From: a bacterium
Lineage (GTDB): Bacteria; SZUA-79; Acidulodesulfobacterales; Acidulodesulfobacteraceae
DNA: 64,000 nucleotides
Reading direction: 5' to 3'
Assembly (NCBI GenBank): GCA_021818985.1
Contig: JAKASO010000005.1
Coordinates: forward strand, 1 to 64,000
Positions 1-64,000 of this stretch are shown one piece after another (the first letter of the stretch is position 1; each line of letters begins with the position of its first letter). A program made the position numbers and the translations under genes. The notes under the pieces were generated by a model. The model was not told the DNA's origin. It did no database searches and saw nothing but the letters and a program-made list of their open reading frames with translations.

Positions 1-174
1 AAATTAGTTTAAAATATGAAAAATAAAAACTTTTATTTATTAAAATTTAACTGTAATATATATACGATCTATATTATAATTTAATCATTTTAATAATATT
101 TAATAATAAATATTTAATAATAATATAATGTTAGCTTGTCTAATTTAATTAATAATTAATATAAGGTGCGACCT

Positions 175-651
175 ATGGAACTCTATTCAAAAAATCTCAG
201 ATATCCCTTGATAATTTTGTTTACTTGCTTGCTTCTGCTTGTTTTTACAAGTATTTCAAGTGCAAAAAATAAAAACCCTAAAAACAATGCTGTTAGCGCC
301 AATGCTAAAAAAGAATTAAAAGCCCTGAAAATCCCGTTTACGAAAAAAGAATTTTTAACCGGCGTCAAAAAAAACAACCTGCACATAGTTAAGCTTTTCT
401 TATCTGCAGGAATGAATCCCAATACAAGAGATGCCAAAACTGGCAACACCGCCTTGATTTATGCATCTTTAAACGGTAACATCACCATAGTTAAGCTTCT
501 CCTTGCAGATAATGCCGATATAAATGCAAAATCAAAAGACGGCTTTACCGCTATGGCAGCCGCCGTATTTTCAGGACATGCAAAAGTAATGAAACTCTTA
601 AAAAAGCGGGAGCAAAATAAGGCGCCAAAGTCTAAAGCTAAGATAAAATAA
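175..651 (+). CDS. Small secreted or membrane-anchored ankyrin-repeat protein
   Basis: A hydrophobic segment (about residues 12-30) follows a short basic N-terminus and looks like a signal peptide or anchor. The rest holds about two and a half ankyrin repeats, with helices of the type NLHIVKLFLSAGMNPNTRD and NITIVKLLLADNADINAKS, and a Lys-rich tail. Ankyrin repeats bind proteins, and no enzymatic motif is present, so the partner is unknown. The start is ATG 175 because AAGGTG lies about 7 bases upstream; a GTG at 166 is in frame but sits inside that Shine-Dalgarno. It stands alone behind 170 bases of almost pure A+T. Confidence 0.75.
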   Translation: MELYSKNLRYPLIILFTCLLLLVFTSISSAKNKNPKNNAVSANAKKELKALKIPFTKKEFLTGVKKNNLHIVKLFLSAGMNPNTRDAKTGNTALIYASLNGNITIVKLLLADNADINAKSKDGFTAMAAAVFSGHAKVMKLLKKREQNKAPKSKAKIK

Positions 652-720
652 ATTAAGATAAATAATTAGTCTTAACTATACAATATGACAATATGTTAAA
701 AATTACTTTTATATAATAAC

Positions 721-809
<89 letters not shown>

Positions 810-953
810 TAAAAGAAAGAAAATCAAGAATAATGAGCAATGTATAATGTATAAATATAAGGTACTCCCACACTCCCCATTGTTAAAATGTTAAAACAAG
901 GGCCCTTACGGCAATACCGGTAATTACCAATAATTATATAATGTTTTTATATT

Positions 954-2414
954 TTATTTCAATAATTTTACGAATATCTCGTTTGAAACCATCATGCCTT
1001 TTAATGTTAATATAACGCTCTTTTCTTGGCAGATTGGAATATAGTTTTTCTTCCTTTTCCTTCTTAATGGATCGGTCTCTAAATTACTGCTATCATTCTT
1101 GCTGTCGCTCAATGACAGAAAACCGTGTTTAATCAGGTCTTTTACCACGTCTTGCCGCGTTATTTCCGCTAATCTTTTTTTCTTAATTCCCAAAGCCGTT
1201 CGCAAAGATAAAAATATTTCTTCATTTATCATATCTTTTTTAGTTAATGTTTCGATATATCCCACCGGTTCTTCATAATTTGAAATCCTGCCTAAATATA
1301 GCTCAAGATCGGCTACGTTTGTTTTTCTAATCTCGGCATCTGGGCTTAATCTCAAAAATGAAGAAGCCGAAGGCCCAAGACCAATATACTCACCTCTTTG
1401 CCAGTAAGTTAAATTATGGCGGCTTTGGCGCTTCTTTTTTGCAAAATTTGAAATTTCATAATGATCATAGTCGTTTCCTGTCAAAAATTCCGCACATCTA
1501 ATAAAATATTCAGCTATTTTATCGTCGTCATCGAATTTATCATCGAGTAAATTACCATTTCTTAAGTTTTCATCAAAACTATTTGAATTGTAGATATTGC
1601 TAAGGCATCTTGAATTACGTTTATAAAAATTAGAATAGTCTCCGTCAATGCATTCAATACATTTATTTTCATTAATATTGCGATTAACATCGGAAATTTT
1701 TTCAGGCGGCTTAAATTCTGCAAGTTTCTTAAGCTGATCATAAAATACCGTTCCCTTTTCTATGCTTAGCATGTATGCTGAAATATGCTCAGGATCGAGA
1801 CCTTTAACAGCCGTTAGATCGCTATCCAAAATATCCAACGACTGTTTTGGAAGCCCCATTATAATATCCAAAGAAATATTGTCAAATCCGACTTTTCTCG
1901 CATTTTCATAGCATTTAGAAATATCCCTCCCGGCATGCACCCTGCCGGCAAATTTTAACACCTCGTCATTAAAACTTTGAGCTCCAATTGAAATTCGATT
2001 AACGCCCATATCCTTTAAAGCCCTAAATTTAGCATAATCTCCGCTTTCCGGATTGACTTCTACGGTAATTTCCGCGCCGCTCGAAAAAGAAAAATTTTTG
2101 TTAATATACCCTATTATCCGTTCAAAAAAATCCGCCGCCATAAGAGAAGGCGTGCCGCCGCCAAAATATAAACTGATAGCGTTTGAACCGAAAATCCCAC
2201 CGTAACGTTCGTTTAAAATATCGAACTCTCTTATTACTGCGCCGGCATAGCCGGAAAGATTATCTTTCGGAATGTCTCTTTTTTGTCTTGACGGCAAATT
2301 ACCGGAAAGCACTGAGCAGGCATTTTCCACCGGCAGGGAATAAAAACCGCAGTAGTTACATTTGCTAATGCAAAAAGGAATGTGAATGTAAATAGCTATA
2401 TTTTTGGTCTTCAA
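954..2414 (-). CDS. hemW: HemW-like radical SAM protein (heme chaperone / coproporphyrinogen oxidase-like)
   Basis: The N-terminus has the radical SAM motif CxxxCxxC (C15, C19, C22) followed by GFYS. Then come the glycine-rich LYFGGGTPS, VNPES and the RISIGAQSF stretch typical of HemW, and later DHYEISNFAKK. HemW binds heme and is thought to deliver it to respiratory proteins; the older name is oxygen-independent coproporphyrinogen oxidase-like. At 486 residues it is about 100 longer than usual. One insert follows the Cys motif (about residues 29-52), and an Asn/Cys/Asp-rich insert of about 55 residues lies near residues 238-295. The start is TTG 2414, with an in-frame stop just upstream and no clear Shine-Dalgarno. 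It is divergent from the flavodiiron gene. Confidence 0.87.
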   Translation of the reverse strand: MKTKNIAIYIHIPFCISKCNYCGFYSLPVENACSVLSGNLPSRQKRDIPKDNLSGYAGAVIREFDILNERYGGIFGSNAISLYFGGGTPSLMAADFFERIIGYINKNFSFSSGAEITVEVNPESGDYAKFRALKDMGVNRISIGAQSFNDEVLKFAGRVHAGRDISKCYENARKVGFDNISLDIIMGLPKQSLDILDSDLTAVKGLDPEHISAYMLSIEKGTVFYDQLKKLAEFKPPEKISDVNRNINENKCIECIDGDYSNFYKRNSRCLSNIYNSNSFDENLRNGNLLDDKFDDDDKIAEYFIRCAEFLTGNDYDHYEISNFAKKKRQSRHNLTYWQRGEYIGLGPSASSFLRLSPDAEIRKTNVADLELYLGRISNYEEPVGYIETLTKKDMINEEIFLSLRTALGIKKKRLAEITRQDVVKDLIKHGFLSLSDSKNDSSNLETDPLRRKRKKNYIPICQEKSVILTLKGMMVSNEIFVKLLK

Positions 2415-2481
2415 TTTTGGGACAAATTATTAGAGTGTAAATATTATTTAAACTATGTTATAATTTGTGAGTATCTACTAT

Positions 2482-2497
2482 ATTGTAATTATACAAT
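2482..2497. promoter_or_regulatory. Palindrome resembling an FNR/CRP-family operator
   Basis: ATTGTA-ATTA-TACAAT is a perfect 6-bp inverted repeat with a 4-base spacer in the divergent hemW/flavodiiron intergenic region. It lies 104-119 bases upstream of the flavodiiron start and about 70 bases from hemW. TTGxx-N4-xxCAA is the architecture of CRP/FNR-family sites. In an AT-rich spacer this could occur by chance, and no regulator gene is nearby. Confidence 0.35.
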
Positions 2498-2600
2498 TTT
2501 TTAATATTTGTTTGCTTACATTTTTATAGTTTTTACCAACGATAGTCTTACACCGCCGTCAAACAGCTGAATTAAATTTAAACTAAAAAGGGGAACTATT

Positions 2601-3833
2601 ATGGATATTGCGGATAAAAGTATAAAAATAAAAGAAGGCGTTTATTATGTCGGCGCTTTTGATCCCGACTTAAGAGTATTCGATATTGTAGTGCCTACGG
2701 ACACAGGAACGACTTATAATTCATATTTCATACAGGGAACAGACAAATCAGCGCTGATAGATACCGTTAAACTCAATACAAAAGATCAGTTAATAGACAA
2801 ACTTGGCAAAATTACCGATATATCCAAAATAGACTATATAGTAATAAACCATACCGAGCCGGATCATTCCGGGGCATTACACGACATTAAAAAAATCGCG
2901 AAAGATGCAATACTTGTTTACTCCAAAAATGCCCATCATTTCGTTAAGCATATCATTAAAACGGAATATAAAAACTTAACCGTGGGGGACGGCGATTCGA
3001 TTGATCTTGGCGGCAAAACCTTACAGTTTATAAACGCACCGTTTCTTCACTGGCCCGACACTATGTTTACCTATATCAAAGAAGACAAAATACTTATGCC
3101 CTGCGATTTTCTCGGCGCCCATTATTGTGATAAAGCGGTTTTCAATGATTTAATAAAAGATAAAGACAAGGCATTTGGCGCTTTCAAATACTATTTTAAT
3201 CATATAATGCGCCCATTTAAAACCTATGCCGTTCAAGCAATAGATAAATTAAAAAATTACAATATCGAAATGATAGCTCCTTCGCACGGACCGGTACTAA
3301 GAAAAGATATTGAAAAATATATTGACTGGTACTATAAAAGAAGTTCCGAATTAATACCAATACCGGCAGAAAATACGAATTACAAACATATCGCAGTCGT
3401 CTATGCCTCTGCTTACGGCAATACCGAAGAAATGGCGAAACACGTTGCAAAAGGAGCAAAGATAGAGTCATTGACCAATGTTACCCTCTGCAACTTGATT
3501 GATACCGATATGGAAACGGTTGCCGATATAATCGAAAATTCGGACGGAGTTATCGTAGGTTCCCCGACCCTTAACGCAAAACCGCCAAAACCTATATTTG
3601 ATATGATATCTTCGTTAGTTATGCTTAACGTTAAACATAAAAAAGCCGCCGTTTTCGGATGTTACGGCTGGAGCGGCGAAGCTGTGCAGATAATACAGGA
3701 TATTTTAAAGAGCTTAAAATTCAACATCCTGCAGGAAAGCTTAAAAATTCAAATGACGCCTTTTGAAGAAGATCTTGAAAAATGCGAGCAATTCGGTATG
3801 GATTTTGCCTATAAAATGTCCCAAGATTCTTAA
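2601..3833 (+). CDS. fprA: A-type flavodiiron protein (FprA/Rbo-oxidoreductase type)
   Basis: A metallo-beta-lactamase-like domain (about 1-250) is joined to a flavodoxin domain (about 262-405). Iron ligands of the family are visible: H84-x-E86-x-D88-H89, H150, D169 and H229 (APSHGP). The flavodoxin FMN loop SAYGNTEEM follows. Such proteins reduce O2 to water and/or NO to N2O in the cytoplasm of anaerobes, taking electrons from rubredoxin or another reductase. The 410-residue length is normal for class A, with no rubredoxin or reductase fused. AAGGGG sits about 8 bases before the ATG. Whether O2 or NO is the main substrate cannot be read from sequence. Confidence 0.93.
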   Translation: MDIADKSIKIKEGVYYVGAFDPDLRVFDIVVPTDTGTTYNSYFIQGTDKSALIDTVKLNTKDQLIDKLGKITDISKIDYIVINHTEPDHSGALHDIKKIAKDAILVYSKNAHHFVKHIIKTEYKNLTVGDGDSIDLGGKTLQFINAPFLHWPDTMFTYIKEDKILMPCDFLGAHYCDKAVFNDLIKDKDKAFGAFKYYFNHIMRPFKTYAVQAIDKLKNYNIEMIAPSHGPVLRKDIEKYIDWYYKRSSELIPIPAENTNYKHIAVVYASAYGNTEEMAKHVAKGAKIESLTNVTLCNLIDTDMETVADIIENSDGVIVGSPTLNAKPPKPIFDMISSLVMLNVKHKKAAVFGCYGWSGEAVQIIQDILKSLKFNILQESLKIQMTPFEEDLEKCEQFGMDFAYKMSQDS

Positions 3834-3929
3834 CTAAATATATTCTTAAATATTCTTAAATCGCCAAATAAGAATTTGTAGGAATTTGTGAGCAGCCTGA
3901 TCTTGCGGTTGGCAAAGGAACAAAAAGAT

Positions 3930-5066
3930 ATGAACAACCAAATCAACGACGGCATAAATAACGATGTTGAAATAAATAAAATAGCCAAAAACAAAATAAA
4001 CGATAACGATACCAGCGGAATTGCCGCCCCTATAATATGGCAGGATAACGACTTTAACTGGTTTACGGTAATAGACGGCATCGAAACATTTATCGGCAGG
4101 GGCAAGAATGTTCCTTATCCGATAGAAGAAAACGACTATTGGACGCTTCCAGACGGCAAAACATTTATTTTCAAAAACGGCAAAATAGACCGCATAACTC
4201 CGCAAACACACACTGCGAGATTAAAAGAGTGCCTTGAGGGGCTATATAAAAAATTTGAAGAATCCTATCTTTATTCGGATCCGCTCGGATTTGTCCACAA
4301 ATTCAACAGCCCAAAAGACATCGAGATTGCTGGTTTTATCGCGGCAGGTCTTGCATTCGGCAATGTTCGCCAAATACTTAAAATATTAAATAAAATAGAT
4401 TCTATTTTAAACCATAAATTCTATGACTTTACCGTTAATTTTACTACGGATGAAGGATTTAAGGTCTTTAAGGGTCTTTATTACAGGTTTATAAAAGAAA
4501 AAGACTTCATTGCGCTATTTTATGTTTTAAGCGAGATTATAAAAGAACATGGCTCTATCGAGGATTTTTTTCTTGAAGGATACGATCCTGTTTCATTAAA
4601 TTTAAAAGATGCGATAACGAGCTTTTCGGAAAGGGCTTTAAATCTGGTAGATTATTCCAATGTATACGGCTCTAATTCAGGTGATGCAAAAATACAGTAT
4701 TTTTTTACATCCCCAAAAGATAATAGCCCTTGCAAAAGACTAAATCTATACCTTAGATGGATGATTAGAAATTCCGACAATTTAGATTTTGGGATATGGC
4801 AAAATATCAGCCCTTCGCAGTTGATAATTCCCGTTGATACTCATATCGCACGCCTCTCAAGATATATCGGTTTAACGGCGCATAAAAATCCGTCCTTTAA
4901 AATGGCTATGGAGATTACGGAAAATCTAAAAAAATTAGACCACTTCGATCCGGTGAAATACGACTTTGCAATAACACGGCTTGGAATACTCGAGCTTTGT
5001 CCAAAAAAGAAAGACAAAGAAAAATGCGAAAAATGTTCAATTTTCAACGTTTGTAATTTGACCTGA
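3930..5066 (+). CDS. TIGR02757/DUF2400 family protein with C-terminal iron-sulfur-like cysteines
   Basis: The region from about residue 110 to the end matches the TIGR02757 (DUF2400) family, with the hallmark stretches AAGLAFGNVRQI and DTHIARLSRYIGL. The family is distantly related to helix-hairpin-helix DNA glycosylases, but its function is not established. The C-terminus has C-x(9)-C-x2-C-x5-C (CPKKKDKEKCEKC, then VC), arranged like the 4Fe-4S loop of endonuclease III. Roughly 100 N-terminal residues have no obvious counterpart in the usual ~250-residue family members. ATG 3930 is preferred over GTG 3888 because AAGGAA lies about 10 bases before it. It lies 55 bases or more behind the flavodiiron gene. 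Confidence 0.75.
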   Translation: MNNQINDGINNDVEINKIAKNKINDNDTSGIAAPIIWQDNDFNWFTVIDGIETFIGRGKNVPYPIEENDYWTLPDGKTFIFKNGKIDRITPQTHTARLKECLEGLYKKFEESYLYSDPLGFVHKFNSPKDIEIAGFIAAGLAFGNVRQILKILNKIDSILNHKFYDFTVNFTTDEGFKVFKGLYYRFIKEKDFIALFYVLSEIIKEHGSIEDFFLEGYDPVSLNLKDAITSFSERALNLVDYSNVYGSNSGDAKIQYFFTSPKDNSPCKRLNLYLRWMIRNSDNLDFGIWQNISPSQLIIPVDTHIARLSRYIGLTAHKNPSFKMAMEITENLKKLDHFDPVKYDFAITRLGILELCPKKKDKEKCEKCSIFNVCNLT

Positions 5067-5120
5067 TCTGGCTTATTATTATCTGTTATTATCTGTAATA
5101 ACACAGACAAGAGAGGAAAA

Positions 5121-7034
5121 ATGATTATGAGATTTACAAATATTTTAAAATATATACCGGTATTTTTGTTTTTATTTCCATTACTGTGCATTTTAACATT
5201 TGACGCAAATTCCGCGTTTGCCTCCGCACCCGGCGCAGTGATCTTAAATAAAAATACTACGATAATAATAAATAAAAAATATCAAATTTCTACTAAAATA
5301 AGCGAAACAATTAAGATACTTTCTCAAAGGGGAATAAATAAATATTCAGAGATTATAATACCTTTTTCTTTAAAACATCAGCGGGTCAAGCTTATAGACG
5401 CCTATACCCTGCTTGCCGGCAGATTCAAGATAAAACCGGGAAAGCATGCGATAAATATCATAACACCCGGTTTTGCGGCAAAATATCCAATATATTCCGC
5501 TATCAAATATTTTACCATATCCATGCCCGCAATCGAAAAAGGCTCCGTTATCCATTATTCCTTTAAACTCGATACTTTTAAACCGATCATCAAAAATACC
5601 GCATATTTTACCGGTTACTTTAATCATACCATACCAGTAAAAACAACCGCTTTAACTATAATATATCCGGAAAATATGCATTTAAACGTTTATCTTCATG
5701 ATATAAAAAATTCTGCCGTCTTAAATAAAACGACACATATTAAAAACGCAAGATATTCCGTAATATCAATAAACCAAAAGAATTTGCCCGCCATTAAAAA
5801 AGAAGGCTCTATGCCACCTTTAAAAAATTACAGAAAATATATTGTCGTTTCCGCTATCCCTTCGTGGAAATCATTTAACAAAAGATTTTACTATTTATTT
5901 AAAAACGCAGAAACCTCAAATGCCGAAATGATTAAATATGTCAACAAAATAGCAGGCAATACAAAAGGAAAAAGAAACAAGATATCAAAAATCTACACTA
6001 ATTTCGTAAAAGATTTCAGGTACACGGGGATAGGCTACGGCATTAGCGGATATAAACCGGTCAATGCGGAAGCTACCTTTTCAAACGGCTACGGGGATTC
6101 AAAAGCCCTTGCAGTTCTATTGATAACGCTTTTAAAAATCGCAGGCATAAAAGCATATCCGGTTATCGCCACCTCTTTAGCCACCTCAAACTTAAACCGC
6201 TTGACCATAGATCCCCGCCAGTTCGATTCCGTCATAATCACGCTAAATTTCGCAAACAAAAGATATTTTTTATATCCAGATTCATCATCATTCAAGCCTT
6301 TTAATCTACCATTTGCTCTTGCAAACAGAAAGGCGCTCGAAATAATTTCTGCGCAGGATTACCGCTTCATAATTTTACCTGCCGAAAAACCGAACCAGAA
6401 TAAAAAGCTTTTTAAATTCTCCGGCATAATTAGTAAAAACGGCAGGTTAACTGGGAAAATCTCCAATCAATATGCGGGTCTTTATTCCATATATGAACGG
6501 ACAGCGTTAAAAAGCATGACGCATTATCAGAAAACGAACAACGGAAGCGATTTTCTATATTCTTTTGCACCCGGTTCCGACATCAAATCCATAAAATACT
6601 ATAATATAAAAAATAACAGAAAAAACATATTGCTGAAATTAAATTTTTCCGATAGAAATTATGCCCAAAAATATGGCAAAAAACTAATTTTACATCAAAT
6701 AGCGCCGTTTGACAGCAGTTTGCTGCATATCGTTTTACGACAAAAAAGATTTTATCCTCTTTTAATAGGCTATCCTTTCGAACATATTTCAAAAATTAAG
6801 ATAAGGATACCGAAAGGTTATAAATTGTCCTATCTTCCTCCGGCTTTAAATATAAGAAGCGGGATGGGGCAGGTAAATGCAAGCTGTTCTTTAAAAGGGC
6901 AAACTTTGATCTGTAAAGACATATTTATATCTAAATTGGTTAAAATACCAGCAACGGATTATATAAAATTCAAATCTCTTGTGCGCTCATATTTGCAATA
7001 CTTAAAAAATTACTATATCGTCCTGTCCAAATAA
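5121..7034 (+). CDS. Secreted DUF3857/transglutaminase-like protein, apparently catalytically dead
   Basis: A signal peptide (about residues 1-37, ending near AFASA) precedes a DUF3857-like beta domain (about 55-240), a transglutaminase-like core (about 270-410) and a C-terminal beta-rich part. Active relatives carry GDCK and FDHV motifs. Here they read GDSK (S327) and FDSV (S370), while the Asp in YPDSS (D387) remains, so two of the three catalytic residues appear replaced. It is probably a periplasmic or surface structural protein. The start is ATG 5121 behind GAGAGGA; ATG 5127 is also possible. The stop lies 4 bases from the stop of the convergent permease gene. Confidence 0.72.
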   Translation: MIMRFTNILKYIPVFLFLFPLLCILTFDANSAFASAPGAVILNKNTTIIINKKYQISTKISETIKILSQRGINKYSEIIIPFSLKHQRVKLIDAYTLLAGRFKIKPGKHAINIITPGFAAKYPIYSAIKYFTISMPAIEKGSVIHYSFKLDTFKPIIKNTAYFTGYFNHTIPVKTTALTIIYPENMHLNVYLHDIKNSAVLNKTTHIKNARYSVISINQKNLPAIKKEGSMPPLKNYRKYIVVSAIPSWKSFNKRFYYLFKNAETSNAEMIKYVNKIAGNTKGKRNKISKIYTNFVKDFRYTGIGYGISGYKPVNAEATFSNGYGDSKALAVLLITLLKIAGIKAYPVIATSLATSNLNRLTIDPRQFDSVIITLNFANKRYFLYPDSSSFKPFNLPFALANRKALEIISAQDYRFIILPAEKPNQNKKLFKFSGIISKNGRLTGKISNQYAGLYSIYERTALKSMTHYQKTNNGSDFLYSFAPGSDIKSIKYYNIKNNRKNILLKLNFSDRNYAQKYGKKLILHQIAPFDSSLLHIVLRQKRFYPLLIGYPFEHISKIKIRIPKGYKLSYLPPALNIRSGMGQVNASCSLKGQTLICKDIFISKLVKIPATDYIKFKSLVRSYLQYLKNYYIVLSK

Positions 7035-7038
7035 ATAT

Positions 7039-7884
7039 TTAAGATATATCTTTTCTATTAAAGATAAATACTGAAATGACGAATAACAACGCCGCATAGC
7101 TTAAACCGTAAGTTATGCGGTAAATGGTAAGCGGCACAGGAATATCAATCTTGTAAGCCGCTTCCGTAGAAATGTTAAATACCGAAAAATTGGGAAACAC
7201 CGCGTAGATAAAATGAACGACCGAAACTAATACCGCATTTGCATGGTGAACGATTGCAATTTTGCCGTTGACGATTCTCTTTTCGGGCCTTATCAATGCA
7301 TTCAATTTGCCTGAAATATTCCCGATAAAAAAAATAAGAATGGTAAATATAGAAGCCAGCGTCTTAGAAGTAATCAATGAAAACAGTAAGGCAATTACGG
7401 AAATAAAAACAGACTCGATCACTATAAAAACCCCCTGAACCGCGATTGCCTGTGGTGTCAGATTAAATGTTAAACCACTTAAATTAACCGGACTCAAATA
7501 CTTGTGCATAATTAGAAGCACGATATAAAAGATAACCATCATAATAAACACGGAAAGCGCAATAGCCATTACAAGCCCCAAGATCCTTCCTGCCAAGTAA
7601 TAGCTTCTTTTTAGCGGTTTTGTCAGACTGGTAAAAATATTTTTCTTTTCAATATCGTCGGACACTATAGAAGAACCTATAAAAATACCTATAAAAATAT
7701 TGAAAATCGTTATGGCAAAAATTGAAAAATCCACCATAATTCTGCCCTGACTTATAAAACTGGTCTGCGAAACAAAATAACTCCCCGAGATTAATATGAG
7801 GGCAAAAATTAAAAAAGAATAAAAGATCTTGGAGTTTTTAATCTCATAAAAGGAATAAAAGGCTGAATACAGTATTTTTTTCAT
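7039..7884 (-). CDS. ABC-2 type transporter permease
   Basis: About six hydrophobic segments span the 281 residues: one near the N-terminus after the basic EIKNSK stretch, one at FAITIFNIFIGIFIG, then four more. The SSIVSDDIEKKNIFTSLTKPLKRSYYLAGR loop is typical of ABC-2 permeases of the NosY/GldF kind, which follow a separate ATPase gene. It is the membrane partner of the ATP-binding gene immediately upstream on the same strand. The substrate cannot be read from sequence; lipid-linked glycans or small molecules are possible. Confidence 0.83.
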   Translation of the reverse strand: MKKILYSAFYSFYEIKNSKIFYSFLIFALILISGSYFVSQTSFISQGRIMVDFSIFAITIFNIFIGIFIGSSIVSDDIEKKNIFTSLTKPLKRSYYLAGRILGLVMAIALSVFIMMVIFYIVLLIMHKYLSPVNLSGLTFNLTPQAIAVQGVFIVIESVFISVIALLFSLITSKTLASIFTILIFFIGNISGKLNALIRPEKRIVNGKIAIVHHANAVLVSVVHFIYAVFPNFSVFNISTEAAYKIDIPVPLTIYRITYGLSYAALLFVISVFIFNRKDIS

Positions 7885-7991
7885 ATTGATATTTGATATC
7901 TGTTTTTAGGACGGGCATAACGGATAAAATGGTAAAAATCCTTTTATGTCCCACTTCCTTTTTTTTATTTTTTTTATCTATTTTTTTATTT
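7885..7991 (-). other. A-rich spacer between the ABC ATPase and permease genes
   Basis: The 107-base spacer separates two genes that are normally adjacent or overlapping. Its upstream half (about 7945-8000 on the plus strand) is almost uninterrupted T runs, so the transcript carries long A runs, followed by a mixed stretch before the permease ATG. No hairpin is evident. Confidence 0.5.
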
Positions 7992-8762
7992 TTATTTATT
8001 TTTTAACATAAGGTTATATAAATACTCTTCTAAAGCATCTTTGTATTCGGTATCCGCTGTTTTATCAATATCCTGATAAAATTTATCCGCATCAATCTGC
8101 ATTAAGGAAACATTTTCGTCTTTCAATAATCTGCCTTTAACTATTAAAGCGATCTTATCGCATATCTGTTTACTATCCGCAAGTATGTGGGAAGAAAAGA
8201 AAATGGTTTTTTTAAGCTTTTTTAAGTCTATGATTATATCCTTAAACTCTTTTCTTCCTATTGGATCTAAACCCGATAAAGGTTCATCTAAAATAAGTAT
8301 TTCGGGGTCGCCTAAAAGTGAAACGGATAAAGCAAGCCTCTGAGTCATCCCTTTAGAGTATTTATGTATCTGAAGATCCTTAGCATAATGTATCCCAGTA
8401 AGCTTCAAAACTCTTTCGATATTCCCTGTGCGGCTTTTAATACCGAGTATGTTTGCGTAGTAATTCATCACCTCTGCTGCTTTTAACCCGCGCGGAAAAC
8501 CGGGATTTTCCGGCAGAAAACCCATTTTGTGCCTGCTTCTATGATCCGTAGAATCATAACCGTTTATTTTTATGGAACCTTTTGATGGTTTAATAAGTCC
8601 AACTATCATTTTGATAGTCGTTGACTTTCCTGCACCATTTGGTCCAAAAAATCCGGTAACTTTACCCTTTTCAATCAATAGAGAAAGATTGGCTACCGCA
8701 TTTTTCTTAATGCCGAAAAAACCTGTCCTAAAATATTTTGTAACATTATTAACTTCTATCAT
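7992..8762 (-). CDS. ABC transporter ATP-binding protein
   Basis: The 256-residue ATPase has Walker A GPNGAGKST (about residues 40-48), the signature YSKGMTQRLALS, Walker B ILILDEPLSGLDP and the H-loop SSHI. It belongs to the ABC-2-associated group (CcmA/NatA-like), which energises a separate permease; that permease is the next gene downstream. A terminator-like hairpin lies between the preceding gene and this one, so it may have its own promoter. The cargo is unknown. Confidence 0.9.
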   Translation of the reverse strand: MIEVNNVTKYFRTGFFGIKKNAVANLSLLIEKGKVTGFFGPNGAGKSTTIKMIVGLIKPSKGSIKINGYDSTDHRSRHKMGFLPENPGFPRGLKAAEVMNYYANILGIKSRTGNIERVLKLTGIHYAKDLQIHKYSKGMTQRLALSVSLLGDPEILILDEPLSGLDPIGRKEFKDIIIDLKKLKKTIFFSSHILADSKQICDKIALIVKGRLLKDENVSLMQIDADKFYQDIDKTADTEYKDALEEYLYNLMLKNK

Positions 8763-8785
8763 TTATTAACTTCCATTATTGATAA

Positions 8786-8816
8786 ACTTAAAAAGAAAGG
8801 CATCCTTGTATGCCTT
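8786..8816 (-). terminator. Rho-independent terminator
   Basis: On the minus strand AAGGCAT-ACAAGG-ATGCCTT forms a perfect 7-bp stem with a 6-base loop, followed directly by TCTTTTTAAG. It sits 41 bases behind the stop of the unknown membrane protein gene (8857-9615), so it would separate the glycosyltransferase unit from the ABC transporter genes. Confidence 0.7.
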
Positions 8817-8856
8817 CCTGTTATAGTTTTTATTTATATTTACCATGTTACGGGGT

Positions 8857-9615
8857 TTAATTTCTTTTCTTCGGCAAAAAAAGTTTAAAATCATACGGTA
8901 TATGAAATTTCTTATGCTCTGCGCTTAAAATCATCTCTTTTTTTACTTCATCTATCCTGAATTTTATAATACGCCTAATATAAGGATTTTTATTGTTCTT
9001 ATACATCTCTTCTAAAAAGGCTTTCGTCTTTTTAAGACTATTAGAATTATTGAGTAGTTTCATATATAAAAACTCAAGATATTTAGGGCTGCTTTTTATT
9101 TTTATCGCATATTTTAAATAATATGCAGCCATTTTGTAATTCCCCAGACTATAAAAATAGTTGAAGGCTATCAAAAATGGAATATTCCAGTTGCCGGCCA
9201 TATTGGGCATTCCCATCTTTAACAATTTAATCGCCCTATGAGGTTTTTTCACTAACCCTAACATAGTTCCACCAGCCTGATATGCGTAATTGAATCTCTT
9301 GTTAAGACTGACTGTTGTGGTTAAAATCTTATACATATACGGATAACGCATCTTGTTTAATTTAAATGACGATGTTTCCTGCACAAAAAGTACCCAAAAA
9401 TAGTCGGAAGAAAGCGTGTTAAAATTAAGGTCAACAAATTTCAAAAATTCCGGCTTAAGAGATGAATAGCGCAAAAAAGACGCAAGTTTCAATTTTATGT
9501 TGTTGTTTGCGCCCACAATCTTATGAATAGATAAAAAAGTAATATAGATTAATAATACAAACAGCAGATATGCCGGAATTTTTTTAAACAAAAATATTTT
9601 TATATACTTAAACAT
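8857..9615 (-). CDS. Membrane-anchored, possibly TPR-like protein of unknown function
   Basis: There is one N-terminal membrane segment (about residues 13-30) after a basic stretch. The remainder is predicted to face the periplasm and contains helical pairs, such as NYKMAAYYLKYAIKIKSSPKYLEFLY, that look like degenerate tetratricopeptide repeats. I do not recognise a named family. It begins 71 bases after the glycosyltransferase gene ends and stops just before a terminator, so the two probably form one transcript. A role in envelope assembly is only an inference from context. Confidence 0.7.
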   Translation of the reverse strand: MFKYIKIFLFKKIPAYLLFVLLIYITFLSIHKIVGANNNIKLKLASFLRYSSLKPEFLKFVDLNFNTLSSDYFWVLFVQETSSFKLNKMRYPYMYKILTTTVSLNKRFNYAYQAGGTMLGLVKKPHRAIKLLKMGMPNMAGNWNIPFLIAFNYFYSLGNYKMAAYYLKYAIKIKSSPKYLEFLYMKLLNNSNSLKKTKAFLEEMYKNNKNPYIRRIIKFRIDEVKKEMILSAEHKKFHIPYDFKLFLPKKRN

Positions 9616-9686
9616 AGACAGCTGTAAAATAAACCGCTCTTTTTATTTTTACGTATTAAAATTTTATACATTAGAATCTTAATGTT

Positions 9687-10868
9687 TTAATTAAGCAGCT
9701 TCAAATATAGCATTGCCGTAATTTTTGCAATCTTAACCGCATCAAACTCGTTAACGACCTTATTATAGCAGTTTGAACCAAGTCTTTCCATAATGTTTTT
9801 TCTATTCAGACAATAAATTATCTTTTCGGCAAGAGATGCATAATCACCGTTTTTGAATAATAGACCGGTATCGTTATCGCGGATTATCTCAGGTATCCCG
9901 CCAACATCGGAAGCTATAACGGCTTTTTTTAGCGAACACGATTCGATAATTATACTTCCCATTCCCTCTAAACCGGAAGGAACAACTATTACATCGCTTA
10001 CATAAATATATTTTTTAATATCTTTTTTAAAACCGGTCAGTATAAAATAATCGCTCATATTATTTATATTAATAAATTCATGGATCTTTTCCAACATCTC
10101 ACCTTCGCCTATTATCACAAATTTAATTTTAATATCAGGAGTATTTCCGGCATGGTCTTTCTTTGTGGACGTTAATGATAGACCAGAACGTAAAACGATC
10201 CTTGCGGCTTTTAAGAATACTAAATGGCCTTTTTCTCTGGATAATCTTCCAATAACGGAAACGATAGGCACACCGGCGAAAGCCCCCAGTTCTTTCCTGA
10301 CCTCTTCTTTTTGCGCCTCAAGCTCCAATATTTCTGGAGCACTAGCATAAGTTCTCGGGCTGTGTATAACACTTATTTTATCCGGTTCTATCCTCAGGCT
10401 GTCTATAAGAATATTTTTAATGAAAACCCCTACCGCAATAAAATAATCGGTTAATAAACGGTATATCAAAAATCCTTTAAAAGGACTGATCTTATATGCG
10501 ACATGCCTTGTAAGAACTCTAATTATCCTTTTTCCAGAAAGAAGGGAAGCTATGCCGCCCAAAAAATGATCTCTCGATGAATGAAAGTTTATCAGCTCTA
10601 TATTATAATCTATCAGAAATCTTCTTATTTTCATAATCGCCCTAATATCCATAAAATTTTTCATTTTTATCGAAAAATTAGGAATGTTCAGATTTGTCAG
10701 CTCTTCTCCAAGCATTTTATTATTATTGTGGACCACAAACAGATTAAAACGCTCGCTAAATTCCGTTAATTTCATGGAACTCAAAAGAACGGATATATCT
10801 TTCTGCGCTCCGCCGTAGCCTTCAAAACTATCAATATGCAGTATATTAAATTTTTTATTGTTTTCCAT
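9687..10868 (-). CDS. GT4-family glycosyltransferase
   Basis: The 393-residue protein has the GT-B fold pattern. An N-terminal acceptor domain starts HIDSFEGYGGAQKDI, followed by the linker VSVIGRLSREKGH and the C-terminal nucleotide-sugar domain with GLEGMGSIIIESCSLKKAV and DVGGIPEII, which matches the GT4 E-x7-E type motif. It would move a sugar from a nucleotide donor to a lipid or polysaccharide at the cytoplasmic membrane face. Donor and acceptor are unknown. It is not embedded in a larger polysaccharide cluster here. Confidence 0.88.
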   Translation of the reverse strand: MENNKKFNILHIDSFEGYGGAQKDISVLLSSMKLTEFSERFNLFVVHNNNKMLGEELTNLNIPNFSIKMKNFMDIRAIMKIRRFLIDYNIELINFHSSRDHFLGGIASLLSGKRIIRVLTRHVAYKISPFKGFLIYRLLTDYFIAVGVFIKNILIDSLRIEPDKISVIHSPRTYASAPEILELEAQKEEVRKELGAFAGVPIVSVIGRLSREKGHLVFLKAARIVLRSGLSLTSTKKDHAGNTPDIKIKFVIIGEGEMLEKIHEFININNMSDYFILTGFKKDIKKYIYVSDVIVVPSGLEGMGSIIIESCSLKKAVIASDVGGIPEIIRDNDTGLLFKNGDYASLAEKIIYCLNRKNIMERLGSNCYNKVVNEFDAVKIAKITAMLYLKLLN

Positions 10869-11198
10869 ATATTTCCATATAAATTACCGTTTGCTTTTAA
10901 CGTTTTACCTTATAACGCTTGTTGCCGGATGCCCATCAAGGAGAATAGACTATTTTTGAAAATCATGCCTTTTGTTTTTCGGCAAATCAAATAGCGATAG
11001 TTGCAATCCTTAAATTATTAGCATAAAATTAAAATTATAAAAGCCCTTAGTATTTATTCTAATGATATTTATTCTAATATTATATTTAATATTATATTAA
11101 TGTATAATCTTAATTCATAGGATTAAAGCCGTAGAATTTCTTATTCTGCAATAGCGCAGAATTGAAGTATTTACCTAATAATTTTATCGGGTATATCA
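10869..11198. other. Divergent intergenic region upstream of marC and the glycosyltransferase
   Basis: The 330-base AT-rich spacer must hold promoters in both directions. TATAAT at 11103-11108 is a possible -10 for marC, but no good -35 lies at the right distance. TATTTATTCTAAT is repeated twice in tandem around 11051-11078. A 7-bp hairpin, ATTCTGC-AATAGC-GCAGAAT (11143-11162), falls in the presumed marC leader. I see no gene in it. Confidence 0.45.
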
Positions 11199-11843
11199 AT
11201 GCTGCATATCCATCTTATTATATCGGGTATCCACGATATATTTCTGTCATGCATCCCACTGTTCGTAGCAATAGATATATTTGGCGTTCTTCCTATATAT
11301 CTTGATTTTATATTAGATTCCGATGAAAATGAAGAAAAAAAGATAAGAAAAAATTCTTTAATAACCGCATTTAGCGTAGGTATCGGTTTTCTTTTGGTCG
11401 GCAGATTGATATTTATTGTTATGGGGATAACGATATACGACTTTGAGATTGCCGGAGGGGTACTGCTTTTTATAATATCAATAAGTAATTTATTGTCTGA
11501 AAAAAGCGGCGGAAAAATGCTTTCTTTAAATGTAAACAAACAGGACTTAGGCGTCGTTCCTATCGGAGTGCCTTTGATAGTAGGACCCGGTGTTTTAACG
11601 ACCCTTTTAATACTTGTAGGACTTTACGGATATATTATCGTTACAATTGCATTTTTTATTAACATTTTACTTGTTTACGCCGTTCTTAAATATTCAAGGC
11701 GTATTGTAATATTTATCGGAAAGACGGGATCTAGCGCCGCAGGAAAGATTGCAGCCCTTTTACTTGCGGCTTACGCCGTTATGATGATCAGAAAAGGGGT
11801 GGCGGAAACAGTTTTGCTTTACTTAACGAAGGCTAAACATTAA
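11199..11843 (+). CDS. MarC family integral membrane protein
   Basis: Six hydrophobic segments in 214 residues and the family stretches PLFVAIDIFGVLPIYL, GGVLLFIISISNLL and VPIGVPLIVGPGVLTTLL identify the MarC family. These are inner-membrane proteins of uncertain function, named for a locus once linked to multiple antibiotic resistance. Start ATG 11199 has only a weak Shine-Dalgarno. It stands alone and is convergent with ychF. Confidence 0.88.
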   Translation: MLHIHLIISGIHDIFLSCIPLFVAIDIFGVLPIYLDFILDSDENEEKKIRKNSLITAFSVGIGFLLVGRLIFIVMGITIYDFEIAGGVLLFIISISNLLSEKSGGKMLSLNVNKQDLGVVPIGVPLIVGPGVLTTLLILVGLYGYIIVTIAFFINILLVYAVLKYSRRIVIFIGKTGSSAAGKIAALLLAAYAVMMIRKGVAETVLLYLTKAKH

Positions 11844-11906
11844 GATATTAAATGTAATAGGACAAAACAAACATTATGCGCTAAATATTGAAGTCAAATA
11901 CTGAAG

Positions 11907-13010
11907 TTAAACATTGAATCTGAAATGTATAATGTCAGCGTCTTTAACGATATAATCCCTGCCTTCGAGCTTCAAAAGCCCCATTTTAGCGGCGCTTGTT
12001 TCGGAGCCGGCTTTTAAAAAATCTTCATAAGAAATAACCTCTGCCCTTATAAAACCCTTTTCAAAATCGGAATGGATAGTTCCGGCAGCCTGAGGAGCTT
12101 TATAGCCATTTTTTATTTCCCATGCGCGAACCTCTTTTTTTCCCTGAGTAAAAAATGTAATGAGCCCTAATAGTTTAAAACTTTCGGCTGCAACAGCGTC
12201 AAGCGCCGAACGTTCAAGCCCGAAATCCTTCAAAAATGCTTTTTTGTCCGCATTGTCCAATTTGGAAAGCTCTTCTTCCAACCTTGCGCATAATTTAATG
12301 GCGGGAATATTTTTTGCTTTCGCGGCGCTTAAAACTCCATCTATCTCTTTGTTTGAGGTAAATGGAGCTATCAGATCTTCATCAACATTAAGAACATATA
12401 TGACGGGCTTGGCGGAGATTATGCCGAGCGACTTTAAGAGGCTCTTTTCTTCTTCCGACAGGTCTTTTGCATTTACAAGCGATCCGTCACCTGAAAGGGA
12501 TTGATTTATCGTTTTAAGAAACTCGAGGTTGGAAATTGCGGTTTTGTCCCCGCTTCTTGCGATTTTTTCAAGTTTGGTTATGTGTCTTGATATGATTTCT
12601 ATGTCGCTTAAAGCAAGCTCGGTATTTATAATATCAAGATCCCTTAATGGATTAACCTTGCCCTCAACATGTATAACCTCTTCTTTTTTAAATACACGGA
12701 TAACATGGACGATCAGATCCATATTACGCACGTGCGACAAAAATCTATTGCCGAGTCCTTCACCTACGGATGCCCCTTTAACAAGACCGGCAATATCAAC
12801 AAACTCAACATAAGTAGGGGTGAGCTTTTCAGGTTTTACCATTTCTGCAAGCTTGTTTAACCTGTCGTCATTCAAAGATTTTATTCCGATGTTAGGCTCG
12901 ATTGTGCAAAACGGGTAGTTGCTTGAGGCGGCTTCGCCCAATGTTATGGCATTAAAAATGGTTGATTTACCCACATTTGGAAGGCCGACAATCCCGCATT
13001 TAAGTCCCAT
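11907..13010 (-). CDS. ychF: Redox-regulated ATPase YchF (OLA1 family)
   Basis: The P-loop GLPNVGKST (residues 9-17) is followed by the Obg-like switch region (VDIAGLVKGAS). NVDE replaces the GTPase NKxD motif, which explains ATP preference in this family. The C-terminal TGS domain includes FTQGKKEVRAWEI. It binds ribosomes and is linked to translation and oxidative-stress response. The 367-residue length is normal. It is last in the prs-rplY-pth-ychF order, with 115 bases after pth. Confidence 0.96.
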   Translation of the reverse strand: MGLKCGIVGLPNVGKSTIFNAITLGEAASSNYPFCTIEPNIGIKSLNDDRLNKLAEMVKPEKLTPTYVEFVDIAGLVKGASVGEGLGNRFLSHVRNMDLIVHVIRVFKKEEVIHVEGKVNPLRDLDIINTELALSDIEIISRHITKLEKIARSGDKTAISNLEFLKTINQSLSGDGSLVNAKDLSEEEKSLLKSLGIISAKPVIYVLNVDEDLIAPFTSNKEIDGVLSAAKAKNIPAIKLCARLEEELSKLDNADKKAFLKDFGLERSALDAVAAESFKLLGLITFFTQGKKEVRAWEIKNGYKAPQAAGTIHSDFEKGFIRAEVISYEDFLKAGSETSAAKMGLLKLEGRDYIVKDADIIHFRFNV

Positions 13011-13125
13011 TGTAGTTTATCCAAAAAAAGGTCATCAGACCCTCACTCTCAAGCCTTTATATTAAAATTTTTTACTATGCATATTTGCAATGCATCTGCA
13101 GTGCATCCGAAGTTTATAAAAAAGC

Positions 13126-13743
13126 CTACGCCCCTTTTAAGACACGATTAAATTTATTCATAGCTTGAAGCGCCCCGCTATTTATTATTTCAAAAAGTAT
13201 ATCGTTTGCGACCTGCAATATACCTGGAATCTGCTTTATCTCATTTTTTGAAAAATGCGCGAGAACATAATCTACTCCGGTTCTAAATTTATTTTTTAAA
13301 GGAGAATTAATTCCGAGTTTTAAACGGGTAAAATTCTTACTTTGGAGTGAATTAACAATGGAAATAACCCCATTATGCGATCCGCCGCTTCCGCCTATTT
13401 TGATTTTTATCTTTCCAAAATCCAGATCAAGATCGTCATGAATCACTATAATATTGCTAGGATTTTCATCGGTTATATTGAATATGCCATGTTTTTTTAA
13501 TGCCTCTTTCACAGAAATACCGCTTAAATTCATATAAGTAAGGGGTTTTATCAAGTGCACAAACCTTTTTGCCAAAGGAAAAAAAAGGCTCGATAATAAA
13601 TAATTCTTCTTTTGTGTAAATCCGGGAAAATTATTTGTTCCGGCAAAACCGTCAACAGCGATAAAGCCAAAGTTATGACGCGAGAATTTATATTCTAAAC
13701 CGGGATTACCAAGGCCAAATATAAATATATCGGAACAGGACAA
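13126..13743 (-). CDS. pth: Peptidyl-tRNA hydrolase
   Basis: The protein opens with FGLGNPGLEYKFSRHNFGF, which contains the family's N and catalytic H (RHN), then KPLTYMNLSG and IHDDLDLDFG with the catalytic Asp, then GGSGGSHNG. It releases peptides from prematurely dissociated peptidyl-tRNA. The start appears to be TTG 13743; no in-frame ATG is close and no clear Shine-Dalgarno is visible. It follows rplY by 64 bases, the usual pairing. Confidence 0.95.
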   Translation of the reverse strand: MSCSDIFIFGLGNPGLEYKFSRHNFGFIAVDGFAGTNNFPGFTQKKNYLLSSLFFPLAKRFVHLIKPLTYMNLSGISVKEALKKHGIFNITDENPSNIIVIHDDLDLDFGKIKIKIGGSGGSHNGVISIVNSLQSKNFTRLKLGINSPLKNKFRTGVDYVLAHFSKNEIKQIPGILQVANDILFEIINSGALQAMNKFNRVLKGA

Positions 13744-13807
13744 GAGATATTTTTTTATTAAATTTTAATTTGTTAATTTAGTTTAAATGTTTAATTTGTT
13801 TAATTCA

Positions 13808-14449
13808 TTATGGTTTTTCGGTTTTAGCTTCAGCTGCAAGTTCCGCCACAACTTTGGCGCCCTCAATAACTGTCGTTGTTACTTCTTCGACCGTCGGTTC
13901 GGCTACTGTCACAACCGCGGCATTTCCATCTGCGTCAATTTCAAGTTCTTCGGGTACTTTTAGGTCTTTTACGTGAATTATATCGCCTATTTTTAGTGCC
14001 GAAACATCTATATTTATAACATCTACTATATCCTTCGGCAAACCTTTTATTGTTATATGCCTTAAAATCGGCTCCAGGATTCCGCCAAGCTTAACCCCCT
14101 CCGGTTTACCGGTAAAATGGATCAGGGCTTCTATCTCGATCTTTTCGTCCATTGAAACCTCGTGAAGATCAAGATGTATAATATTGTCCTTGACCGGATC
14201 TTTCTGAATATCTTTAATAACGACGATTTTGCCGTTTATATCCGAATTTTCGCTGGCAAGGTTTATAAAAGACGTCTTTGGATATTTGGAAAATGCCAAA
14301 TAAAAATCTTGCGCGTTTAAAGAAAGAATAACCGGCAAAATATTCTTTCCATAAAGAACCGCCGGAATAAATCCAACTCTTCGCATGGTTTTGATATTGT
14401 CTTTTTTTTGCCTAATCGCAACATTTAAGCTGATTAATTCCAACTGCAA
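13808..14449 (-). CDS. rplY: 50S ribosomal protein L25/general stress protein Ctc
   Basis: The 213-residue long form (TL5/CTC type) has an N-terminal 5S-rRNA-binding domain (RRVGFIPAVLYGKN, then LDLHEVSMDEKIE) and a C-terminal beta domain (about 95-185). The tail is Ala/Glu/Val-rich and acidic. It sits in the large ribosomal subunit on 5S rRNA. It is between prs and pth as usual, but separated from prs by 210 bases that hold a mobile-element remnant. Confidence 0.95.
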   Translation of the reverse strand: MQLELISLNVAIRQKKDNIKTMRRVGFIPAVLYGKNILPVILSLNAQDFYLAFSKYPKTSFINLASENSDINGKIVVIKDIQKDPVKDNIIHLDLHEVSMDEKIEIEALIHFTGKPEGVKLGGILEPILRHITIKGLPKDIVDVINIDVSALKIGDIIHVKDLKVPEELEIDADGNAAVVTVAEPTVEEVTTTVIEGAKVVAELAAEAKTEKP

Positions 14450-14533
14450 TCTCCTTAGTTATATATTTTGTATATTTTGTAATATAATATATTATAATTA
14501 TATATTATGTAATATTATATTAAAATGTGTGAA

Positions 14534-14658
14534 CTATCCCTCAATAAATTGAGAGGCTTCCTGTTTCGCTGTATGGCTGCTTTTTAGGCTATAGTAAGAG
14601 CTATTGCGTTCATCCACAGTGGCATACTCCGCAGACCTAAAATAGAAGAAAAACCTGT
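14534..14658 (-). pseudogene. Remnant resembling the 3' end of an IS200/IS605-type tnpB gene
   Basis: On the minus strand 34 codons (14638-14537) are open and end in TAG at 14534-14536. They read RSAEYATVDERNS, SYYSLKSS, then HTAKQEASQFIEG. This style, a VDxR-type stretch followed by KQEA just before the stop, resembles C-termini of TnpB (OrfB) proteins. The inverted repeat CTCAAT-AA-ATTGAG lies at 14540-14553 at the stop. No catalytic part of TnpB is left; the reading frame runs back into the prs terminus. Identification is by resemblance only, and a structured RNA is the alternative. Confidence 0.45.
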
Positions 14659-14659
14659 A

Positions 14660-15607
14660 TTAAATAAATAACGAGCTAACAGAGTCTTCGTCGTAGATTC
14701 TTTTAACCGCCTCGCCGAGAAGATTAGATACGCTTAAGACCTTGATCTTATTGCTTTTACCGAGCTTATCCCCTTGATATATGGTATCGGTGATCACAAA
14801 CTCTTTTATAGGCGAATTGTTTATTTTAGTAACGGCATCCCCCGATAGAACGCCATGCGTCGCCATTGCAATAATCTCCGAAGCGCCGCTGTTTTTCAAC
14901 GCCACGGCTCCCTGAGTAATAGTGCCGGCCGTATCTACCATATCGTCAATCATTATTGCAACCTTATCTTTCACATCGCCTATAACGTTCATTATTTCAG
15001 CTACATTGGCTTCTACCCTTCTTTTATCAATGATAGCAAGAGTTACGCCTATATGTTTAGCCAGCGCCCTTGCCCTTTCGACAGCACCAGCATCGGGAGC
15101 AATCACAACCATATCGGAAGGCCGGTAACCTTTTTCCTTTATATACCTGACTAAAACAGGTGTAGCATAAAGATGATCCACCGGAATATTAAAAAACCCT
15201 TGAATCTGGCCTGCATGCAGATCTAAAGCTAAAACCCTGTCCACCCCCGCGGTAGTGATCAGATCAGCAACAAGCTTGCTTGTAATAGGAACTCTTGAAG
15301 CTGTCTTTCTGTCCTGCCTTGCATAGCCGTAATAAGGGATAACAGCCGTTATCCTTTTGGCTGAAGCCCTTTTCATCGCATCCACCATGATAAGAAGCTC
15401 CATTAAATTCCTGTTAACTGGCGTAGATGTGGATTGAACAAGAAATACATCGTAACCCCTGACGTTTTCGTTTATATTAATAAATGTCTCCCCGTCGCTA
15501 AAATTATATACATCTGCTTCGCCTAAGGGAATACACAGGTATTCCGCCATATTTTTTGCAAGTTCTAAATTCGAATTACACGAGAATAGTTTTAATCTAT
15601 CAAGCAT
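14660..15607 (-). CDS. prs: Ribose-phosphate pyrophosphokinase
   Basis: The 315-residue class I PRPP synthase has the flexible loop [10 protein letters not shown], the ribose-5-phosphate/Mg motif [11 protein letters not shown], the catalytic KRR, and the PRPP-binding signature [14 protein letters not shown]. It makes PRPP for purine, pyrimidine, His, Trp and NAD synthesis. AAGGAC sits 6 bases before the ATG. It follows tRNA-Gln and precedes rplY. Confidence 0.97.
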
Positions 15608-15623
15608 ATTATAATGTCCTTAT

Positions 15624-15698
15624 TGGCTGGGGCGGGAGGATTCGAACCTCCGAATGCAGGAATCAAAATCCTGTGACTTGCCGCTTGTCGACGCCCCA
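15624..15698 (-). tRNA. tRNA-Gln (anticodon UUG)
   Basis: The cloverleaf on the minus strand has acceptor stem TGGGGCG/CGCCCCA, discriminator G, encoded CCA, T-loop TTCGAAT and anticodon loop TTTTGAT, giving anticodon TTG. The weak U1-A72 pair is a known identity feature of bacterial tRNA-Gln and supports the assignment. It lies 17 bases from the prs start, between prs and spoVG. Confidence 0.96.
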
Positions 15699-15735
15699 AA
15701 TAAAATTAAATTCAAAAAAATATTATCATTCCACA

Positions 15736-15999
15736 TCATTCCGCCCTGTTCATAGCTATTTCATATGCGCTTAAAACAGCGGATTCAATGGTATTTCTTG
15801 TTTCATTATTTAAAGGGTGAGCTGTGTCTTTAAATGTTCCGTCCTTTCTTTTTTTGCTGGGCATTGCCACAAAAAGCCCGTCCTTTCCGTTTATTATTTT
15901 TAAATCTCTGACAACAAAACAGTTATCAAAAGTGATGGTAACATAAGCTTTTAATTTCTCTTCATTAACAGGAAAAACATTAACCTCTGTAATTTGCAT
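15736..15999 (-). CDS. spoVG: SpoVG family nucleic-acid-binding regulator
   Basis: The 87-residue protein matches SpoVG end to end: ITEVNVFPVNEEKLKAYVTI, VVRDLKIINGKDGLFVAMPS and KKRKDGTFKDTAHPLN. SpoVG binds DNA and RNA and affects cell division and virulence genes in various bacteria; no sporulation role is implied here. A strong GGAGG stands before the ATG. It lies between ispE and tRNA-Gln on the same strand. Confidence 0.95.
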   Translation of the reverse strand: MQITEVNVFPVNEEKLKAYVTITFDNCFVVRDLKIINGKDGLFVAMPSKKRKDGTFKDTAHPLNNETRNTIESAVLSAYEIAMNRAE

Positions 16000-16040
16000 G
16001 ACCGGCCTCCAAATTCAAAATGAACATAAATGTCTTATTT

Positions 16041-16973
16041 TTATAAGGTTGTTGTCCAAGAGCTTAAAAATATGTTGTCGCTAAAATTAAATGTTTTTAT
16101 ATTGGTAAAATATCTTAATGCGGCATTTTTTATCGTAAATCCTCCAAATACGGCCGAACCGCTTCCGGATAACAAACTAAATTTGGCTTTAAAATCCATC
16201 ATTGAATCTTTTATTTCTTTAAGAATTGGATATTTACCCAGAATAAACGGTTCAAAATCGTTTTCCGGTCTATTGTCTTTTAAAAAACTATCTAAATTCA
16301 AGTTGTATATGTTATAGTAATTTAGCTTTTTTGTCAATATAAAATCATCATAACCTCCGTATGCATCCTTTGTAGAGATGCCAAAACCGGGAACGATTAT
16401 GACAATATAGTATTTCGTTAATCGCCCCTTAGGAATTTCTTTTATGACCTCGCCGGATCCGGTTACGATAGCATCTCTTCCGGTTAAGAAAAATGGAATG
16501 TCCGAGCCTGCTTCCAGCGCCAGTTTAATTAATTCATTCATTGAAAGCGGATAATTAAATATTTTGTTCAATTTGATCAACACGCCGGCGGCATCGCTCG
16601 AACCCCCACCCAATCCCGCCTGTAAAGGAATATTTTTTTCAATATATAAATTAAGTCCCTTATCTTTTACATTGATCTTATTAAAAAATAATCTGGCGCA
16701 TTTTACAATTATATTGTTCTCGTTTGAAAGATTAAGTTCTAAAAATTCGTTATATGCGGCTCTTCTTGAAGGCGGCAGCCCTCCCGCAATAATTTTTCCG
16801 CATACCGCCTTTATGCTATATGTGCTGCCAATACTAAACGATATTTTGTCAAAAATAGCAATTTTACGGATAAGGGATACGATATTGTGCAGACCTTTTG
16901 GATTTTTATCTCCAATTTTCAAAATAAAGTTGACTTTTGCAGGGGCAAAATACCGATAATCTAAATTTTCCAC
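16041..16973 (-). CDS. ispE: 4-diphosphocytidyl-2-C-methyl-D-erythritol kinase
   Basis: GHMP kinase with the ATP loop PLQAGLGGGSSDAAGVL near the middle and a C-terminal LSGSGSAVFGGF. The N-terminus FAPAKVNFILKI is typical of IspE. It phosphorylates CDP-methylerythritol in the non-mevalonate isoprenoid pathway. The start is GTG 16973, overlapping the nuoN stop by 13 bases, so translation may be coupled to the end of the nuo operon. At 310 residues it is slightly long. Confidence 0.93.
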   Translation of the reverse strand: MENLDYRYFAPAKVNFILKIGDKNPKGLHNIVSLIRKIAIFDKISFSIGSTYSIKAVCGKIIAGGLPPSRRAAYNEFLELNLSNENNIIVKCARLFFNKINVKDKGLNLYIEKNIPLQAGLGGGSSDAAGVLIKLNKIFNYPLSMNELIKLALEAGSDIPFFLTGRDAIVTGSGEVIKEIPKGRLTKYYIVIIVPGFGISTKDAYGGYDDFILTKKLNYYNIYNLNLDSFLKDNRPENDFEPFILGKYPILKEIKDSMMDFKAKFSLLSGSGSAVFGGFTIKNAALRYFTNIKTFNFSDNIFLSSWTTTL

Positions 16974-18499
16974 AACGAGGTAACCGATTGAGATGCAAAA
17001 TGTATGAACATTTGCGGATATATGCCCAATAATAACGTAAATATCAGTGAAATTATGATCGTTATTATTAAAGACGGGGTTATATTAGCCGCAATAGCCG
17101 TCATATTAGCGGAAGATTCACCAAGTTCGACTTGATCAGCATCCCCATTACTAATCATATACATTCTTACAATTATCTTAATATAATAAAAAGCGGCAAG
17201 AGCGCTGTTTAAAAGGGCTATAAAAATAAGCCAGTCATAATTCGATTTTATCGCCGCCGAAAATACATAGAATTTACCCATAAATCCTGAAGTAACCGGG
17301 ATTCCCGCTAAAGCCAATAGAAAAAAGCTCATAGAAGCGGAAATAAGCGGATATTTGTAGCCTATTCCGGAATAACTTTTAATATCAAATGAAGCAATAT
17401 TAAGGTTTTCAAAAACGATTACAATGGCAAACGCTCCCGCCGTCATAAAAACATAGGATAACAGATAAAATAAAGTTGCGGTATAACCGTAATGCCCGCC
17501 TCCAATAATACCGATAAGCATATATCCGGCCTGTGCTATTGACGAGTAAGCTAACAGCCTTTTTATATTTGTCTGTAAAAGCGCCGCAAGGTTACCGAAT
17601 GTCATCGTTAATACCGACAATATCCATAAAATATTGTAGAAGTTAAACACGGAACTATCGAATATGGAACTGAATACCCTGATAAATATTGCAAATGCCG
17701 CAACTTTTATTCCTGTAGCCATAAGATTAGTAACGGTGGTTGGAGCCCCGTCATAACTATCCGGTGTCCACGCATGGAACGGAAACAAAGACATTTTAAA
17801 AGCAAGACCTATTAAGAATAATATCAGCCCTATGGAAAGATAATCTCTTATACTCGCAGATAAACCGCTGTTTGATGATCCGGTATATAAAAAATTATGA
17901 ATATTATAAATATTTAAATGGCCTGTAGCGGCATATATAAAAACGGAACCAAATATCAAAAAAGCTGAGGCAAATGACCCAAGGATAAAGTATTTCAACG
18001 CCGCCTCGGTACTCCTTGTATTGCCTTTTATGTAACCCGTCAGAATATAAGCGCTTATTGACATAAATTCGATTGATAAAAAGATCATAATAAGATTGAC
18101 CGAGGATACGAGGAGCATCATTCCTGCAACGGTAAAAAGAATCAGACTGTAATACTCAGCTAAAGGCAGGTTAAACATCTCAATATATTTTTTAGACATT
18201 AAGATCGTTAACAGTCCCGCAAATAAGATTGCTATAAAAACAAAAACATCCATCCCATCGAATACTACCGATCCAAAAAATCCGTTTATATTCTGATTGG
18301 AGAGCATTAAAACATATAAGATCGAAAAAACGATGCCTATAAGCGAAAGATAATAAGAATTATCGTTATCCGGCAATTTCCTGAATAACCCTAAGAACAG
18401 CACTATAAAGGCAAATATAACTATCACTAATTCGGGCATTACGGAGAGTAAACTTCTTTCGACCAAGTAGTTATTGTATATCTGCAAGGTATTAAGCAT
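16961..18499 (-). CDS. nuoN: NADH-quinone oxidoreductase subunit N
   Basis: The antiporter-like membrane subunit has about 14 transmembrane helices in 512 residues, with the conserved KMSLFPFHAWTPDSYDGAPT and AYSSIAQAGYMLIG stretches carrying channel lysines and histidine. It is one of the three proton-pumping subunits of complex I. Its start overlaps the nuoM stop by 8 bases. It is last of the nuo genes and leads into ispE. Confidence 0.96.
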   Translation of the reverse strand: MLNTLQIYNNYLVERSLLSVMPELVIVIFAFIVLFLGLFRKLPDNDNSYYLSLIGIVFSILYVLMLSNQNINGFFGSVVFDGMDVFVFIAILFAGLLTILMSKKYIEMFNLPLAEYYSLILFTVAGMMLLVSSVNLIMIFLSIEFMSISAYILTGYIKGNTRSTEAALKYFILGSFASAFLIFGSVFIYAATGHLNIYNIHNFLYTGSSNSGLSASIRDYLSIGLILFLIGLAFKMSLFPFHAWTPDSYDGAPTTVTNLMATGIKVAAFAIFIRVFSSIFDSSVFNFYNILWILSVLTMTFGNLAALLQTNIKRLLAYSSIAQAGYMLIGIIGGGHYGYTATLFYLLSYVFMTAGAFAIVIVFENLNIASFDIKSYSGIGYKYPLISASMSFFLLALAGIPVTSGFMGKFYVFSAAIKSNYDWLIFIALLNSALAAFYYIKIIVRMYMISNGDADQVELGESSANMTAIAANITPSLIITIIISLIFTLLLGIYPQMFIHFASQSVTSLWKI

Positions 18500-20033
18500 T
18501 AAATAACCCTATTTTTGCTTTAATTAAATTATATGCGTATTTATGATGATTAATCATATTTACAAAATGAGTAACAGTAGGATCTATCCTGCTTAAAAAA
18601 GGCGTTGGATAAAGCCCTATATATAACATTAGGAATATAAGAGGTATAATCGTTACGATTTCTCTAAGATCCATATCTTTAAACTGCTCATTTTTGCTGT
18701 TCGTTATGTTCTGGAACATAACCCTTTGGAACATCCAGAGCAGATATACCGCTGCAAAGATGACGCCACTCGTTGCAATGACGGTAAATACCGTATATTG
18801 CTTAAACGAACCTACTAATATCAAGAATTCGCCCACAAAACCATTAAGACCAGGCAAACCTATGGATGATAAAACGGTAATCATAAATAACGCCGCAAGG
18901 ATCGGAACCTTTTTAGCAATTCCTCCAAAATCGGAAATCAATCTGGTATGTCTCCTTTCATACAGCATGCCGACAAAAAGAAAAAGCGCCCCGGTCGAAA
19001 TGCCGTGGTTTATAAGTTGAAGTATGGAACCATCAACACTTATTGCCGTCATCGCAAATAAGCCTAACATTATAAATCCCATATGAGAAATGCTTGAAAA
19101 GGCGACAAGCCTTTTTAGGTCTTTTTGCACCATCGAAACTAAGGCGCCGTAAATTATGCCTATAACGGCTAAAACAAGTATGAACGGCGTCAATATCAGG
19201 GTAGCTTCAGGCATCAAAGGGATAGCAAATCTGAAAAATCCGTATATACCAAATTTTAAAAGCACTCCGGCAAGAATAACGCTACCGGCAGTGGGCGCCT
19301 CGGTATGCGCATCTGCAAGCCATGTATGAAACGGAAAAACCGGAACTTTTACCGCAAAACCAATAAAAATGGCAATAAATAATATTATCTGAAGCCCCAA
19401 AGGTATGTGAGTATGATAGAGTTTTAAAATATTAAATGTAAAACTGCCGGTCTGATCATAATGCAGGATAAATATTACGATAAGTCCAAAAAGCATTATC
19501 AGCGAACCGGCTAATGTGTAAAGGATGAATTTTACGGCGGAATATATTTTTCTTGCCGATCCCCAAATACCGATAATAAAATACATCGGGATAAGCATAA
19601 ATTCCCAAAACAGATAAAATAGAAGAATATCGAGAGCGGCAAAAGTACCGATCATAAAGGTCTCTAAAGCTAACATCAGGATAACGAATTCTTTAACATG
19701 AACCTTGACGTATTTATAGCTGGAAAGCAGCGAAATAAAGCTCAGCAATGTCGTTAAAAGAATCAAAAACAGGCTTACGCCGTCAATCCCAAGATAATAA
19801 GTGGCTCCAAATGTCTTTATCCACCTGAACTTTTCAACGAACTGAAATTCATAAGCAGATGATTTGAAATAGACAAATAGAAAAATTGAAATGATAAATT
19901 CTACAAGTGATAAAAATGTAGCAAGGTTTCTAAGCAGCCGCTCATTTTCTTTATTTATAAAAAATAAAAAAATACCGGAAACCAAAGGAAAAAATATCAA
20001 GATTGATAAAATATATTTTAGAAATAGACCCAT
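18492..20033 (-). CDS. nuoM: NADH-quinone oxidoreductase subunit M
   Basis: This 513-residue proton-pumping antiporter-like subunit carries the family stretches ALETFMIGTFAALDILLFYLFWE (discontinuous-helix Glu), KVPVFPFHTWLADAHTEAPT and AFSSISHMGFIMLG. About 14 helices are visible. It follows nuoL by 32 bases and overlaps nuoN. Confidence 0.97.
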   Translation of the reverse strand: MGLFLKYILSILIFFPLVSGIFLFFINKENERLLRNLATFLSLVEFIISIFLFVYFKSSAYEFQFVEKFRWIKTFGATYYLGIDGVSLFLILLTTLLSFISLLSSYKYVKVHVKEFVILMLALETFMIGTFAALDILLFYLFWEFMLIPMYFIIGIWGSARKIYSAVKFILYTLAGSLIMLFGLIVIFILHYDQTGSFTFNILKLYHTHIPLGLQIILFIAIFIGFAVKVPVFPFHTWLADAHTEAPTAGSVILAGVLLKFGIYGFFRFAIPLMPEATLILTPFILVLAVIGIIYGALVSMVQKDLKRLVAFSSISHMGFIMLGLFAMTAISVDGSILQLINHGISTGALFLFVGMLYERRHTRLISDFGGIAKKVPILAALFMITVLSSIGLPGLNGFVGEFLILVGSFKQYTVFTVIATSGVIFAAVYLLWMFQRVMFQNITNSKNEQFKDMDLREIVTIIPLIFLMLYIGLYPTPFLSRIDPTVTHFVNMINHHKYAYNLIKAKIGLFNA

Positions 20034-20065
20034 ATCAGATCGCTCTTTATGTTATCTTATGTTGT

Positions 20066-21949
20066 TTATTTAATAAAATAATACGCAAGTAAAGCTATCA
20101 CCCCGATCATTAAAGTGAGGGCGTAGCTCATAACCATACCGTTCTGCACTCTTCTAACCCTGCCTGAAAAGGAGGCAAATCCCTGAGCAAGACCATTAAC
20201 GGCCCCGTCAATAACAAAAGTATCTACAACCCTCCATAGATAAACGGAAAAATTCTTTAGCGGAGTTACGATTAACTGATCATATATTTCGTCAATATAT
20301 ACCTTATTAAAAGATAGTTCATATACCGGTTTGAATATTCGTTTGATCTTTTCTGTATCGAACGCCTGTTTAATATAGAATAGATAAGCGGTGTAAATTC
20401 CAAGCGCTCCGGCTAAAACCGATATAGAGCTCAACAAAAACCATGGATAATAATTTACAAACGGCGAGAAAACAAAAGAGTTTTGAAAATCCCTATGTAA
20501 AAATAAATAAAACAAGGAATGGTCAAATGGCGGTATCCCTATAAATCCAACGACGGCGGCAAGGCTTGCAAGAATTATCATCGGTATTGTCATAACTTTA
20601 GAAGATTCGTGAACATGAACGGACGGATCAACATGCGATTCGCCAAAAAACACCCTGAAGATAATCCTAAAGATATAAAACGCCGTCATAAACGCCGTTA
20701 CTTCCCCCATAATCCATAATATATAATAGCCTTTGTTGAATGTATCCGCCAGAATAGCATCCTTACTAAAAAACCCCGAAAAAGGCGGAATACCGGATAA
20801 TGCAAGCGCACCGACGATAAATGTTACGGCGGTTATTTTCATCTTTGAATACAGTTTGCCCATCTTTCGCAAATCGAGTTCTCCGCTCATAGCGTGCATT
20901 ACGCTGCCTGCCGTTAAAAACAAAAGTCCCTTAAATACCGCATGCGATATAAGATGGAATATTCCGGCAGCATACGAACCTATTCCAACCGCCATGAACA
21001 TATAACCCAACTGGCTTATCGTAGAATAAGCAATTATCCTTTTTATGTCATACTGCGTTAATGCGATAAAAGCCGCCAAAAAAGCCGTAAAACCGCCGAT
21101 ATATGCAACAACATGGGAAGCAAACGGCGAATAAGAAAAAATTACATGACATCTTGCCACTAAATAAACTCCGGCGGTAACCATAGTAGCCGCATGAATT
21201 AAGGAACTGACAGGGGTTGGACCTTCCATGGCGTCTGGAAGCCAGATATGAAGCGGAAATTGTGCCGATTTACCGACAGCTCCCGCAAATAACAGAAGTG
21301 CTATGATAGTAACCAAGTAACCGGGAAGTGACGGCATCATGCCGAAAACCGACGTATAATTAAGAGTTCCGGTCGAAACAAATATCAACATCACGCCTAG
21401 ACCGAAACCAAAATCACCTACCCTGTTGACTATAAACGCCTTTTTAGCCGCATCAGATGCCGATTTTTTTTCGTACCAGAACCCTATGAGTATATATGAA
21501 CAGAAACCAACCGCTTCCCAAAAGACATATAGAAGCAGGAAATTATTGGCAAGAACAAGCATTATCATTGAAAAAACGAAAAGGTTCATATAAGAGAAGT
21601 ATCTTGCAAAGCCCTTATCCCCCTTCATATATCCTATAGAATAAATATGCACTAAAGCGCTCACTCCTGTTACCATCACGAGCATAATGACTGAGAGCCT
21701 GTCAATATATGTGGAGATATTAGTTTTGAAAGTGGATGCATATATCCATGGGTAAAGAATTGCGGTAAAACCATGGGTGGATGCAACGGTTATAAAAAGG
21801 GCAACGGAAAATAAAAAGGATATGACTATGGATATACTACCTATGTATCCGGCGTAATTTTTAAGATATTTTCCGAAAACTCCAAGCAGAATTGCTCCCA
21901 ACATTGGAAAAAACGGAATTGACCAAACAAGCAAATCTTTTGTGTCCAT
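20066..21949 (-). CDS. nuoL: NADH-quinone oxidoreductase subunit L
   Basis: At 627 residues it has the antiporter core (KSAQFPLHIWLPDAMEGPTPVS, AYSTISQLGYMFMA) and the long C-terminal extension. This extension holds the lateral helix (about 530-590, ...FNKVYIDEIYDQLIVTPLKNFS) and a final membrane anchor. NuoL is the distal proton-pumping subunit. It follows nuoK by 24 bases. Confidence 0.97.
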   Translation of the reverse strand: MDTKDLLVWSIPFFPMLGAILLGVFGKYLKNYAGYIGSISIVISFLFSVALFITVASTHGFTAILYPWIYASTFKTNISTYIDRLSVIMLVMVTGVSALVHIYSIGYMKGDKGFARYFSYMNLFVFSMIMLVLANNFLLLYVFWEAVGFCSYILIGFWYEKKSASDAAKKAFIVNRVGDFGFGLGVMLIFVSTGTLNYTSVFGMMPSLPGYLVTIIALLLFAGAVGKSAQFPLHIWLPDAMEGPTPVSSLIHAATMVTAGVYLVARCHVIFSYSPFASHVVAYIGGFTAFLAAFIALTQYDIKRIIAYSTISQLGYMFMAVGIGSYAAGIFHLISHAVFKGLLFLTAGSVMHAMSGELDLRKMGKLYSKMKITAVTFIVGALALSGIPPFSGFFSKDAILADTFNKGYYILWIMGEVTAFMTAFYIFRIIFRVFFGESHVDPSVHVHESSKVMTIPMIILASLAAVVGFIGIPPFDHSLFYLFLHRDFQNSFVFSPFVNYYPWFLLSSISVLAGALGIYTAYLFYIKQAFDTEKIKRIFKPVYELSFNKVYIDEIYDQLIVTPLKNFSVYLWRVVDTFVIDGAVNGLAQGFASFSGRVRRVQNGMVMSYALTLMIGVIALLAYYFIK

Positions 21950-21973
21950 AAAAGATCCTTAGTTAAATTTTTA

Positions 21974-22273
21974 TTACCACTTTAGTTCATTTGCTTTATC
22001 AATATTTATAGTTCCTTTTTCTCTGTAAAACGCAATTGCAATTCCAAGGGCTATTGCGGCTTCTGCGGCAGCAACCACCATAACGAAAATAACGAAGATA
22101 TCGCCGCTTATGAGGTTTAAATAGCCGGAAACCGCAACAAATCCTAAATTAGCCGCATTAAACATAAGCTCTAAACTCATAAAAACGACTATAAGATTTT
22201 TTCTTATAAGGACCCCAAGCCCTCCAATGGAAAACAGGATGCCAGCCACAATTAAATAAGCATTAATGTCCAT
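21974..22273 (-). CDS. nuoK: NADH-quinone oxidoreductase subunit K
   Basis: The protein has three transmembrane helices, with Glu residues in LMSLELMFNAANL and VAAAEAAIALGIAIA that belong to the proton path. ATG 22273 is preferred over the upstream in-frame start at 22306: it has AAGGT about 8 bases ahead, gives the usual ~100-residue protein and does not run into nuoJ. Confidence 0.95.
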   Translation of the reverse strand: MDINAYLIVAGILFSIGGLGVLIRKNLIVVFMSLELMFNAANLGFVAVSGYLNLISGDIFVIFVMVVAAAEAAIALGIAIAFYREKGTINIDKANELKW

Positions 22274-22286
22274 TTTTATTACCTTT

Positions 22287-22784
22287 TTAAAATTTGCGCC
22301 TTGCAAATATAAATGCCCCTATAATAGCAATTAAAAGCAGAATTGAAGCAACCTCAAACGGAAATATGTATTTAGTGAACAAAAATTCGCCTATTATCTG
22401 GGTGTTTCCAATTGTTTTAATAAAAGCAGTGGTATAGATCCCAGTTGGCACTTTCCCCGAACCTTTAATTGCATATAAAAAAATCTCAAAAAACAGCAAA
22501 ATAAAAGATATGACGGCAATAAACATCTGATGAAAATCCTTCGGTATATTTTTTGCGTTAGCAAGATTTAACAGCATTATAACTAAAACTACAAGCACCA
22601 TGATTGCGCCGGCATAAACAAGAACCTGCATGGCTGCAAGAAATTCCATATCAAGGATCACATAAAAACCGGCTATTGCAAAAAAGCACAAAACAAGATA
22701 TAGAGCAGAGGTTAAAGGATTCCTTGAAAGTATAACCATTAATGCCGAGTAAATTGCAATTATTGAAAAAACATAAAAGAGCAT
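22287..22784 (-). CDS. nuoJ: NADH-quinone oxidoreductase subunit J
   Basis: The 165-residue membrane subunit has five hydrophobic helices and the family segment EFLAAMQVLVYAGAIMVLVVLVIML. It takes part in coupling between the quinone site and the pump arm. It lies 13 bases before nuoK and 91 bases after nuoI; that upstream gap is larger than most in this operon and shows no hairpin. Confidence 0.95.
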   Translation of the reverse strand: MLFYVFSIIAIYSALMVILSRNPLTSALYLVLCFFAIAGFYVILDMEFLAAMQVLVYAGAIMVLVVLVIMLLNLANAKNIPKDFHQMFIAVISFILLFFEIFLYAIKGSGKVPTGIYTTAFIKTIGNTQIIGEFLFTKYIFPFEVASILLLIAIIGAFIFARRKF

Positions 22785-22875
22785 CGTTTAATGATCCCTG
22801 TTAAAATTAAGATATATTAGCCAAATCCCAGCTTAGAAAATTATAAACTATAAACCTTATATGTATATTGAAATA

Positions 22876-23388
22876 TTACAGTTTAATAAGCTTTTCTATT
22901 CCGTAAACAGCTTCATCTCTGGTATAAACAGCCAGCTCGTATTTATCCGACATGCTGATAGCCTCTTCGGGACATATTTCCTCGCAATAACCGCAGCAAA
23001 TACATCTGAGCATGTCAATTTCAAAAGAAAAAGGATGTCTTCTTCCATCGTTATATATGCCTTTTTCAAGTTTATCAAGACTGTGATTCATTTTCTGCCT
23101 TTCCGTAAGCTCGTATTCCGCACCGTAATCCACATAGCCTATTACTATCTTTATAGCTTCGGAAGGGCATACGGTCTGGCATAAGATACAGGCAACGCAC
23201 CGCAGCGATTTATCCTGATTTGTATTTAACTTTGGAAAGCCGCGGAATCTTTCGGCTATTTGGAGCCGCTCTCTGGGATATTGAACGGTGACCGGCTTTC
23301 TAAAAAAAGTAGATATAGTAGTCTTTAAACCGACCAGAAGGTTTTTCGAGATTTCTATTACTGATTTTTCTTCTTTTTTCGTATCCAT
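22876..23388 (-). CDS. nuoI: NADH-quinone oxidoreductase subunit I
   Basis: Two 4Fe-4S motifs, CVACILCQTVCP and CICCGYCEEICP, give the N6a and N6b clusters. The N-terminal VQYPRERLQIAERFRGFPKL is typical of NuoI. It passes electrons from NuoG toward NuoB. Length (170) is normal, and it lies between nuoH and nuoJ. Confidence 0.96.
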   Translation of the reverse strand: MDTKKEEKSVIEISKNLLVGLKTTISTFFRKPVTVQYPRERLQIAERFRGFPKLNTNQDKSLRCVACILCQTVCPSEAIKIVIGYVDYGAEYELTERQKMNHSLDKLEKGIYNDGRRHPFSFEIDMLRCICCGYCEEICPEEAISMSDKYELAVYTRDEAVYGIEKLIKL

Positions 23389-23426
23389 ATTAATAATTTA
23401 TACTAATTATTATTTATTACTTTTTA

Positions 23427-24419
23427 TTACTTCCCTAGTAAAATCATCACAAAACCGGTCACAATAATATTGGCAAGGGCAAGCGGAAGTAAAAACTTCC
23501 ACCCAAAATGCATAAGCTCGTCATATCTAAGTCTCGGATATGTCCACCTGAACCATAAATATACTAATATGACGGCAAAAACCTTTATTATGAACCATAT
23601 AACTGACGGCAAAAAAGGACCCTGCCAGCCGCCAAGAAATAGCGTTGTTATAATGGCGCTGTTTACCACTATTTGGGCATATTCCCCGATAAAATAAAAG
23701 GCAAACTTCATACTGGAGTATTCCGTATGAAATCCGGCAACAAGCTCTCCTTCGGCTTCTCCAAGATCAAAAGGCACCCTGTTCATTTCTGCCGTAGAGG
23801 CTATTAGATATATCAAAAAGCCTGCCGGCTGAAATACTATAAACCAGATATGGGACTGGGCAGAAACGATATTTGCCAAACTTAAACTGCCGGCTATCAT
23901 TATAACCCCGATTATGGAAAGGGCAAGGGAGATTTCATAGCTTATCATTTGAGCCGCAGTTCTTAAACCGCCTAATAAAGCATACTTGCTATTGGAAGCC
24001 CATCCGCCTACGACAACGCCGTAAACTCCCAAAGAGGTAAGCGCAAGGATAAACAGTATGCCTATATTGACATCGGTAATCTGCAACGGAACGATATGTC
24101 CGAGTATTTTTACAGGAGCTCCAAACGGGATAACGGAAAATGTGACTAAAGCCGGAATGACGGCAATTATCGGCGCTAAAATAAATAAAGCCTTATTCGC
24201 CTCCGCAGGAATTATATCTTCTTTAAAGAAAAGCTTTATCCCGTCGGCAATAGGTTGCAGTAATCCATGAAAACCGGCCTCCATAGGACCGAGCCTGTTC
24301 TGGATTCTTGCCGCAATTTTGCGTTCTAAAAGTGTTAGGTAGGCGGCGGCTAACAGTATAATGCCAAAAACCACTATTATTTTAATTATTGTCGAAATAA
24401 GCCAAAAGATCATGGTCAA
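23427..24419 (-). CDS. nuoH: NADH-quinone oxidoreductase subunit H
   Basis: The 330-residue subunit has eight or so membrane helices and the quinone-site stretches ERKIAARIQNRLGPMEAG, AEMNRVPFDLGEAEGELVAGFHTEYSS and FRWTYPRLRYDELM. It forms the membrane side of the quinone cavity. Its start overlaps the nuoG stop by 4 bases (ATGA), indicating translational coupling. Confidence 0.97.
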   Translation of the reverse strand: MTMIFWLISTIIKIIVVFGIILLAAAYLTLLERKIAARIQNRLGPMEAGFHGLLQPIADGIKLFFKEDIIPAEANKALFILAPIIAVIPALVTFSVIPFGAPVKILGHIVPLQITDVNIGILFILALTSLGVYGVVVGGWASNSKYALLGGLRTAAQMISYEISLALSIIGVIMIAGSLSLANIVSAQSHIWFIVFQPAGFLIYLIASTAEMNRVPFDLGEAEGELVAGFHTEYSSMKFAFYFIGEYAQIVVNSAIITTLFLGGWQGPFLPSVIWFIIKVFAVILVYLWFRWTYPRLRYDELMHFGWKFLLPLALANIIVTGFVMILLGK

Positions 24420-26500
24420 TATAATGATAATATTTTTGCCGGTTCGTTATAATAAAATCTGCTTCTTGGTTTGATTTTGTTATAATAAGCCACATTCATG
24501 GATTTAAGTTTTTGTATAAATTCGCCATATTTGCCTTTAATGTCAAAGGGGGTGTTAAGCCTTTCAGAAAGGTCGGAAAGCACTGTGGCAATGTCGTATC
24601 TATATGCGCCGAAATTAAACTCATTATTTATATGCATGAGTTTTCCTTCAAAATTTTCGTAAAAGGCGTCCCGTTCTTCAAGAAAATCATAAACCGGAAT
24701 AACAGCATCAGCCATAGTGGTCAACTGGTTCACTTTTGAGGAAAGAACCCCGAGAAAATCCAAATCCGCAACACTCCTTAATAAACTTATGCCGCTATTT
24801 TCATCTTCTTCGTAATCACCTATATATATTAAATTTTTGATGTCATTTTTTGCGATCCCTTTTATTATTTCTTCATAAGATAACCAGCCCTCAAAAGGAT
24901 AAACCCCGCCGGCAATAAGCCCCCTATAATTAAACGGCTTTATAAGCAGATAAATATATATAACCTTCTGTTCACCCCTCAAAAATTCAACTATCTCTTT
25001 TAAAATAAGAAGTTCTTTATCGCGATAGGCGGACGACATAAAGATATCGCCCAGAACAAATGAAACGGTATTATATTGCAAAAGAGGACTTGCCGTAATA
25101 TTAAGCCGCATATTATTCAAATACTGATATACCCCATCCGCTTCGATATCCGTTTTAACATAGGCTATATCTTCAAACCTTGTAAAATTACGGCTCCTGT
25201 TATCTTTTGCAAGTTTCAGTAAAAATAATTTTCCGCCGTGTTCCCTGTGGTTTTTCATAATATTGTATGAAGCAAAAGGGATCTCGTTTTCGATATCGCC
25301 GATATAAAAAATAAGCTCGGAATTTCGAATAGTTCTTATATCAAAATTTTCTTCCGTTTTAAATACCTCTTTAAATCTGTCAAAATTTTGCCGGTAAAAT
25401 TGGGGCTGCGCAATATCAAAACCTGCCGGCTTAATCACATCTTTCACAAAATTGGATATTATGAATCCGTTGCCGGTTGAAACGGACGAAGAACAAAGAA
25501 CGGCTATTTTTTTATATTCGTTTCCATCGAATATATTTTTAAGCCTGAAAGCAAATCTGTCTAACGCTTCATTATAAGGTAATTCATTAAACCTCGAACC
25601 CTTTTTTACAAGGGGAAATCCGATATAGCCATCAGGAGTTCTGTCAATCGCATCATAAAAAAAACCCTTTTTACAAAGATAGCCTCCGTAAAGGGCAGCG
25701 GCTCTTACCAAAGATTCGTTTTTTTCATATCTATAATATTCTATCTTGCAGGCAGCCGAACATTTATCGCATACTGAAGAAAACGGCGATTCCTGCCAGT
25801 ATCTTTCCTTAAATTTAGACGGCTTGGAAATTAATGCGCCTACAGGACAAACCTCGATGCAATTGCCGCAATAATAACAATCCAAGTATTTCTTTTCTTC
25901 TTTTTGCTCTAAAAAAGCGCCCTCTTTGAAGATAACACCGTCTTGAACTTTATCTTCATGCCTTAATCCTATGTGACTGTTATAACCCTTGTCTTTGACC
26001 TCATAAAAGGGGTTCCCGTACATATCCATACAAATCCTGATGCATCTGCAACACATAATACACCTTGTATCAGTATATTCGATAAGATCGCTTCTAAAAA
26101 TTTTTGTTCTGTCGGGAAAACCCTTTGTATTTTTTTGGATGGTAAGCCCGAATTCAAATGTCAGATCCTGCAAAAGACATTCCCCTGATTTATCGCATAC
26201 AGGGCAATCCATCGCATGATCGAGAAGAAGATTGGATAATACATATTTTCTGGCCTGCCAGACCTTGTCGGTATTGGTCATAATTTCATAGCCCTCTTTT
26301 ACTCTTGCGACGCAGGAAGGAACCGGACGCCCGAGACCTTTTACCTCGACCACGCATATTCTACACGATCCAAAAGGTCTGAGCCTTCTTAAATAACACA
26401 GGGTAGGTATTCTAATCCCTGCCTGAGAAGCCGCCTCGAGAATAGTAAGGCCGGTTTTGGTTATTATTTTTTTGCCGTTTATGGTAATTTCAATATCCAC
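24416..26500 (-). CDS. nuoG: NADH-quinone oxidoreductase subunit G (iron-sulfur/molybdopterin-fold subunit)
   Basis: Cluster ligands are readable in order. The 2Fe-2S set is C35, C46, C49, C63; the His-Cys3 cluster is H95, C99, C102, C108. Two ferredoxin-type motifs follow (C147/150/153/157 and C208/211/214/218). C244-x2-C247-x3-C251-x24-C276 matches the N7 site seen in some bacterial NuoG. The rest (about 280-694) is a reduced molybdopterin-oxidoreductase fold with no sign of bound molybdenum. It receives electrons from the peripheral entry subunit, here the fused flavoprotein encoded just upstream. SfrA of Geobacter is a related alternative name. Confidence 0.93.
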   Translation of the reverse strand: MDIEITINGKKIITKTGLTILEAASQAGIRIPTLCYLRRLRPFGSCRICVVEVKGLGRPVPSCVARVKEGYEIMTNTDKVWQARKYVLSNLLLDHAMDCPVCDKSGECLLQDLTFEFGLTIQKNTKGFPDRTKIFRSDLIEYTDTRCIMCCRCIRICMDMYGNPFYEVKDKGYNSHIGLRHEDKVQDGVIFKEGAFLEQKEEKKYLDCYYCGNCIEVCPVGALISKPSKFKERYWQESPFSSVCDKCSAACKIEYYRYEKNESLVRAAALYGGYLCKKGFFYDAIDRTPDGYIGFPLVKKGSRFNELPYNEALDRFAFRLKNIFDGNEYKKIAVLCSSSVSTGNGFIISNFVKDVIKPAGFDIAQPQFYRQNFDRFKEVFKTEENFDIRTIRNSELIFYIGDIENEIPFASYNIMKNHREHGGKLFLLKLAKDNRSRNFTRFEDIAYVKTDIEADGVYQYLNNMRLNITASPLLQYNTVSFVLGDIFMSSAYRDKELLILKEIVEFLRGEQKVIYIYLLIKPFNYRGLIAGGVYPFEGWLSYEEIIKGIAKNDIKNLIYIGDYEEDENSGISLLRSVADLDFLGVLSSKVNQLTTMADAVIPVYDFLEERDAFYENFEGKLMHINNEFNFGAYRYDIATVLSDLSERLNTPFDIKGKYGEFIQKLKSMNVAYYNKIKPRSRFYYNEPAKILSLY

Positions 26501-26527
26501 TTATAATATCCGCTTACCTTATTTAGT

Positions 26528-28438
26528 TTAATCCTCAAATTTCACAAACATAACCATATAACATCGCATACATCTGGTCGCTTCATATACGACATCATTA
26601 GTTGTCAAACCTTTTTCGACCTCTATAAAATTACTTATACGGTCGGTAACAGGTTCTTCAACCTGTTTTGCGCGTGTAAGCTTGGGTGGAAAGTCTGGAT
26701 AATCCACAATTTCCCTTTTGTCATATACTCCTATCTCTTCTAAGAGCTTTTCCATTATATCGTCATCCGTTATATTAAAAGAACCTGTTCTTATATATTC
26801 GTCTATCCTTCTTGCCGCATTTTTTCCATCCCTGTTTGAACTAACTATACTTATAGGTCCAGTCATGGCATCGCCGCCCGCAAATACTCCGGGCATATCG
26901 GTCATATTAGTCAATTTATCCACAATTATCGTTTTACCCCTGTTAGTCCTAATCTGAGGGATATCTTTTAAAAAATCAAAATCCGGCACCTGTCCAACTG
27001 CAGTAATAAAAGCGTCGCATTCTATATCAAAATCCGAATCTGGAATTTCTACCGGAGCTCTCCTGCCGCTTTTGTCAGGTTCGCCTAACTTCATTTTTCT
27101 GCATCTGACGCCGATTACACGACCGTTTTCTTGAAGTATACTTATTGGATTTACAAGAAAATCAAACTTAATGCCTTCTTTAAGGGCGGTGTCAATTTCA
27201 TAAGATGCCGCGGGCATTTGCTCCCTTGACCTTCTGTAAACAACTATGACTTCTTTAAAACCAAGCCGCAGGGCGGATCTGCAGCAATCTATCGCTACAT
27301 TGCCTCCCCCTTCTATTATGACCTTTTTGCCGACCCCGATTTTGTTTCCAAGCGCAATGTCTCTTAAAAATTTAACACCTTCATAAAAACCTTCAAGATT
27401 ATCATTTTCTCCGGGCAAACCGATATTCTGTCCTCTATGAGCGCCTATGGCAAGGTAAACAGCTTTAAAATCCTGATCGAAAAGGTCATTGATTTTAAAA
27501 TCCCTTCCAAGCCTCTGATTTAATTTATATTCGACCCCAGTTAAAAGAATATAATCAATCTCTTTATCCAAAAATTCTTTAGTAATTCTAAATCTCGGTA
27601 TTCCTACAGCCATCATACCGCCCAATACGGACAAAGCTTCAAAAATCACGGGTTTATAGCCCATCAGCCTTAAATAATAGGCGCAACTTAAACCTGCGGG
27701 ACCCGAACCAACTATAGCCACTTTTATACCGTTATCTTTTATATCAAAAACAGGTTTTATATTAGAATAAAATTCGTTATCGGCTGCAAATCTTCTTATA
27801 AGGCATATCTGAATCGGCTCATCTATGTTAGCCCTTCTGCAATTATCTTCACATGGATGAAAACAGCTTCTGCCGAGTATTCCCGCTAAAGGCGTATTTC
27901 TCCTGGCCGATTCGAGGGCATCTTCGAACCTGCCGTCCCTAACCCTTTCGATCCAGTTGGGAATATCAAGTTTTGAAGGACATCCATTAATGCACGGAGC
28001 AATCATCTTAATAACATAATTATTATTTTCAGGTATTACCTCATGTTTTGCTATCGCCTGCTCAAAATCAGCCCTAAAAGATTCTATGAGCTGGATAATA
28101 GGCAAGGGACCGATCGTTCCAATCGTGCATTTGGAAAACGTAAGAATATACTCGCATTCATCCTTTAATCTGTCCAGATCTTCCGGCTCCGCTTTTCCGC
28201 TGCATATCTTTTCCAACAGATAGCCTGCAACGGAAGTTCCAAATCCGCACGGAATACAACCTCCACAGGATACCTTTATAAGTTCTTTCATAAAACATCT
28301 TGCCAGATCAACTTTATTGTCTTTATCATCAAGCAAAACAACGCCGTTCCAGTTCAGTACCGAAGATATTTTTTTGCGCCCCGAACGTTCAAATGCCGAA
28401 AGATCTAATTTTGAACTTAACTTATCAATTATTTTCAT
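26528..28438 (-). CDS. NuoF 4Fe-4S domain fused to a GltD-like FAD/NAD(P)H oxidoreductase
   Basis: Residues about 28-130 match only the C-terminal domain of NuoF, with cluster ligands C58, C61, C64 and C104 (SCGGCIPC, then SKCTIG). Residues about 140-625 match the GltD/NfnB family: cysteines at 149, 153, 192, 196, 200 and 212, an FAD Rossmann motif GSGPAGLSCAYYL from 244, and a second nucleotide motif GGGNVAID at 377-384. The following YRRSREQMPA is often seen in NADPH users. The FMN-binding fold of NuoF is missing. It occupies the nuoE-nuoF position, so it is probably the electron-entry subunit. It resembles SfrB of the Geobacter SfrAB reductase. Confidence 0.85.
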   Translation of the reverse strand: MKIIDKLSSKLDLSAFERSGRKKISSVLNWNGVVLLDDKDNKVDLARCFMKELIKVSCGGCIPCGFGTSVAGYLLEKICSGKAEPEDLDRLKDECEYILTFSKCTIGTIGPLPIIQLIESFRADFEQAIAKHEVIPENNNYVIKMIAPCINGCPSKLDIPNWIERVRDGRFEDALESARRNTPLAGILGRSCFHPCEDNCRRANIDEPIQICLIRRFAADNEFYSNIKPVFDIKDNGIKVAIVGSGPAGLSCAYYLRLMGYKPVIFEALSVLGGMMAVGIPRFRITKEFLDKEIDYILLTGVEYKLNQRLGRDFKINDLFDQDFKAVYLAIGAHRGQNIGLPGENDNLEGFYEGVKFLRDIALGNKIGVGKKVIIEGGGNVAIDCCRSALRLGFKEVIVVYRRSREQMPAASYEIDTALKEGIKFDFLVNPISILQENGRVIGVRCRKMKLGEPDKSGRRAPVEIPDSDFDIECDAFITAVGQVPDFDFLKDIPQIRTNRGKTIIVDKLTNMTDMPGVFAGGDAMTGPISIVSSNRDGKNAARRIDEYIRTGSFNITDDDIMEKLLEEIGVYDKREIVDYPDFPPKLTRAKQVEEPVTDRISNFIEVEKGLTTNDVVYEATRCMRCYMVMFVKFED

Positions 28439-28475
28439 GCATTTTCTAACCCGTTTTTTTCATTTCTTTTATCCG

Positions 28476-29681
28476 TTATCTGTCAATTTCCCCGAGTAAA
28501 ATGTCCAAACTGCCGATAATAGCTATAAGATCTGCAAGAAGATAGCCTTTAGCCATTTTACATAAAGCGCTTATATTGCAAAAAGACGGTGGCCTTACGC
28601 GCATCCGGTATGGAAATCCCGAACCATCCGAAACGATATAATAGCCTAATTCCCCCCTCGGACCTTCGATGGACTGGTATGCCTCTCCTTTTGGCGGTTT
28701 TATCCCTTCCATCCCGTATTTAAACAAAAATATCATGCCTTCCATCGTAGTTAAAGCCCTGTGTTTTGGAGGAATAACATATTGAGGGTATTCATCGTAG
28801 CTGAGATATTCACCTTCGGGAATATTTTCTACAGCTTGATTAACAATCCGTAAGCTTTGCCTCATCTCTTCTATTCTCACTGCATACCGGTCAAACACAT
28901 CGCCGGCATCTCCCGTTGGAATATCGAAATCAAAATCTTCATAGCTTGAATAAGGATTTATCTTCCTTACATCATAGCGTAATCCGCTGGCGCGCAGGGA
29001 AGGACCCGTAACACCAAAACTAACCGCATCTTCAACGGATATTTTACCGACGTTCTTTGTTCTTGCAAGCCATATCTTGTTTTTTGTAAGCAAAGCTTCA
29101 TATTCGCTTATTTTATCGGGAAAAATTTTTATAAAATCCCGTGTTTTGCCGGTAAAGTTTTTATGTATATCCATAGCGATGCCGCCGACCCTGAAAAAAG
29201 AAGGGGTCATTCTTGCCCCCGTCATTGTTTCGATTATATCGAGAATAAGCTCCCTTTCACGAAAACAGTATAAAAATTCCGTTAATGCCCCCAGATCAAC
29301 AGCATGAGTTCCAAGCCAGACAAGATGCGAACTGATCCTTGTCAGTTCTGTAAGAATAACCCGGATATATTCGGCTCTTTTAGGGGGTTTTACTCCGCAC
29401 AGTTTTTCAACGGCAAGTATATATCCAAGATTATTAGATGCGGCGGAGACATAATCCATTCTGTCGGTAATTGTTTCTGCCTGATGATATGTCCTGTACT
29501 CGGCATATTTTTCCATACTCGTATGAAGATAGCCGATGACAGGCTCGGCTTCGACTACCGTTTCGCCGTCTAATTTAACAAGAACACGCAGAACTCCGTG
29601 AGTACTTGGATGTTGAGGACCAATGTTAATGGCAAAATTATCAAGCTCAATGAGATAATCTTTATATTCGAACATGAGCAT
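28476..29681 (-). CDS. nuoD: NADH-quinone oxidoreductase subunit D
   Basis: The 49-kDa-type subunit (401 residues) opens with NIGPQHPSTHGVLR, has EPVIGYLHTSMEKYAEYRTYHQ, and closes with GSLDILLGEIDR, a remnant of the hydrogenase metal site. It lines the quinone pocket with NuoB. It is separate from nuoC here, 112 bases apart, and a hairpin stands directly before its start. ATG 29681 or ATG 29675 are both possible. Confidence 0.96.
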   Translation of the reverse strand: MLMFEYKDYLIELDNFAINIGPQHPSTHGVLRVLVKLDGETVVEAEPVIGYLHTSMEKYAEYRTYHQAETITDRMDYVSAASNNLGYILAVEKLCGVKPPKRAEYIRVILTELTRISSHLVWLGTHAVDLGALTEFLYCFRERELILDIIETMTGARMTPSFFRVGGIAMDIHKNFTGKTRDFIKIFPDKISEYEALLTKNKIWLARTKNVGKISVEDAVSFGVTGPSLRASGLRYDVRKINPYSSYEDFDFDIPTGDAGDVFDRYAVRIEEMRQSLRIVNQAVENIPEGEYLSYDEYPQYVIPPKHRALTTMEGMIFLFKYGMEGIKPPKGEAYQSIEGPRGELGYYIVSDGSGFPYRMRVRPPSFCNISALCKMAKGYLLADLIAIIGSLDILLGEIDR

Positions 29682-29687
29682 AATTGA

Positions 29688-29707
29688 TTAATACGGTATC
29701 GTATTAA
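29688..29707. promoter_or_regulatory. Perfect 8-bp inverted repeat directly upstream of nuoD
   Basis: TTAATACG-GTAT-CGTATTAA is an 8-bp perfect palindrome with a 4-base centre. It ends 7 bases before the nuoD ATG (minus strand), where a Shine-Dalgarno would be expected and none is visible. It could be a protein-binding operator or an RNA hairpin controlling nuoD translation. The rest of the 112-base gap is extremely AT-rich. Confidence 0.45.
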
Positions 29708-29793
29708 AATTTTAAATATGATATAACATAAATATATAAATATATGATTATGATATAAATAGATTATGAGTAGATTATGAACAAAACTTTTGG

Positions 29794-30303
29794 CTACTTA
29801 ATTTCTGCAAGCCCCGGCGTATTAAAATTCAGCTTTTCGACGGGCGGCCTTTTCCTAAGCGGATAATCCTTAAGAAGGGGATATCCTTCCCAGTCTTCAG
29901 GATTTAGTATTCGTTTAAGGTTGGGGTGATTTTTGAACTTAAGACCGAACATATCATAAACCTCCCTTTCAAACCAATTGGCGGATTCATATAAAGGCGT
30001 TAAACTTGGATAATCGGCTTCATCAATATTTGAATGGCATTTAACAAATATTCTGAAATTATTTGCCGTGGAATAAAAATTATAAATAATTTCGATCCTT
30101 TCGGCTTTTCTTGGATAATCTACGGCAAAAAGATCGCTTAGCATATCGAACCTAAGCCTGGGATCATCTTTTAAAAATTTAGCCACTTGAATCAAATTAT
30201 CTTTCGCGGTCGTAATGCGCACATCACCGTTTGCCGTATCAACCGAAGTAATCAAATCACGCATAGCGTCATTTATTACACTAAGAGCAAATGAAACCTC
30301 CAT
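29794..30303 (-). CDS. nuoC: NADH-quinone oxidoreductase subunit C
   Basis: The 30-kDa-type subunit has the signature [26 protein letters not shown] and ends [19 protein letters not shown]. It helps hold the NuoB/NuoD module. ATG 30303 is chosen because GGAGG precedes it by 11 bases; an in-frame TTG at 30321 would place that Shine-Dalgarno inside the gene. Spacing to nuoB is about 90 bases. Confidence 0.92.
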
Positions 30304-30393
30304 AAGCGCTTGATCCTCCAAGTAATAATTGCTGGTTAAAATAAATTTGCTTTAAAACTAAGCTTTTGCAGGCTCGGTATCGCACCTATCTGT

Positions 30394-30864
30394 TTATATG
30401 TTCAGGGTTCCTTTTTCGATCTTTTCCTGCAGTTTAACTATCCCGTATATAAGACCTTCGGGACGGGGGGGACACCCTGGAACATAGACATCCACCGGTA
30501 TTATCTTGTCAACGCCCTGAACAATGCTGTAAACGTTGAACAATCCTCCAGAACAGGCACAATCGCCCATTGCAATAACCCATTTTGGATTGGGCATCTG
30601 ATCATAGAGCCTCTTTACTACAGGCGCCATTTTATAGGAAACCCTTCCCGAAACTATCATAAGATCGGATTGTCTTGGGGTCGAGCGAAAGATTAATCCA
30701 AGCCTGTCTATATCATACCTTGAAGAGGCCGAGGTCATCATTTCTATGGCGCAACAGGCAAGACCGAATGTAGCAGGCCAGATAGACCATTTCCTGCCCC
30801 ATGAAACGATCTTATCCAATGAGGCAGTAATAACATTATCTCCCAAATGCTCTTCTAATCCCAC
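30394..30864 (-). CDS. nuoB: NADH-quinone oxidoreductase subunit B
   Basis: The N2 cluster cysteines are present: the tandem pair in [11 protein letters not shown], one in [10 protein letters not shown] and one in PGCPPRPE. This subunit hands electrons to quinone. The start is GTG 30864 with AAGGGG 7 bases upstream. It overlaps the nuoA stop by 10 bases, so translation is probably coupled. Confidence 0.97.
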
Positions 30865-31214
30865 TCTAATGCCCCTTTTTTCCAGATATAAATAAGACCG
30901 AGAAGAAGTATGACTATGAACAAAAACATTTCAACAAAACCAAAAAGCCCAAGTTTAATAAAAACTGCCGCCCATGGAAACAAAAACAGCGCTTCGATAT
31001 CGAAAAGTAGGAAAAATATAGCAATTAAATAAAATTTGATATCAAACCTGATATGAGGATTTCCGACCGGTTCTACGCCACATTCATAAGGCTTTAATTT
31101 CCCCTTTTCATAAGTGTTTTTTCCGAGAAACGCCGACAAGCCAACCGTTGCAAAAGCAAACACGATTGCAAGAATAAGTATTATAAGGATAGGTAAGAAC
31201 GAATTTTCAGCCAC
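30855..31214 (-). CDS. nuoA: NADH-quinone oxidoreductase subunit A
   Basis: The 119-residue protein has three helices and the family loop [13 protein letters not shown] followed by [20 protein letters not shown]. It is the first gene of the nuo operon. The start is GTG 31214 behind AAGGAAG at good spacing. A candidate promoter lies 44-72 bases upstream. Confidence 0.96.
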
Positions 31215-31257
31215 TCTTTACTTCCTTTTAAAACTATATTAAACATAAATGTTTTAT

Positions 31258-31286
31258 TCTTATCATATTTTAAATTAATAAGTCAA
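31258..31286 (-). promoter_or_regulatory. Candidate sigma-70-type promoter of the nuo operon
   Basis: On the minus strand TTGACT (31286-31281) and ATAAGA (31263-31258) are separated by 17 bases, about 44 bases before the nuoA start. The -10 match is moderate, and AT-rich spacers produce such matches by chance. The 158-base gap to pepA makes an independent nuo promoter plausible. Confidence 0.4.
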
Positions 31287-31372
31287 TAAAAAAATATAAA
31301 ACTCAAATTTGGGATAAAACAACTAACTATGTAACTATGTTACGTCTTAATATCTGCAGATTGTTAGATTGT

Positions 31373-32929
31373 TTATGAAGCATGCCGGCTTATGTAGTAT
31401 AAGATTGTCCGGACACCGACGCCGGTCGCTCCTTTTGGGTTATAAGAAAAACCCGTCTTAGTAAAAGACGGCCCGGCTATGTCTATATGGCACCATTTAA
31501 CATTTTCCTGCACAAATTCCTCAAGGAACATGCCTGCGGTAATAGCTCCACCATACTTATTGCCAATATTTTTTATATCGGCTACGGGGCTTATCAACTT
31601 TTCCCTCATGTTATCGTCAAAAGGCAGTTCCCACATTCTTTCACCCGCAATATCACCAGCAGAAATGATCTTATTAATAAGATTCTTGTCATTACCCATA
31701 ACTCCGGACGTGTATTCTCCAAGTGCAATTACACAGGCGCCCGTCAGCGTAGCCATATCAATGATCTCGTCAACCCCAAGACCGCCGGCAAACGAAAGAG
31801 CATCCGCAAGGGTAAGGCGGCCTTCTGCATCGGTATTTTCTATTTCAATTGTTTTTCCGTTAAGGGCTTTAACAATATCGTCTGGTCTTTGCGCACCACC
31901 GCCAGGCATATTTTCACAGGCTGCTATAATGCCGTGGATTTCAATATCGAGCGGAAGCGGAAAATCGCCGATAGCCTGCATAATGGCAAGTACGCCGCAT
32001 GCCCCCGATTTATCCGATTTCATAGTAGTCATATAATCAGCCGGTTTTAAAGAAAGTCCGCCACTGTCAAAAGTTATGCCTTTGCCTATAATAGCAATTT
32101 TTTTAATGGACTTTTTTCTTTTTTCTGTTTTATAAACAAGATGAATAAACCGCGGAGGGTTTTTTGAACCCATTGCAACACCGTAAAACGCATTCATTCC
32201 CATACTAACGATTTTTTTTTCGTCGAATATCTCACATTCAAGTTTTTTTTCTTTTGCTATATCTTTTGCAACATTTGCAAGATATTCAGGAGTTACAATA
32301 TTTCCAGGTTCGTTGATCAAATCCCTTGAAAAATTAGTGCCATAAGAAGTAAGCGTTCCCAATTCAAACCCTTTTTGTATGATATTAACGGCATTTTTAT
32401 CTATTTTCAAGCCGTTGAAATAAACATTTATGGATTTTATATTATTTTTATCATTATCTTTGTTATTTCTAGTTTTAGAAAAATATTTTTTAAATTCGTA
32501 AAGAGCAAGCTCTGAACCTTCGACAACGGATGAGCCTAAGTATATCATGTCTTTTCCGGCATAATACGAATTTTTAAGTTCGGGAACAATAACCGATATT
32601 TCGGTAAGCCTGTTTACCCGGGCCGATTTGCAGGAATCTGCAAACAACATTCTTATATAATCAGAATTAAATTTGGATTTCTTCCCCATGCCATGAATTA
32701 ATATATAAGACGGCACCTCCATTAAAATGTTCTTGTCTTTTTTTGCTTTAAAATGCAGTTTTTTGATACGTTTATAGATAAAATCAAACTTTTTTAATAA
32801 TTCGTAATTTAAGAAGGTATTTTCCTCTCCTTCATAGACGCCAAAGGCTATAAGTCTGCCATCATGCTTGCCTTTAATGTCAAAAAATTCTTTTAATTTT
32901 TCCTTCGAATCAATGATACAAAATTCCAA
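31373..32929 (-). CDS. pepA: Leucyl aminopeptidase (M17 family)
   Basis: The C-terminal catalytic domain has the signature NTDAEGRLTLADAL, the metal-binding KGITFDSGGLSLKPADYM and the KSDKSGACGVL stretch; a PepA-type N-terminal domain precedes it. It is a di-metal cytosolic exopeptidase. At 518 residues it is normal. The start is TTG 32929, supported by GAGGGGG 5 bases upstream. It is divergent from rplU and just upstream of the nuo operon. Confidence 0.94.
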   Translation of the reverse strand: MEFCIIDSKEKLKEFFDIKGKHDGRLIAFGVYEGEENTFLNYELLKKFDFIYKRIKKLHFKAKKDKNILMEVPSYILIHGMGKKSKFNSDYIRMLFADSCKSARVNRLTEISVIVPELKNSYYAGKDMIYLGSSVVEGSELALYEFKKYFSKTRNNKDNDKNNIKSINVYFNGLKIDKNAVNIIQKGFELGTLTSYGTNFSRDLINEPGNIVTPEYLANVAKDIAKEKKLECEIFDEKKIVSMGMNAFYGVAMGSKNPPRFIHLVYKTEKRKKSIKKIAIIGKGITFDSGGLSLKPADYMTTMKSDKSGACGVLAIMQAIGDFPLPLDIEIHGIIAACENMPGGGAQRPDDIVKALNGKTIEIENTDAEGRLTLADALSFAGGLGVDEIIDMATLTGACVIALGEYTSGVMGNDKNLINKIISAGDIAGERMWELPFDDNMREKLISPVADIKNIGNKYGGAITAGMFLEEFVQENVKWCHIDIAGPSFTKTGFSYNPKGATGVGVRTILYYISRHAS

Positions 32930-33017
32930 TTTTACCCCCTCATTTAATCCTTATTAAAAAATTATTAAATTAATAAATTATATTATAATTTATTTTTTAA
33001 TTTTTTTCTACTGTTTT

Positions 33018-33062
33018 AAACCGGCAAATAAAATACTTCAAAGAAGCCGGTTTTGTTTTATA
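33018..33062 (+). terminator. Terminator-like hairpin in the pepA-rplU spacer
   Basis: AAACCGGC (33018-33025) pairs with GCCGGTTT (33046-33053), with a small inner stem CTTC-AAA-GAAG, and TTTTGTTTTAT follows on the plus strand. No plus-strand gene lies just upstream, so it may stop antisense transcription or act as an attenuator. As a minus-strand element it would lie in the pepA leader. Confidence 0.45.
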
Positions 33063-33314
33063 GATTTATCTTTTATCGTGAATTTTATGTTTTTATTTTT
33101 TTATTATTGACATTTAAAATAATGAATATAATAATAGGTAATAATAATATTACATTTATAATTTATAAGGAATAAAAACCATAGTTGCTATGGATAGTGA
33201 TTATCATATTTATCCGCGTTTAAAAATGTAACTTGACTTCAAACGAAAAATTTTATAAGATTAAAACTCTTAGTAAAATTCACGATTAATTATGAAAACG
33301 AAAATTTAGTTGCG

Positions 33315-33372
33315 AAAATTAGCTACGGCGGTTGCAGCGCTGTTTGATATTTTTTTCGATAAAGCTAATTTT
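33315..33372 (+). promoter_or_regulatory. Long-range inverted repeat in the rplU leader
   Basis: AAAATTAGCT at 33315-33324 is complementary to AGCTAATTTT at 33363-33372, enclosing about 38 bases with a GC-richer core. It ends 77 bases before the rplU start. L21 genes in some bacteria carry autoregulatory leader RNAs, but I cannot match this to a known one. Confidence 0.3.
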
Positions 33373-33449
33373 AACATTAAAATATATATATAATACATAA
33401 ATTAAATATTAAAAGTTAAAAAACAAAGGGACTAACAAAGGGACTTGGG

Positions 33450-33761
33450 ATGAACGATTATGCTATAATTAATTCAGGATCTAAACAGTATAAGGTTTCG
33501 GTAGGAGATACCGTAAGAATGGAAACCCTTAATAAAAATAAAGGTGACGAGGTTATATTCGCACCCTCTATGGTAAAAAAAGGCGAAACCGTTCTTTTAG
33601 GGACGCCTGTTTTAGACGATATACATGTAAAAGGGGTCGTTCTTCATGAAGGAAAATCAAAAAAAGTGATTGTTCTTAAGATAAAGCGCCGTAAAGGCGA
33701 AAGGAAAAAGACCGGACACAGGCAGAAATTTTCCCAAATTAAAATAACAGAAATATCATAA
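33450..33761 (+). CDS. rplU: 50S ribosomal protein L21
   Basis: The 103-residue protein opens YAIINSGSKQYKVSVGD and ends KIKRRKGERKKTGHRQKFSQIKITEI, the L21 signature. It binds 23S rRNA in the large subunit. It is first of a plus-strand run with rpmA and obgE, the order found in most bacteria. Confidence 0.97.
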   Translation: MNDYAIINSGSKQYKVSVGDTVRMETLNKNKGDEVIFAPSMVKKGETVLLGTPVLDDIHVKGVVLHEGKSKKVIVLKIKRRKGERKKTGHRQKFSQIKITEIS

Positions 33762-33797
33762 TTTAAATTTTTAATTTTAATTAAGGGAGCGCTATAA

Positions 33798-34061
33798 ATG
33801 GCTCATAAAAAGGCAGGCGGCAGTTCCAGAAATGGAAGAGATAGCCGCGGACAAAGAAGAGGAGTTAAAAAATTCGGCAATGAAAGGGTTAAAAAAGGGG
33901 ATATCATTGTCCGGCAGGTAGGTTCATCGTTTCATCCGGGAAAAAATGTTGGTGAAGGCAAGGACTATACGCTTTATTCGCTAATAGACGGGTATGTTAA
34001 ATTTCACTGCGGAAAAAATGACAGAAGATATGTCAGCATTGTAACAGAGCCGGTTAATTAA
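33798..34061 (+). CDS. rpmA: 50S ribosomal protein L27
   Basis: [20 protein letters not shown] is the standard L27 N-terminus, which reaches the peptidyl-transferase centre; no cleavable N-terminal extension as in Firmicutes is present. AAGGGAG stands before the ATG, and rplU ends 36 bases upstream. Confidence 0.98.
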
Positions 34062-34254
34062 AAAATTCATAAATTTATAAACTTAAATTCCTTCCAAACA
34101 AAAAATATTAATTTCATCCTTTCATTTTATTCTGGTATTTCGTCAACAATTTACGGTTAAAAGGTTAGCAGCATATTCTTACAATGGGGGCTGATGTTTA
34201 TCGAAAGTACCTAAAAAATGCAAAAATTAAAAGCGATAAAACCGAGACGGATAG

Positions 34255-35301
<1,047 letters not shown>

Positions 35302-35365
35302 ATCCCTGATCTTCCTGCGAATAATTATTATATAGTTTATCTATTACATTTATTTATATTAAGGA

Positions 35366-35462
35366 GGCAGGAAAATCAGGTATAAAAGTTCTACAGCTGA
35401 TGCCCCTCCACATAAACCTTACGAGTTTCCAAAGGCAGGAATCAGGTGTAAAAGTTCTACAG
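35366..35462 (+). repeat. Two imperfect ~30-bp direct repeats upstream of proB
   Basis: Copy 1 (35366-35396) starts GGCAGGAAAATCAGG and copy 2 (35434-35462) starts GGCAGGAATCAGG; both continue T-A/G-TAAAAGTTCTACAG. They differ by a 2-base gap and one substitution, with starts 68 bases apart. This stretch is richer in G+C than the flanks. A third partial ATCAGG unit follows near 35490. The function is unknown. Confidence 0.6.
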
Positions 35463-35577
35463 ACAATTTTGGACATTTTGGATCAGGATAATCAGGGTAG
35501 AGGATAAACATTTCTAATTTTGAAATTCCATGTTAAAATATATAAAAATATATAAAAAAGAACGGTTTATTTGAAAA

Positions 35578-36735
35578 ATGGACAATATTAACTTAGAATT
35601 CAGTGATTTCATAGCCATAAAAAAAAGGGTCGTCATAAAAATAGGCACCCAGATCCTTCTTAATAAAAAAGACAAGGCCTCTTTAGCCTCTTTTAAAAAA
35701 ATAACGGGGTTTGCATATTCTTTAATTAAACAAGGTAAAGAAGTTATATTAGTGTCTTCTGGAGCTATAGCCATCGGAAGAAATATTTTAGGCATAGATA
35801 CGCCCTCCGGTTTCCTGACTATTCCGCAAAAACAGGCATTAGCAGCATGTGGACAGACTATTTTAATGAATTATTATGCGTCAGCTTTCAAAAAATACGC
35901 CTTAAAAACTGCTCAAATTTTACTCACAAAAGAAGATACAGCATCCCGCAAAAGATTTAATAATGCAAGAAATACGATAGATGAACTGCTAAGGAACAAA
36001 ATAATACCTGTAATAAACGAAAATGATACCATCTCAACAGATGAGATAAAATTCTCAGATAACGACTATCTTTCGGCTTTAGCCGCTAATTTGTCCTGCG
36101 CCGATCTTTTAATCATTCTTTCAAATATCGGCGGAGTCCACGATAAAAACCCTGCCATTTACAAAAACACTAAAAAAGTTAACGTTATCAGGGATATTGA
36201 AACCTATGTTGACGGTTTTAAAGAAAATACCAAAAGCCGTTACGGTACTGGCGGTATGAAATCTAAACTCGAAGCGGCTAAAATTGCCGCCAAAACCGGT
36301 ATAGATATAATAATCACAAACGGCAAAAACACTGGAACGCTTAAATCTATAGCAGAAGGGAAGCTGAACGGCACATTGATTCTTTCGTCTAAATCCAGTA
36401 TAAACAAAAAAAAGCACTGGCTTTTATTCGGAATGGAAAAAAAAGGGACTATTGTTTGCGACGAAGGAGCAGAAAAAGCGATCGTTTACGGCAATAGAAG
36501 CCTTCTTGCAAGCGGTATAATAGACATAATCGGGAATTTTAAAAAAAAAGAAGGGGTTTATATATCAAACAAAAAAAAACAGGTTATTTCAATAGGTATT
36601 TCCGATTTTAATTCGGAAGATATAAAAAAAATAAAGGGATTATCCTCATCCGAAATAAAGTCTACTTATAATAACGATACCATAAAATCGGCTTTGGTAG
36701 TGCATAAAAACAATATGGTAACTATAGCTTTATAA
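35578..36735 (+). CDS. proB: Glutamate 5-kinase
   Basis: The amino-acid-kinase domain (about 12-270) has KRVVIKIGTQIL, VSSGAIAIG, VINENDTIS and SRYGTGGMKSKLEAAKIA. A C-terminal PUA domain (about 290-370) follows. It catalyses the first step of proline synthesis and is usually feedback-inhibited by proline. The ATG has no clear Shine-Dalgarno. It is followed by proA, the next pathway enzyme. Confidence 0.96.
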   Translation: MDNINLEFSDFIAIKKRVVIKIGTQILLNKKDKASLASFKKITGFAYSLIKQGKEVILVSSGAIAIGRNILGIDTPSGFLTIPQKQALAACGQTILMNYYASAFKKYALKTAQILLTKEDTASRKRFNNARNTIDELLRNKIIPVINENDTISTDEIKFSDNDYLSALAANLSCADLLIILSNIGGVHDKNPAIYKNTKKVNVIRDIETYVDGFKENTKSRYGTGGMKSKLEAAKIAAKTGIDIIITNGKNTGTLKSIAEGKLNGTLILSSKSSINKKKHWLLFGMEKKGTIVCDEGAEKAIVYGNRSLLASGIIDIIGNFKKKEGVYISNKKKQVISIGISDFNSEDIKKIKGLSSSEIKSTYNNDTIKSALVVHKNNMVTIAL

Positions 36736-36852
36736 AAGAAAAGACTTATTTTTTAATTTTTATTTTTATACATTATAAATAATAAATATAAATTCGCAAT
36801 GGTCTGCGTTAACGGCATATAAAAGGCATATAAAACAATAAGGTAACGATTA

Positions 36853-38157
36853 GTGGGCGATAAAACAATCAGCGATAAAACAATTAAAATTGAAAATGCC
36901 GAAAGTATCGAAAATATTGCAAAAAATACTTACGAAAGCAGTAAATTCATTGCAAACACCAACAGTCAAACAAAGCTTGATATCTTAAGCGATATTAAAA
37001 AACTGCTTGCAGAAAGAAAAAATTTTCTTGCTTCCGAAAACTTAAAAGACATAGAAAATGCCGAAAAAAATTCGCTTAAACCCTCCTTCATAGACAGGCT
37101 TAAGATTACGGAAAAAACCTTTTCCTCGATGTTAAGATCTATCGAAGACGTTAAAAAAATCAAAGACCCAGTCGGAGAGATCGAAAATATAACAGTGCGC
37201 TCTAACGGCTTAATGGTTGGAAAAATGAGGATTCCTTTAGGCGTCATCGGCATCATTTACGAATCAAGACCTAATGTTACTATAGACGCTTCTATCCTCT
37301 GTCTTTTATCAGGAAACGCAGCCGTTTTACGCGGCGGCTCTGAAGCGATCAACTCAAACAAAGCGCTTATGGCTATTATAAAAGACGCGCTTAAAAATAA
37401 CGGCCTGCCGGCGGATACGATCTCTTTAGTACCATATACCGACAGATCGGCAGTGCTTGATCTTATATCGCAAAAAAAATATATCGATCTAATAATACCG
37501 CGAGGCGGGGACAGCCTCATCTCTTTTGTCACCGAAAATTCCAGAATACCCGTAGTCAAACACGACAAAGGAGTCTGCCATATTTATATAGATGAATACG
37601 CCGATATTAAAAAAGGGATCGAGGTCGTCATCAATGCAAAGGTTCAAAAACCGTCGGTCTGCAATGCTTTAGAAACCCTGTTAGTGCATAAAAATATCGT
37701 GAATGAATTTATGCCGGCTTTACTTTCCGAGCTTGAAAAATATAATGTGGAAGCGCGGCTTGCGGACGATCTCCTAAATATCTTTAAAAATAAATATAGA
37801 TTTATCACTCCTGCAACCGAAAAAGACTGGGACGAGGAATATCTTGATCTTATTCTTGCCGTTAGATCCGTTCCAAATATGCCGGCAGCCGTGGATCATA
37901 TCAGTAAACACGGCTCAAATCATACAGAAGCGATCATCACTCAGAACTACGATAACGCTATGGAATTCATTAAAAAAGTAAATTCTTCCTGCGTCCTGAT
38001 AAATGCTTCCACAAGGTTTAATGACGGCTTTGAGCTTGGTCTCGGAGCCGAAATAGGCATATCCACCTCAAAAATCCACGCATACGGACCTATGGGGGTA
38101 AAAGAACTCACTACTACCAAATTCATAGTATTTGGCAATTATCAGGTAAGGTCATAA
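36853..38157 (+). CDS. proA: Gamma-glutamyl phosphate reductase
   Basis: The aldehyde-dehydrogenase-fold enzyme has PLGVIGIIYESRPNVT, the catalytic Cys in QKPSVCNALETLLVH and the C-terminal GLGAEIGISTSKIHAYGPMG. It reduces glutamyl phosphate to the semialdehyde for proline synthesis. The start is GTG 36853 with AAGG upstream. At 434 residues it is slightly long because of the charged N-terminus. Confidence 0.97.
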   Translation: MGDKTISDKTIKIENAESIENIAKNTYESSKFIANTNSQTKLDILSDIKKLLAERKNFLASENLKDIENAEKNSLKPSFIDRLKITEKTFSSMLRSIEDVKKIKDPVGEIENITVRSNGLMVGKMRIPLGVIGIIYESRPNVTIDASILCLLSGNAAVLRGGSEAINSNKALMAIIKDALKNNGLPADTISLVPYTDRSAVLDLISQKKYIDLIIPRGGDSLISFVTENSRIPVVKHDKGVCHIYIDEYADIKKGIEVVINAKVQKPSVCNALETLLVHKNIVNEFMPALLSELEKYNVEARLADDLLNIFKNKYRFITPATEKDWDEEYLDLILAVRSVPNMPAAVDHISKHGSNHTEAIITQNYDNAMEFIKKVNSSCVLINASTRFNDGFELGLGAEIGISTSKIHAYGPMGVKELTTTKFIVFGNYQVRS

Positions 38158-38228
38158 AATTATAAGAAATATATATAATTATGCATAATCCATAACCAAA
38201 GACAAAATACAAATATAAAATATATATA

Positions 38229-38879
38229 ATGAATACGGGTATATTCGGGGGGACATTTAATCCTATACATTACGGCCATTTAAGGGCATGCGAAGAAGTT
38301 GCGGAACTGATGCCGTTAGACAAGGTAATTTTTATCCCGTCCAATATTACTTCAAATAAAAAAGAAACCGTCATTAACACTCAAAAAAGACTTGAGATGG
38401 TTAAAATCGCGACCGAAGACAATTCTAAATTCGAGGTTTCCGATATCGAAATATCAAGGGGTGGAATATCCTTTTTTTACGACACCTTGAGGGAACTAAC
38501 ATCGATATACCGGAAAGATAACTTTTTTTTTATTATCGGCACCGATGCCTTTTCCGGTATTAAAAACTGGAAAAATAGCGAATCGCTCTTTAATACGAAT
38601 ATGACAAATTTTATCGTTATGAATAGAAACGCGCATGAGAAAAATCTATTAAACCTTGCAGAATATTTACCCGATAGAATTAAAGAAACTGCAGGTATGG
38701 ATATTAAAAATAGCAGGATTGTTCTATCCGGCAATAAATATATTTATTTTTTAAACGTTACAAGAATGGACATATCTTCTACCAAGATTAGGAATAATTT
38801 TAAAATGAACAGGTCAAACTTATATCTGTTGCCAAAAAAATTGATTGATTATATAATATGTAACAGACTTTATTTGTGA
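38229..38879 (+). CDS. nadD: Nicotinate-nucleotide adenylyltransferase
   Basis: GGTFNPIHYGHL is the nucleotidyltransferase (T/H)xGH-type motif, and FIIGTDAFSGIKNW and the C-terminal DISSTKIRN (ISSTxIR) confirm NadD. It makes deamido-NAD. The protein is 216 residues long, in the usual place between proA and rsfS. No strong Shine-Dalgarno is seen before the ATG. Confidence 0.95.
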   Translation: MNTGIFGGTFNPIHYGHLRACEEVAELMPLDKVIFIPSNITSNKKETVINTQKRLEMVKIATEDNSKFEVSDIEISRGGISFFYDTLRELTSIYRKDNFFFIIGTDAFSGIKNWKNSESLFNTNMTNFIVMNRNAHEKNLLNLAEYLPDRIKETAGMDIKNSRIVLSGNKYIYFLNVTRMDISSTKIRNNFKMNRSNLYLLPKKLIDYIICNRLYL

Positions 38880-38924
38880 TATAATACGGATAAACCAAGC
38901 TAATATAGCAGCATAAGCATAAAG

Positions 38925-39338
38925 GTGATAACAATAGACAACGGCAATATCAAAAGAAAAACATTAAAAAGAACCAATAAGGAAATACGGACTATTATAG
39001 GTTCGCTTGCCGACAAAAAGGCAAAAAATATAATAGTCCTTGATATAAGAAAAATATCCCAACTGACTGATTTTATTATAATTGCAAGCGGCGCTTCCGA
39101 TCGCCAGATTGGGGCGATAACAGGAAATGTTTTAAACTCGATAAAAAAGAAACCGCTTGCTATCGAAGGCGCTGATACTTCCAGATGGGTAGTTATTGAT
39201 TACGGCGATAAAATAATCCACGTATTTCTTGAAGATCTTAGATCTTTTTACAATCTTGAAGGTCTATGGCCGGAAGCTAAAGAATTTATCGTCCCCGACA
39301 GAGCATCAACCGCTGCATCATCAATCGCTCGCGGCTAA
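38925..39338 (+). CDS. rsfS: Ribosome silencing factor RsfS
   Basis: The core from about residue 25 matches RsfS (DUF143): KKAKNIIVLDIRKISQLTDFIIIASGASDRQIGAI and WVVIDYGDKIIHVFLEDLRSFYNLEGLWPEA. It binds L14 and blocks subunit joining in starvation. The GTG 38925 start is uncertain, since its AAAGG is too close. The last codons and stop lie inside a strong hairpin, giving an Ala/Ser-rich tail (ASTAASSIARG) that may be acquired. Confidence 0.9.
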   Translation: MITIDNGNIKRKTLKRTNKEIRTIIGSLADKKAKNIIVLDIRKISQLTDFIIIASGASDRQIGAITGNVLNSIKKKPLAIEGADTSRWVVIDYGDKIIHVFLEDLRSFYNLEGLWPEAKEFIVPDRASTAASSIARG

Positions 39339-39357
39339 AGCCGCGGGCTTAATAGCC
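39330..39357. repeat. Two tandem GC-rich hairpins at the rsfS stop codon
   Basis: CGCGGC-TAAA-GCCGCG (39330-39345) is a perfect 6-bp stem with the rsfS TAA in its loop, and GGCT-TAAT-AGCC (39346-39357) follows at once. The motif resembles REP elements and the end hairpins of IS200/IS605 elements. No T tract follows, so it is a poor intrinsic terminator. Confidence 0.55.
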
Positions 39358-39370
39358 GGCTGATTGAGAA

Positions 39371-39413
39371 ACATTGAACGGTGCACATTAACACATTAAC
39401 ATTAAACGGTGCA
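39371..39413 (+). repeat. Short direct repeat downstream of rsfS
   Basis: ACATTGAACGGTGCA (39371-39385) recurs as ACATTAAACGGTGCA (39399-39413) with one mismatch and a period of 28 bases. It lies between the hairpins and the next gene. The unit could be a remnant of an inserted element. Confidence 0.5.
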
Positions 39414-39502
39414 ATAATTAAGAAAAAGACGGTTAAACCCACATAATCCATAAAATAAATTAAAAAATTGTACGAATGTATGATTGATTTACCACTTACT
39501 AA

Positions 39503-40867
39503 ATGTTTATAATAGCCCTTATAATATCTATTCTTATTTTGATCGCCTTCTTTGAATACCTCTACATGCTTAATCCGGCAAAGGTACTGCTTCGCTATGG
39601 GACGGGAAATCATTATATTTTAAACTATCCGCTTATTTTTTATATATTTGCGGCATTTTTAGTAGGCATCTTTTTAGTTTCTTTAATAATCTTAATCAGG
39701 GATTCTGCACGCTATATAAAAAATCTTATCAATAACAGGCAAGAATATATCAGTAGCGAAATTGATAATTCCATTAACAAAGCCGAAGAGCTATATATAA
39801 GGGCACAGTATGAAAAAGCTATAGGAACCATTAAAAAGTATTTAGCAAGATACGAAGACAGCATTAAGGCTTATCTTCTTCTGGCAAAGATCTACAAGCA
39901 TAAAGGCAATATTGAAGAAAGCGAATCATGCCTTAATAATGTCCTTAAAATTGATAAATCCAACGTCATTGCTCTTAACGAAGCTGGCAACCTGCATAAA
40001 ATCGGCGGAGACTTTGAAAAAGCGGTATATTTTTTTAGTAAGGCGTTGGAAGCCGCTCCGGATAACTTATATGCAATACTTGAACTTAAAGACATCTACA
40101 TTAAAAAGGGTGAATGGAAAAACTCTTATAAAATGTCTAAGCTCTTTTTAAGCCAGTCTAAAGATAAAGAGATCAACAAAAAAGAAGAAAGGGATATGAT
40201 CGGCTTAAAGTATGAGTATGGAAAATTTTTACTTGAAAATGAAAATGACACGGAAAGATCTGCAAAAAGATTTAATCAGGTAATATCTCACGATAAAAAC
40301 TTCGCTGCAGCTTATATCTCACTTGGGGACGCTTATATTAAAAAAGGCAAGGCCGACGATGCTTTTAAGCTATGGGAAAAAGCATTCCTTAGAACAGGCA
40401 ATTTTGCCGTCCTGATAAAAATGGAAGATGTTGCCGTCAAGACGAACCACCCGGAAAATATTATAAAATTTTATCAGGAGCTTATTTACAATAATCCTGA
40501 AAAATGGGAATACAGGTTATTTCTGGCCAAATTGTATCTTCGCATAGAAATGGTTGATGAAGCCATTTCAAACCTTAACGCTATCCCGCTATCCTCATTG
40601 AAAGATAATTCTGGTTATCTTTTGCTAGCCGAAAGTTATCTTAAAAGAGGGAAATATAACGAAGCGGCTCAGGCTTTTAGAAAAGCGCTTAAAAATTTAT
40701 ATCCCGTTAAATTGCCGTTTATATGTTCCAATTGTAATTTTTCTTCATTAAATTACAGTTCGCTTTGCCCTTCCTGTTATTCATGGAATACCATGAATAT
40801 TGCGGTTCAATCTCTTTATGACACACAATTAAAAGAAGATTCGGGAAATGTCTTAAAATTAATTTAA
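39503..40867 (+). CDS. LapB-like TPR protein with LapA-like N-terminus
   Basis: Two N-terminal membrane helices (about 2-22 and 45-68) precede six or more tetratricopeptide repeats (about 95-410). The C-terminal zinc ribbon/rubredoxin-like pair is CSNC ... CPSC. LapB (YciM) recruits LpxC to FtsH for proteolysis and so sets lipopolysaccharide output. It has a single helix, whereas LapA has two, so this looks like a LapA-LapB combination. The LPS genes encoded 7 kb away support such a role, but that is inference. The ATG has no evident Shine-Dalgarno. Confidence 0.75.
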   Translation: MFIIALIISILILIAFFEYLYMLNPAKVLLRYGTGNHYILNYPLIFYIFAAFLVGIFLVSLIILIRDSARYIKNLINNRQEYISSEIDNSINKAEELYIRAQYEKAIGTIKKYLARYEDSIKAYLLLAKIYKHKGNIEESESCLNNVLKIDKSNVIALNEAGNLHKIGGDFEKAVYFFSKALEAAPDNLYAILELKDIYIKKGEWKNSYKMSKLFLSQSKDKEINKKEERDMIGLKYEYGKFLLENENDTERSAKRFNQVISHDKNFAAAYISLGDAYIKKGKADDAFKLWEKAFLRTGNFAVLIKMEDVAVKTNHPENIIKFYQELIYNNPEKWEYRLFLAKLYLRIEMVDEAISNLNAIPLSSLKDNSGYLLLAESYLKRGKYNEAAQAFRKALKNLYPVKLPFICSNCNFSSLNYSSLCPSCYSWNTMNIAVQSLYDTQLKEDSGNVLKLI

Positions 40868-40966
40868 CGCTTCCGCTAAAGAAGTTACATTCTACAATTC
40901 TAAAGCTATTATGCAATAAAATCTTCAAAAAACCGCAAATAACAACAGCAGGCAATATGCCCTAAG

Positions 40967-42508
40967 ATGAAAAATTACAAAAGTGCGTGTCTTATTATCC
41001 TTGATGGATTTGGTTTATCCGACAAGATAAAAGGCAATGCGATTAAAAATGCCAGAAAATATTTTATAGACAAGATCTTTGAAGAATATCCTCTAACATC
41101 CCTTAAATCTTATGGAAAAGATGTCGGGCTTCCTGAAGGCACGATGGGAAATTCCGAAGTGGGCCATTTCAATATCGGAGCAGGAAGGATAGCGCTTCAG
41201 GATCTTACAAGGATAAATGAAGGGATAGAAAACGGCGCATTAAAGCTTAATCCTGTGCTTGTATCGTTTTTAGAAACTGTAAAAAACGGCAATTCAAGGG
41301 TGCACTTAATGGGGCTTTTATCGGAAAGCGGAGTCCACAGTGAATTAAGCCATATGCAGTATCTGATCAACTTTTTTTATTCGGGCGGCGTTGATGAGAT
41401 ATATATTCATGCTTTTTTAGATGGAAGGGATTCCCCGCCTAAAAGCGCAAAAATTTTTATAGAAAAACTTGTTAAAACCATCGAAAAAACCAATGGAAAT
41501 ACTGTAATATCCACATTATGCGGACGGTTTTATGCTATGGACAGGGATACAAGATGGGATAGGACGAAACAGGCTTTCGATATGCTCACGTTATTAAAAG
41601 GAAATGTGTATAATGATCCGTTTGGTGCCATAAACGATAATTATGCGAAAGATATTACCGATGAATTCATTGCCCCATCTGTTATGGAACATGAGGCAAA
41701 AAACGGCGCGATTACCGGCAAAGACGGCGTTATATTTATTAATTTCAGAGCGGATAGGGCAAAACAGATAACCGAAGCCCTTACCTTCGAATCTTTCGAC
41801 TTTTTTGACAGGAGCGGCTTTAAACCTGTAAAAAACTTTATCACAATGACAAAATATGACGATTCATTCACTACCAAGTATATAATAGAACCTCAAAATT
41901 ACGGTAATATATTAGGCGAAGTCATATCAAAACTTGGTCTAAAACAGCTCAGGATAGCCGAAACCGAAAAGTATGCCCATGTAACATATTTTTTCAATTG
42001 CGGGAAAGAAGAGCCGTTTAAAAATGAAGACAGACTATTAATACCGTCGCCAAGAAACTTTAAAACGTACGACCTTATACCGGAAATGAGCGCATATAAG
42101 ATTAAAGACGCGCTTAACGAAAGGATAAAACTTAAAAAATATTCCCTTATCGTATGCAATTTTGCAAATTGCGACATGGTAGGTCATACCGGCAATTACG
42201 ATGCAACCGTTAAGGCGGTTGAAACAATAAATTCTGTTTTAAGCGGAATTGTTCCTTTAATTCTAAAAAATGACGATGTCTGCATAATAACCGCCGATCA
42301 CGGAAATGCCGAAACGATGTTAGATAAAAACGGCATGCCTATGACAAACCATACCCTTAATCCTGTACCTTTTGCAATAGTTTCAAATTATACCAGGGAT
42401 ATACCAGATCTTAAACCTGGAAAACTATCGGATATTGCCCCCACGATCTTAAGACTTCTAGGTATACCAATCCCCGGAGAAATGACAGGACGAGTTTTAT
42501 GGGAGTAA
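40967..42508 (+). CDS. gpmI: 2,3-bisphosphoglycerate-independent phosphoglycerate mutase
   Basis: Alkaline-phosphatase-fold enzyme of 513 residues: metal site LIILDGFGLSD, the catalytic Ser in GNSEVGHFNIGAGR, GLLSESGVHSE, HAFLDGRDSPP and the C-terminal ADHGNAETM. It interconverts 3- and 2-phosphoglycerate using two Mn ions. The stop overlaps the next gene by 10 bases. Confidence 0.97.
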   Translation: MKNYKSACLIILDGFGLSDKIKGNAIKNARKYFIDKIFEEYPLTSLKSYGKDVGLPEGTMGNSEVGHFNIGAGRIALQDLTRINEGIENGALKLNPVLVSFLETVKNGNSRVHLMGLLSESGVHSELSHMQYLINFFYSGGVDEIYIHAFLDGRDSPPKSAKIFIEKLVKTIEKTNGNTVISTLCGRFYAMDRDTRWDRTKQAFDMLTLLKGNVYNDPFGAINDNYAKDITDEFIAPSVMEHEAKNGAITGKDGVIFINFRADRAKQITEALTFESFDFFDRSGFKPVKNFITMTKYDDSFTTKYIIEPQNYGNILGEVISKLGLKQLRIAETEKYAHVTYFFNCGKEEPFKNEDRLLIPSPRNFKTYDLIPEMSAYKIKDALNERIKLKKYSLIVCNFANCDMVGHTGNYDATVKAVETINSVLSGIVPLILKNDDVCIITADHGNAETMLDKNGMPMTNHTLNPVPFAIVSNYTRDIPDLKPGKLSDIAPTILRLLGIPIPGEMTGRVLWE

Positions 42509-43440
42509 GGACTTTTTCTTCCGGCTTGCCGGATACCAGGTTGGACATTTTTCTAACAAAAAATATCGCTGGTTCTAGCAGGTCTTTTATTAAAAAATTA
42601 ATCAGGGACGGCAAAGTAAGCGTAAACGGCTCGATAATAAACAAACCTTCTTATCAGGTTAGATGCGGTTCGTTAATAAGTGCAGATGAACCCTATATTA
42701 AAAAGGGAGAATTAAAACCTTACGATTTCCATATAGATATACTGTTTGAAGATGAGTGGGTCGCCCTTATCTATAAACCAGCAGGGATTAGCGTTCACCC
42801 TTCCAAGGGGGAATATGAAAAAACATTGGTAAACGCTTTAGTCGGCAAGATACCTAATCTATCGGGAATAGGGGGAGTCGAAAGGCCCGGCATTGTCCAC
42901 AGGTTGGATAAAAACACCTCTGGCATTATGCTGATAGCAAAAAACGACTTCTCCCACAACGAATTAACAAGACAGTTTAAAGAAAGGGAAATTAAGAAAA
43001 CTTACATTGCCGTAGTTTACGGAATATTATCCGAAAAAAATGGTAAAATAGAAGGGTTTATCGAAAGAGACGCTAAAAATAAAATTAAAATGAGGCTATC
43101 TAAACACTCCGGTAAATATTCCGTTACAGGCTTTAGGACAATAAAGACAATAAACGATACGGCAACACTTTTAGAAATAACCCCCCTTACAGGAAGGACC
43201 CATCAGATAAGGGTTTCAATGTCTGAAGCCGGCCATGCAATAGTCGGCGATAAGATTTATAAAGCAAGTAATATTTTTGGTGGAAGCAAACTTGAACGTT
43301 TGAATTTTGTCAAAAGGCAGATGCTTCATGCGTACAGCATAACTTTTTATCACCCGCAAACAAAAGAACAACTGACCTTTACGGCAAATGTTCCTGAAGA
43401 TATGTTATGGGCGGTGCAAGACACGGAATTTGCCTTATAA
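42499..43440 (+). CDS. RluA/RluD-family 23S rRNA pseudouridine synthase
   Basis: An N-terminal S4-like domain (LDIFLTKNIAGSSRSFIKKLIRDGKVSVNG) precedes the catalytic domain with HRLDKNTSGIMLIAKN, whose Asp is catalytic, and PLTGRTHQIRVSM. It resembles RluD, which modifies helix 69 of 23S rRNA, but the exact position cannot be assigned. It is translationally coupled to gpmI by overlap. Confidence 0.92.
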   Translation: MGVRTFSSGLPDTRLDIFLTKNIAGSSRSFIKKLIRDGKVSVNGSIINKPSYQVRCGSLISADEPYIKKGELKPYDFHIDILFEDEWVALIYKPAGISVHPSKGEYEKTLVNALVGKIPNLSGIGGVERPGIVHRLDKNTSGIMLIAKNDFSHNELTRQFKEREIKKTYIAVVYGILSEKNGKIEGFIERDAKNKIKMRLSKHSGKYSVTGFRTIKTINDTATLLEITPLTGRTHQIRVSMSEAGHAIVGDKIYKASNIFGGSKLERLNFVKRQMLHAYSITFYHPQTKEQLTFTANVPEDMLWAVQDTEFAL

Positions 43441-43511
43441 ATTAATAAATTATAATATTGTTCCAAATCCGGATTTAGAATTTTCTATCGCAAAATTAAG
43501 GTATTGTTAAA

Positions 43512-44261
43512 ATGCTTGACGGATATAAATATAACTTGGGACTTAAAAAACTAAAAGACGTCCCGGCGGTCTATGGATTTTTGGATAACTCGATAGATTT
43601 TAAATCAGGCGAACCTGGCGGAAGAATGCAGTTAAAAAATATGCTAACCTCTAATTTCAACGGTGCTAATTTCGAGATATTGGAACTTGAGCAAATTCAT
43701 GGGAGCAAAATAATCAATATTAAACAAAATAATTACGATCCTTTAAGTCAGCCGCAAGCCGATGGTTTCGTCACGGGACGGAGCGGGCTTCTGCTTTGCA
43801 TAAAAACAGCAGACTGTATTCCCGTGCTATTTTACGATAAATCTGTTGAAATGGTAGCCGCGCTGCATTGCGGTTGGAGAGGACTATTTGACGGCATAAT
43901 TTTTAATTTCGGAAGCATATTAAAGAATTCATACGGCTTAAGTCTTAAAAATACCGTTGCAATGATAGGACCTTCGATCTGCAAAAACTGCTATGAGGTA
44001 AAAAAAGATTTTTACAATAACTTTATAAATAAAGATCCCGGTAATAAAAACTTTTTTAACGGCTTTTCTCATGATAAAAACGGATTTTTATTTGACCTTA
44101 AAGAGCTCCTCAAAAACCATCTGATAGGAACAAGTTTTGAAAAAAACAATATCTATGATATAAATATATGTAACTATGAAGATCATAACTTCTTCAGCTT
44201 TAGAAGGGACAGGACAGATTCAAGGTTTGTTTCGTTTATAGGACTTATGATGTCTCGGTAA
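43512..44261 (+). CDS. pgeF: Polyphenol oxidase/laccase-fold purine nucleosidase-like protein (YfiH/PgeF)
   Basis: The metal-binding motifs of the family are present: LEQIHGSKI, TADCIPVLFYD, ALHCGWRGLFDGI and the C-terminal NFFSFRRDRTDSRF. E. coli YfiH edits peptidoglycan precursors, and relatives cleave purine nucleosides. The 249-residue length is normal. Genes for RluD-type synthases are common neighbours. Confidence 0.92.
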   Translation: MLDGYKYNLGLKKLKDVPAVYGFLDNSIDFKSGEPGGRMQLKNMLTSNFNGANFEILELEQIHGSKIINIKQNNYDPLSQPQADGFVTGRSGLLLCIKTADCIPVLFYDKSVEMVAALHCGWRGLFDGIIFNFGSILKNSYGLSLKNTVAMIGPSICKNCYEVKKDFYNNFINKDPGNKNFFNGFSHDKNGFLFDLKELLKNHLIGTSFEKNNIYDINICNYEDHNFFSFRRDRTDSRFVSFIGLMMSR

Positions 44262-44313
44262 AATTTACGGGGATTAGTGGGATATTCTCATTAACGTATT
44301 CATTAACGTATTT

Positions 44314-44901
44314 ATGATAAGGGTCGGCTTGACGGGTTCTATAGGCTCCGGAAAAACCACGGTGCTTTCGATGCTGGAAAATGCTGGATTTTTAACAATA
44401 AATCTTGACGACTTATCAAAATCGTTACTAAAAAAAAATACCCGGGAATATAAAAAAACAGTTGATTTTTTTGGAAAAAACATTTTAAATAAAGAAAAGG
44501 AAATTGATAGAAAAAAACTTGCAGAAACTATCTTTTCGGATAATTCCAAAAAAACAACATTAGAAAATATAATTTATCCCGCTTTAAGGAGCAAGGTCGA
44601 AGAAATTTTAGCTTCAAACTCAACCGCTTCCGTCGCCATAATCGAAGGGGCTGTTATTTTTGAATCGGGCTACAATCGTTATGTGGATAAGATCATCCTT
44701 GTCATCTGCGATCTTGCAAAAAGATTAGAAAGGTCTTGCAAAAGGTTTAATTACGACGATTTTATAAAGAGGGATAAATATCAGTTAGATCAGTCATATA
44801 AAATAGCAGAATCAGATTTTATAATTAATAACAGCTATGGCTATAATTTCCTAATTCCCCAAATTCACTTATTGATTAATTTTCTTAACACAACTTATTA
44901 A
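44314..44901 (+). CDS. coaE: Dephospho-CoA kinase
   Basis: P-loop GLTGSIGSGKTTV at the N-terminus, then LDDLSK, VAIIEGAVIFESG and LERSCKRFNYDDF fit CoaE. It carries out the last step of CoA synthesis. At 195 residues it is typical, and the tail IAESDFIINNSYG is the usual ending. It lies 52 bases behind pgeF. Confidence 0.94.
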   Translation: MIRVGLTGSIGSGKTTVLSMLENAGFLTINLDDLSKSLLKKNTREYKKTVDFFGKNILNKEKEIDRKKLAETIFSDNSKKTTLENIIYPALRSKVEEILASNSTASVAIIEGAVIFESGYNRYVDKIILVICDLAKRLERSCKRFNYDDFIKRDKYQLDQSYKIAESDFIINNSYGYNFLIPQIHLLINFLNTTY

Positions 44902-45068
44902 TGTTAATGCTTAATGCCTGTTAAACAAACTTTTTTTCTTTGTCGTCTATTGTCAGATAATAAAGAAAATTAATGTATTTTTGACATAGGCTCTTAATTT
45001 ATATCCTCTTAAAAAATATATCAAAATATATCACAAAATAATGAAAAACGGAGATTTTATCTATTATT

Positions 45069-46079
45069 ATGAATATGAAAGAAGAAACGACCTTGCAGGA
45101 TCTTAGCTATAAATTTATACAGGAATTGATAAAATTCGCGCATGGTAAAAATACCGAAGAGATTTTTCATTTTGTCAGTATCAATCTTGAACGTATTTTC
45201 GGCGCTACCGCTACCATGTACTTATACAAAAAAACCAACCAGAATGAAGTAAAAGTAAAAAACTCAAAGGGATTTTCACACGAATACATAAAACATTTTC
45301 AAAACAATCCCCCTTTAGAATTATTAAATTCTATTGAAAAATCTGCCGGATCAATATATATTGATTTCGAAAAAGAACCCGAAAAAGCAAGCCTGTATAA
45401 ATTTGAATATGAAGATATAAAAGAACTGTATATCGCTCCAATAAGAATCAGCCGTGATTTTCTACTCGTTGCAATAATATGCACGGTAAAAAGCTTTAAA
45501 AATCTTGGATTAGATAAACATGCCGCTTTTGATACGCTTTTTGCCATTTTGGAGTTTATTACCAATTCAAACAGTTGTGCAGAACTCCTGAGGGAATCCT
45601 CCTATAATATTGACATTGTTTCCGAACTCTATAATTTTAAGTATTTCCATGAAAGATTATATCAGGAAATCCAAAGGGCGATCATAGAAAAGGGTTATCT
45701 TTCGATAGCCCTACTGTCGCTTAATCATTTAAACGAATTTAACTCGGTATTCGGCCATATAGCGGGAGACAGAAGCATCCGCTTGATAGGCGATGCAGTT
45801 AGAAAATATATAAGAAATTTCGATACCGCCGCAAGATACGGGAACAAGGTTATAATATACTTTCCGAACTTAAATAAAACCGATATAAAAAATATTATAA
45901 AAAATATTATTTTGGAAATAAAAACCATATTTAAGAACGAGTTTGCTAGCGACATACTTTCAATGAACGGCGGCGTGGCTGAGTTTCCATCGGACGGGGA
46001 TAATGAAAGGATTATTCTGGATCTTGCCGAATCAAGGTTAACGGAAGCAAAAAGAAATAGCGGATGGAGTGTAATTTAA
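45069..46079 (+). CDS. GAF-like plus degenerate GGDEF domain protein
   Basis: Residues about 10-170 look like a GAF sensor domain. Residues about 183-335 follow the GGDEF-domain scaffold ([35 protein letters not shown]), but the signature is replaced by GNKVI (258-262), and the upstream metal-binding Asp appears lost (SLNHLNEFN). Cyclic-di-GMP synthesis is therefore unlikely; it may be a c-di-GMP- or nucleotide-binding or purely structural regulator. It lies 22 bases before rho, so the two are probably co-transcribed. Confidence 0.75.
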
Positions 46080-46101
46080 TCAATTTAAAAAAGAGGACAT
46101 T

Positions 46102-47373
46102 ATGAACATGAACATTAAAGAATTATCTACAAAAAAAATTTCCGAACTGATGCAAATAGCAAAAGAATACAGCATCGAAGGAGCATCGGGAATGCGCAAG
46201 CAGGATCTTATATATGCGCTCTTGCAAGCTGAAACCGAAAAAAACCAGCAGGCGGAAAAAAACGGTCTTATAACGGGCGAGGGCGTCCTTGAGATCCTTC
46301 CTGACCAGTATGGATTTCTAAGATCTTTAGAATCTAACTATCTGCATGGACCTGACGATATTTATGTTTCCCCGTCGCAGATCAGAAAATTCGGTCTTAG
46401 AACCGGCGATACGGTAAGAGGAATGATTAGACCTCCTAAAGACAATGAAAGGTTTTATGCCTTATTAAAGGTGGAAAGCGTTAATTTCGAGGATCCGGAA
46501 GTCGCCAAAGAGAAGATCCTTTTTGATAATCTAACCCCGCTATACCCGCAGAAAAAAATAAAATTGGAATATGACCCAAAAAATTTATCTACAAGATTAA
46601 TGGATCTTCTTATTCCGATTGGTATGGGTCAAAGAGCACTGATAGTAGCCCCTCCTAGAACTGGAAAAACCATGCTGTTAAAAGACATCGCACATGCCAT
46701 AAATGCAAACCATAAAGAGATATTTCTGATAGTGCTTTTAATTGACGAAAGACCCGAAGAAGTTACGGATATGCAAAGGTCCGTGAATGCGGAGGTAATA
46801 AGTTCAACATTTGACGAACCGCCGCAAAGACATATTCAAATTGCTGAAATTGTTATAGAAAAGGCAAAGAGATTAGTCGAACACCAAAAAGACGTCGTTA
46901 TCCTTCTGGATTCCATAACAAGGCTTGCCAGAGCTTATAATGTTACTATACCATCTTCCGGAAAGGTTCTTTCTGGCGGCGTGGATTCCAACGCCCTCCA
47001 TAAACCGAAAAGGTTTTTTGGAGCCGCAAGAAATATCGAGGAAGGAGGAAGCCTTACCATAATTGCAACGGCGCTGATAGATACCGGTTCGAGAATGGAC
47101 GAGGTTATCTTTGAAGAGTTTAAAGGAACGGGAAATCTTGAGGTAAATTTAGACCGGAAACTTGCGGAAAAGAGGATTTTCCCTGCAATAGACATCAGCA
47201 AATCCGGAACCAGAAAAGAAGAACTGCTTTTAGATAAAGACCAGCTCAAAAAAACATGGGTTTTAAGAAAGGTTTTATCGCAAATGGATACATCCGATAC
47301 AATGGAATTTTTGATAGAAAAAATAAAGAATACCAAAACAAATGCAGAATTTTTAAGCCTGATGAACCAGTAA
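46102..47373 (+). CDS. rho: Transcription termination factor Rho
   Basis: The N-terminal helical domain ([27 protein letters not shown]) is followed by the cold-shock-like RNA-binding domain ([15 protein letters not shown]) and the RecA-type motor with Walker [25 protein letters not shown] and [22 protein letters not shown]. It is a hexameric RNA helicase. AGAGGAC stands 6 bases before the first ATG. The 3' end overlaps the convergent waaA stop by 21 bases. Confidence 0.98.
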
Positions 47374-48675
47374 ATCGGAAATCAAATTAACGTTTTTGAG
47401 CGAAGAGCCTCTGTTTATCGAAATAAGTTTTTGCCCATTGATCGCAGCCTTAAGACTTGCATTTTCATCATAAAGAAATAAAGAAACAGCTTCATAAAGT
47501 TCATTAAAATCTTTCACCATAATCCCTGTATTCTTTGAAATTATTTCATCCGCTATTTCCTGGAAATTATATATATATTTTCCAAAAATAACCGGTTTTC
47601 CGAAAAACAAAGGCTCCAGAAGGTTATGGCCGCCAAAATTTACCATGCTTCCTCCTACAAATGCAACACTGGCAAGACTGTAAAGTTTACTTAAAACGCC
47701 GACCTCATCCACTATTATTAAACATTTTTTAGAACCGGCATTGTTTATATGCGGAAGCTGCGACAATTTAATAAAGGGCAGCTTATAGGTATTTAAAATT
47801 AACGCTTCGACATATTTGACTCTTTCCGGATGCCTTGGCGCAAGAATAAGTTTAATATTTTTCCCATTCTTTTCGGTCAGTTTTAAAAATGCGTCCAGAA
47901 CTAATTTCTCTTCCCCTTCATGGGTGCTTCCAGCCACTATAACTTTATCGGTTTCAAGAATGATATTCATCAATGATCCATAAATAATCGCTTCTTTTTT
48001 AAGTTTTTCTATATCTTCCGGCTGGGCGCCATCAAACTTCATATTACCTGTAACTACAATGTTATTTCTTCTTACGCCTAACTTCAAAAACCTCTCCAAA
48101 TAACTTTCTGAAATGCAGGCAGCCAGATCAATATCCTTAAAAACATAGTTAAAAAAGGCTTTTAATCTAAGATAAGTTCTGTATGAGCTTTCGGATAATC
48201 TGGCATTAACTATAAAAACTGGTATTCCTTTGTTTTTCATTATACGAATTAAGTTCGGCCAGATTTCGGTTTCAATAGAAATAAAACATGAGGGACGGGC
48301 CGATCTTACGGCTATTTCAGCCGAAAACATAAAATCGTAAGGAAAATAAAAAATATGCTCAACGGCATCCTTAAGATTTGCTTTTGCATACCGATAACCT
48401 GTTTTTGTAACAACGGAAAGATAAACCGGTTTTTTAGTTGCCTCACGAAGCAATTTTATAAAATTTATCGAGGCGCTCACCTCGCCTATCGAAACCGCAT
48501 GAACCCATATCCCGCCGTCAGTCTTGATCTTATCCTTAAAATATGGAAAAATCTTTCCAAAAAAACCTGCCGACCTTTTATCTTTTTTTAAATAAAAAAA
48601 AAGCATAACTATTACAAAAAAAGGCAGCAAAATAAACAAAAGCAGATTATATATAAAAAAATAAAATGACCTCAT
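47353..48675 (-). CDS. waaA: 3-deoxy-D-manno-octulosonic acid transferase
   Basis: A basic, membrane-spanning N-terminus precedes a GT-B glycosyltransferase with [42 protein letters not shown] and GGHNLLEP, all WaaA/KdtA motifs. It adds Kdo to lipid IVA at the inner-membrane face. How many Kdo units it adds cannot be read. Its start overlaps the msbA stop by 4 bases. Confidence 0.95.
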
Positions 48676-50420
48676 AACATTTGCTTAACAAGAAGATTTT
48701 TGTAGATGCCGTCAAGATCAAGCAATTCTTCATGAGTTCCCTTTTCAAGAATTTCACCCTTCTCAAGAACATAGATCGTATCAACATTTTTAACGGTGGA
48801 AAGCCTGTGGGCGATAATTATGGCGATTTTGTCGCTGCAAAGCGAAAAAAGGGCTTTCTGAATATACCTTTCGGATTCCGTGTCAAGCGATGCCGTCGCT
48901 TCATCAAGTATAAGAATTGGAGCATTTTTTAAAAATGCCCGCGCCATTAGTATCCTCTGTTTCTCGCCTCCGGAAAGCCTTAATCCTGCTTCGTCAACTA
49001 TCGTGTCGTATCCTTGCGGCAGGTTCATAATAAAATCATGAGCATACGCTAACTTTGCGGCATTTATTATATTATCAATACCGGCATCGGGACTGCCATA
49101 AGATATATTAAATTTTACGGATTCATTAAACAGGACGACCTGCTGGGAAACAAAAGAGATATTAGCCCTTAATTCTTTTAAATTAAAAGAATTTATATTT
49201 AATTCGTTTATTAAGATATTTCCGCTGCTGGGACTGTAAAACCTTGGAATAAGCATCGATATGGTGCTTTTGCCGGCGCCTGAGCGCCCTACTATTGCAG
49301 CAATGCGACCCTTTTCGACCGATATATTTATATTTTTAAGGTCATAACCATTTTTTATGTTGTAACTAAAATAAATGTTCTTCATCTCTAATTTTTGAAT
49401 ATTTTCAGGAAATCTGACACCCCCAGAGACCTCTTCGGAAGGACCGTCTATTATATCAAATACCCTGGTTCCAGCCGCAATCCCTTCCTGAACGGTGTTA
49501 TTAAGGCGTGAAAGACTTTTTACCGGCTCATAAAGCAAAAGAATTGCCGTTAAAAATGAAAAGAAATTCCCAGGGGCATAACCAAATTTTATAACCTGAT
49601 AACCCCCTATAAAAATAATTGCTGCAACTGAGATGCCGCCGATAAGTTCAACGAACGGCACCGTTAGTCCCCTTATTTTTGTCATTCTCATTAAAAACTT
49701 ATATAGGTTATCAGAACGTTTATTGAACCTTTTTACTTCAAAATCCTGCATATTATAAGCCTTAACCATCCTTAAGCCGGCAATGGTCTCATCAAGGAAT
49801 TTAGTAATGTTTCCAACCTCGTTTTGAGTATCTACGCTTGTCTTTCTTGTTTTTTTTCCTAAAAATGATACCGGAATGATTGCAATAGGAAAAAGAACAA
49901 AAACTACTATAGCAAGATAAAAATCCATATAAATAATAACGCCGAGCAGCATAATAACGGTAAGTACGTCTTTCATAACCGCACTAACGGCGTCTGCAAC
50001 AGTCCTCTGAACAAGGTTTATATCGTAAATTATCCTTGCAATCAGCACGCCAGTCGGGATCTTGTTTAATACAGAAACAGGGTAATTTACAATTGCCTTG
50101 TAAACATCGTTTCTAAGCGTTCTGATGATATTTTGCCCTACAGAACCCGTATAATAAACCTCCATATAATAAAAAATCCCTTTAACAATAAAGATACCAA
50201 CTACCAACATGGGGATAAAAATCAGCTGTGCGACATTTTTTGATATAAATATATCGTTTATAAGAGGCTTTACGATATAAGCAAGCACGGCCGTAAGAAG
50301 CGAAACTACGCTCATGCTCACCATTGCAAATATCATCTGCTTTTTATACGGATAGACGTATGAAAAAAGCCTTTTAAGAACACTCCATGAACTTTTTTTA
50401 CCGCCAATTTTATTGTTCAT
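48672..50420 (-). CDS. msbA: Lipid A export ABC transporter MsbA
   Basis: The half-transporter has six N-terminal helices (about 25-300) and one ATPase domain with GRSGAGKST, LSGGEKQRI and ILILDEATASLD. Its place between lpxB and waaA identifies it as MsbA, which flips lipid A-core across the inner membrane. At 582 residues it is normal. Confidence 0.94.
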   Translation of the reverse strand: MNNKIGGKKSSWSVLKRLFSYVYPYKKQMIFAMVSMSVVSLLTAVLAYIVKPLINDIFISKNVAQLIFIPMLVVGIFIVKGIFYYMEVYYTGSVGQNIIRTLRNDVYKAIVNYPVSVLNKIPTGVLIARIIYDINLVQRTVADAVSAVMKDVLTVIMLLGVIIYMDFYLAIVVFVLFPIAIIPVSFLGKKTRKTSVDTQNEVGNITKFLDETIAGLRMVKAYNMQDFEVKRFNKRSDNLYKFLMRMTKIRGLTVPFVELIGGISVAAIIFIGGYQVIKFGYAPGNFFSFLTAILLLYEPVKSLSRLNNTVQEGIAAGTRVFDIIDGPSEEVSGGVRFPENIQKLEMKNIYFSYNIKNGYDLKNINISVEKGRIAAIVGRSGAGKSTISMLIPRFYSPSSGNILINELNINSFNLKELRANISFVSQQVVLFNESVKFNISYGSPDAGIDNIINAAKLAYAHDFIMNLPQGYDTIVDEAGLRLSGGEKQRILMARAFLKNAPILILDEATASLDTESERYIQKALFSLCSDKIAIIIAHRLSTVKNVDTIYVLEKGEILEKGTHEELLDLDGIYKNLLVKQML

Positions 50421-50468
50421 ATATTTATATATTTTATATATTTATTAATTTATTATTCTTAGCTATTG

Positions 50469-51605
50469 TCATAAGAATTTTTTTTCAAGAATGATAGCGG
50501 CGGCTGTTTTATAAGGGTCATTTTTAGTCTTTAAAGATAATATAACGCTTTCTATTTCGATTAAAACCCTTTTTTTATACTTTTCATCCTCTAAATATTT
50601 CACTATTTCATTATAAACATTGTCCGGTTTAAAGTTTTTTTGAATGAATTCCGGCACAATCTGCCTTCCGGCTAAAATATTTATTAATCCAATATATTTC
50701 AGCCTGACAAGTATTTTTGCCAAAACATAGCTCAGATAATTAAGAGAATATATTATGATTACAGGCTTATTATAAAAGGCGGCTTCAAGCGAAGCAGTGC
50801 CGGATGCGACGACTATGACATCGCTTTCGGAAAATGCTTCGCCCGTCATATCGGTTATCCGGTAACAACTTTCCTGTAATTTTGCTTTAGATAATTTATC
50901 AATCAGATAAGATTTATCAATCCCTTTTTTAAAAGGAAATATGAAAAAAGCGCGTGGATAGCGTAACCTGATAAGTTCAATCGTTTTTATAATCTTAAGA
51001 CTGTGATGCTTTAATTCAGCGCTTCTTGAACCCGGCAAAAAGGATATAACCGGATATTTTTGTTCGCTTTTTATAACCGGACGATCTTTTTTTGTTATCG
51101 TATTTGTGATGTTTTGAAGCGGATTACCGGCATAATAGGCATCAATCCCTTTGTTTTTATACATCTGAAGTTCAAAAGGAAAAATAAGAATAACAAGATT
51201 GACGTATTTTTTTATAAAATTTATTCTTTTATACCTTGAAGCCCATATTTTAGGGGGAATATAGTAAACTATGGGGATATTCATCGAGTTAGCCAACTTT
51301 GCAATCTTAAAATTAAAGGTAGGAAAATCCACAAGTATGACAATATCCGGTCTATTAGCCCTTATCCAGCCGGATACATTTTTTAATGCTGATCTTATGG
51401 TTTTAAGTCTAAACAATACCTCTGTAAAGCCCATTACAGATAGTTCGCCTATACCCGTAATTATCTCCGCCCCTGCCGATCTTAAGTTGTTTCCGCCAAC
51501 CGCATAAAAATATATGTCCGGCCTTAATTCTTTAAGAGCCCGAATAAGACCGGAGGCAAGCCAATCTCCGGAGAGTTCTCCTGTAACAACTAATATTTTT
51601 GCCAC
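50469..51605 (-). CDS. lpxB: Lipid-A-disaccharide synthase
   Basis: The GT19-family protein starts VVTGELSGDWLASGLIRAL, has GIGELSVMGFTEVL, VDFPTFNFKIAK, FLPGSRSAELKHH and SGTASLEAAFYNKP. It condenses UDP-2,3-diacylglucosamine with lipid X. Length (378) is typical. It follows lpxI by 20 bases. Confidence 0.96.
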   Translation of the reverse strand: MAKILVVTGELSGDWLASGLIRALKELRPDIYFYAVGGNNLRSAGAEIITGIGELSVMGFTEVLFRLKTIRSALKNVSGWIRANRPDIVILVDFPTFNFKIAKLANSMNIPIVYYIPPKIWASRYKRINFIKKYVNLVILIFPFELQMYKNKGIDAYYAGNPLQNITNTITKKDRPVIKSEQKYPVISFLPGSRSAELKHHSLKIIKTIELIRLRYPRAFFIFPFKKGIDKSYLIDKLSKAKLQESCYRITDMTGEAFSESDVIVVASGTASLEAAFYNKPVIIIYSLNYLSYVLAKILVRLKYIGLINILAGRQIVPEFIQKNFKPDNVYNEIVKYLEDEKYKKRVLIEIESVILSLKTKNDPYKTAAAIILEKKFL

Positions 51606-51625
51606 TATTGTTCCAAAAAACCACC

Positions 51626-52429
51626 TTACATTATATAAACCGCAATTCCGGCTTCATTCGCCCTTTTAATAAACTCGCCTTTATTTATTATAATCGTGTT
51701 TTTCTCGAATGAAATGCAGGTCGCTTCCACGGATGCCATAGCTTCGATCGTGCTTACCCCGACCGCAGGGACATCAAATCTTAAGTCCTGATCTGGTTTA
51801 TTGACTTTTATAACAACTGCGCCGCCACAAGCAAGTTTTCCACCCCTGATTATGGTTTCGTCCGTCCCTTCAATCGCCTCTACTGCCATTACGGATCTGT
51901 CTTTTACAACGACGGTTTGACCGATATCGGCTCCCGCAATAAGCTTTGCGGTATTAAAACCAAACTCTATATCCTCCATCTCTTTTGATGTGGGCTTCCT
52001 GTTGGAAATAACACCTTTAGTTGAAAATACAGAGGTTATATATTTGGTTTGTTCAACAATCTTCAATCCTTCTTGTTCAAGGAATTGACTTATCGCATTT
52101 AAGATAGTATCGTCTTTTTTATCTTTAAGCGAAAGAAAGAGCGTTATCGCCTTTAAATCCGGCTTTACCTTTTTAAACATCAACGTTTTCCGTACTTTGC
52201 CTGCCATAATAATTTCGTCCACCTGTTCGGATCTAAAAAATTTTATTAGTTTGCCCAATTCTCCAACACTTACATACGTTATAGAATCCGTATATTCGGA
52301 TAGGCTTTTATCTGCTTCTTCTTCTATTGCGCAGACGCAAACGGAAAAGCCTTTTAATTTAAGTTCCTTAACATATATCAAAGGAAATTCGCCGTAACCG
52401 GCAATAAGCCCTATTTTTTTATTATCCAT
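51626..52429 (-). CDS. lpxI: UDP-2,3-diacylglucosamine pyrophosphatase LpxI
   Basis: The 267-residue protein matches LpxI (DUF1009): IGLIAGYGEFPLIYVKELK, IIMAGKVRKTLMF, TVVVKDRSVMAVEAIEGTDETI, and the C-terminal FDVPAVGVSTIEAM. LpxI replaces the unrelated LpxH of gammaproteobacteria and releases lipid X. It lies between lpxA and lpxB, as the pathway would suggest. Confidence 0.95.
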   Translation of the reverse strand: MDNKKIGLIAGYGEFPLIYVKELKLKGFSVCVCAIEEEADKSLSEYTDSITYVSVGELGKLIKFFRSEQVDEIIMAGKVRKTLMFKKVKPDLKAITLFLSLKDKKDDTILNAISQFLEQEGLKIVEQTKYITSVFSTKGVISNRKPTSKEMEDIEFGFNTAKLIAGADIGQTVVVKDRSVMAVEAIEGTDETIIRGGKLACGGAVVIKVNKPDQDLRFDVPAVGVSTIEAMASVEATCISFEKNTIIINKGEFIKRANEAGIAVYIM

Positions 52430-52450
52430 TTTATCATACCATAATGAATG

Positions 52451-53221
52451 CTATCTTGTGATACCCCTTTTAGAATTTAAGATAAATCCGGTAAATTTTT
52501 CTATGTTTTCGGAATAACCAATCTCCTGGGCTATCTTTTCAACCGCATTTTTTATCGTAAGCTTCAATCTATAAACAATCTTATATGCATTCTTTATTGC
52601 ATCTATATCTTTTTTGGAAAAATTTCTTCTTTCCAAACCCACTCTATTTATTCCGTAAATCCTTGCCCTATCGCCGGAAGCTATCAGAAAAGGCGGAACA
52701 TCCTGAACGACCATAGCTCCTCCAGCTATAAGCGCCGATTCGCCTATTGTCGTATATTGGTGAATAGCGCATAATCCGCCAAGTATAGCAAAGTCGTGAA
52801 CTTTCACATGGCCGGCAAGAGTTGCATGATTAGCAAATATCGTGTGGTTTCCTATGACACAATCATGCGCAATATGAATAGACATCATAAAAAGATTCCC
52901 GTTGCCTATTACGGTAACACCTCCGCCCCCCTTTGTGCCCGGATTAAACGTCGCATATTCCCTTATGACATTATTATCGCCGATAATAAGTTCGGTATTT
53001 TCCCCTTTATATTTCAGATCCTGAGGAATAGAGCCTATGGAAGCAAATTGGAAAATCTTATTGTTATTGCCTATTACGGTATTGCCCTCGATAACGACAT
53101 GGGAGGCAATTCTGTTGTTCTTTCCAATTCTAACGTTACCTTTAATAACACAATAAGGACCGATATCGGTAGATTCGTCAATCCGAGAGGTATCACTTAT
53201 AATCGCAGTTTTATCAATCAT
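52451..53221 (-). CDS. lpxA: UDP-N-acetylglucosamine acyltransferase
   Basis: Left-handed beta-helix hexapeptide repeats fill residues about 5-190, and the catalytic His lies in MSIHIAHDCVIGNH. The C-terminal helical part (GLERRNFSKKDIDAIKNAYK) is typical. It adds the first acyl chain to UDP-GlcNAc. It lies next to fabZ, the source of its acyl-ACP precursor pathway. Confidence 0.96.
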   Translation of the reverse strand: MIDKTAIISDTSRIDESTDIGPYCVIKGNVRIGKNNRIASHVVIEGNTVIGNNNKIFQFASIGSIPQDLKYKGENTELIIGDNNVIREYATFNPGTKGGGGVTVIGNGNLFMMSIHIAHDCVIGNHTIFANHATLAGHVKVHDFAILGGLCAIHQYTTIGESALIAGGAMVVQDVPPFLIASGDRARIYGINRVGLERRNFSKKDIDAIKNAYKIVYRLKLTIKNAVEKIAQEIGYSENIEKFTGFILNSKRGITR

Positions 53222-53298
53222 AAAAACAGTTCATCCTTTTTTTATTTTCAGGTAAAGATCAAAATTAAACACTGAAAAAACTATATCAAACCAATAAT

Positions 53299-53772
53299 TT
53301 AAGGATTAACGAACGATGCCATGAGATCGGCTTCACAGCATAGCTTTTCATCAACGGCTGCCGTTCCATGGAATATCCATATAAACTGTTTTCGTTTGAT
53401 AAGTTCCACATTTAATACAATCGTGCTTCCGGGAAATATGGGCTTCCTGAATCTTGCCTTATCTATGCCCATAAAATATGTTAACATATTTTTCAAGTTG
53501 TTATCTTCTTCGGTTTTAAGAACCAAGATGCCGCCGGCCTGAGCCATAGATTCAAGAATTAAGACTCCCGGCATTACCGGATGACCCGGAAAATGGCCTT
53601 GAAAGAACGGCTCATTAAATGTAGTATTCTTTATAGCAGTTATTGACTTGCCCTTCTCAAGTTTGATCACTTTATCTATAAGAAGAAATGGAAATCTATG
53701 GGGAAGCAGGTTTAATATTTCCTGCATATCTATCTGTAAAGGAATTTCATTAATCTCATTTAGCATATTCAA
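53299..53772 (-). CDS. fabZ: 3-hydroxyacyl-[acyl-carrier-protein] dehydratase FabZ
   Basis: Hot-dog fold enzyme with LLPHRFPFLLID, the catalytic His in FFQGHFPGHPVMPGVLILESMAQAGG, and DKARFRKPIFPG. It dehydrates 3-hydroxyacyl-ACP and competes with LpxA/LpxD for the same substrate, which explains the conserved linkage. Length is 157 residues. Confidence 0.96.
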   Translation of the reverse strand: MNMLNEINEIPLQIDMQEILNLLPHRFPFLLIDKVIKLEKGKSITAIKNTTFNEPFFQGHFPGHPVMPGVLILESMAQAGGILVLKTEEDNNLKNMLTYFMGIDKARFRKPIFPGSTIVLNVELIKRKQFIWIFHGTAAVDEKLCCEADLMASFVNP

Positions 53773-53856
53773 GCACCTTTTTTTCTATTTTTCGGATCAT
53801 CCACAAATCACCTTAGTCCTTAGTCCTTGCCACTTGCCAAAGAGGCTATGGTAATT

Positions 53857-54900
53857 CTATTCGTTCCCGCCTTTATCGCCATGGAGTTTCCGGCGAAAGT
53901 TCAAAAGCTCCGGCAGCTTTCTAAATAATACCGTTGCCAAACGCCAATCTTTAATGGGAATCGCAGGCGATCCGGCAATTGTCTCGTTATCTTTAACATT
54001 ATGGGAGATGCCAGATTGTCCCGCAATAACGACATTATTTCCAATAGATAAATGTCCCGCGATTCCCACTTGTCCGCCAAATGCAACATTGTCGCCAATA
54101 TGACTGCTTCCGGCAACACCACTCTGAGCGGCAATAACGCAATTTTCCCCTATGGTAACATTATGGGCGATTTGAACAAGATTATCTATTTTTGTACCTT
54201 TTTTAATAACGGTCTGACCCATGACACCTCTGTCTATGGAGGTTAACGCACCGACCTCAACGTCATCTTCAAGAACGGCTTTGCCAGAATGGATTATTTT
54301 AAGATATTTATTTCCGTTTCTGGCATAACCGAAACCGTCGCTTCCAATCACGGAACCTGCATGAATAATACATCTGTTGCCGACAACGCTGTTATCATAG
54401 ATAGTAACATTCGGATAGACGATTACCTCCTCGCCTATCAGAACATTTTTACCTACCACTGCATTGGCCATAATTATACTATTATTTCCGACCTTAGTTT
54501 TTTTATCAATAAAAACATTGGGGTAAATTGTTACATTTTGACCAAGGACTGCAGTCTTATCAACATTAGCCTTATCTGATATAAAAGCCTCTTTTGGTTT
54601 TTTTTTCTCTTCGCAAAATAGATGTGTTAGTTTTGCAAAAGCTAAATACGGGTCTTTTGTATCTAGAATTATAAAATTTACCCCGCTTAAAGGTAATTTA
54701 TCTTTGAGGGCGGCATAATCCATAATGACCGCCCCTGCTTTCGTGCTATTCAAATATTTTAGATATTTGGCGTTTGAAACAAAACTGATGTCGGTTTCTT
54801 TTGCGTCCTTAAGCGAATTTATGCCCGTTACTATAATATCTGCCGGATTTATGACTCTTAAGGACAATAACCTTGCAACATTCTCAATCCTGTGTTTCAT
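53857..54900 (-). CDS. lpxD: UDP-3-O-(3-hydroxyacyl)glucosamine N-acyltransferase
   Basis: An N-terminal uridine-binding domain (about 1-100) is followed by hexapeptide repeats (about 105-310). The signature [15 protein letters not shown] and the catalytic His in [15 protein letters not shown] are present. It adds the second acyl chain in lipid A synthesis. It follows skp by 7 bases. Confidence 0.96.
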
Positions 54901-54907
54901 ATAAAAC

Positions 54908-55432
54908 TTATTTAGAATTCAATTTATTAAGAACTTGGCTCGTAATACTAATAGAATTAATTCTATAAACTACTGTGGGGCGATCTACAACAAGCGCGTA
55001 TCCGTTTTTTTTGGCTATTTTCGCCACTATACCGTCAATTTTAACAATAATGCCCTTTAAAAGTTCAATTCTTTTTTTGGAAAGCGAACTTTCAAACCGG
55101 CGTTCCTGGGAAGAATAATTAGTAACGTCAGCCTCAAATTCTTTTGTTTTATGCGCTTTTTCCGAAGCAGACATTATCGAAGAATTTTTTTTCAGGTCGC
55201 TTTGAAGGGAAGCAGCCTTTTGCCTTAATTTCGCAAGTTTTTCCTTGTCTTTGGTCGCCAATGAATGCAGGATTGCATCTGCTTTTTTGCCCTGTTTCGA
55301 CATGGATATAATTTTTTGCATATTTACCACTGCTATTTTTAATCCGGCAGCGGAAGCATTTTTTATACCGCCGGTCAAAACAATAGTAAAAAATACAAAT
55401 AAAAAAATAGTAACTGTTTTGCCTAATTTCAT
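54908..55432 (-). CDS. skp: Periplasmic chaperone Skp/OmpH
   Basis: A signal peptide (about 1-28, ending ASA) precedes a charged coiled-coil region (about 55-145) and a C-terminal beta strand ([14 protein letters not shown]). This is the jellyfish architecture of Skp, which carries unfolded outer-membrane proteins to BamA. It lies directly behind bamA. Confidence 0.9.
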
Positions 55433-55494
55433 AGCAATAAAACCTCCGTTAGTTAAGTGTTATTATAAAATAAAATTAATGTAATCTCTGTGTG

Positions 55495-58245
55495 TTAAAA
55501 ACCGCCAAAACCCGTACCAAGGCTAAATTGAATCCTCGTTGGACTGTTGCCGTTTATCGGGGTTCCAAGTATCTTTCCGTAGGTGATCTCGATAGGTCCA
55601 AATGGGGAATACCAGTTAAACCCGATCCCTGCAGCCTGAACAAGACCCAATGGATTTACCGGTTGCGATGTTGCCCAATCGTTGCCGGCATTCCACCACA
55701 AGAACCCGTAAAAATGCATTTTTTTAACGATAGGGATAAGATATTTAGCCATGACGGTAAATATCCTCGTGCCCCCGTAAAGAAGGCCGTTCTCGGACGG
55801 ACCAACGCTGTCATACATAAATCCTAAAAGCGGATAGGTGTTCATGATGCCGCCTACAAAGAAACGCTGGTATATAGGAAGAGGGACGCCCGACCTTGTA
55901 GGCGTTACATAACCAGCTTGAGCGCCGAACACAAGCGATGTTTCCCACCATAAAGGTATATAATGGCTTTCCTGGACAACTATCCTGAGAAAATCATCGT
56001 TTCCACCGATCGGATAACCGGCATAGCTTACTCTGAAACTTGCGTTATCGCCAGATGTCGGAAAGATTGGATTATTAAGGGTGTTATAAACTGTCGTTAA
56101 GGAAACCTCGCTGGTTAAAATTTTTCCCTGAGTTATCAGAGGATTTAACTGAATAAGTCCGGGAATCACCACGGAAGTATCCTGCTCAAACAAATATCTT
56201 ACAAACTCGGTAAGCACATTTTTATAAAGAGGAAAACCGACGGTAACGGAAGCTCCGACCGACCTGTAGGCAAATTCATAATAAAGGGCGTTAAAAGTAT
56301 CATAGATGGATAGGCCTAATGATACAGGCTTGCCAAAAAGGGACGGCTGAAAAATATTAAGACTGTAAGACTGGTAAGGACCGCCTACCTGTATGTTTAA
56401 AGAGGCTGAAATACCGGTGCCGAAAAGGTTAGCCTCCGAAATAGACGTTATTGCCATAAAGCGTGTTGCCGTACTGTAGCCGCCGCCTATTGTAAATTTA
56501 CCCGTATTTTTTTCTTCAACATGAACCTTTACATTCAGTATATTTTTACCGGGAACTTTTTCGGTCGTTATTGTAACATGCTTAAAATACTTTAGATTTT
56601 TAAGATTTTGCCGGGATGCTTTAATAAGCTTCGGATTGTATTTTTCCCCGGGGCGTAATACGAGCGCCCGCAACACGACATAACTATATGTTAACGTATT
56701 ACCGGTAATTGTTATCTTGCCAAATCTTGCGATTTTACCCTTATGCACAATGAGTTTTATAATGACAGAACTATTTTTTCTGTTAATTTTAATTACCGGC
56801 TGAACGCTTGCAAAAGCATAACCCTTGTATGTAAAGTATTTAGTGATGCCGATAATAGCTTTCTCGACCATCTTTCTGTTAAAAACATTGCCAGCTTTTA
56901 TCTTTAAAAGTTTAAAGACAGCTTTATATTCTTTGGACAGTTTGCTTAGATGTGTTATAATAAGCCGGACCTGGGAAATCCTGTATTGATGTCCCTGATG
57001 GATTCTTATAAGAACTGTTACGAATTTCTTATTTTTTGAGAAGATAATTTCCGGTTTTTTAACGGTTACATTCAAATATCCGTGATTGTAATAAAAACTC
57101 AAAAGCTTTATTATATCGCTATTTAGTCTTGCTTTTTTAAATTTTCCAGCGCCTGTAAGCCATGTAAACATGTTAACGGTTCCGATTCCGGTAACACCTT
57201 GAAGTTTAGACGAAGGAAAGGATGAGTTGCCTTTAAATTCAACTTTTTTTACCATTACAGGCGCGTTCTGGTTTATAAAAAAATGAAGACCTATATAATT
57301 TCCTGGAATTTTCTTTTTTACTAACTTTATTTTTGCGTTATAATACCCCTCGGCAGAATAGATAAACCTTAAGATTTTTAATGCTTTAAAAGCCTTATAT
57401 GAACTGTATGGCGTTTCTTTTTTAACATTGATTATCTTTTTTATCTTTTTTATAGAAACCGAACCATTGCCCGTATATTTAATATATTTAATAAGCGGCC
57501 TTTCAGATACAATAAACGCAATAAGTAAGCCGTTAGATTCCTGTTTTACGTTGGCCATAACGTTTTTAAAATATCCGGTTTTGTATAAGCTTTGAATACT
57601 TTTATTTATCTTGCCGATCGAATATTTCTCCCCTGACTTGATCTTAATCAGGTTTAAAATAAATCCGGTGCCCACCCTGATATTGCCTTTGACTTGAACG
57701 GCATATATCTTTTTAGTAACCGGAATGGACTTTTTTCGATGCTTAACGTAAAAATGCCTTGCTATGATACCAGCGGCCTTTCGGACCATAGAATAGATAT
57801 TTTTTTTAAGGGAACTTTTCCCCGTGCCTGTATATTCATAGGTTTTTGATCTATAAATATCTTCGATGTTTACCATCATAGCGTGCAATTCATACGAAGA
57901 CCCAAATCTTGATATGCTTCCGGTAATAATATAACTCGAATGATAGAGCTTCCCAAGTTTTTTTATTCTTTGTAAATTTATTTTTTTATTGAAATTAAAA
58001 TACGGTATCTTTTTAAGTTTAGTATAAGACAGAACAAAGTAAGGCTTACCGGAATGAATATATTTTTGAAAAGCCTTTTTTAAAGAAGTATTGATATTTT
58101 TAAGAGCGGGGGGTCCTTTTGGATAAAAAAAGGTGCTATATACGTTGGCATTATTTAAAGCCGCATAAACATTGACCGGGCTAAAAACAAAGCCGGTAAA
58201 GAACCAAATAACAAAAGAGAATAATAAAAATTTAAAAAGTTTCAT
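55495..58245 (-). CDS. bamA: Outer membrane protein assembly factor BamA with an extra N-terminal domain
   Basis: A signal peptide (about 1-28) is followed by an unusual domain (about 30-150). Five POTRA domains follow (about 165-580, starting IYAVQVKGNIRVGTG), then a 16-strand barrel ending in Phe with GIGFNWYSPFGPIEITYG. At 916 residues it exceeds the usual ~800. The extra segment, with YHSSYIITGSISRFGSSYEL, recalls CsgG/FlgO/LpoB-type periplasmic domains. BamA inserts outer-membrane proteins. Neighbours lolD and skp fit. Confidence 0.94.
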   Translation of the reverse strand: MKLFKFLLFSFVIWFFTGFVFSPVNVYAALNNANVYSTFFYPKGPPALKNINTSLKKAFQKYIHSGKPYFVLSYTKLKKIPYFNFNKKINLQRIKKLGKLYHSSYIITGSISRFGSSYELHAMMVNIEDIYRSKTYEYTGTGKSSLKKNIYSMVRKAAGIIARHFYVKHRKKSIPVTKKIYAVQVKGNIRVGTGFILNLIKIKSGEKYSIGKINKSIQSLYKTGYFKNVMANVKQESNGLLIAFIVSERPLIKYIKYTGNGSVSIKKIKKIINVKKETPYSSYKAFKALKILRFIYSAEGYYNAKIKLVKKKIPGNYIGLHFFINQNAPVMVKKVEFKGNSSFPSSKLQGVTGIGTVNMFTWLTGAGKFKKARLNSDIIKLLSFYYNHGYLNVTVKKPEIIFSKNKKFVTVLIRIHQGHQYRISQVRLIITHLSKLSKEYKAVFKLLKIKAGNVFNRKMVEKAIIGITKYFTYKGYAFASVQPVIKINRKNSSVIIKLIVHKGKIARFGKITITGNTLTYSYVVLRALVLRPGEKYNPKLIKASRQNLKNLKYFKHVTITTEKVPGKNILNVKVHVEEKNTGKFTIGGGYSTATRFMAITSISEANLFGTGISASLNIQVGGPYQSYSLNIFQPSLFGKPVSLGLSIYDTFNALYYEFAYRSVGASVTVGFPLYKNVLTEFVRYLFEQDTSVVIPGLIQLNPLITQGKILTSEVSLTTVYNTLNNPIFPTSGDNASFRVSYAGYPIGGNDDFLRIVVQESHYIPLWWETSLVFGAQAGYVTPTRSGVPLPIYQRFFVGGIMNTYPLLGFMYDSVGPSENGLLYGGTRIFTVMAKYLIPIVKKMHFYGFLWWNAGNDWATSQPVNPLGLVQAAGIGFNWYSPFGPIEITYGKILGTPINGNSPTRIQFSLGTGFGGF

Positions 58246-58353
58246 AATTTTCTAATCAAATTATTAAACAGCTAAATTATCAAATAAAATACTTTATGTC
58301 AATTTAATTCATGTCCCATTTCATATCCTTTAAATTATCCCTTAAATCTTGCG

Positions 58354-59079
58354 CTATGCTCCCTTGCCCGTCTTCCCTGATGGAGAGTTAAGGTCTTTTA
58401 TTACGCAGTTCGAAATGGTTATAGTATGATCCATCATGCCAGAAAAAGTTTTATCGTGAGTAACAATGACAAGTGTTTTCTTATATTTTTTATTCAGTTC
58501 AAGGATCAATTTATGTATATTTTCCGCCTGAAAAGGGTCTAAATTACCGGTCGGTTCATCCATAAGCATCACTGCCGGCGATGTTACAAGCGCCCTTGCA
58601 ATGGCGGTCCGCTGCTGTTCCCCTCCAGAAAGCATGTACGGCTTAAAATACAATCTATCCTGAAGCCCAAATTCGCATAAATACCCCTTTGCAATCTTCA
58701 GTGCCTCTTTATTTGCCATTCCCCTGATAAAAAGCGGCATAGCAACATTATCAATACATGTAAATTCATTTAAAAGATAATGAAATTGAAAGACGAAACC
58801 GATATTTTTATTGCGAAATTTTGAAAGTTTTTTGTCGTCCAACCCGTACACGTTAATATTTTCAAAGTATTCGACATTACCGGAATCGGGAGCCAAAAGG
58901 CACCCCATTATATGTAAGAGGGTGCTTTTCCCCGTCCCGGACTCCCCTGTTATCGCAACCGTCTGCCCGTATTTCACGTCAAAATCGGCATCTTTAAGTA
59001 TTACTACTGATTCATCACCAGTTTTGTAAATTTTGGTAACAGCCTTTAAAGATATTGCTTTATCGAAATCCTCACTCAT
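58354..59079 (-). CDS. lolD: Lipoprotein-releasing ABC transporter ATP-binding protein
   Basis: MacB/LolD-type ATPase with Walker [13 protein letters not shown], signature [15 protein letters not shown], Walker [13 protein letters not shown] and H-loop VTHD. It drives release of outer-membrane lipoproteins from the inner membrane. Its start overlaps the lolC/E stop by 8 bases. Length is 241 residues. Confidence 0.94.
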
Positions 59080-60292
59080 ACCTGATGCCCTCAGCAGGGT
59101 CTATTCTGCTTGCTTTATAGGCAGGGTATATTGTCGCTATAAAGCTTAAGAATAAAGCAGATACGCCTATCGCAATAAATTCGCCTATCGTCATCTTAAC
59201 CGGCAGGGCAGTAATATAATAAACGGATGAAGGCAGTTTGATTATATGATATGTCTCTTCAATATAACTTAATAAAAATCCCAGCAAAAGCCCCAAAGCG
59301 GTTCCGGCGAGTCCTATAATAAACCCCTGGATCATAAATATCTTCATTATATCGGCAGAGCTTGCGCCGATTGATTTTAATATGGCTATATCTTTTCTTT
59401 TTTCCATAACGACCATTATAAGCGTAGAAATAATACTAAATGCGGCAACCAAGACAATTAAAGAAAGTATAACAAACATCGTAAGTTTTTCTAATCTTAA
59501 GGCAGAAAAGAGGTTCCTGTTAAGCTGTTCCCAGCTTAAAGAATAAAAGTCCGAATTCAGTTTTTGATTGATTTTACCAGCAATTAATTTTGCTTTGCCT
59601 ATATTAAAAAGTTTAACTTCAAGCCCAGTTGCATCAGTTTTTGGCATATTAAGAAATTTCTGAGCATTTTTTAACGAAATAAAAGAAAAGGTCGAATCAT
59701 AAGAATACATCCCGCTGTTCATTATTCCGCAAACGACAAAGCTTTCAGATTTCGGAATAAATCCCATCGGGGTTATCTGCCCCTGCGGCGAAATAACATT
59801 AATATAATCGCCCACAGTAACCCCGAGCCTGCCTGCCAGCACCTTGCCAAGCACTATACCCGGATATTTTGCACTGTTTAACCCGCTTAAACTCCCTTTA
59901 ATTATATACTTTGACAGGTCAGTGGCCTTTACATTACTTTTTACGTTTATACCCCTTAAAACGCTTCCGAGGGAGGTTGCGCTTGAAGACAGCATAACAT
60001 CGGTATAAATAAAAGGGGTTACCTCCTTAACCCCTTTTATTTTGGATATGTTTTTTTCAATCTTTTTATAGTCTGTTACTACACCTTTGTAATTTAAAAC
60101 CACAACCTGAGATTGAACTCCTACTATTTTTTCTTCAAGCGCATGGTCAAAACCGTTCATAACGGAAATAACAACGATCAATGCCATTACGCCTATCACA
60201 ATTCCAAGTATCGAGATAAAACTTAAAAGAGATATAAAGGAATTGCCTTTAGGTTTTAAATAGTGGATAGCGACTTTGGTTTGAAATCCCAT
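59072..60292 (-). CDS. lolC: Lipoprotein-releasing ABC transporter permease (LolC/LolE type)
   Basis: The MacB-type topology is clear: one N-terminal helix (about 20-45), a large periplasmic domain (about 46-265) and three C-terminal helices (about 270-400). The N-terminus (AIHYLKPKGNSFISLLSFISILGIVIGVMALIVV) and the VMEKRKDIAILKSIGAS loop are typical. Only one permease gene is present, so the transporter may be a homodimer (LolF-like). The start overlaps the lysS stop by one base (TAATG). Confidence 0.93.
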   Translation of the reverse strand: MGFQTKVAIHYLKPKGNSFISLLSFISILGIVIGVMALIVVISVMNGFDHALEEKIVGVQSQVVVLNYKGVVTDYKKIEKNISKIKGVKEVTPFIYTDVMLSSSATSLGSVLRGINVKSNVKATDLSKYIIKGSLSGLNSAKYPGIVLGKVLAGRLGVTVGDYINVISPQGQITPMGFIPKSESFVVCGIMNSGMYSYDSTFSFISLKNAQKFLNMPKTDATGLEVKLFNIGKAKLIAGKINQKLNSDFYSLSWEQLNRNLFSALRLEKLTMFVILSLIVLVAAFSIISTLIMVVMEKRKDIAILKSIGASSADIMKIFMIQGFIIGLAGTALGLLLGFLLSYIEETYHIIKLPSSVYYITALPVKMTIGEFIAIGVSALFLSFIATIYPAYKASRIDPAEGIRYE

Positions 60293-61791
60293 TATTGTTT
60301 GACCGGCTTAAGTAAAGGAAATAAAATTACATCCCTTATCGAATATGAATTAGTCAAAAGCATAACAAGCCTGTCAATGCCTATGCCGCAGCCCGCTGCC
60401 GGAGGAAGTCCCTGTTTTAATGCTTCGATATAATCGGTATCCATCTCAGCCGGAAGACCTTCTTTTGATTTAATTTCAATTTGGGATATAAATCTTGATT
60501 CCTGATCAAATGGATCGTTCAATTCCGAAAAGGCATTGGCTATTTCCCTGCCCGCTACAAAAAATTCAAATCTATCGGCAATGCCGGGATCTTTGTCGTT
60601 TCTTCTTGCAAGAGGCGAACTTTCGACTGGGTAGTCCATTACAAAAGTCGGGTCCATTAGTTTGGATTCCACGGTTTCTTCAAATAATACCGTTAATAAT
60701 TCTCCGTAATTAATGTTATTTTCCACTTCAACGTTTAAAGACTTAAGGATACTGAATATTTTTTCCTTAGAATCTATATCTTCAGATTTAAAACCTGCTA
60801 TTTCATAAAGACTGTCTTTTAACTTGATTTTCTTAAATGGCGGCATAAAATTAATCGTCCCGTCAATATATTCTATTTCGAGCCTGCCTCCAACATGGAC
60901 GGCAAGAGCGGATATCATCTCTTCTATAAATTCCATCAGGTCTTTATAGTTTGCATAAGCCATATAAAATTCAAGCATTGTAAATTCCGGATTATGTTTT
61001 ATTGAAATGCCTTCGTTCCTGAAGTTCCTTCCAATTTCATATACCCTGTCAAATCCGCCGACAATAAGCCTTTTTAGATAGAGCTCCGGAGCAACCCTCA
61101 TATAAAGGTCAATATCAAGGGCGTTATGATGCGTTTTGAAAGGCCTTGCCGTCGCCCCGCCCGGAACGGTCTGCATAAGCGGAGTTTCAACCTCTAAAAA
61201 ATCCCTCGAATTCAGAAATGCCCTTATAAAATTAATTGTTTTCGTTCTTTTCCTAAATACATCCCTGACCTCGCTATTTGCTATAAGATCTATATGCCTC
61301 TTTCTAAATCTTATCTCTATATCTTTAAGTCCATGCCATTTTTCAGGCATAGGAAGAACCGATTTGGTCAAAAGGACAAAACGCTCGACCTTTATTGTAA
61401 GTTCATCCGTTCTGGTTCTGAACAGATATCCAGTTACGCCGCATATATCGCCGGCATCAATAAATTTGTTAAAAAGCTCAAAATCCTCATCAGGCACCAC
61501 TTTTTTTTGAATGTAGCACTGAATTTCTCCATATCCGTCGCGAAGCCTGAAGAATGCCGCCTTGCCAAAATTCCGGACAATAATAATCCTGCCGGCGGTA
61601 TTGGCTTCCAGTCTGTTTGCTTCAAGAAATTCCTTATCAACCACAGAATACTTGTCAAGTATGTCTTTAACGCTATCTTTTTTTATAAAATCATTATTAA
61701 AGGGGTTGATTCCTATTCCTTTGAGATTCTCGAGTTTTTCAACCCTGTTTTTTTCGATTAAAGTAAGTTCTTCTTCCATATTAGATACCAT
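60292..61791 (-). CDS. lysS: Lysyl-tRNA synthetase, class II
   Basis: An OB-fold anticodon domain (about 60-150) precedes the class II catalytic domain. This contains motif 2 (EIGRNFRNEGISIKHNPEFTMLEFY), FEFFVAGREIANAFSELNDP, and motif 3 (GCGIGIDRLVMLLTN). It charges tRNA-Lys. At 499 residues it is normal. It follows prfB by 12 bases, a common pairing in many bacteria. Confidence 0.97.
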   Translation of the reverse strand: MVSNMEEELTLIEKNRVEKLENLKGIGINPFNNDFIKKDSVKDILDKYSVVDKEFLEANRLEANTAGRIIIVRNFGKAAFFRLRDGYGEIQCYIQKKVVPDEDFELFNKFIDAGDICGVTGYLFRTRTDELTIKVERFVLLTKSVLPMPEKWHGLKDIEIRFRKRHIDLIANSEVRDVFRKRTKTINFIRAFLNSRDFLEVETPLMQTVPGGATARPFKTHHNALDIDLYMRVAPELYLKRLIVGGFDRVYEIGRNFRNEGISIKHNPEFTMLEFYMAYANYKDLMEFIEEMISALAVHVGGRLEIEYIDGTINFMPPFKKIKLKDSLYEIAGFKSEDIDSKEKIFSILKSLNVEVENNINYGELLTVLFEETVESKLMDPTFVMDYPVESSPLARRNDKDPGIADRFEFFVAGREIANAFSELNDPFDQESRFISQIEIKSKEGLPAEMDTDYIEALKQGLPPAAGCGIGIDRLVMLLTNSYSIRDVILFPLLKPVKQ

Positions 61792-61803
61792 ATTAGATAT
61801 TAT

Positions 61804-62938
61804 TTAAATATTATCTTTAGCTTGTATAAGATATGCGCTTATGAATTCATCTATCCCACCGTCAAATACGGCATCTGAATTGTATAAGGTAACGCCCGTC
61901 CTATGATCCTTAACGGCTCTGTTAGGATTAAGCACATAGGAGCGGATCTGGGAACCCCATGATATCTCTTTTTTTGTTTTTTGAATCCTGTTTTCCTCTT
62001 CCTCTTTCTTTTTTTTATAGTAATCGTAAAGCCTTGCCCTTAAAAGTTTATAGGCCGTATCTTTATTTTTATACTGAGATCTTTCATTCTGGCATGCTAC
62101 AACGATCCCCGTCGGGATATGCGTTAACCTGACTGCGGAATCCGTAGTATTGACATGCTGACCGCCTGCGCCGCTTGAACGGTATGTATCAATTTTAACG
62201 TCCTTTTCATCAATAACAACTTCGGCAGTATCTTCTATTTCAGGATATACGAAAACAGAGGCAAAGGACGTATGCCTTCTTTTATTTGCATCGAACGGCG
62301 ATATTCTCACTAACCTGTGAACCCCGGATTCAGCCTTGAGATAACCGTAAGCGTAATCGCCCGATACCGTAAAAGTTACACTTTTAACACCGGCTTCTTC
62401 ACCGGCGTTATAGGCGATTATATTTGCCTTGAATTTTTTATTATCAGCCCATCTTAAATACATTCTTAAAAGCATCGAGGCAAAATCCATAGACTCGGTT
62501 CCACCCGAGCCGGCATGTACTTCAACTATTGCATTTAATTTATCATCTTTGCCGGAAAGGGTCAATTCTATCTCTAATCTTGAAACCTCTTTGTCTAAAG
62601 GCAAAATATCCCTGCTTAAATCTAACAATATGCCTTCGTCGTTTTCGGCGGATGCAAGCTCAAACAGTCCTTTAAGATTTTTAAACCCGTCTTCTATTTT
62701 CTCAAAGGAATTTAATTTATTTTCTAAAGCCGACCTCTCTTTTAAGATAGCGGTGGAAAGGGACGGATTGTTGTAAAAATCTTCGCTTGAGGTTATGTTA
62801 TCAATATCCGTCAATCTGGACTTTATCTTTGAGACGTCAAAGCTTCCTCCGGATTCTGGATATTTTATCTTCTAATGCTTCAATGCCTTTACTTAAAGAA
62901 TAACTTAAACTGACCAACTCGTTCTGAGCTTCGCTCAT
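61804..62938 (-). CDS. prfB: Peptide chain release factor 2, with programmed +1 frameshift
   Basis: The zero frame starts at ATG 62938 and runs 33 codons (MSEAQNELVSLSYSLS...) to an in-frame TGA at 62839-62837. The +1 frame then continues for 344 codons to give about 377 residues. GGQ-motif (SSGAGGQHVNTTDSAVR) and the VHAGSGGTESMDFASMLLRMY stretch identify RF2. RF2 reads UGA and UAA, and shortage of RF2 allows the shift at its own UGA. It is not a broken gene. It follows the lnt stop side on the same strand by 34 bases. Confidence 0.96.
62836..62852 (-). promoter_or_regulatory. RF2 autoregulatory frameshift site
   Basis: On the minus strand the site reads CGGAGG-AAG-CTT-TGA-C. The Shine-Dalgarno-like GGAGG, 3-base spacer, slippery CTT, UGA and following C match the classic prfB element. 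Ribosomes shift +1 from CTT to TTT, then read GAC. Confidence 0.95.
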
Positions 62939-62972
62939 ACTTTAATAATTATCCTCCTTTGCATGAAAAATA

Positions 62973-64000
62973 TTATAAATCTTTAGATCCTTTTTTAAAA
63001 GCCTTATTTAATAGCAGATATAATATCGAAAGTAAAAAAACGCCGATAGCGGCATAAGCAAATATATTACCATATAAGGCAAAAAATGTCTTGCGGCCTA
63101 TTAATCTTATATTGCCTGTAATGAAAGTTCTCTTAAATATTTTTGTTTGTTCCAATATTTTTCCTGTCGGTGCAATTATTCCGCTAATTCCGGAATTACC
63201 GGCCCTCACAACATATCTGTCGTTTTCAACAGCCGAAAATACGGTCATGGACATATCTTGATAAGGCGCCGCCGTTCTGCCGTACCATGCATCGTCCGTA
63301 ATGCTGACATAAAAATTTGCCCCATCTTTCGAAAAATGCCTTACCAATGAATCAAAATAGGCTTCATAACATATCATCGAACCTGCTTTTAACCTGCCGC
63401 CTTTTAAGATTCTGAATTTTTTGCCGGGGGTAAAGTTCCCTACTCCGGCGCCTTTTAATATGTGGGCCAGAAAAGGAAACTGATGCCTTAAAGGTATATA
63501 TTCTCCGAAAGGAACAAGCTGGTGCTTATCATAATAAGAATACCCGCCGCTTCCGGTAAACATATAATCGCGGTTATAGTAGTGAGGCTTAGAGTTTATG
63601 AATCTTACCCCTATTGTTCCGAAAATAAGATCTATCCGGTTTTTTTTAACGAAATTCATAACTTTGTTCCAGTACTTGTAAGACAAAGACAATATAAAGG
63701 GCAGGGATGTTTCAGGCCATATTACCAACTTGGGATGTATGCTTAATGCCCTTTTAGTAAGCTTTAAATATATGCCGGTTGTTCTTTTCCTTGTCAATTT
63801 CCATTTCTGGAACATGCCGATATTACCCTGCACCATAACAACCTTAACAGGTTTTTTACGGCTTATCACAGCGGAAGTCCCGTAAATATTAAGGTACCCG
63901 TACGTCAAAACAGATATAAAAATAATGCAGATCGAAATAAGTTCGGCAAGAGCTTGTTTTTTTGATATCTTATCCGAAAAGATAAAATGAAAGATAACAT
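62973..64000 (-). CDS. lnt: Apolipoprotein N-acyltransferase, 5' part outside the window
   Basis: The frame remains open to the right edge (last visible codons are upstream of TTG 63908, through KKQALAELIS and a hydrophobic helix), so the N-terminal membrane part is cut off. The visible nitrilase domain has the triad region: Glu in IWPETSLPF, Lys in YDKHQLVPFGEYIP, and Cys in GSMICYEAYFDSLV. One C-terminal membrane helix follows. It adds the third acyl chain to lipoproteins, upstream of LolCD sorting encoded nearby. Confidence 0.93.
   Translation of the reverse strand, partial: VIFHFIFSDKISKKQALAELISICIIFISVLTYGYLNIYGTSAVISRKKPVKVVMVQGNIGMFQKWKLTRKRTTGIYLKLTKRALSIHPKLVIWPETSLPFILSLSYKYWNKVMNFVKKNRIDLIFGTIGVRFINSKPHYYNRDYMFTGSGGYSYYDKHQLVPFGEYIPLRHQFPFLAHILKGAGVGNFTPGKKFRILKGGRLKAGSMICYEAYFDSLVRHFSKDGANFYVSITDDAWYGRTAAPYQDMSMTVFSAVENDRYVVRAGNSGISGIIAPTGKILEQTKIFKRTFITGNIRLIGRKTFFALYGNIFAYAAIGVFLLSILYLLLNKAFKKGSKDL

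Follow-up and report, generated by a model that had tools for sequence, protein, structure and literature searches.

Complex I in its textbook form is NADH-specific. In SfrAB of Geobacter sulfurreducens, SfrB joins the C-terminal 4Fe-4S domain of NuoF to a GltD-like FAD/NADPH module and has a NuoG-like partner; SfrAB is soluble and its genes lie apart from nuo. Closer to complex I itself is the epsilonproteobacterial, flavodoxin-type NuoXY version (Weerakoon and Olson 2008, in PMC6682613), where nuoEF is replaced between nuoD and nuoG, NuoX and NuoY being found there instead. The Sporomusa-type Nfn enzyme StnABC and its solved relatives (9bov, 8oh5 and 9n5u) combine a GltD-like FAD/NADP module with NuoG-like parts, but they are soluble transhydrogenases and still have an FMN subunit of the NuoF kind. 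NUO-2 of Nitrospina gracilis and Kuenenia, for which reverse electron flow has been discussed, has an altered NuoF, its NuoF2 comprising N3, an NADH-like domain and extra ferredoxin clusters with no GltD module described (PMC3578206), and 11-subunit complexes that dispense with NuoE, NuoF and NuoG are also known (PMC11238625).

The window, as we term the whole 64,000-nucleotide stretch of DNA analysed here, comes from the metagenome-assembled genome (MAG) of an uncultured acid-mine bacterium (1.62 Mb in 89 contigs, rated 100% complete). At 26528..28438 (-) an open reading frame of 636 codons, starting with ATG and free of in-frame stops, encodes a 636-aa protein that Pfam, family models and alignment identify as an SfrB-like fusion of the NuoF C-terminus to a GltD part, whereas in StnC it is to a NuoG-like part that the GltD part is fused. 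Its single chain has the domain succession of SfrB-like proteins of ~640-690 aa, with NADH_4Fe-4S, the N3-cluster domain of NuoF (residues 44-127, 28058..28309 (-), Pfam E 1e-15), leading into Fer4_20 (residues 143-223 with C149, C153, C192, C196 and C200, 27770..28012 (-), E 2e-20) and then Pyr_redox_2, the two-Rossmann module for FAD and NAD(P)H (residues 239-532, 26843..27724 (-), E 1.5e-25). In GltD/DPD-type proteins Fer4_20 is the cluster domain. A Pfam scan of the fusion gave no Complex1_51K, SLBB or 2Fe-2S_thioredx, and only the last ~108 positions of the NuoF family model (303-410 of 410) align with it. The model alignment and the domain order thus indicate that the FMN/NADH part of NuoF has been lost and that a GltD/NfnB-like FAD-NAD(P)H module follows the N3 domain, in agreement with the initial annotation. 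In domain plan and in having a NuoG-like partner the fusion resembles SfrB. The best PDB matches of the fusion are the three solved relatives of StnABC named above, and an AlphaFold2 model of it, with 15 close sequences as input, had a pLDDT of 46 and a pTM of 0.31, too low for it to be relied on.

Conservation of the cofactor sites was judged across 43 aligned fusions, which come from several phyla. All four N3 ligands proposed at the outset (C58, C61, C64 and C104) lie within NADH_4Fe-4S, and three of them, C58, C61 and C104, are invariant (43/43); C64 is variable, 24 of the 43 having Cys here and the other 19 Gly. Equally invariant are the cluster cysteines of the FAD module (C149, C153, C192, C196, C200, C623 and C626), the glycines of the FAD and NADP sites, R284, R402 and R403. 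By comparison with the NfnB ligands (PMC7596348), C153, C192 and C196 would be ligands of the proximal cluster, which has Arg/Lys at the position of the NfnB Glu ligand, and C149, C200, C623 and C626 would hold the distal cluster, its CxxC apparently having shifted from the N-terminus in NfnB to the C-terminus here (C623 and C626, putative distal 4Fe-4S ligands, at 26561..26572 (-)).

Which nucleotide would such a module take? The alignment places a YRR motif at residues 401-403 (27230..27238 (-)), by precedent the site of the NADP 2'-phosphate: in NfnB YRR binds that phosphate, an assayed DsrL-2 with YRR was active with NADP(H) only, and DsrL-1 enzymes without YRR prefer or require NAD(H) (PMC7596348). 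The earlier proposal of NADPH as donor, made from YRRSREQ, is favoured by this correlation, and the fusion is probably of NADP(H) type, YRR being the single pointer to NADPH oxidation. That the fused complex I instead takes NADH, or both nucleotides, through its GltD-like module seems to us improbable; nucleotide preference can change within the superfamily, DsrL-1 using NADH, but R402 and R403 do not vary in any of the 43 fusions and the YRR-bearing DsrL-2 that was assayed did not use NADH (PMC7596348).

The gene for the fusion stands in a single-strand cluster of the order nuoABCD-fusion-nuoGHIJKLMN. Upstream of it are nuoA (30855..31214 (-), Pfam), nuoB (30394..30864 (-), Pfam and motif reading, with tandem CC and further Cys for N2), nuoC (29794..30321 (-), Pfam and family model) and nuoD (28476..29681 (-), Pfam, with TIGR01962 above its cut-off). 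Downstream are nuoG (24416..26500 (-), Pfam, family model and alignment; 694 aa) and nuoI (22876..23388 (-), Pfam and motif reading, with two CxxCxxCxxxCP motifs), together with genes named from conserved synteny: nuoH (23427..24419 (-)), nuoJ (22287..22784 (-)), nuoK (21974..22306 (-)), nuoL (20066..21949 (-)), nuoM (18492..20033 (-)) and nuoN (16961..18499 (-)). The gaps are 37 bp between nuoD and the fusion and 27 bp between the fusion and nuoG, with no NuoX or NuoY in either, unlike the NuoXY arrangement, and nuoG and nuoH overlap by 4 bp. Gene order and domain searches alike bear out the earlier view that the nuo set is complete from A to N apart from nuoE and a full nuoF: the membrane subunits (NuoA, H and J-N) and those of the Q-module (NuoB, C, D and I) are all present, and the cluster motifs of NuoB and NuoI are intact. 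What is shared with the canonical 14-subunit enzyme is therefore NuoA, B, C, D, G, H, I, J, K, L, M and N, with the checked cluster motifs intact; what differs is the lack of NuoE and of the NuoF domain for FMN and NADH, the entry here being probably a FAD/NADP(H)-type module.

Nor does the cluster encode an 11-subunit complex, for its NuoG is full and retains every ligand of N1b, N5, N4 and N7. Eight cysteines in the N4 region of this NuoG make an extra 4Fe-4S site that is absent from E. coli NuoG. The site, and the invariance of R284, have to be weighed in considering whether the enzyme bifurcates, with FAD splitting the electrons of NADPH between quinone, via NuoG, and ferredoxin, via the extra cluster. 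The counterpart of R284 in NfnB is the Arg of the GIPEFRLPK region, where an Arg is believed to adjust the bifurcating flavin (PMC7483475), and an Arg near FAD together with a YRR site for NADP (here R284, R402 and R403) is common to Nfn/Stn enzymes. Against this, the complex has no second flavoprotein, be it NfnA or a NuoF-like FMN subunit, and no NuoE, the Glu of the proximal cluster is replaced, and the extra 4-Cys site occurs also in the NuoG of some nuoEF-bearing operons (L098-L100), so that we regard bifurcation as very improbable.

Could nuoE and nuoF lie elsewhere? The initial annotation had named this as what would overturn its reading. Searches across the window genome with PF01257 (NuoE) and PF01512 (the FMN/NADH domain of NuoF) gave no match, with E. 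coli and other controls positive, and the single match to PF10589 was the fusion itself. As far as a draft genome can tell, neither gene is present, and the FMN pocket and the NuoE 2Fe-2S domain, described at the outset as missing from the fusion, are missing genome-wide as well; the MAG being spread over 89 contigs, a small gene might just conceivably have been missed. A genome scan found 14 related loci, 72-77% identical, from Candidatus Acididesulfobacter (order Ca. Acidulodesulfobacterales) and from further MAGs, and in all 14 the order nuoABCD-fusion-nuoGHIJKLMN is kept as far as the contigs reach, the fusion being embedded rather than apart from nuo as the SfrAB genes are. Of the 30 genomes of the family that were surveyed, 28 encode it, the two without it being 59% and 86% complete; these two counts exceed what chance would give. 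NuoE/NuoF-like domains do occur elsewhere in some family members, several times both in one reading frame of ~600 aa (e.g. G005 and G018), which resembles HoxF of a NAD-linked hydrogenase more than NuoEF. Loss of nuoEFG in Acidulodesulfobacterales has been published (Tan 2019); contrary to that, nuoG is present in the loci examined here, and replacement of nuoEF by a fusion is not described in that paper. No paper describing such a replacement was found among the open-licence papers of PubMed Central.

Proteins that span both halves of the fusion occur in many lineages, as a wider survey of 386 genomes revealed. In 4 of the 20 fusion neighbourhoods examined, a fusion of 646-669 aa lies inside a nuo operon: the order is nuoABCD-fusion-nuoG-nuoG-nuoH in G346, nuoD-fusion-nuoG-nuoHIJKL with nuoG split into two genes in G263 and G125 (one small phylum), and fusion-nuoG-nuoBCD-nuoH in G362. 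PF01512 is wholly absent from G346 and G125, and is not on the nuoD contig in G263 and G362. Within the phylum of G346 the fusion is present in 43 of 200 genomes; it adjoins nuoG in all 14 neighbourhoods taken from these and has nuoD upstream in 13. This phylum is probably Campylobacterota, since nuoD is followed by a 74-77-aa protein that agrees in length and position with the 'NuoE' described as epsilon-specific (PMC1557499). The survey of nuo operons for a fusion between nuoD and nuoG, proposed in the initial annotation, has thus found it in other phyla too, the nuo-embedded form being present in at least two besides that of the window, one of them probably Campylobacterota. This recurrence is a point that the initial annotation does not make, and neither are the cluster cysteines of the FAD module and the extra site of NuoG mentioned there. 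The earlier remark on SfrAB fares less evenly, for the resemblance stands but 'not part of a complete pump' fails for the family as a whole, given the SfrB-like proteins inside nuo operons of other phyla.

Other arrangements were met. One family (G337, G052 and G199) has fusion-nuoG-nuoJKLM and a second nuo cluster without EFG elsewhere. In family f24 (L105-L107 with L053, L057 and L059) a second complex I is split into nuoABCDHI and fusion-nuoG-nuoJKLM, beside a canonical nuoEFG complex. Stand-alone pairs of fusion and NuoG, in the manner of SfrAB, account for 7 of the 20 neighbourhoods. Where the fusion lies apart with only nuoG (G139, G336 and G276), the genome has a canonical nuoABCDEFG with nuoEF adjoining nuoD. 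In G342 and G063 (L103 and L104) an SfrAB-like pair stands alone and the nuo cluster seems to have no EFG beside nuoD, a pump that the pair might serve.

Such stand-alone pairs in several genomes, the two accompanied by seemingly EFG-less nuo clusters included, and the existence of 11-subunit complexes lend something to the view that fusion and NuoG together make up an NADPH dehydrogenase, soluble and SfrAB-like, which shares with the pump no more than the nuo operon, the pump being a ferredoxin-fed 11-subunit complex. However, NuoG would then be taken from the complex, and the placement between nuoD and nuoG is kept across the family and recurs in other phyla; we hold this view to be unlikely, if less so than use of NADH. 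The reading that we prefer, and consider quite probable from sequence and gene context, is that the fusion, an SfrB-like protein, is where electrons enter the complex I of this cluster. The fusion keeps exactly that part of NuoF which carries N3. Also in favour are its recurrence in nuo operons of other phyla, the canonical nuoEF of G139, G336 and G276, whose fusion stands apart, and the lack of PntAB described below. Conserved architecture, synteny and cofactor motifs all favour the different flavin entry that was proposed for this complex I at the outset. On the other side are the existence of soluble homologues (SfrAB) and the replacement of the NfnB Glu ligand by Arg/Lys, and co-location with nuo genes is not proof of co-assembly.

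As electron-entry subunit the fusion would dock on NuoG through its retained NuoF-type 4Fe-4S domain, and electrons would pass reversibly between NADPH, FAD, the two [4Fe-4S] clusters of the GltD-type domain and the N3-type [4Fe-4S] cluster, and onward between this, the NuoG clusters, NuoI (N6a/b), NuoB (N2) and quinone, the path being coupled to proton movement through NuoH/L/M/N. Running forward, the enzyme would oxidise NADPH, for instance that from DsrABL during sulfide oxidation; in reverse, at the cost of the proton gradient, it would supply NADPH to the reduction of sulfite and the fixation of N2 and CO2. The reverse mode, raised in the initial annotation, may occur. Docking on NuoG, assembly as a membrane complex, NADPH specificity, direction and pumping are all predictions from sequence. 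Members of the order have been described as facultative anaerobes and autotrophs (rTCA) that fix N2, can reduce sulfate and perhaps also oxidise sulfide (PMC6776010). With such a metabolism a complex I linked to NADP(H) would be compatible either way, from NADPH of DsrABL to quinone or from quinol to NADPH. Neither the window genome nor 14 other genomes have PntAB. The window genome has, at a separate locus, an NfnAB-like pair, and also a dsrAB-dsrL-dsrMK-like cluster, the dsr and nfnA names resting on order, length and reading, with domain scans for just the two GltD-like proteins. YRR is present in its DsrL-like protein (L116:4860-6551, contig C44), and the DsrL of Ca. Acidulodesulfobacterium and Ca. 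Acididesulfobacter has YNK (PMC7596348); the genus of the window may differ from these in DsrL cofactor use.

A fusion-type complex I modifies a machine that is already known and does not amount to a new kind, and its electron-entry module would be an exchangeable part. It is conceivable, at somewhat under even chances, that an overlooked and recurrent class is involved, that of a proton-pumping NADP(H):quinone oxidoreductase which arose repeatedly through docking of an SfrAB-like module and takes over the role of the missing transhydrogenase PntAB, and which in its strongest form bifurcates between quinone and ferredoxin. If true, an NADP(H)-linked pumping complex I would directly link the NADPH pool with the quinone pool and with membrane energy, and metabolic models would change for acidophilic sulfur bacteria and for fusion-bearing Campylobacterota-like lineages annotated as missing nuoEF.

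A maximum likelihood tree of the 43 fusions has four changes between the nuo-embedded and the non-embedded state. A single clade of all nuo-embedded fusions is rejected (AU p = 0.004), as is one uniting the family of the window with the Campylobacterota-like group (AU p = 0.027). With a single embedded clade rejected, the simplest reading seems to be that the SfrAB-like module joined complex I repeatedly, or that there was recruitment followed by loss. In a tree of NuoG, that of the window sits on a long branch without placement. Among NuoX-containing genomes the fusion-bearing version also occurs, and in those families of the G346 phylum that have no fusion the order is nuoX-nuoY-nuoG in six of seven regions, the seventh (L097) having canonical nuoEF. 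In L091-L096, the nuo regions of G402, G214, G069, G387, G393 and G401, NuoY is 234-339 aa long and gives a match to the C-terminal half of NuoG1 from relatives that bear the fusion. NuoY was also considered as a remnant of the fusion, a notion rejected on this same match. Because of it, the flavodoxin-type complex I, Campylobacter/Helicobacter-like, looks like the fusion type minus the fusion and the Fe-S half of NuoG1. The direction of change would be from fusion type to flavodoxin type, which suggests a possible source of the complex I of Campylobacter and Helicobacter.

Long forms of ~1020 aa were also seen (L063, L064 and L065). The one that was scanned, L065:5930-8980, has a full NuoF followed by the GltD module, which suggests that the short fusion could have arisen from the long form by loss of the FMN domain. 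Neighbours of the L065 form are a protein with a match to the NuoG N-terminus and some small ones. Plasmid records have mostly plain GltD-like proteins.
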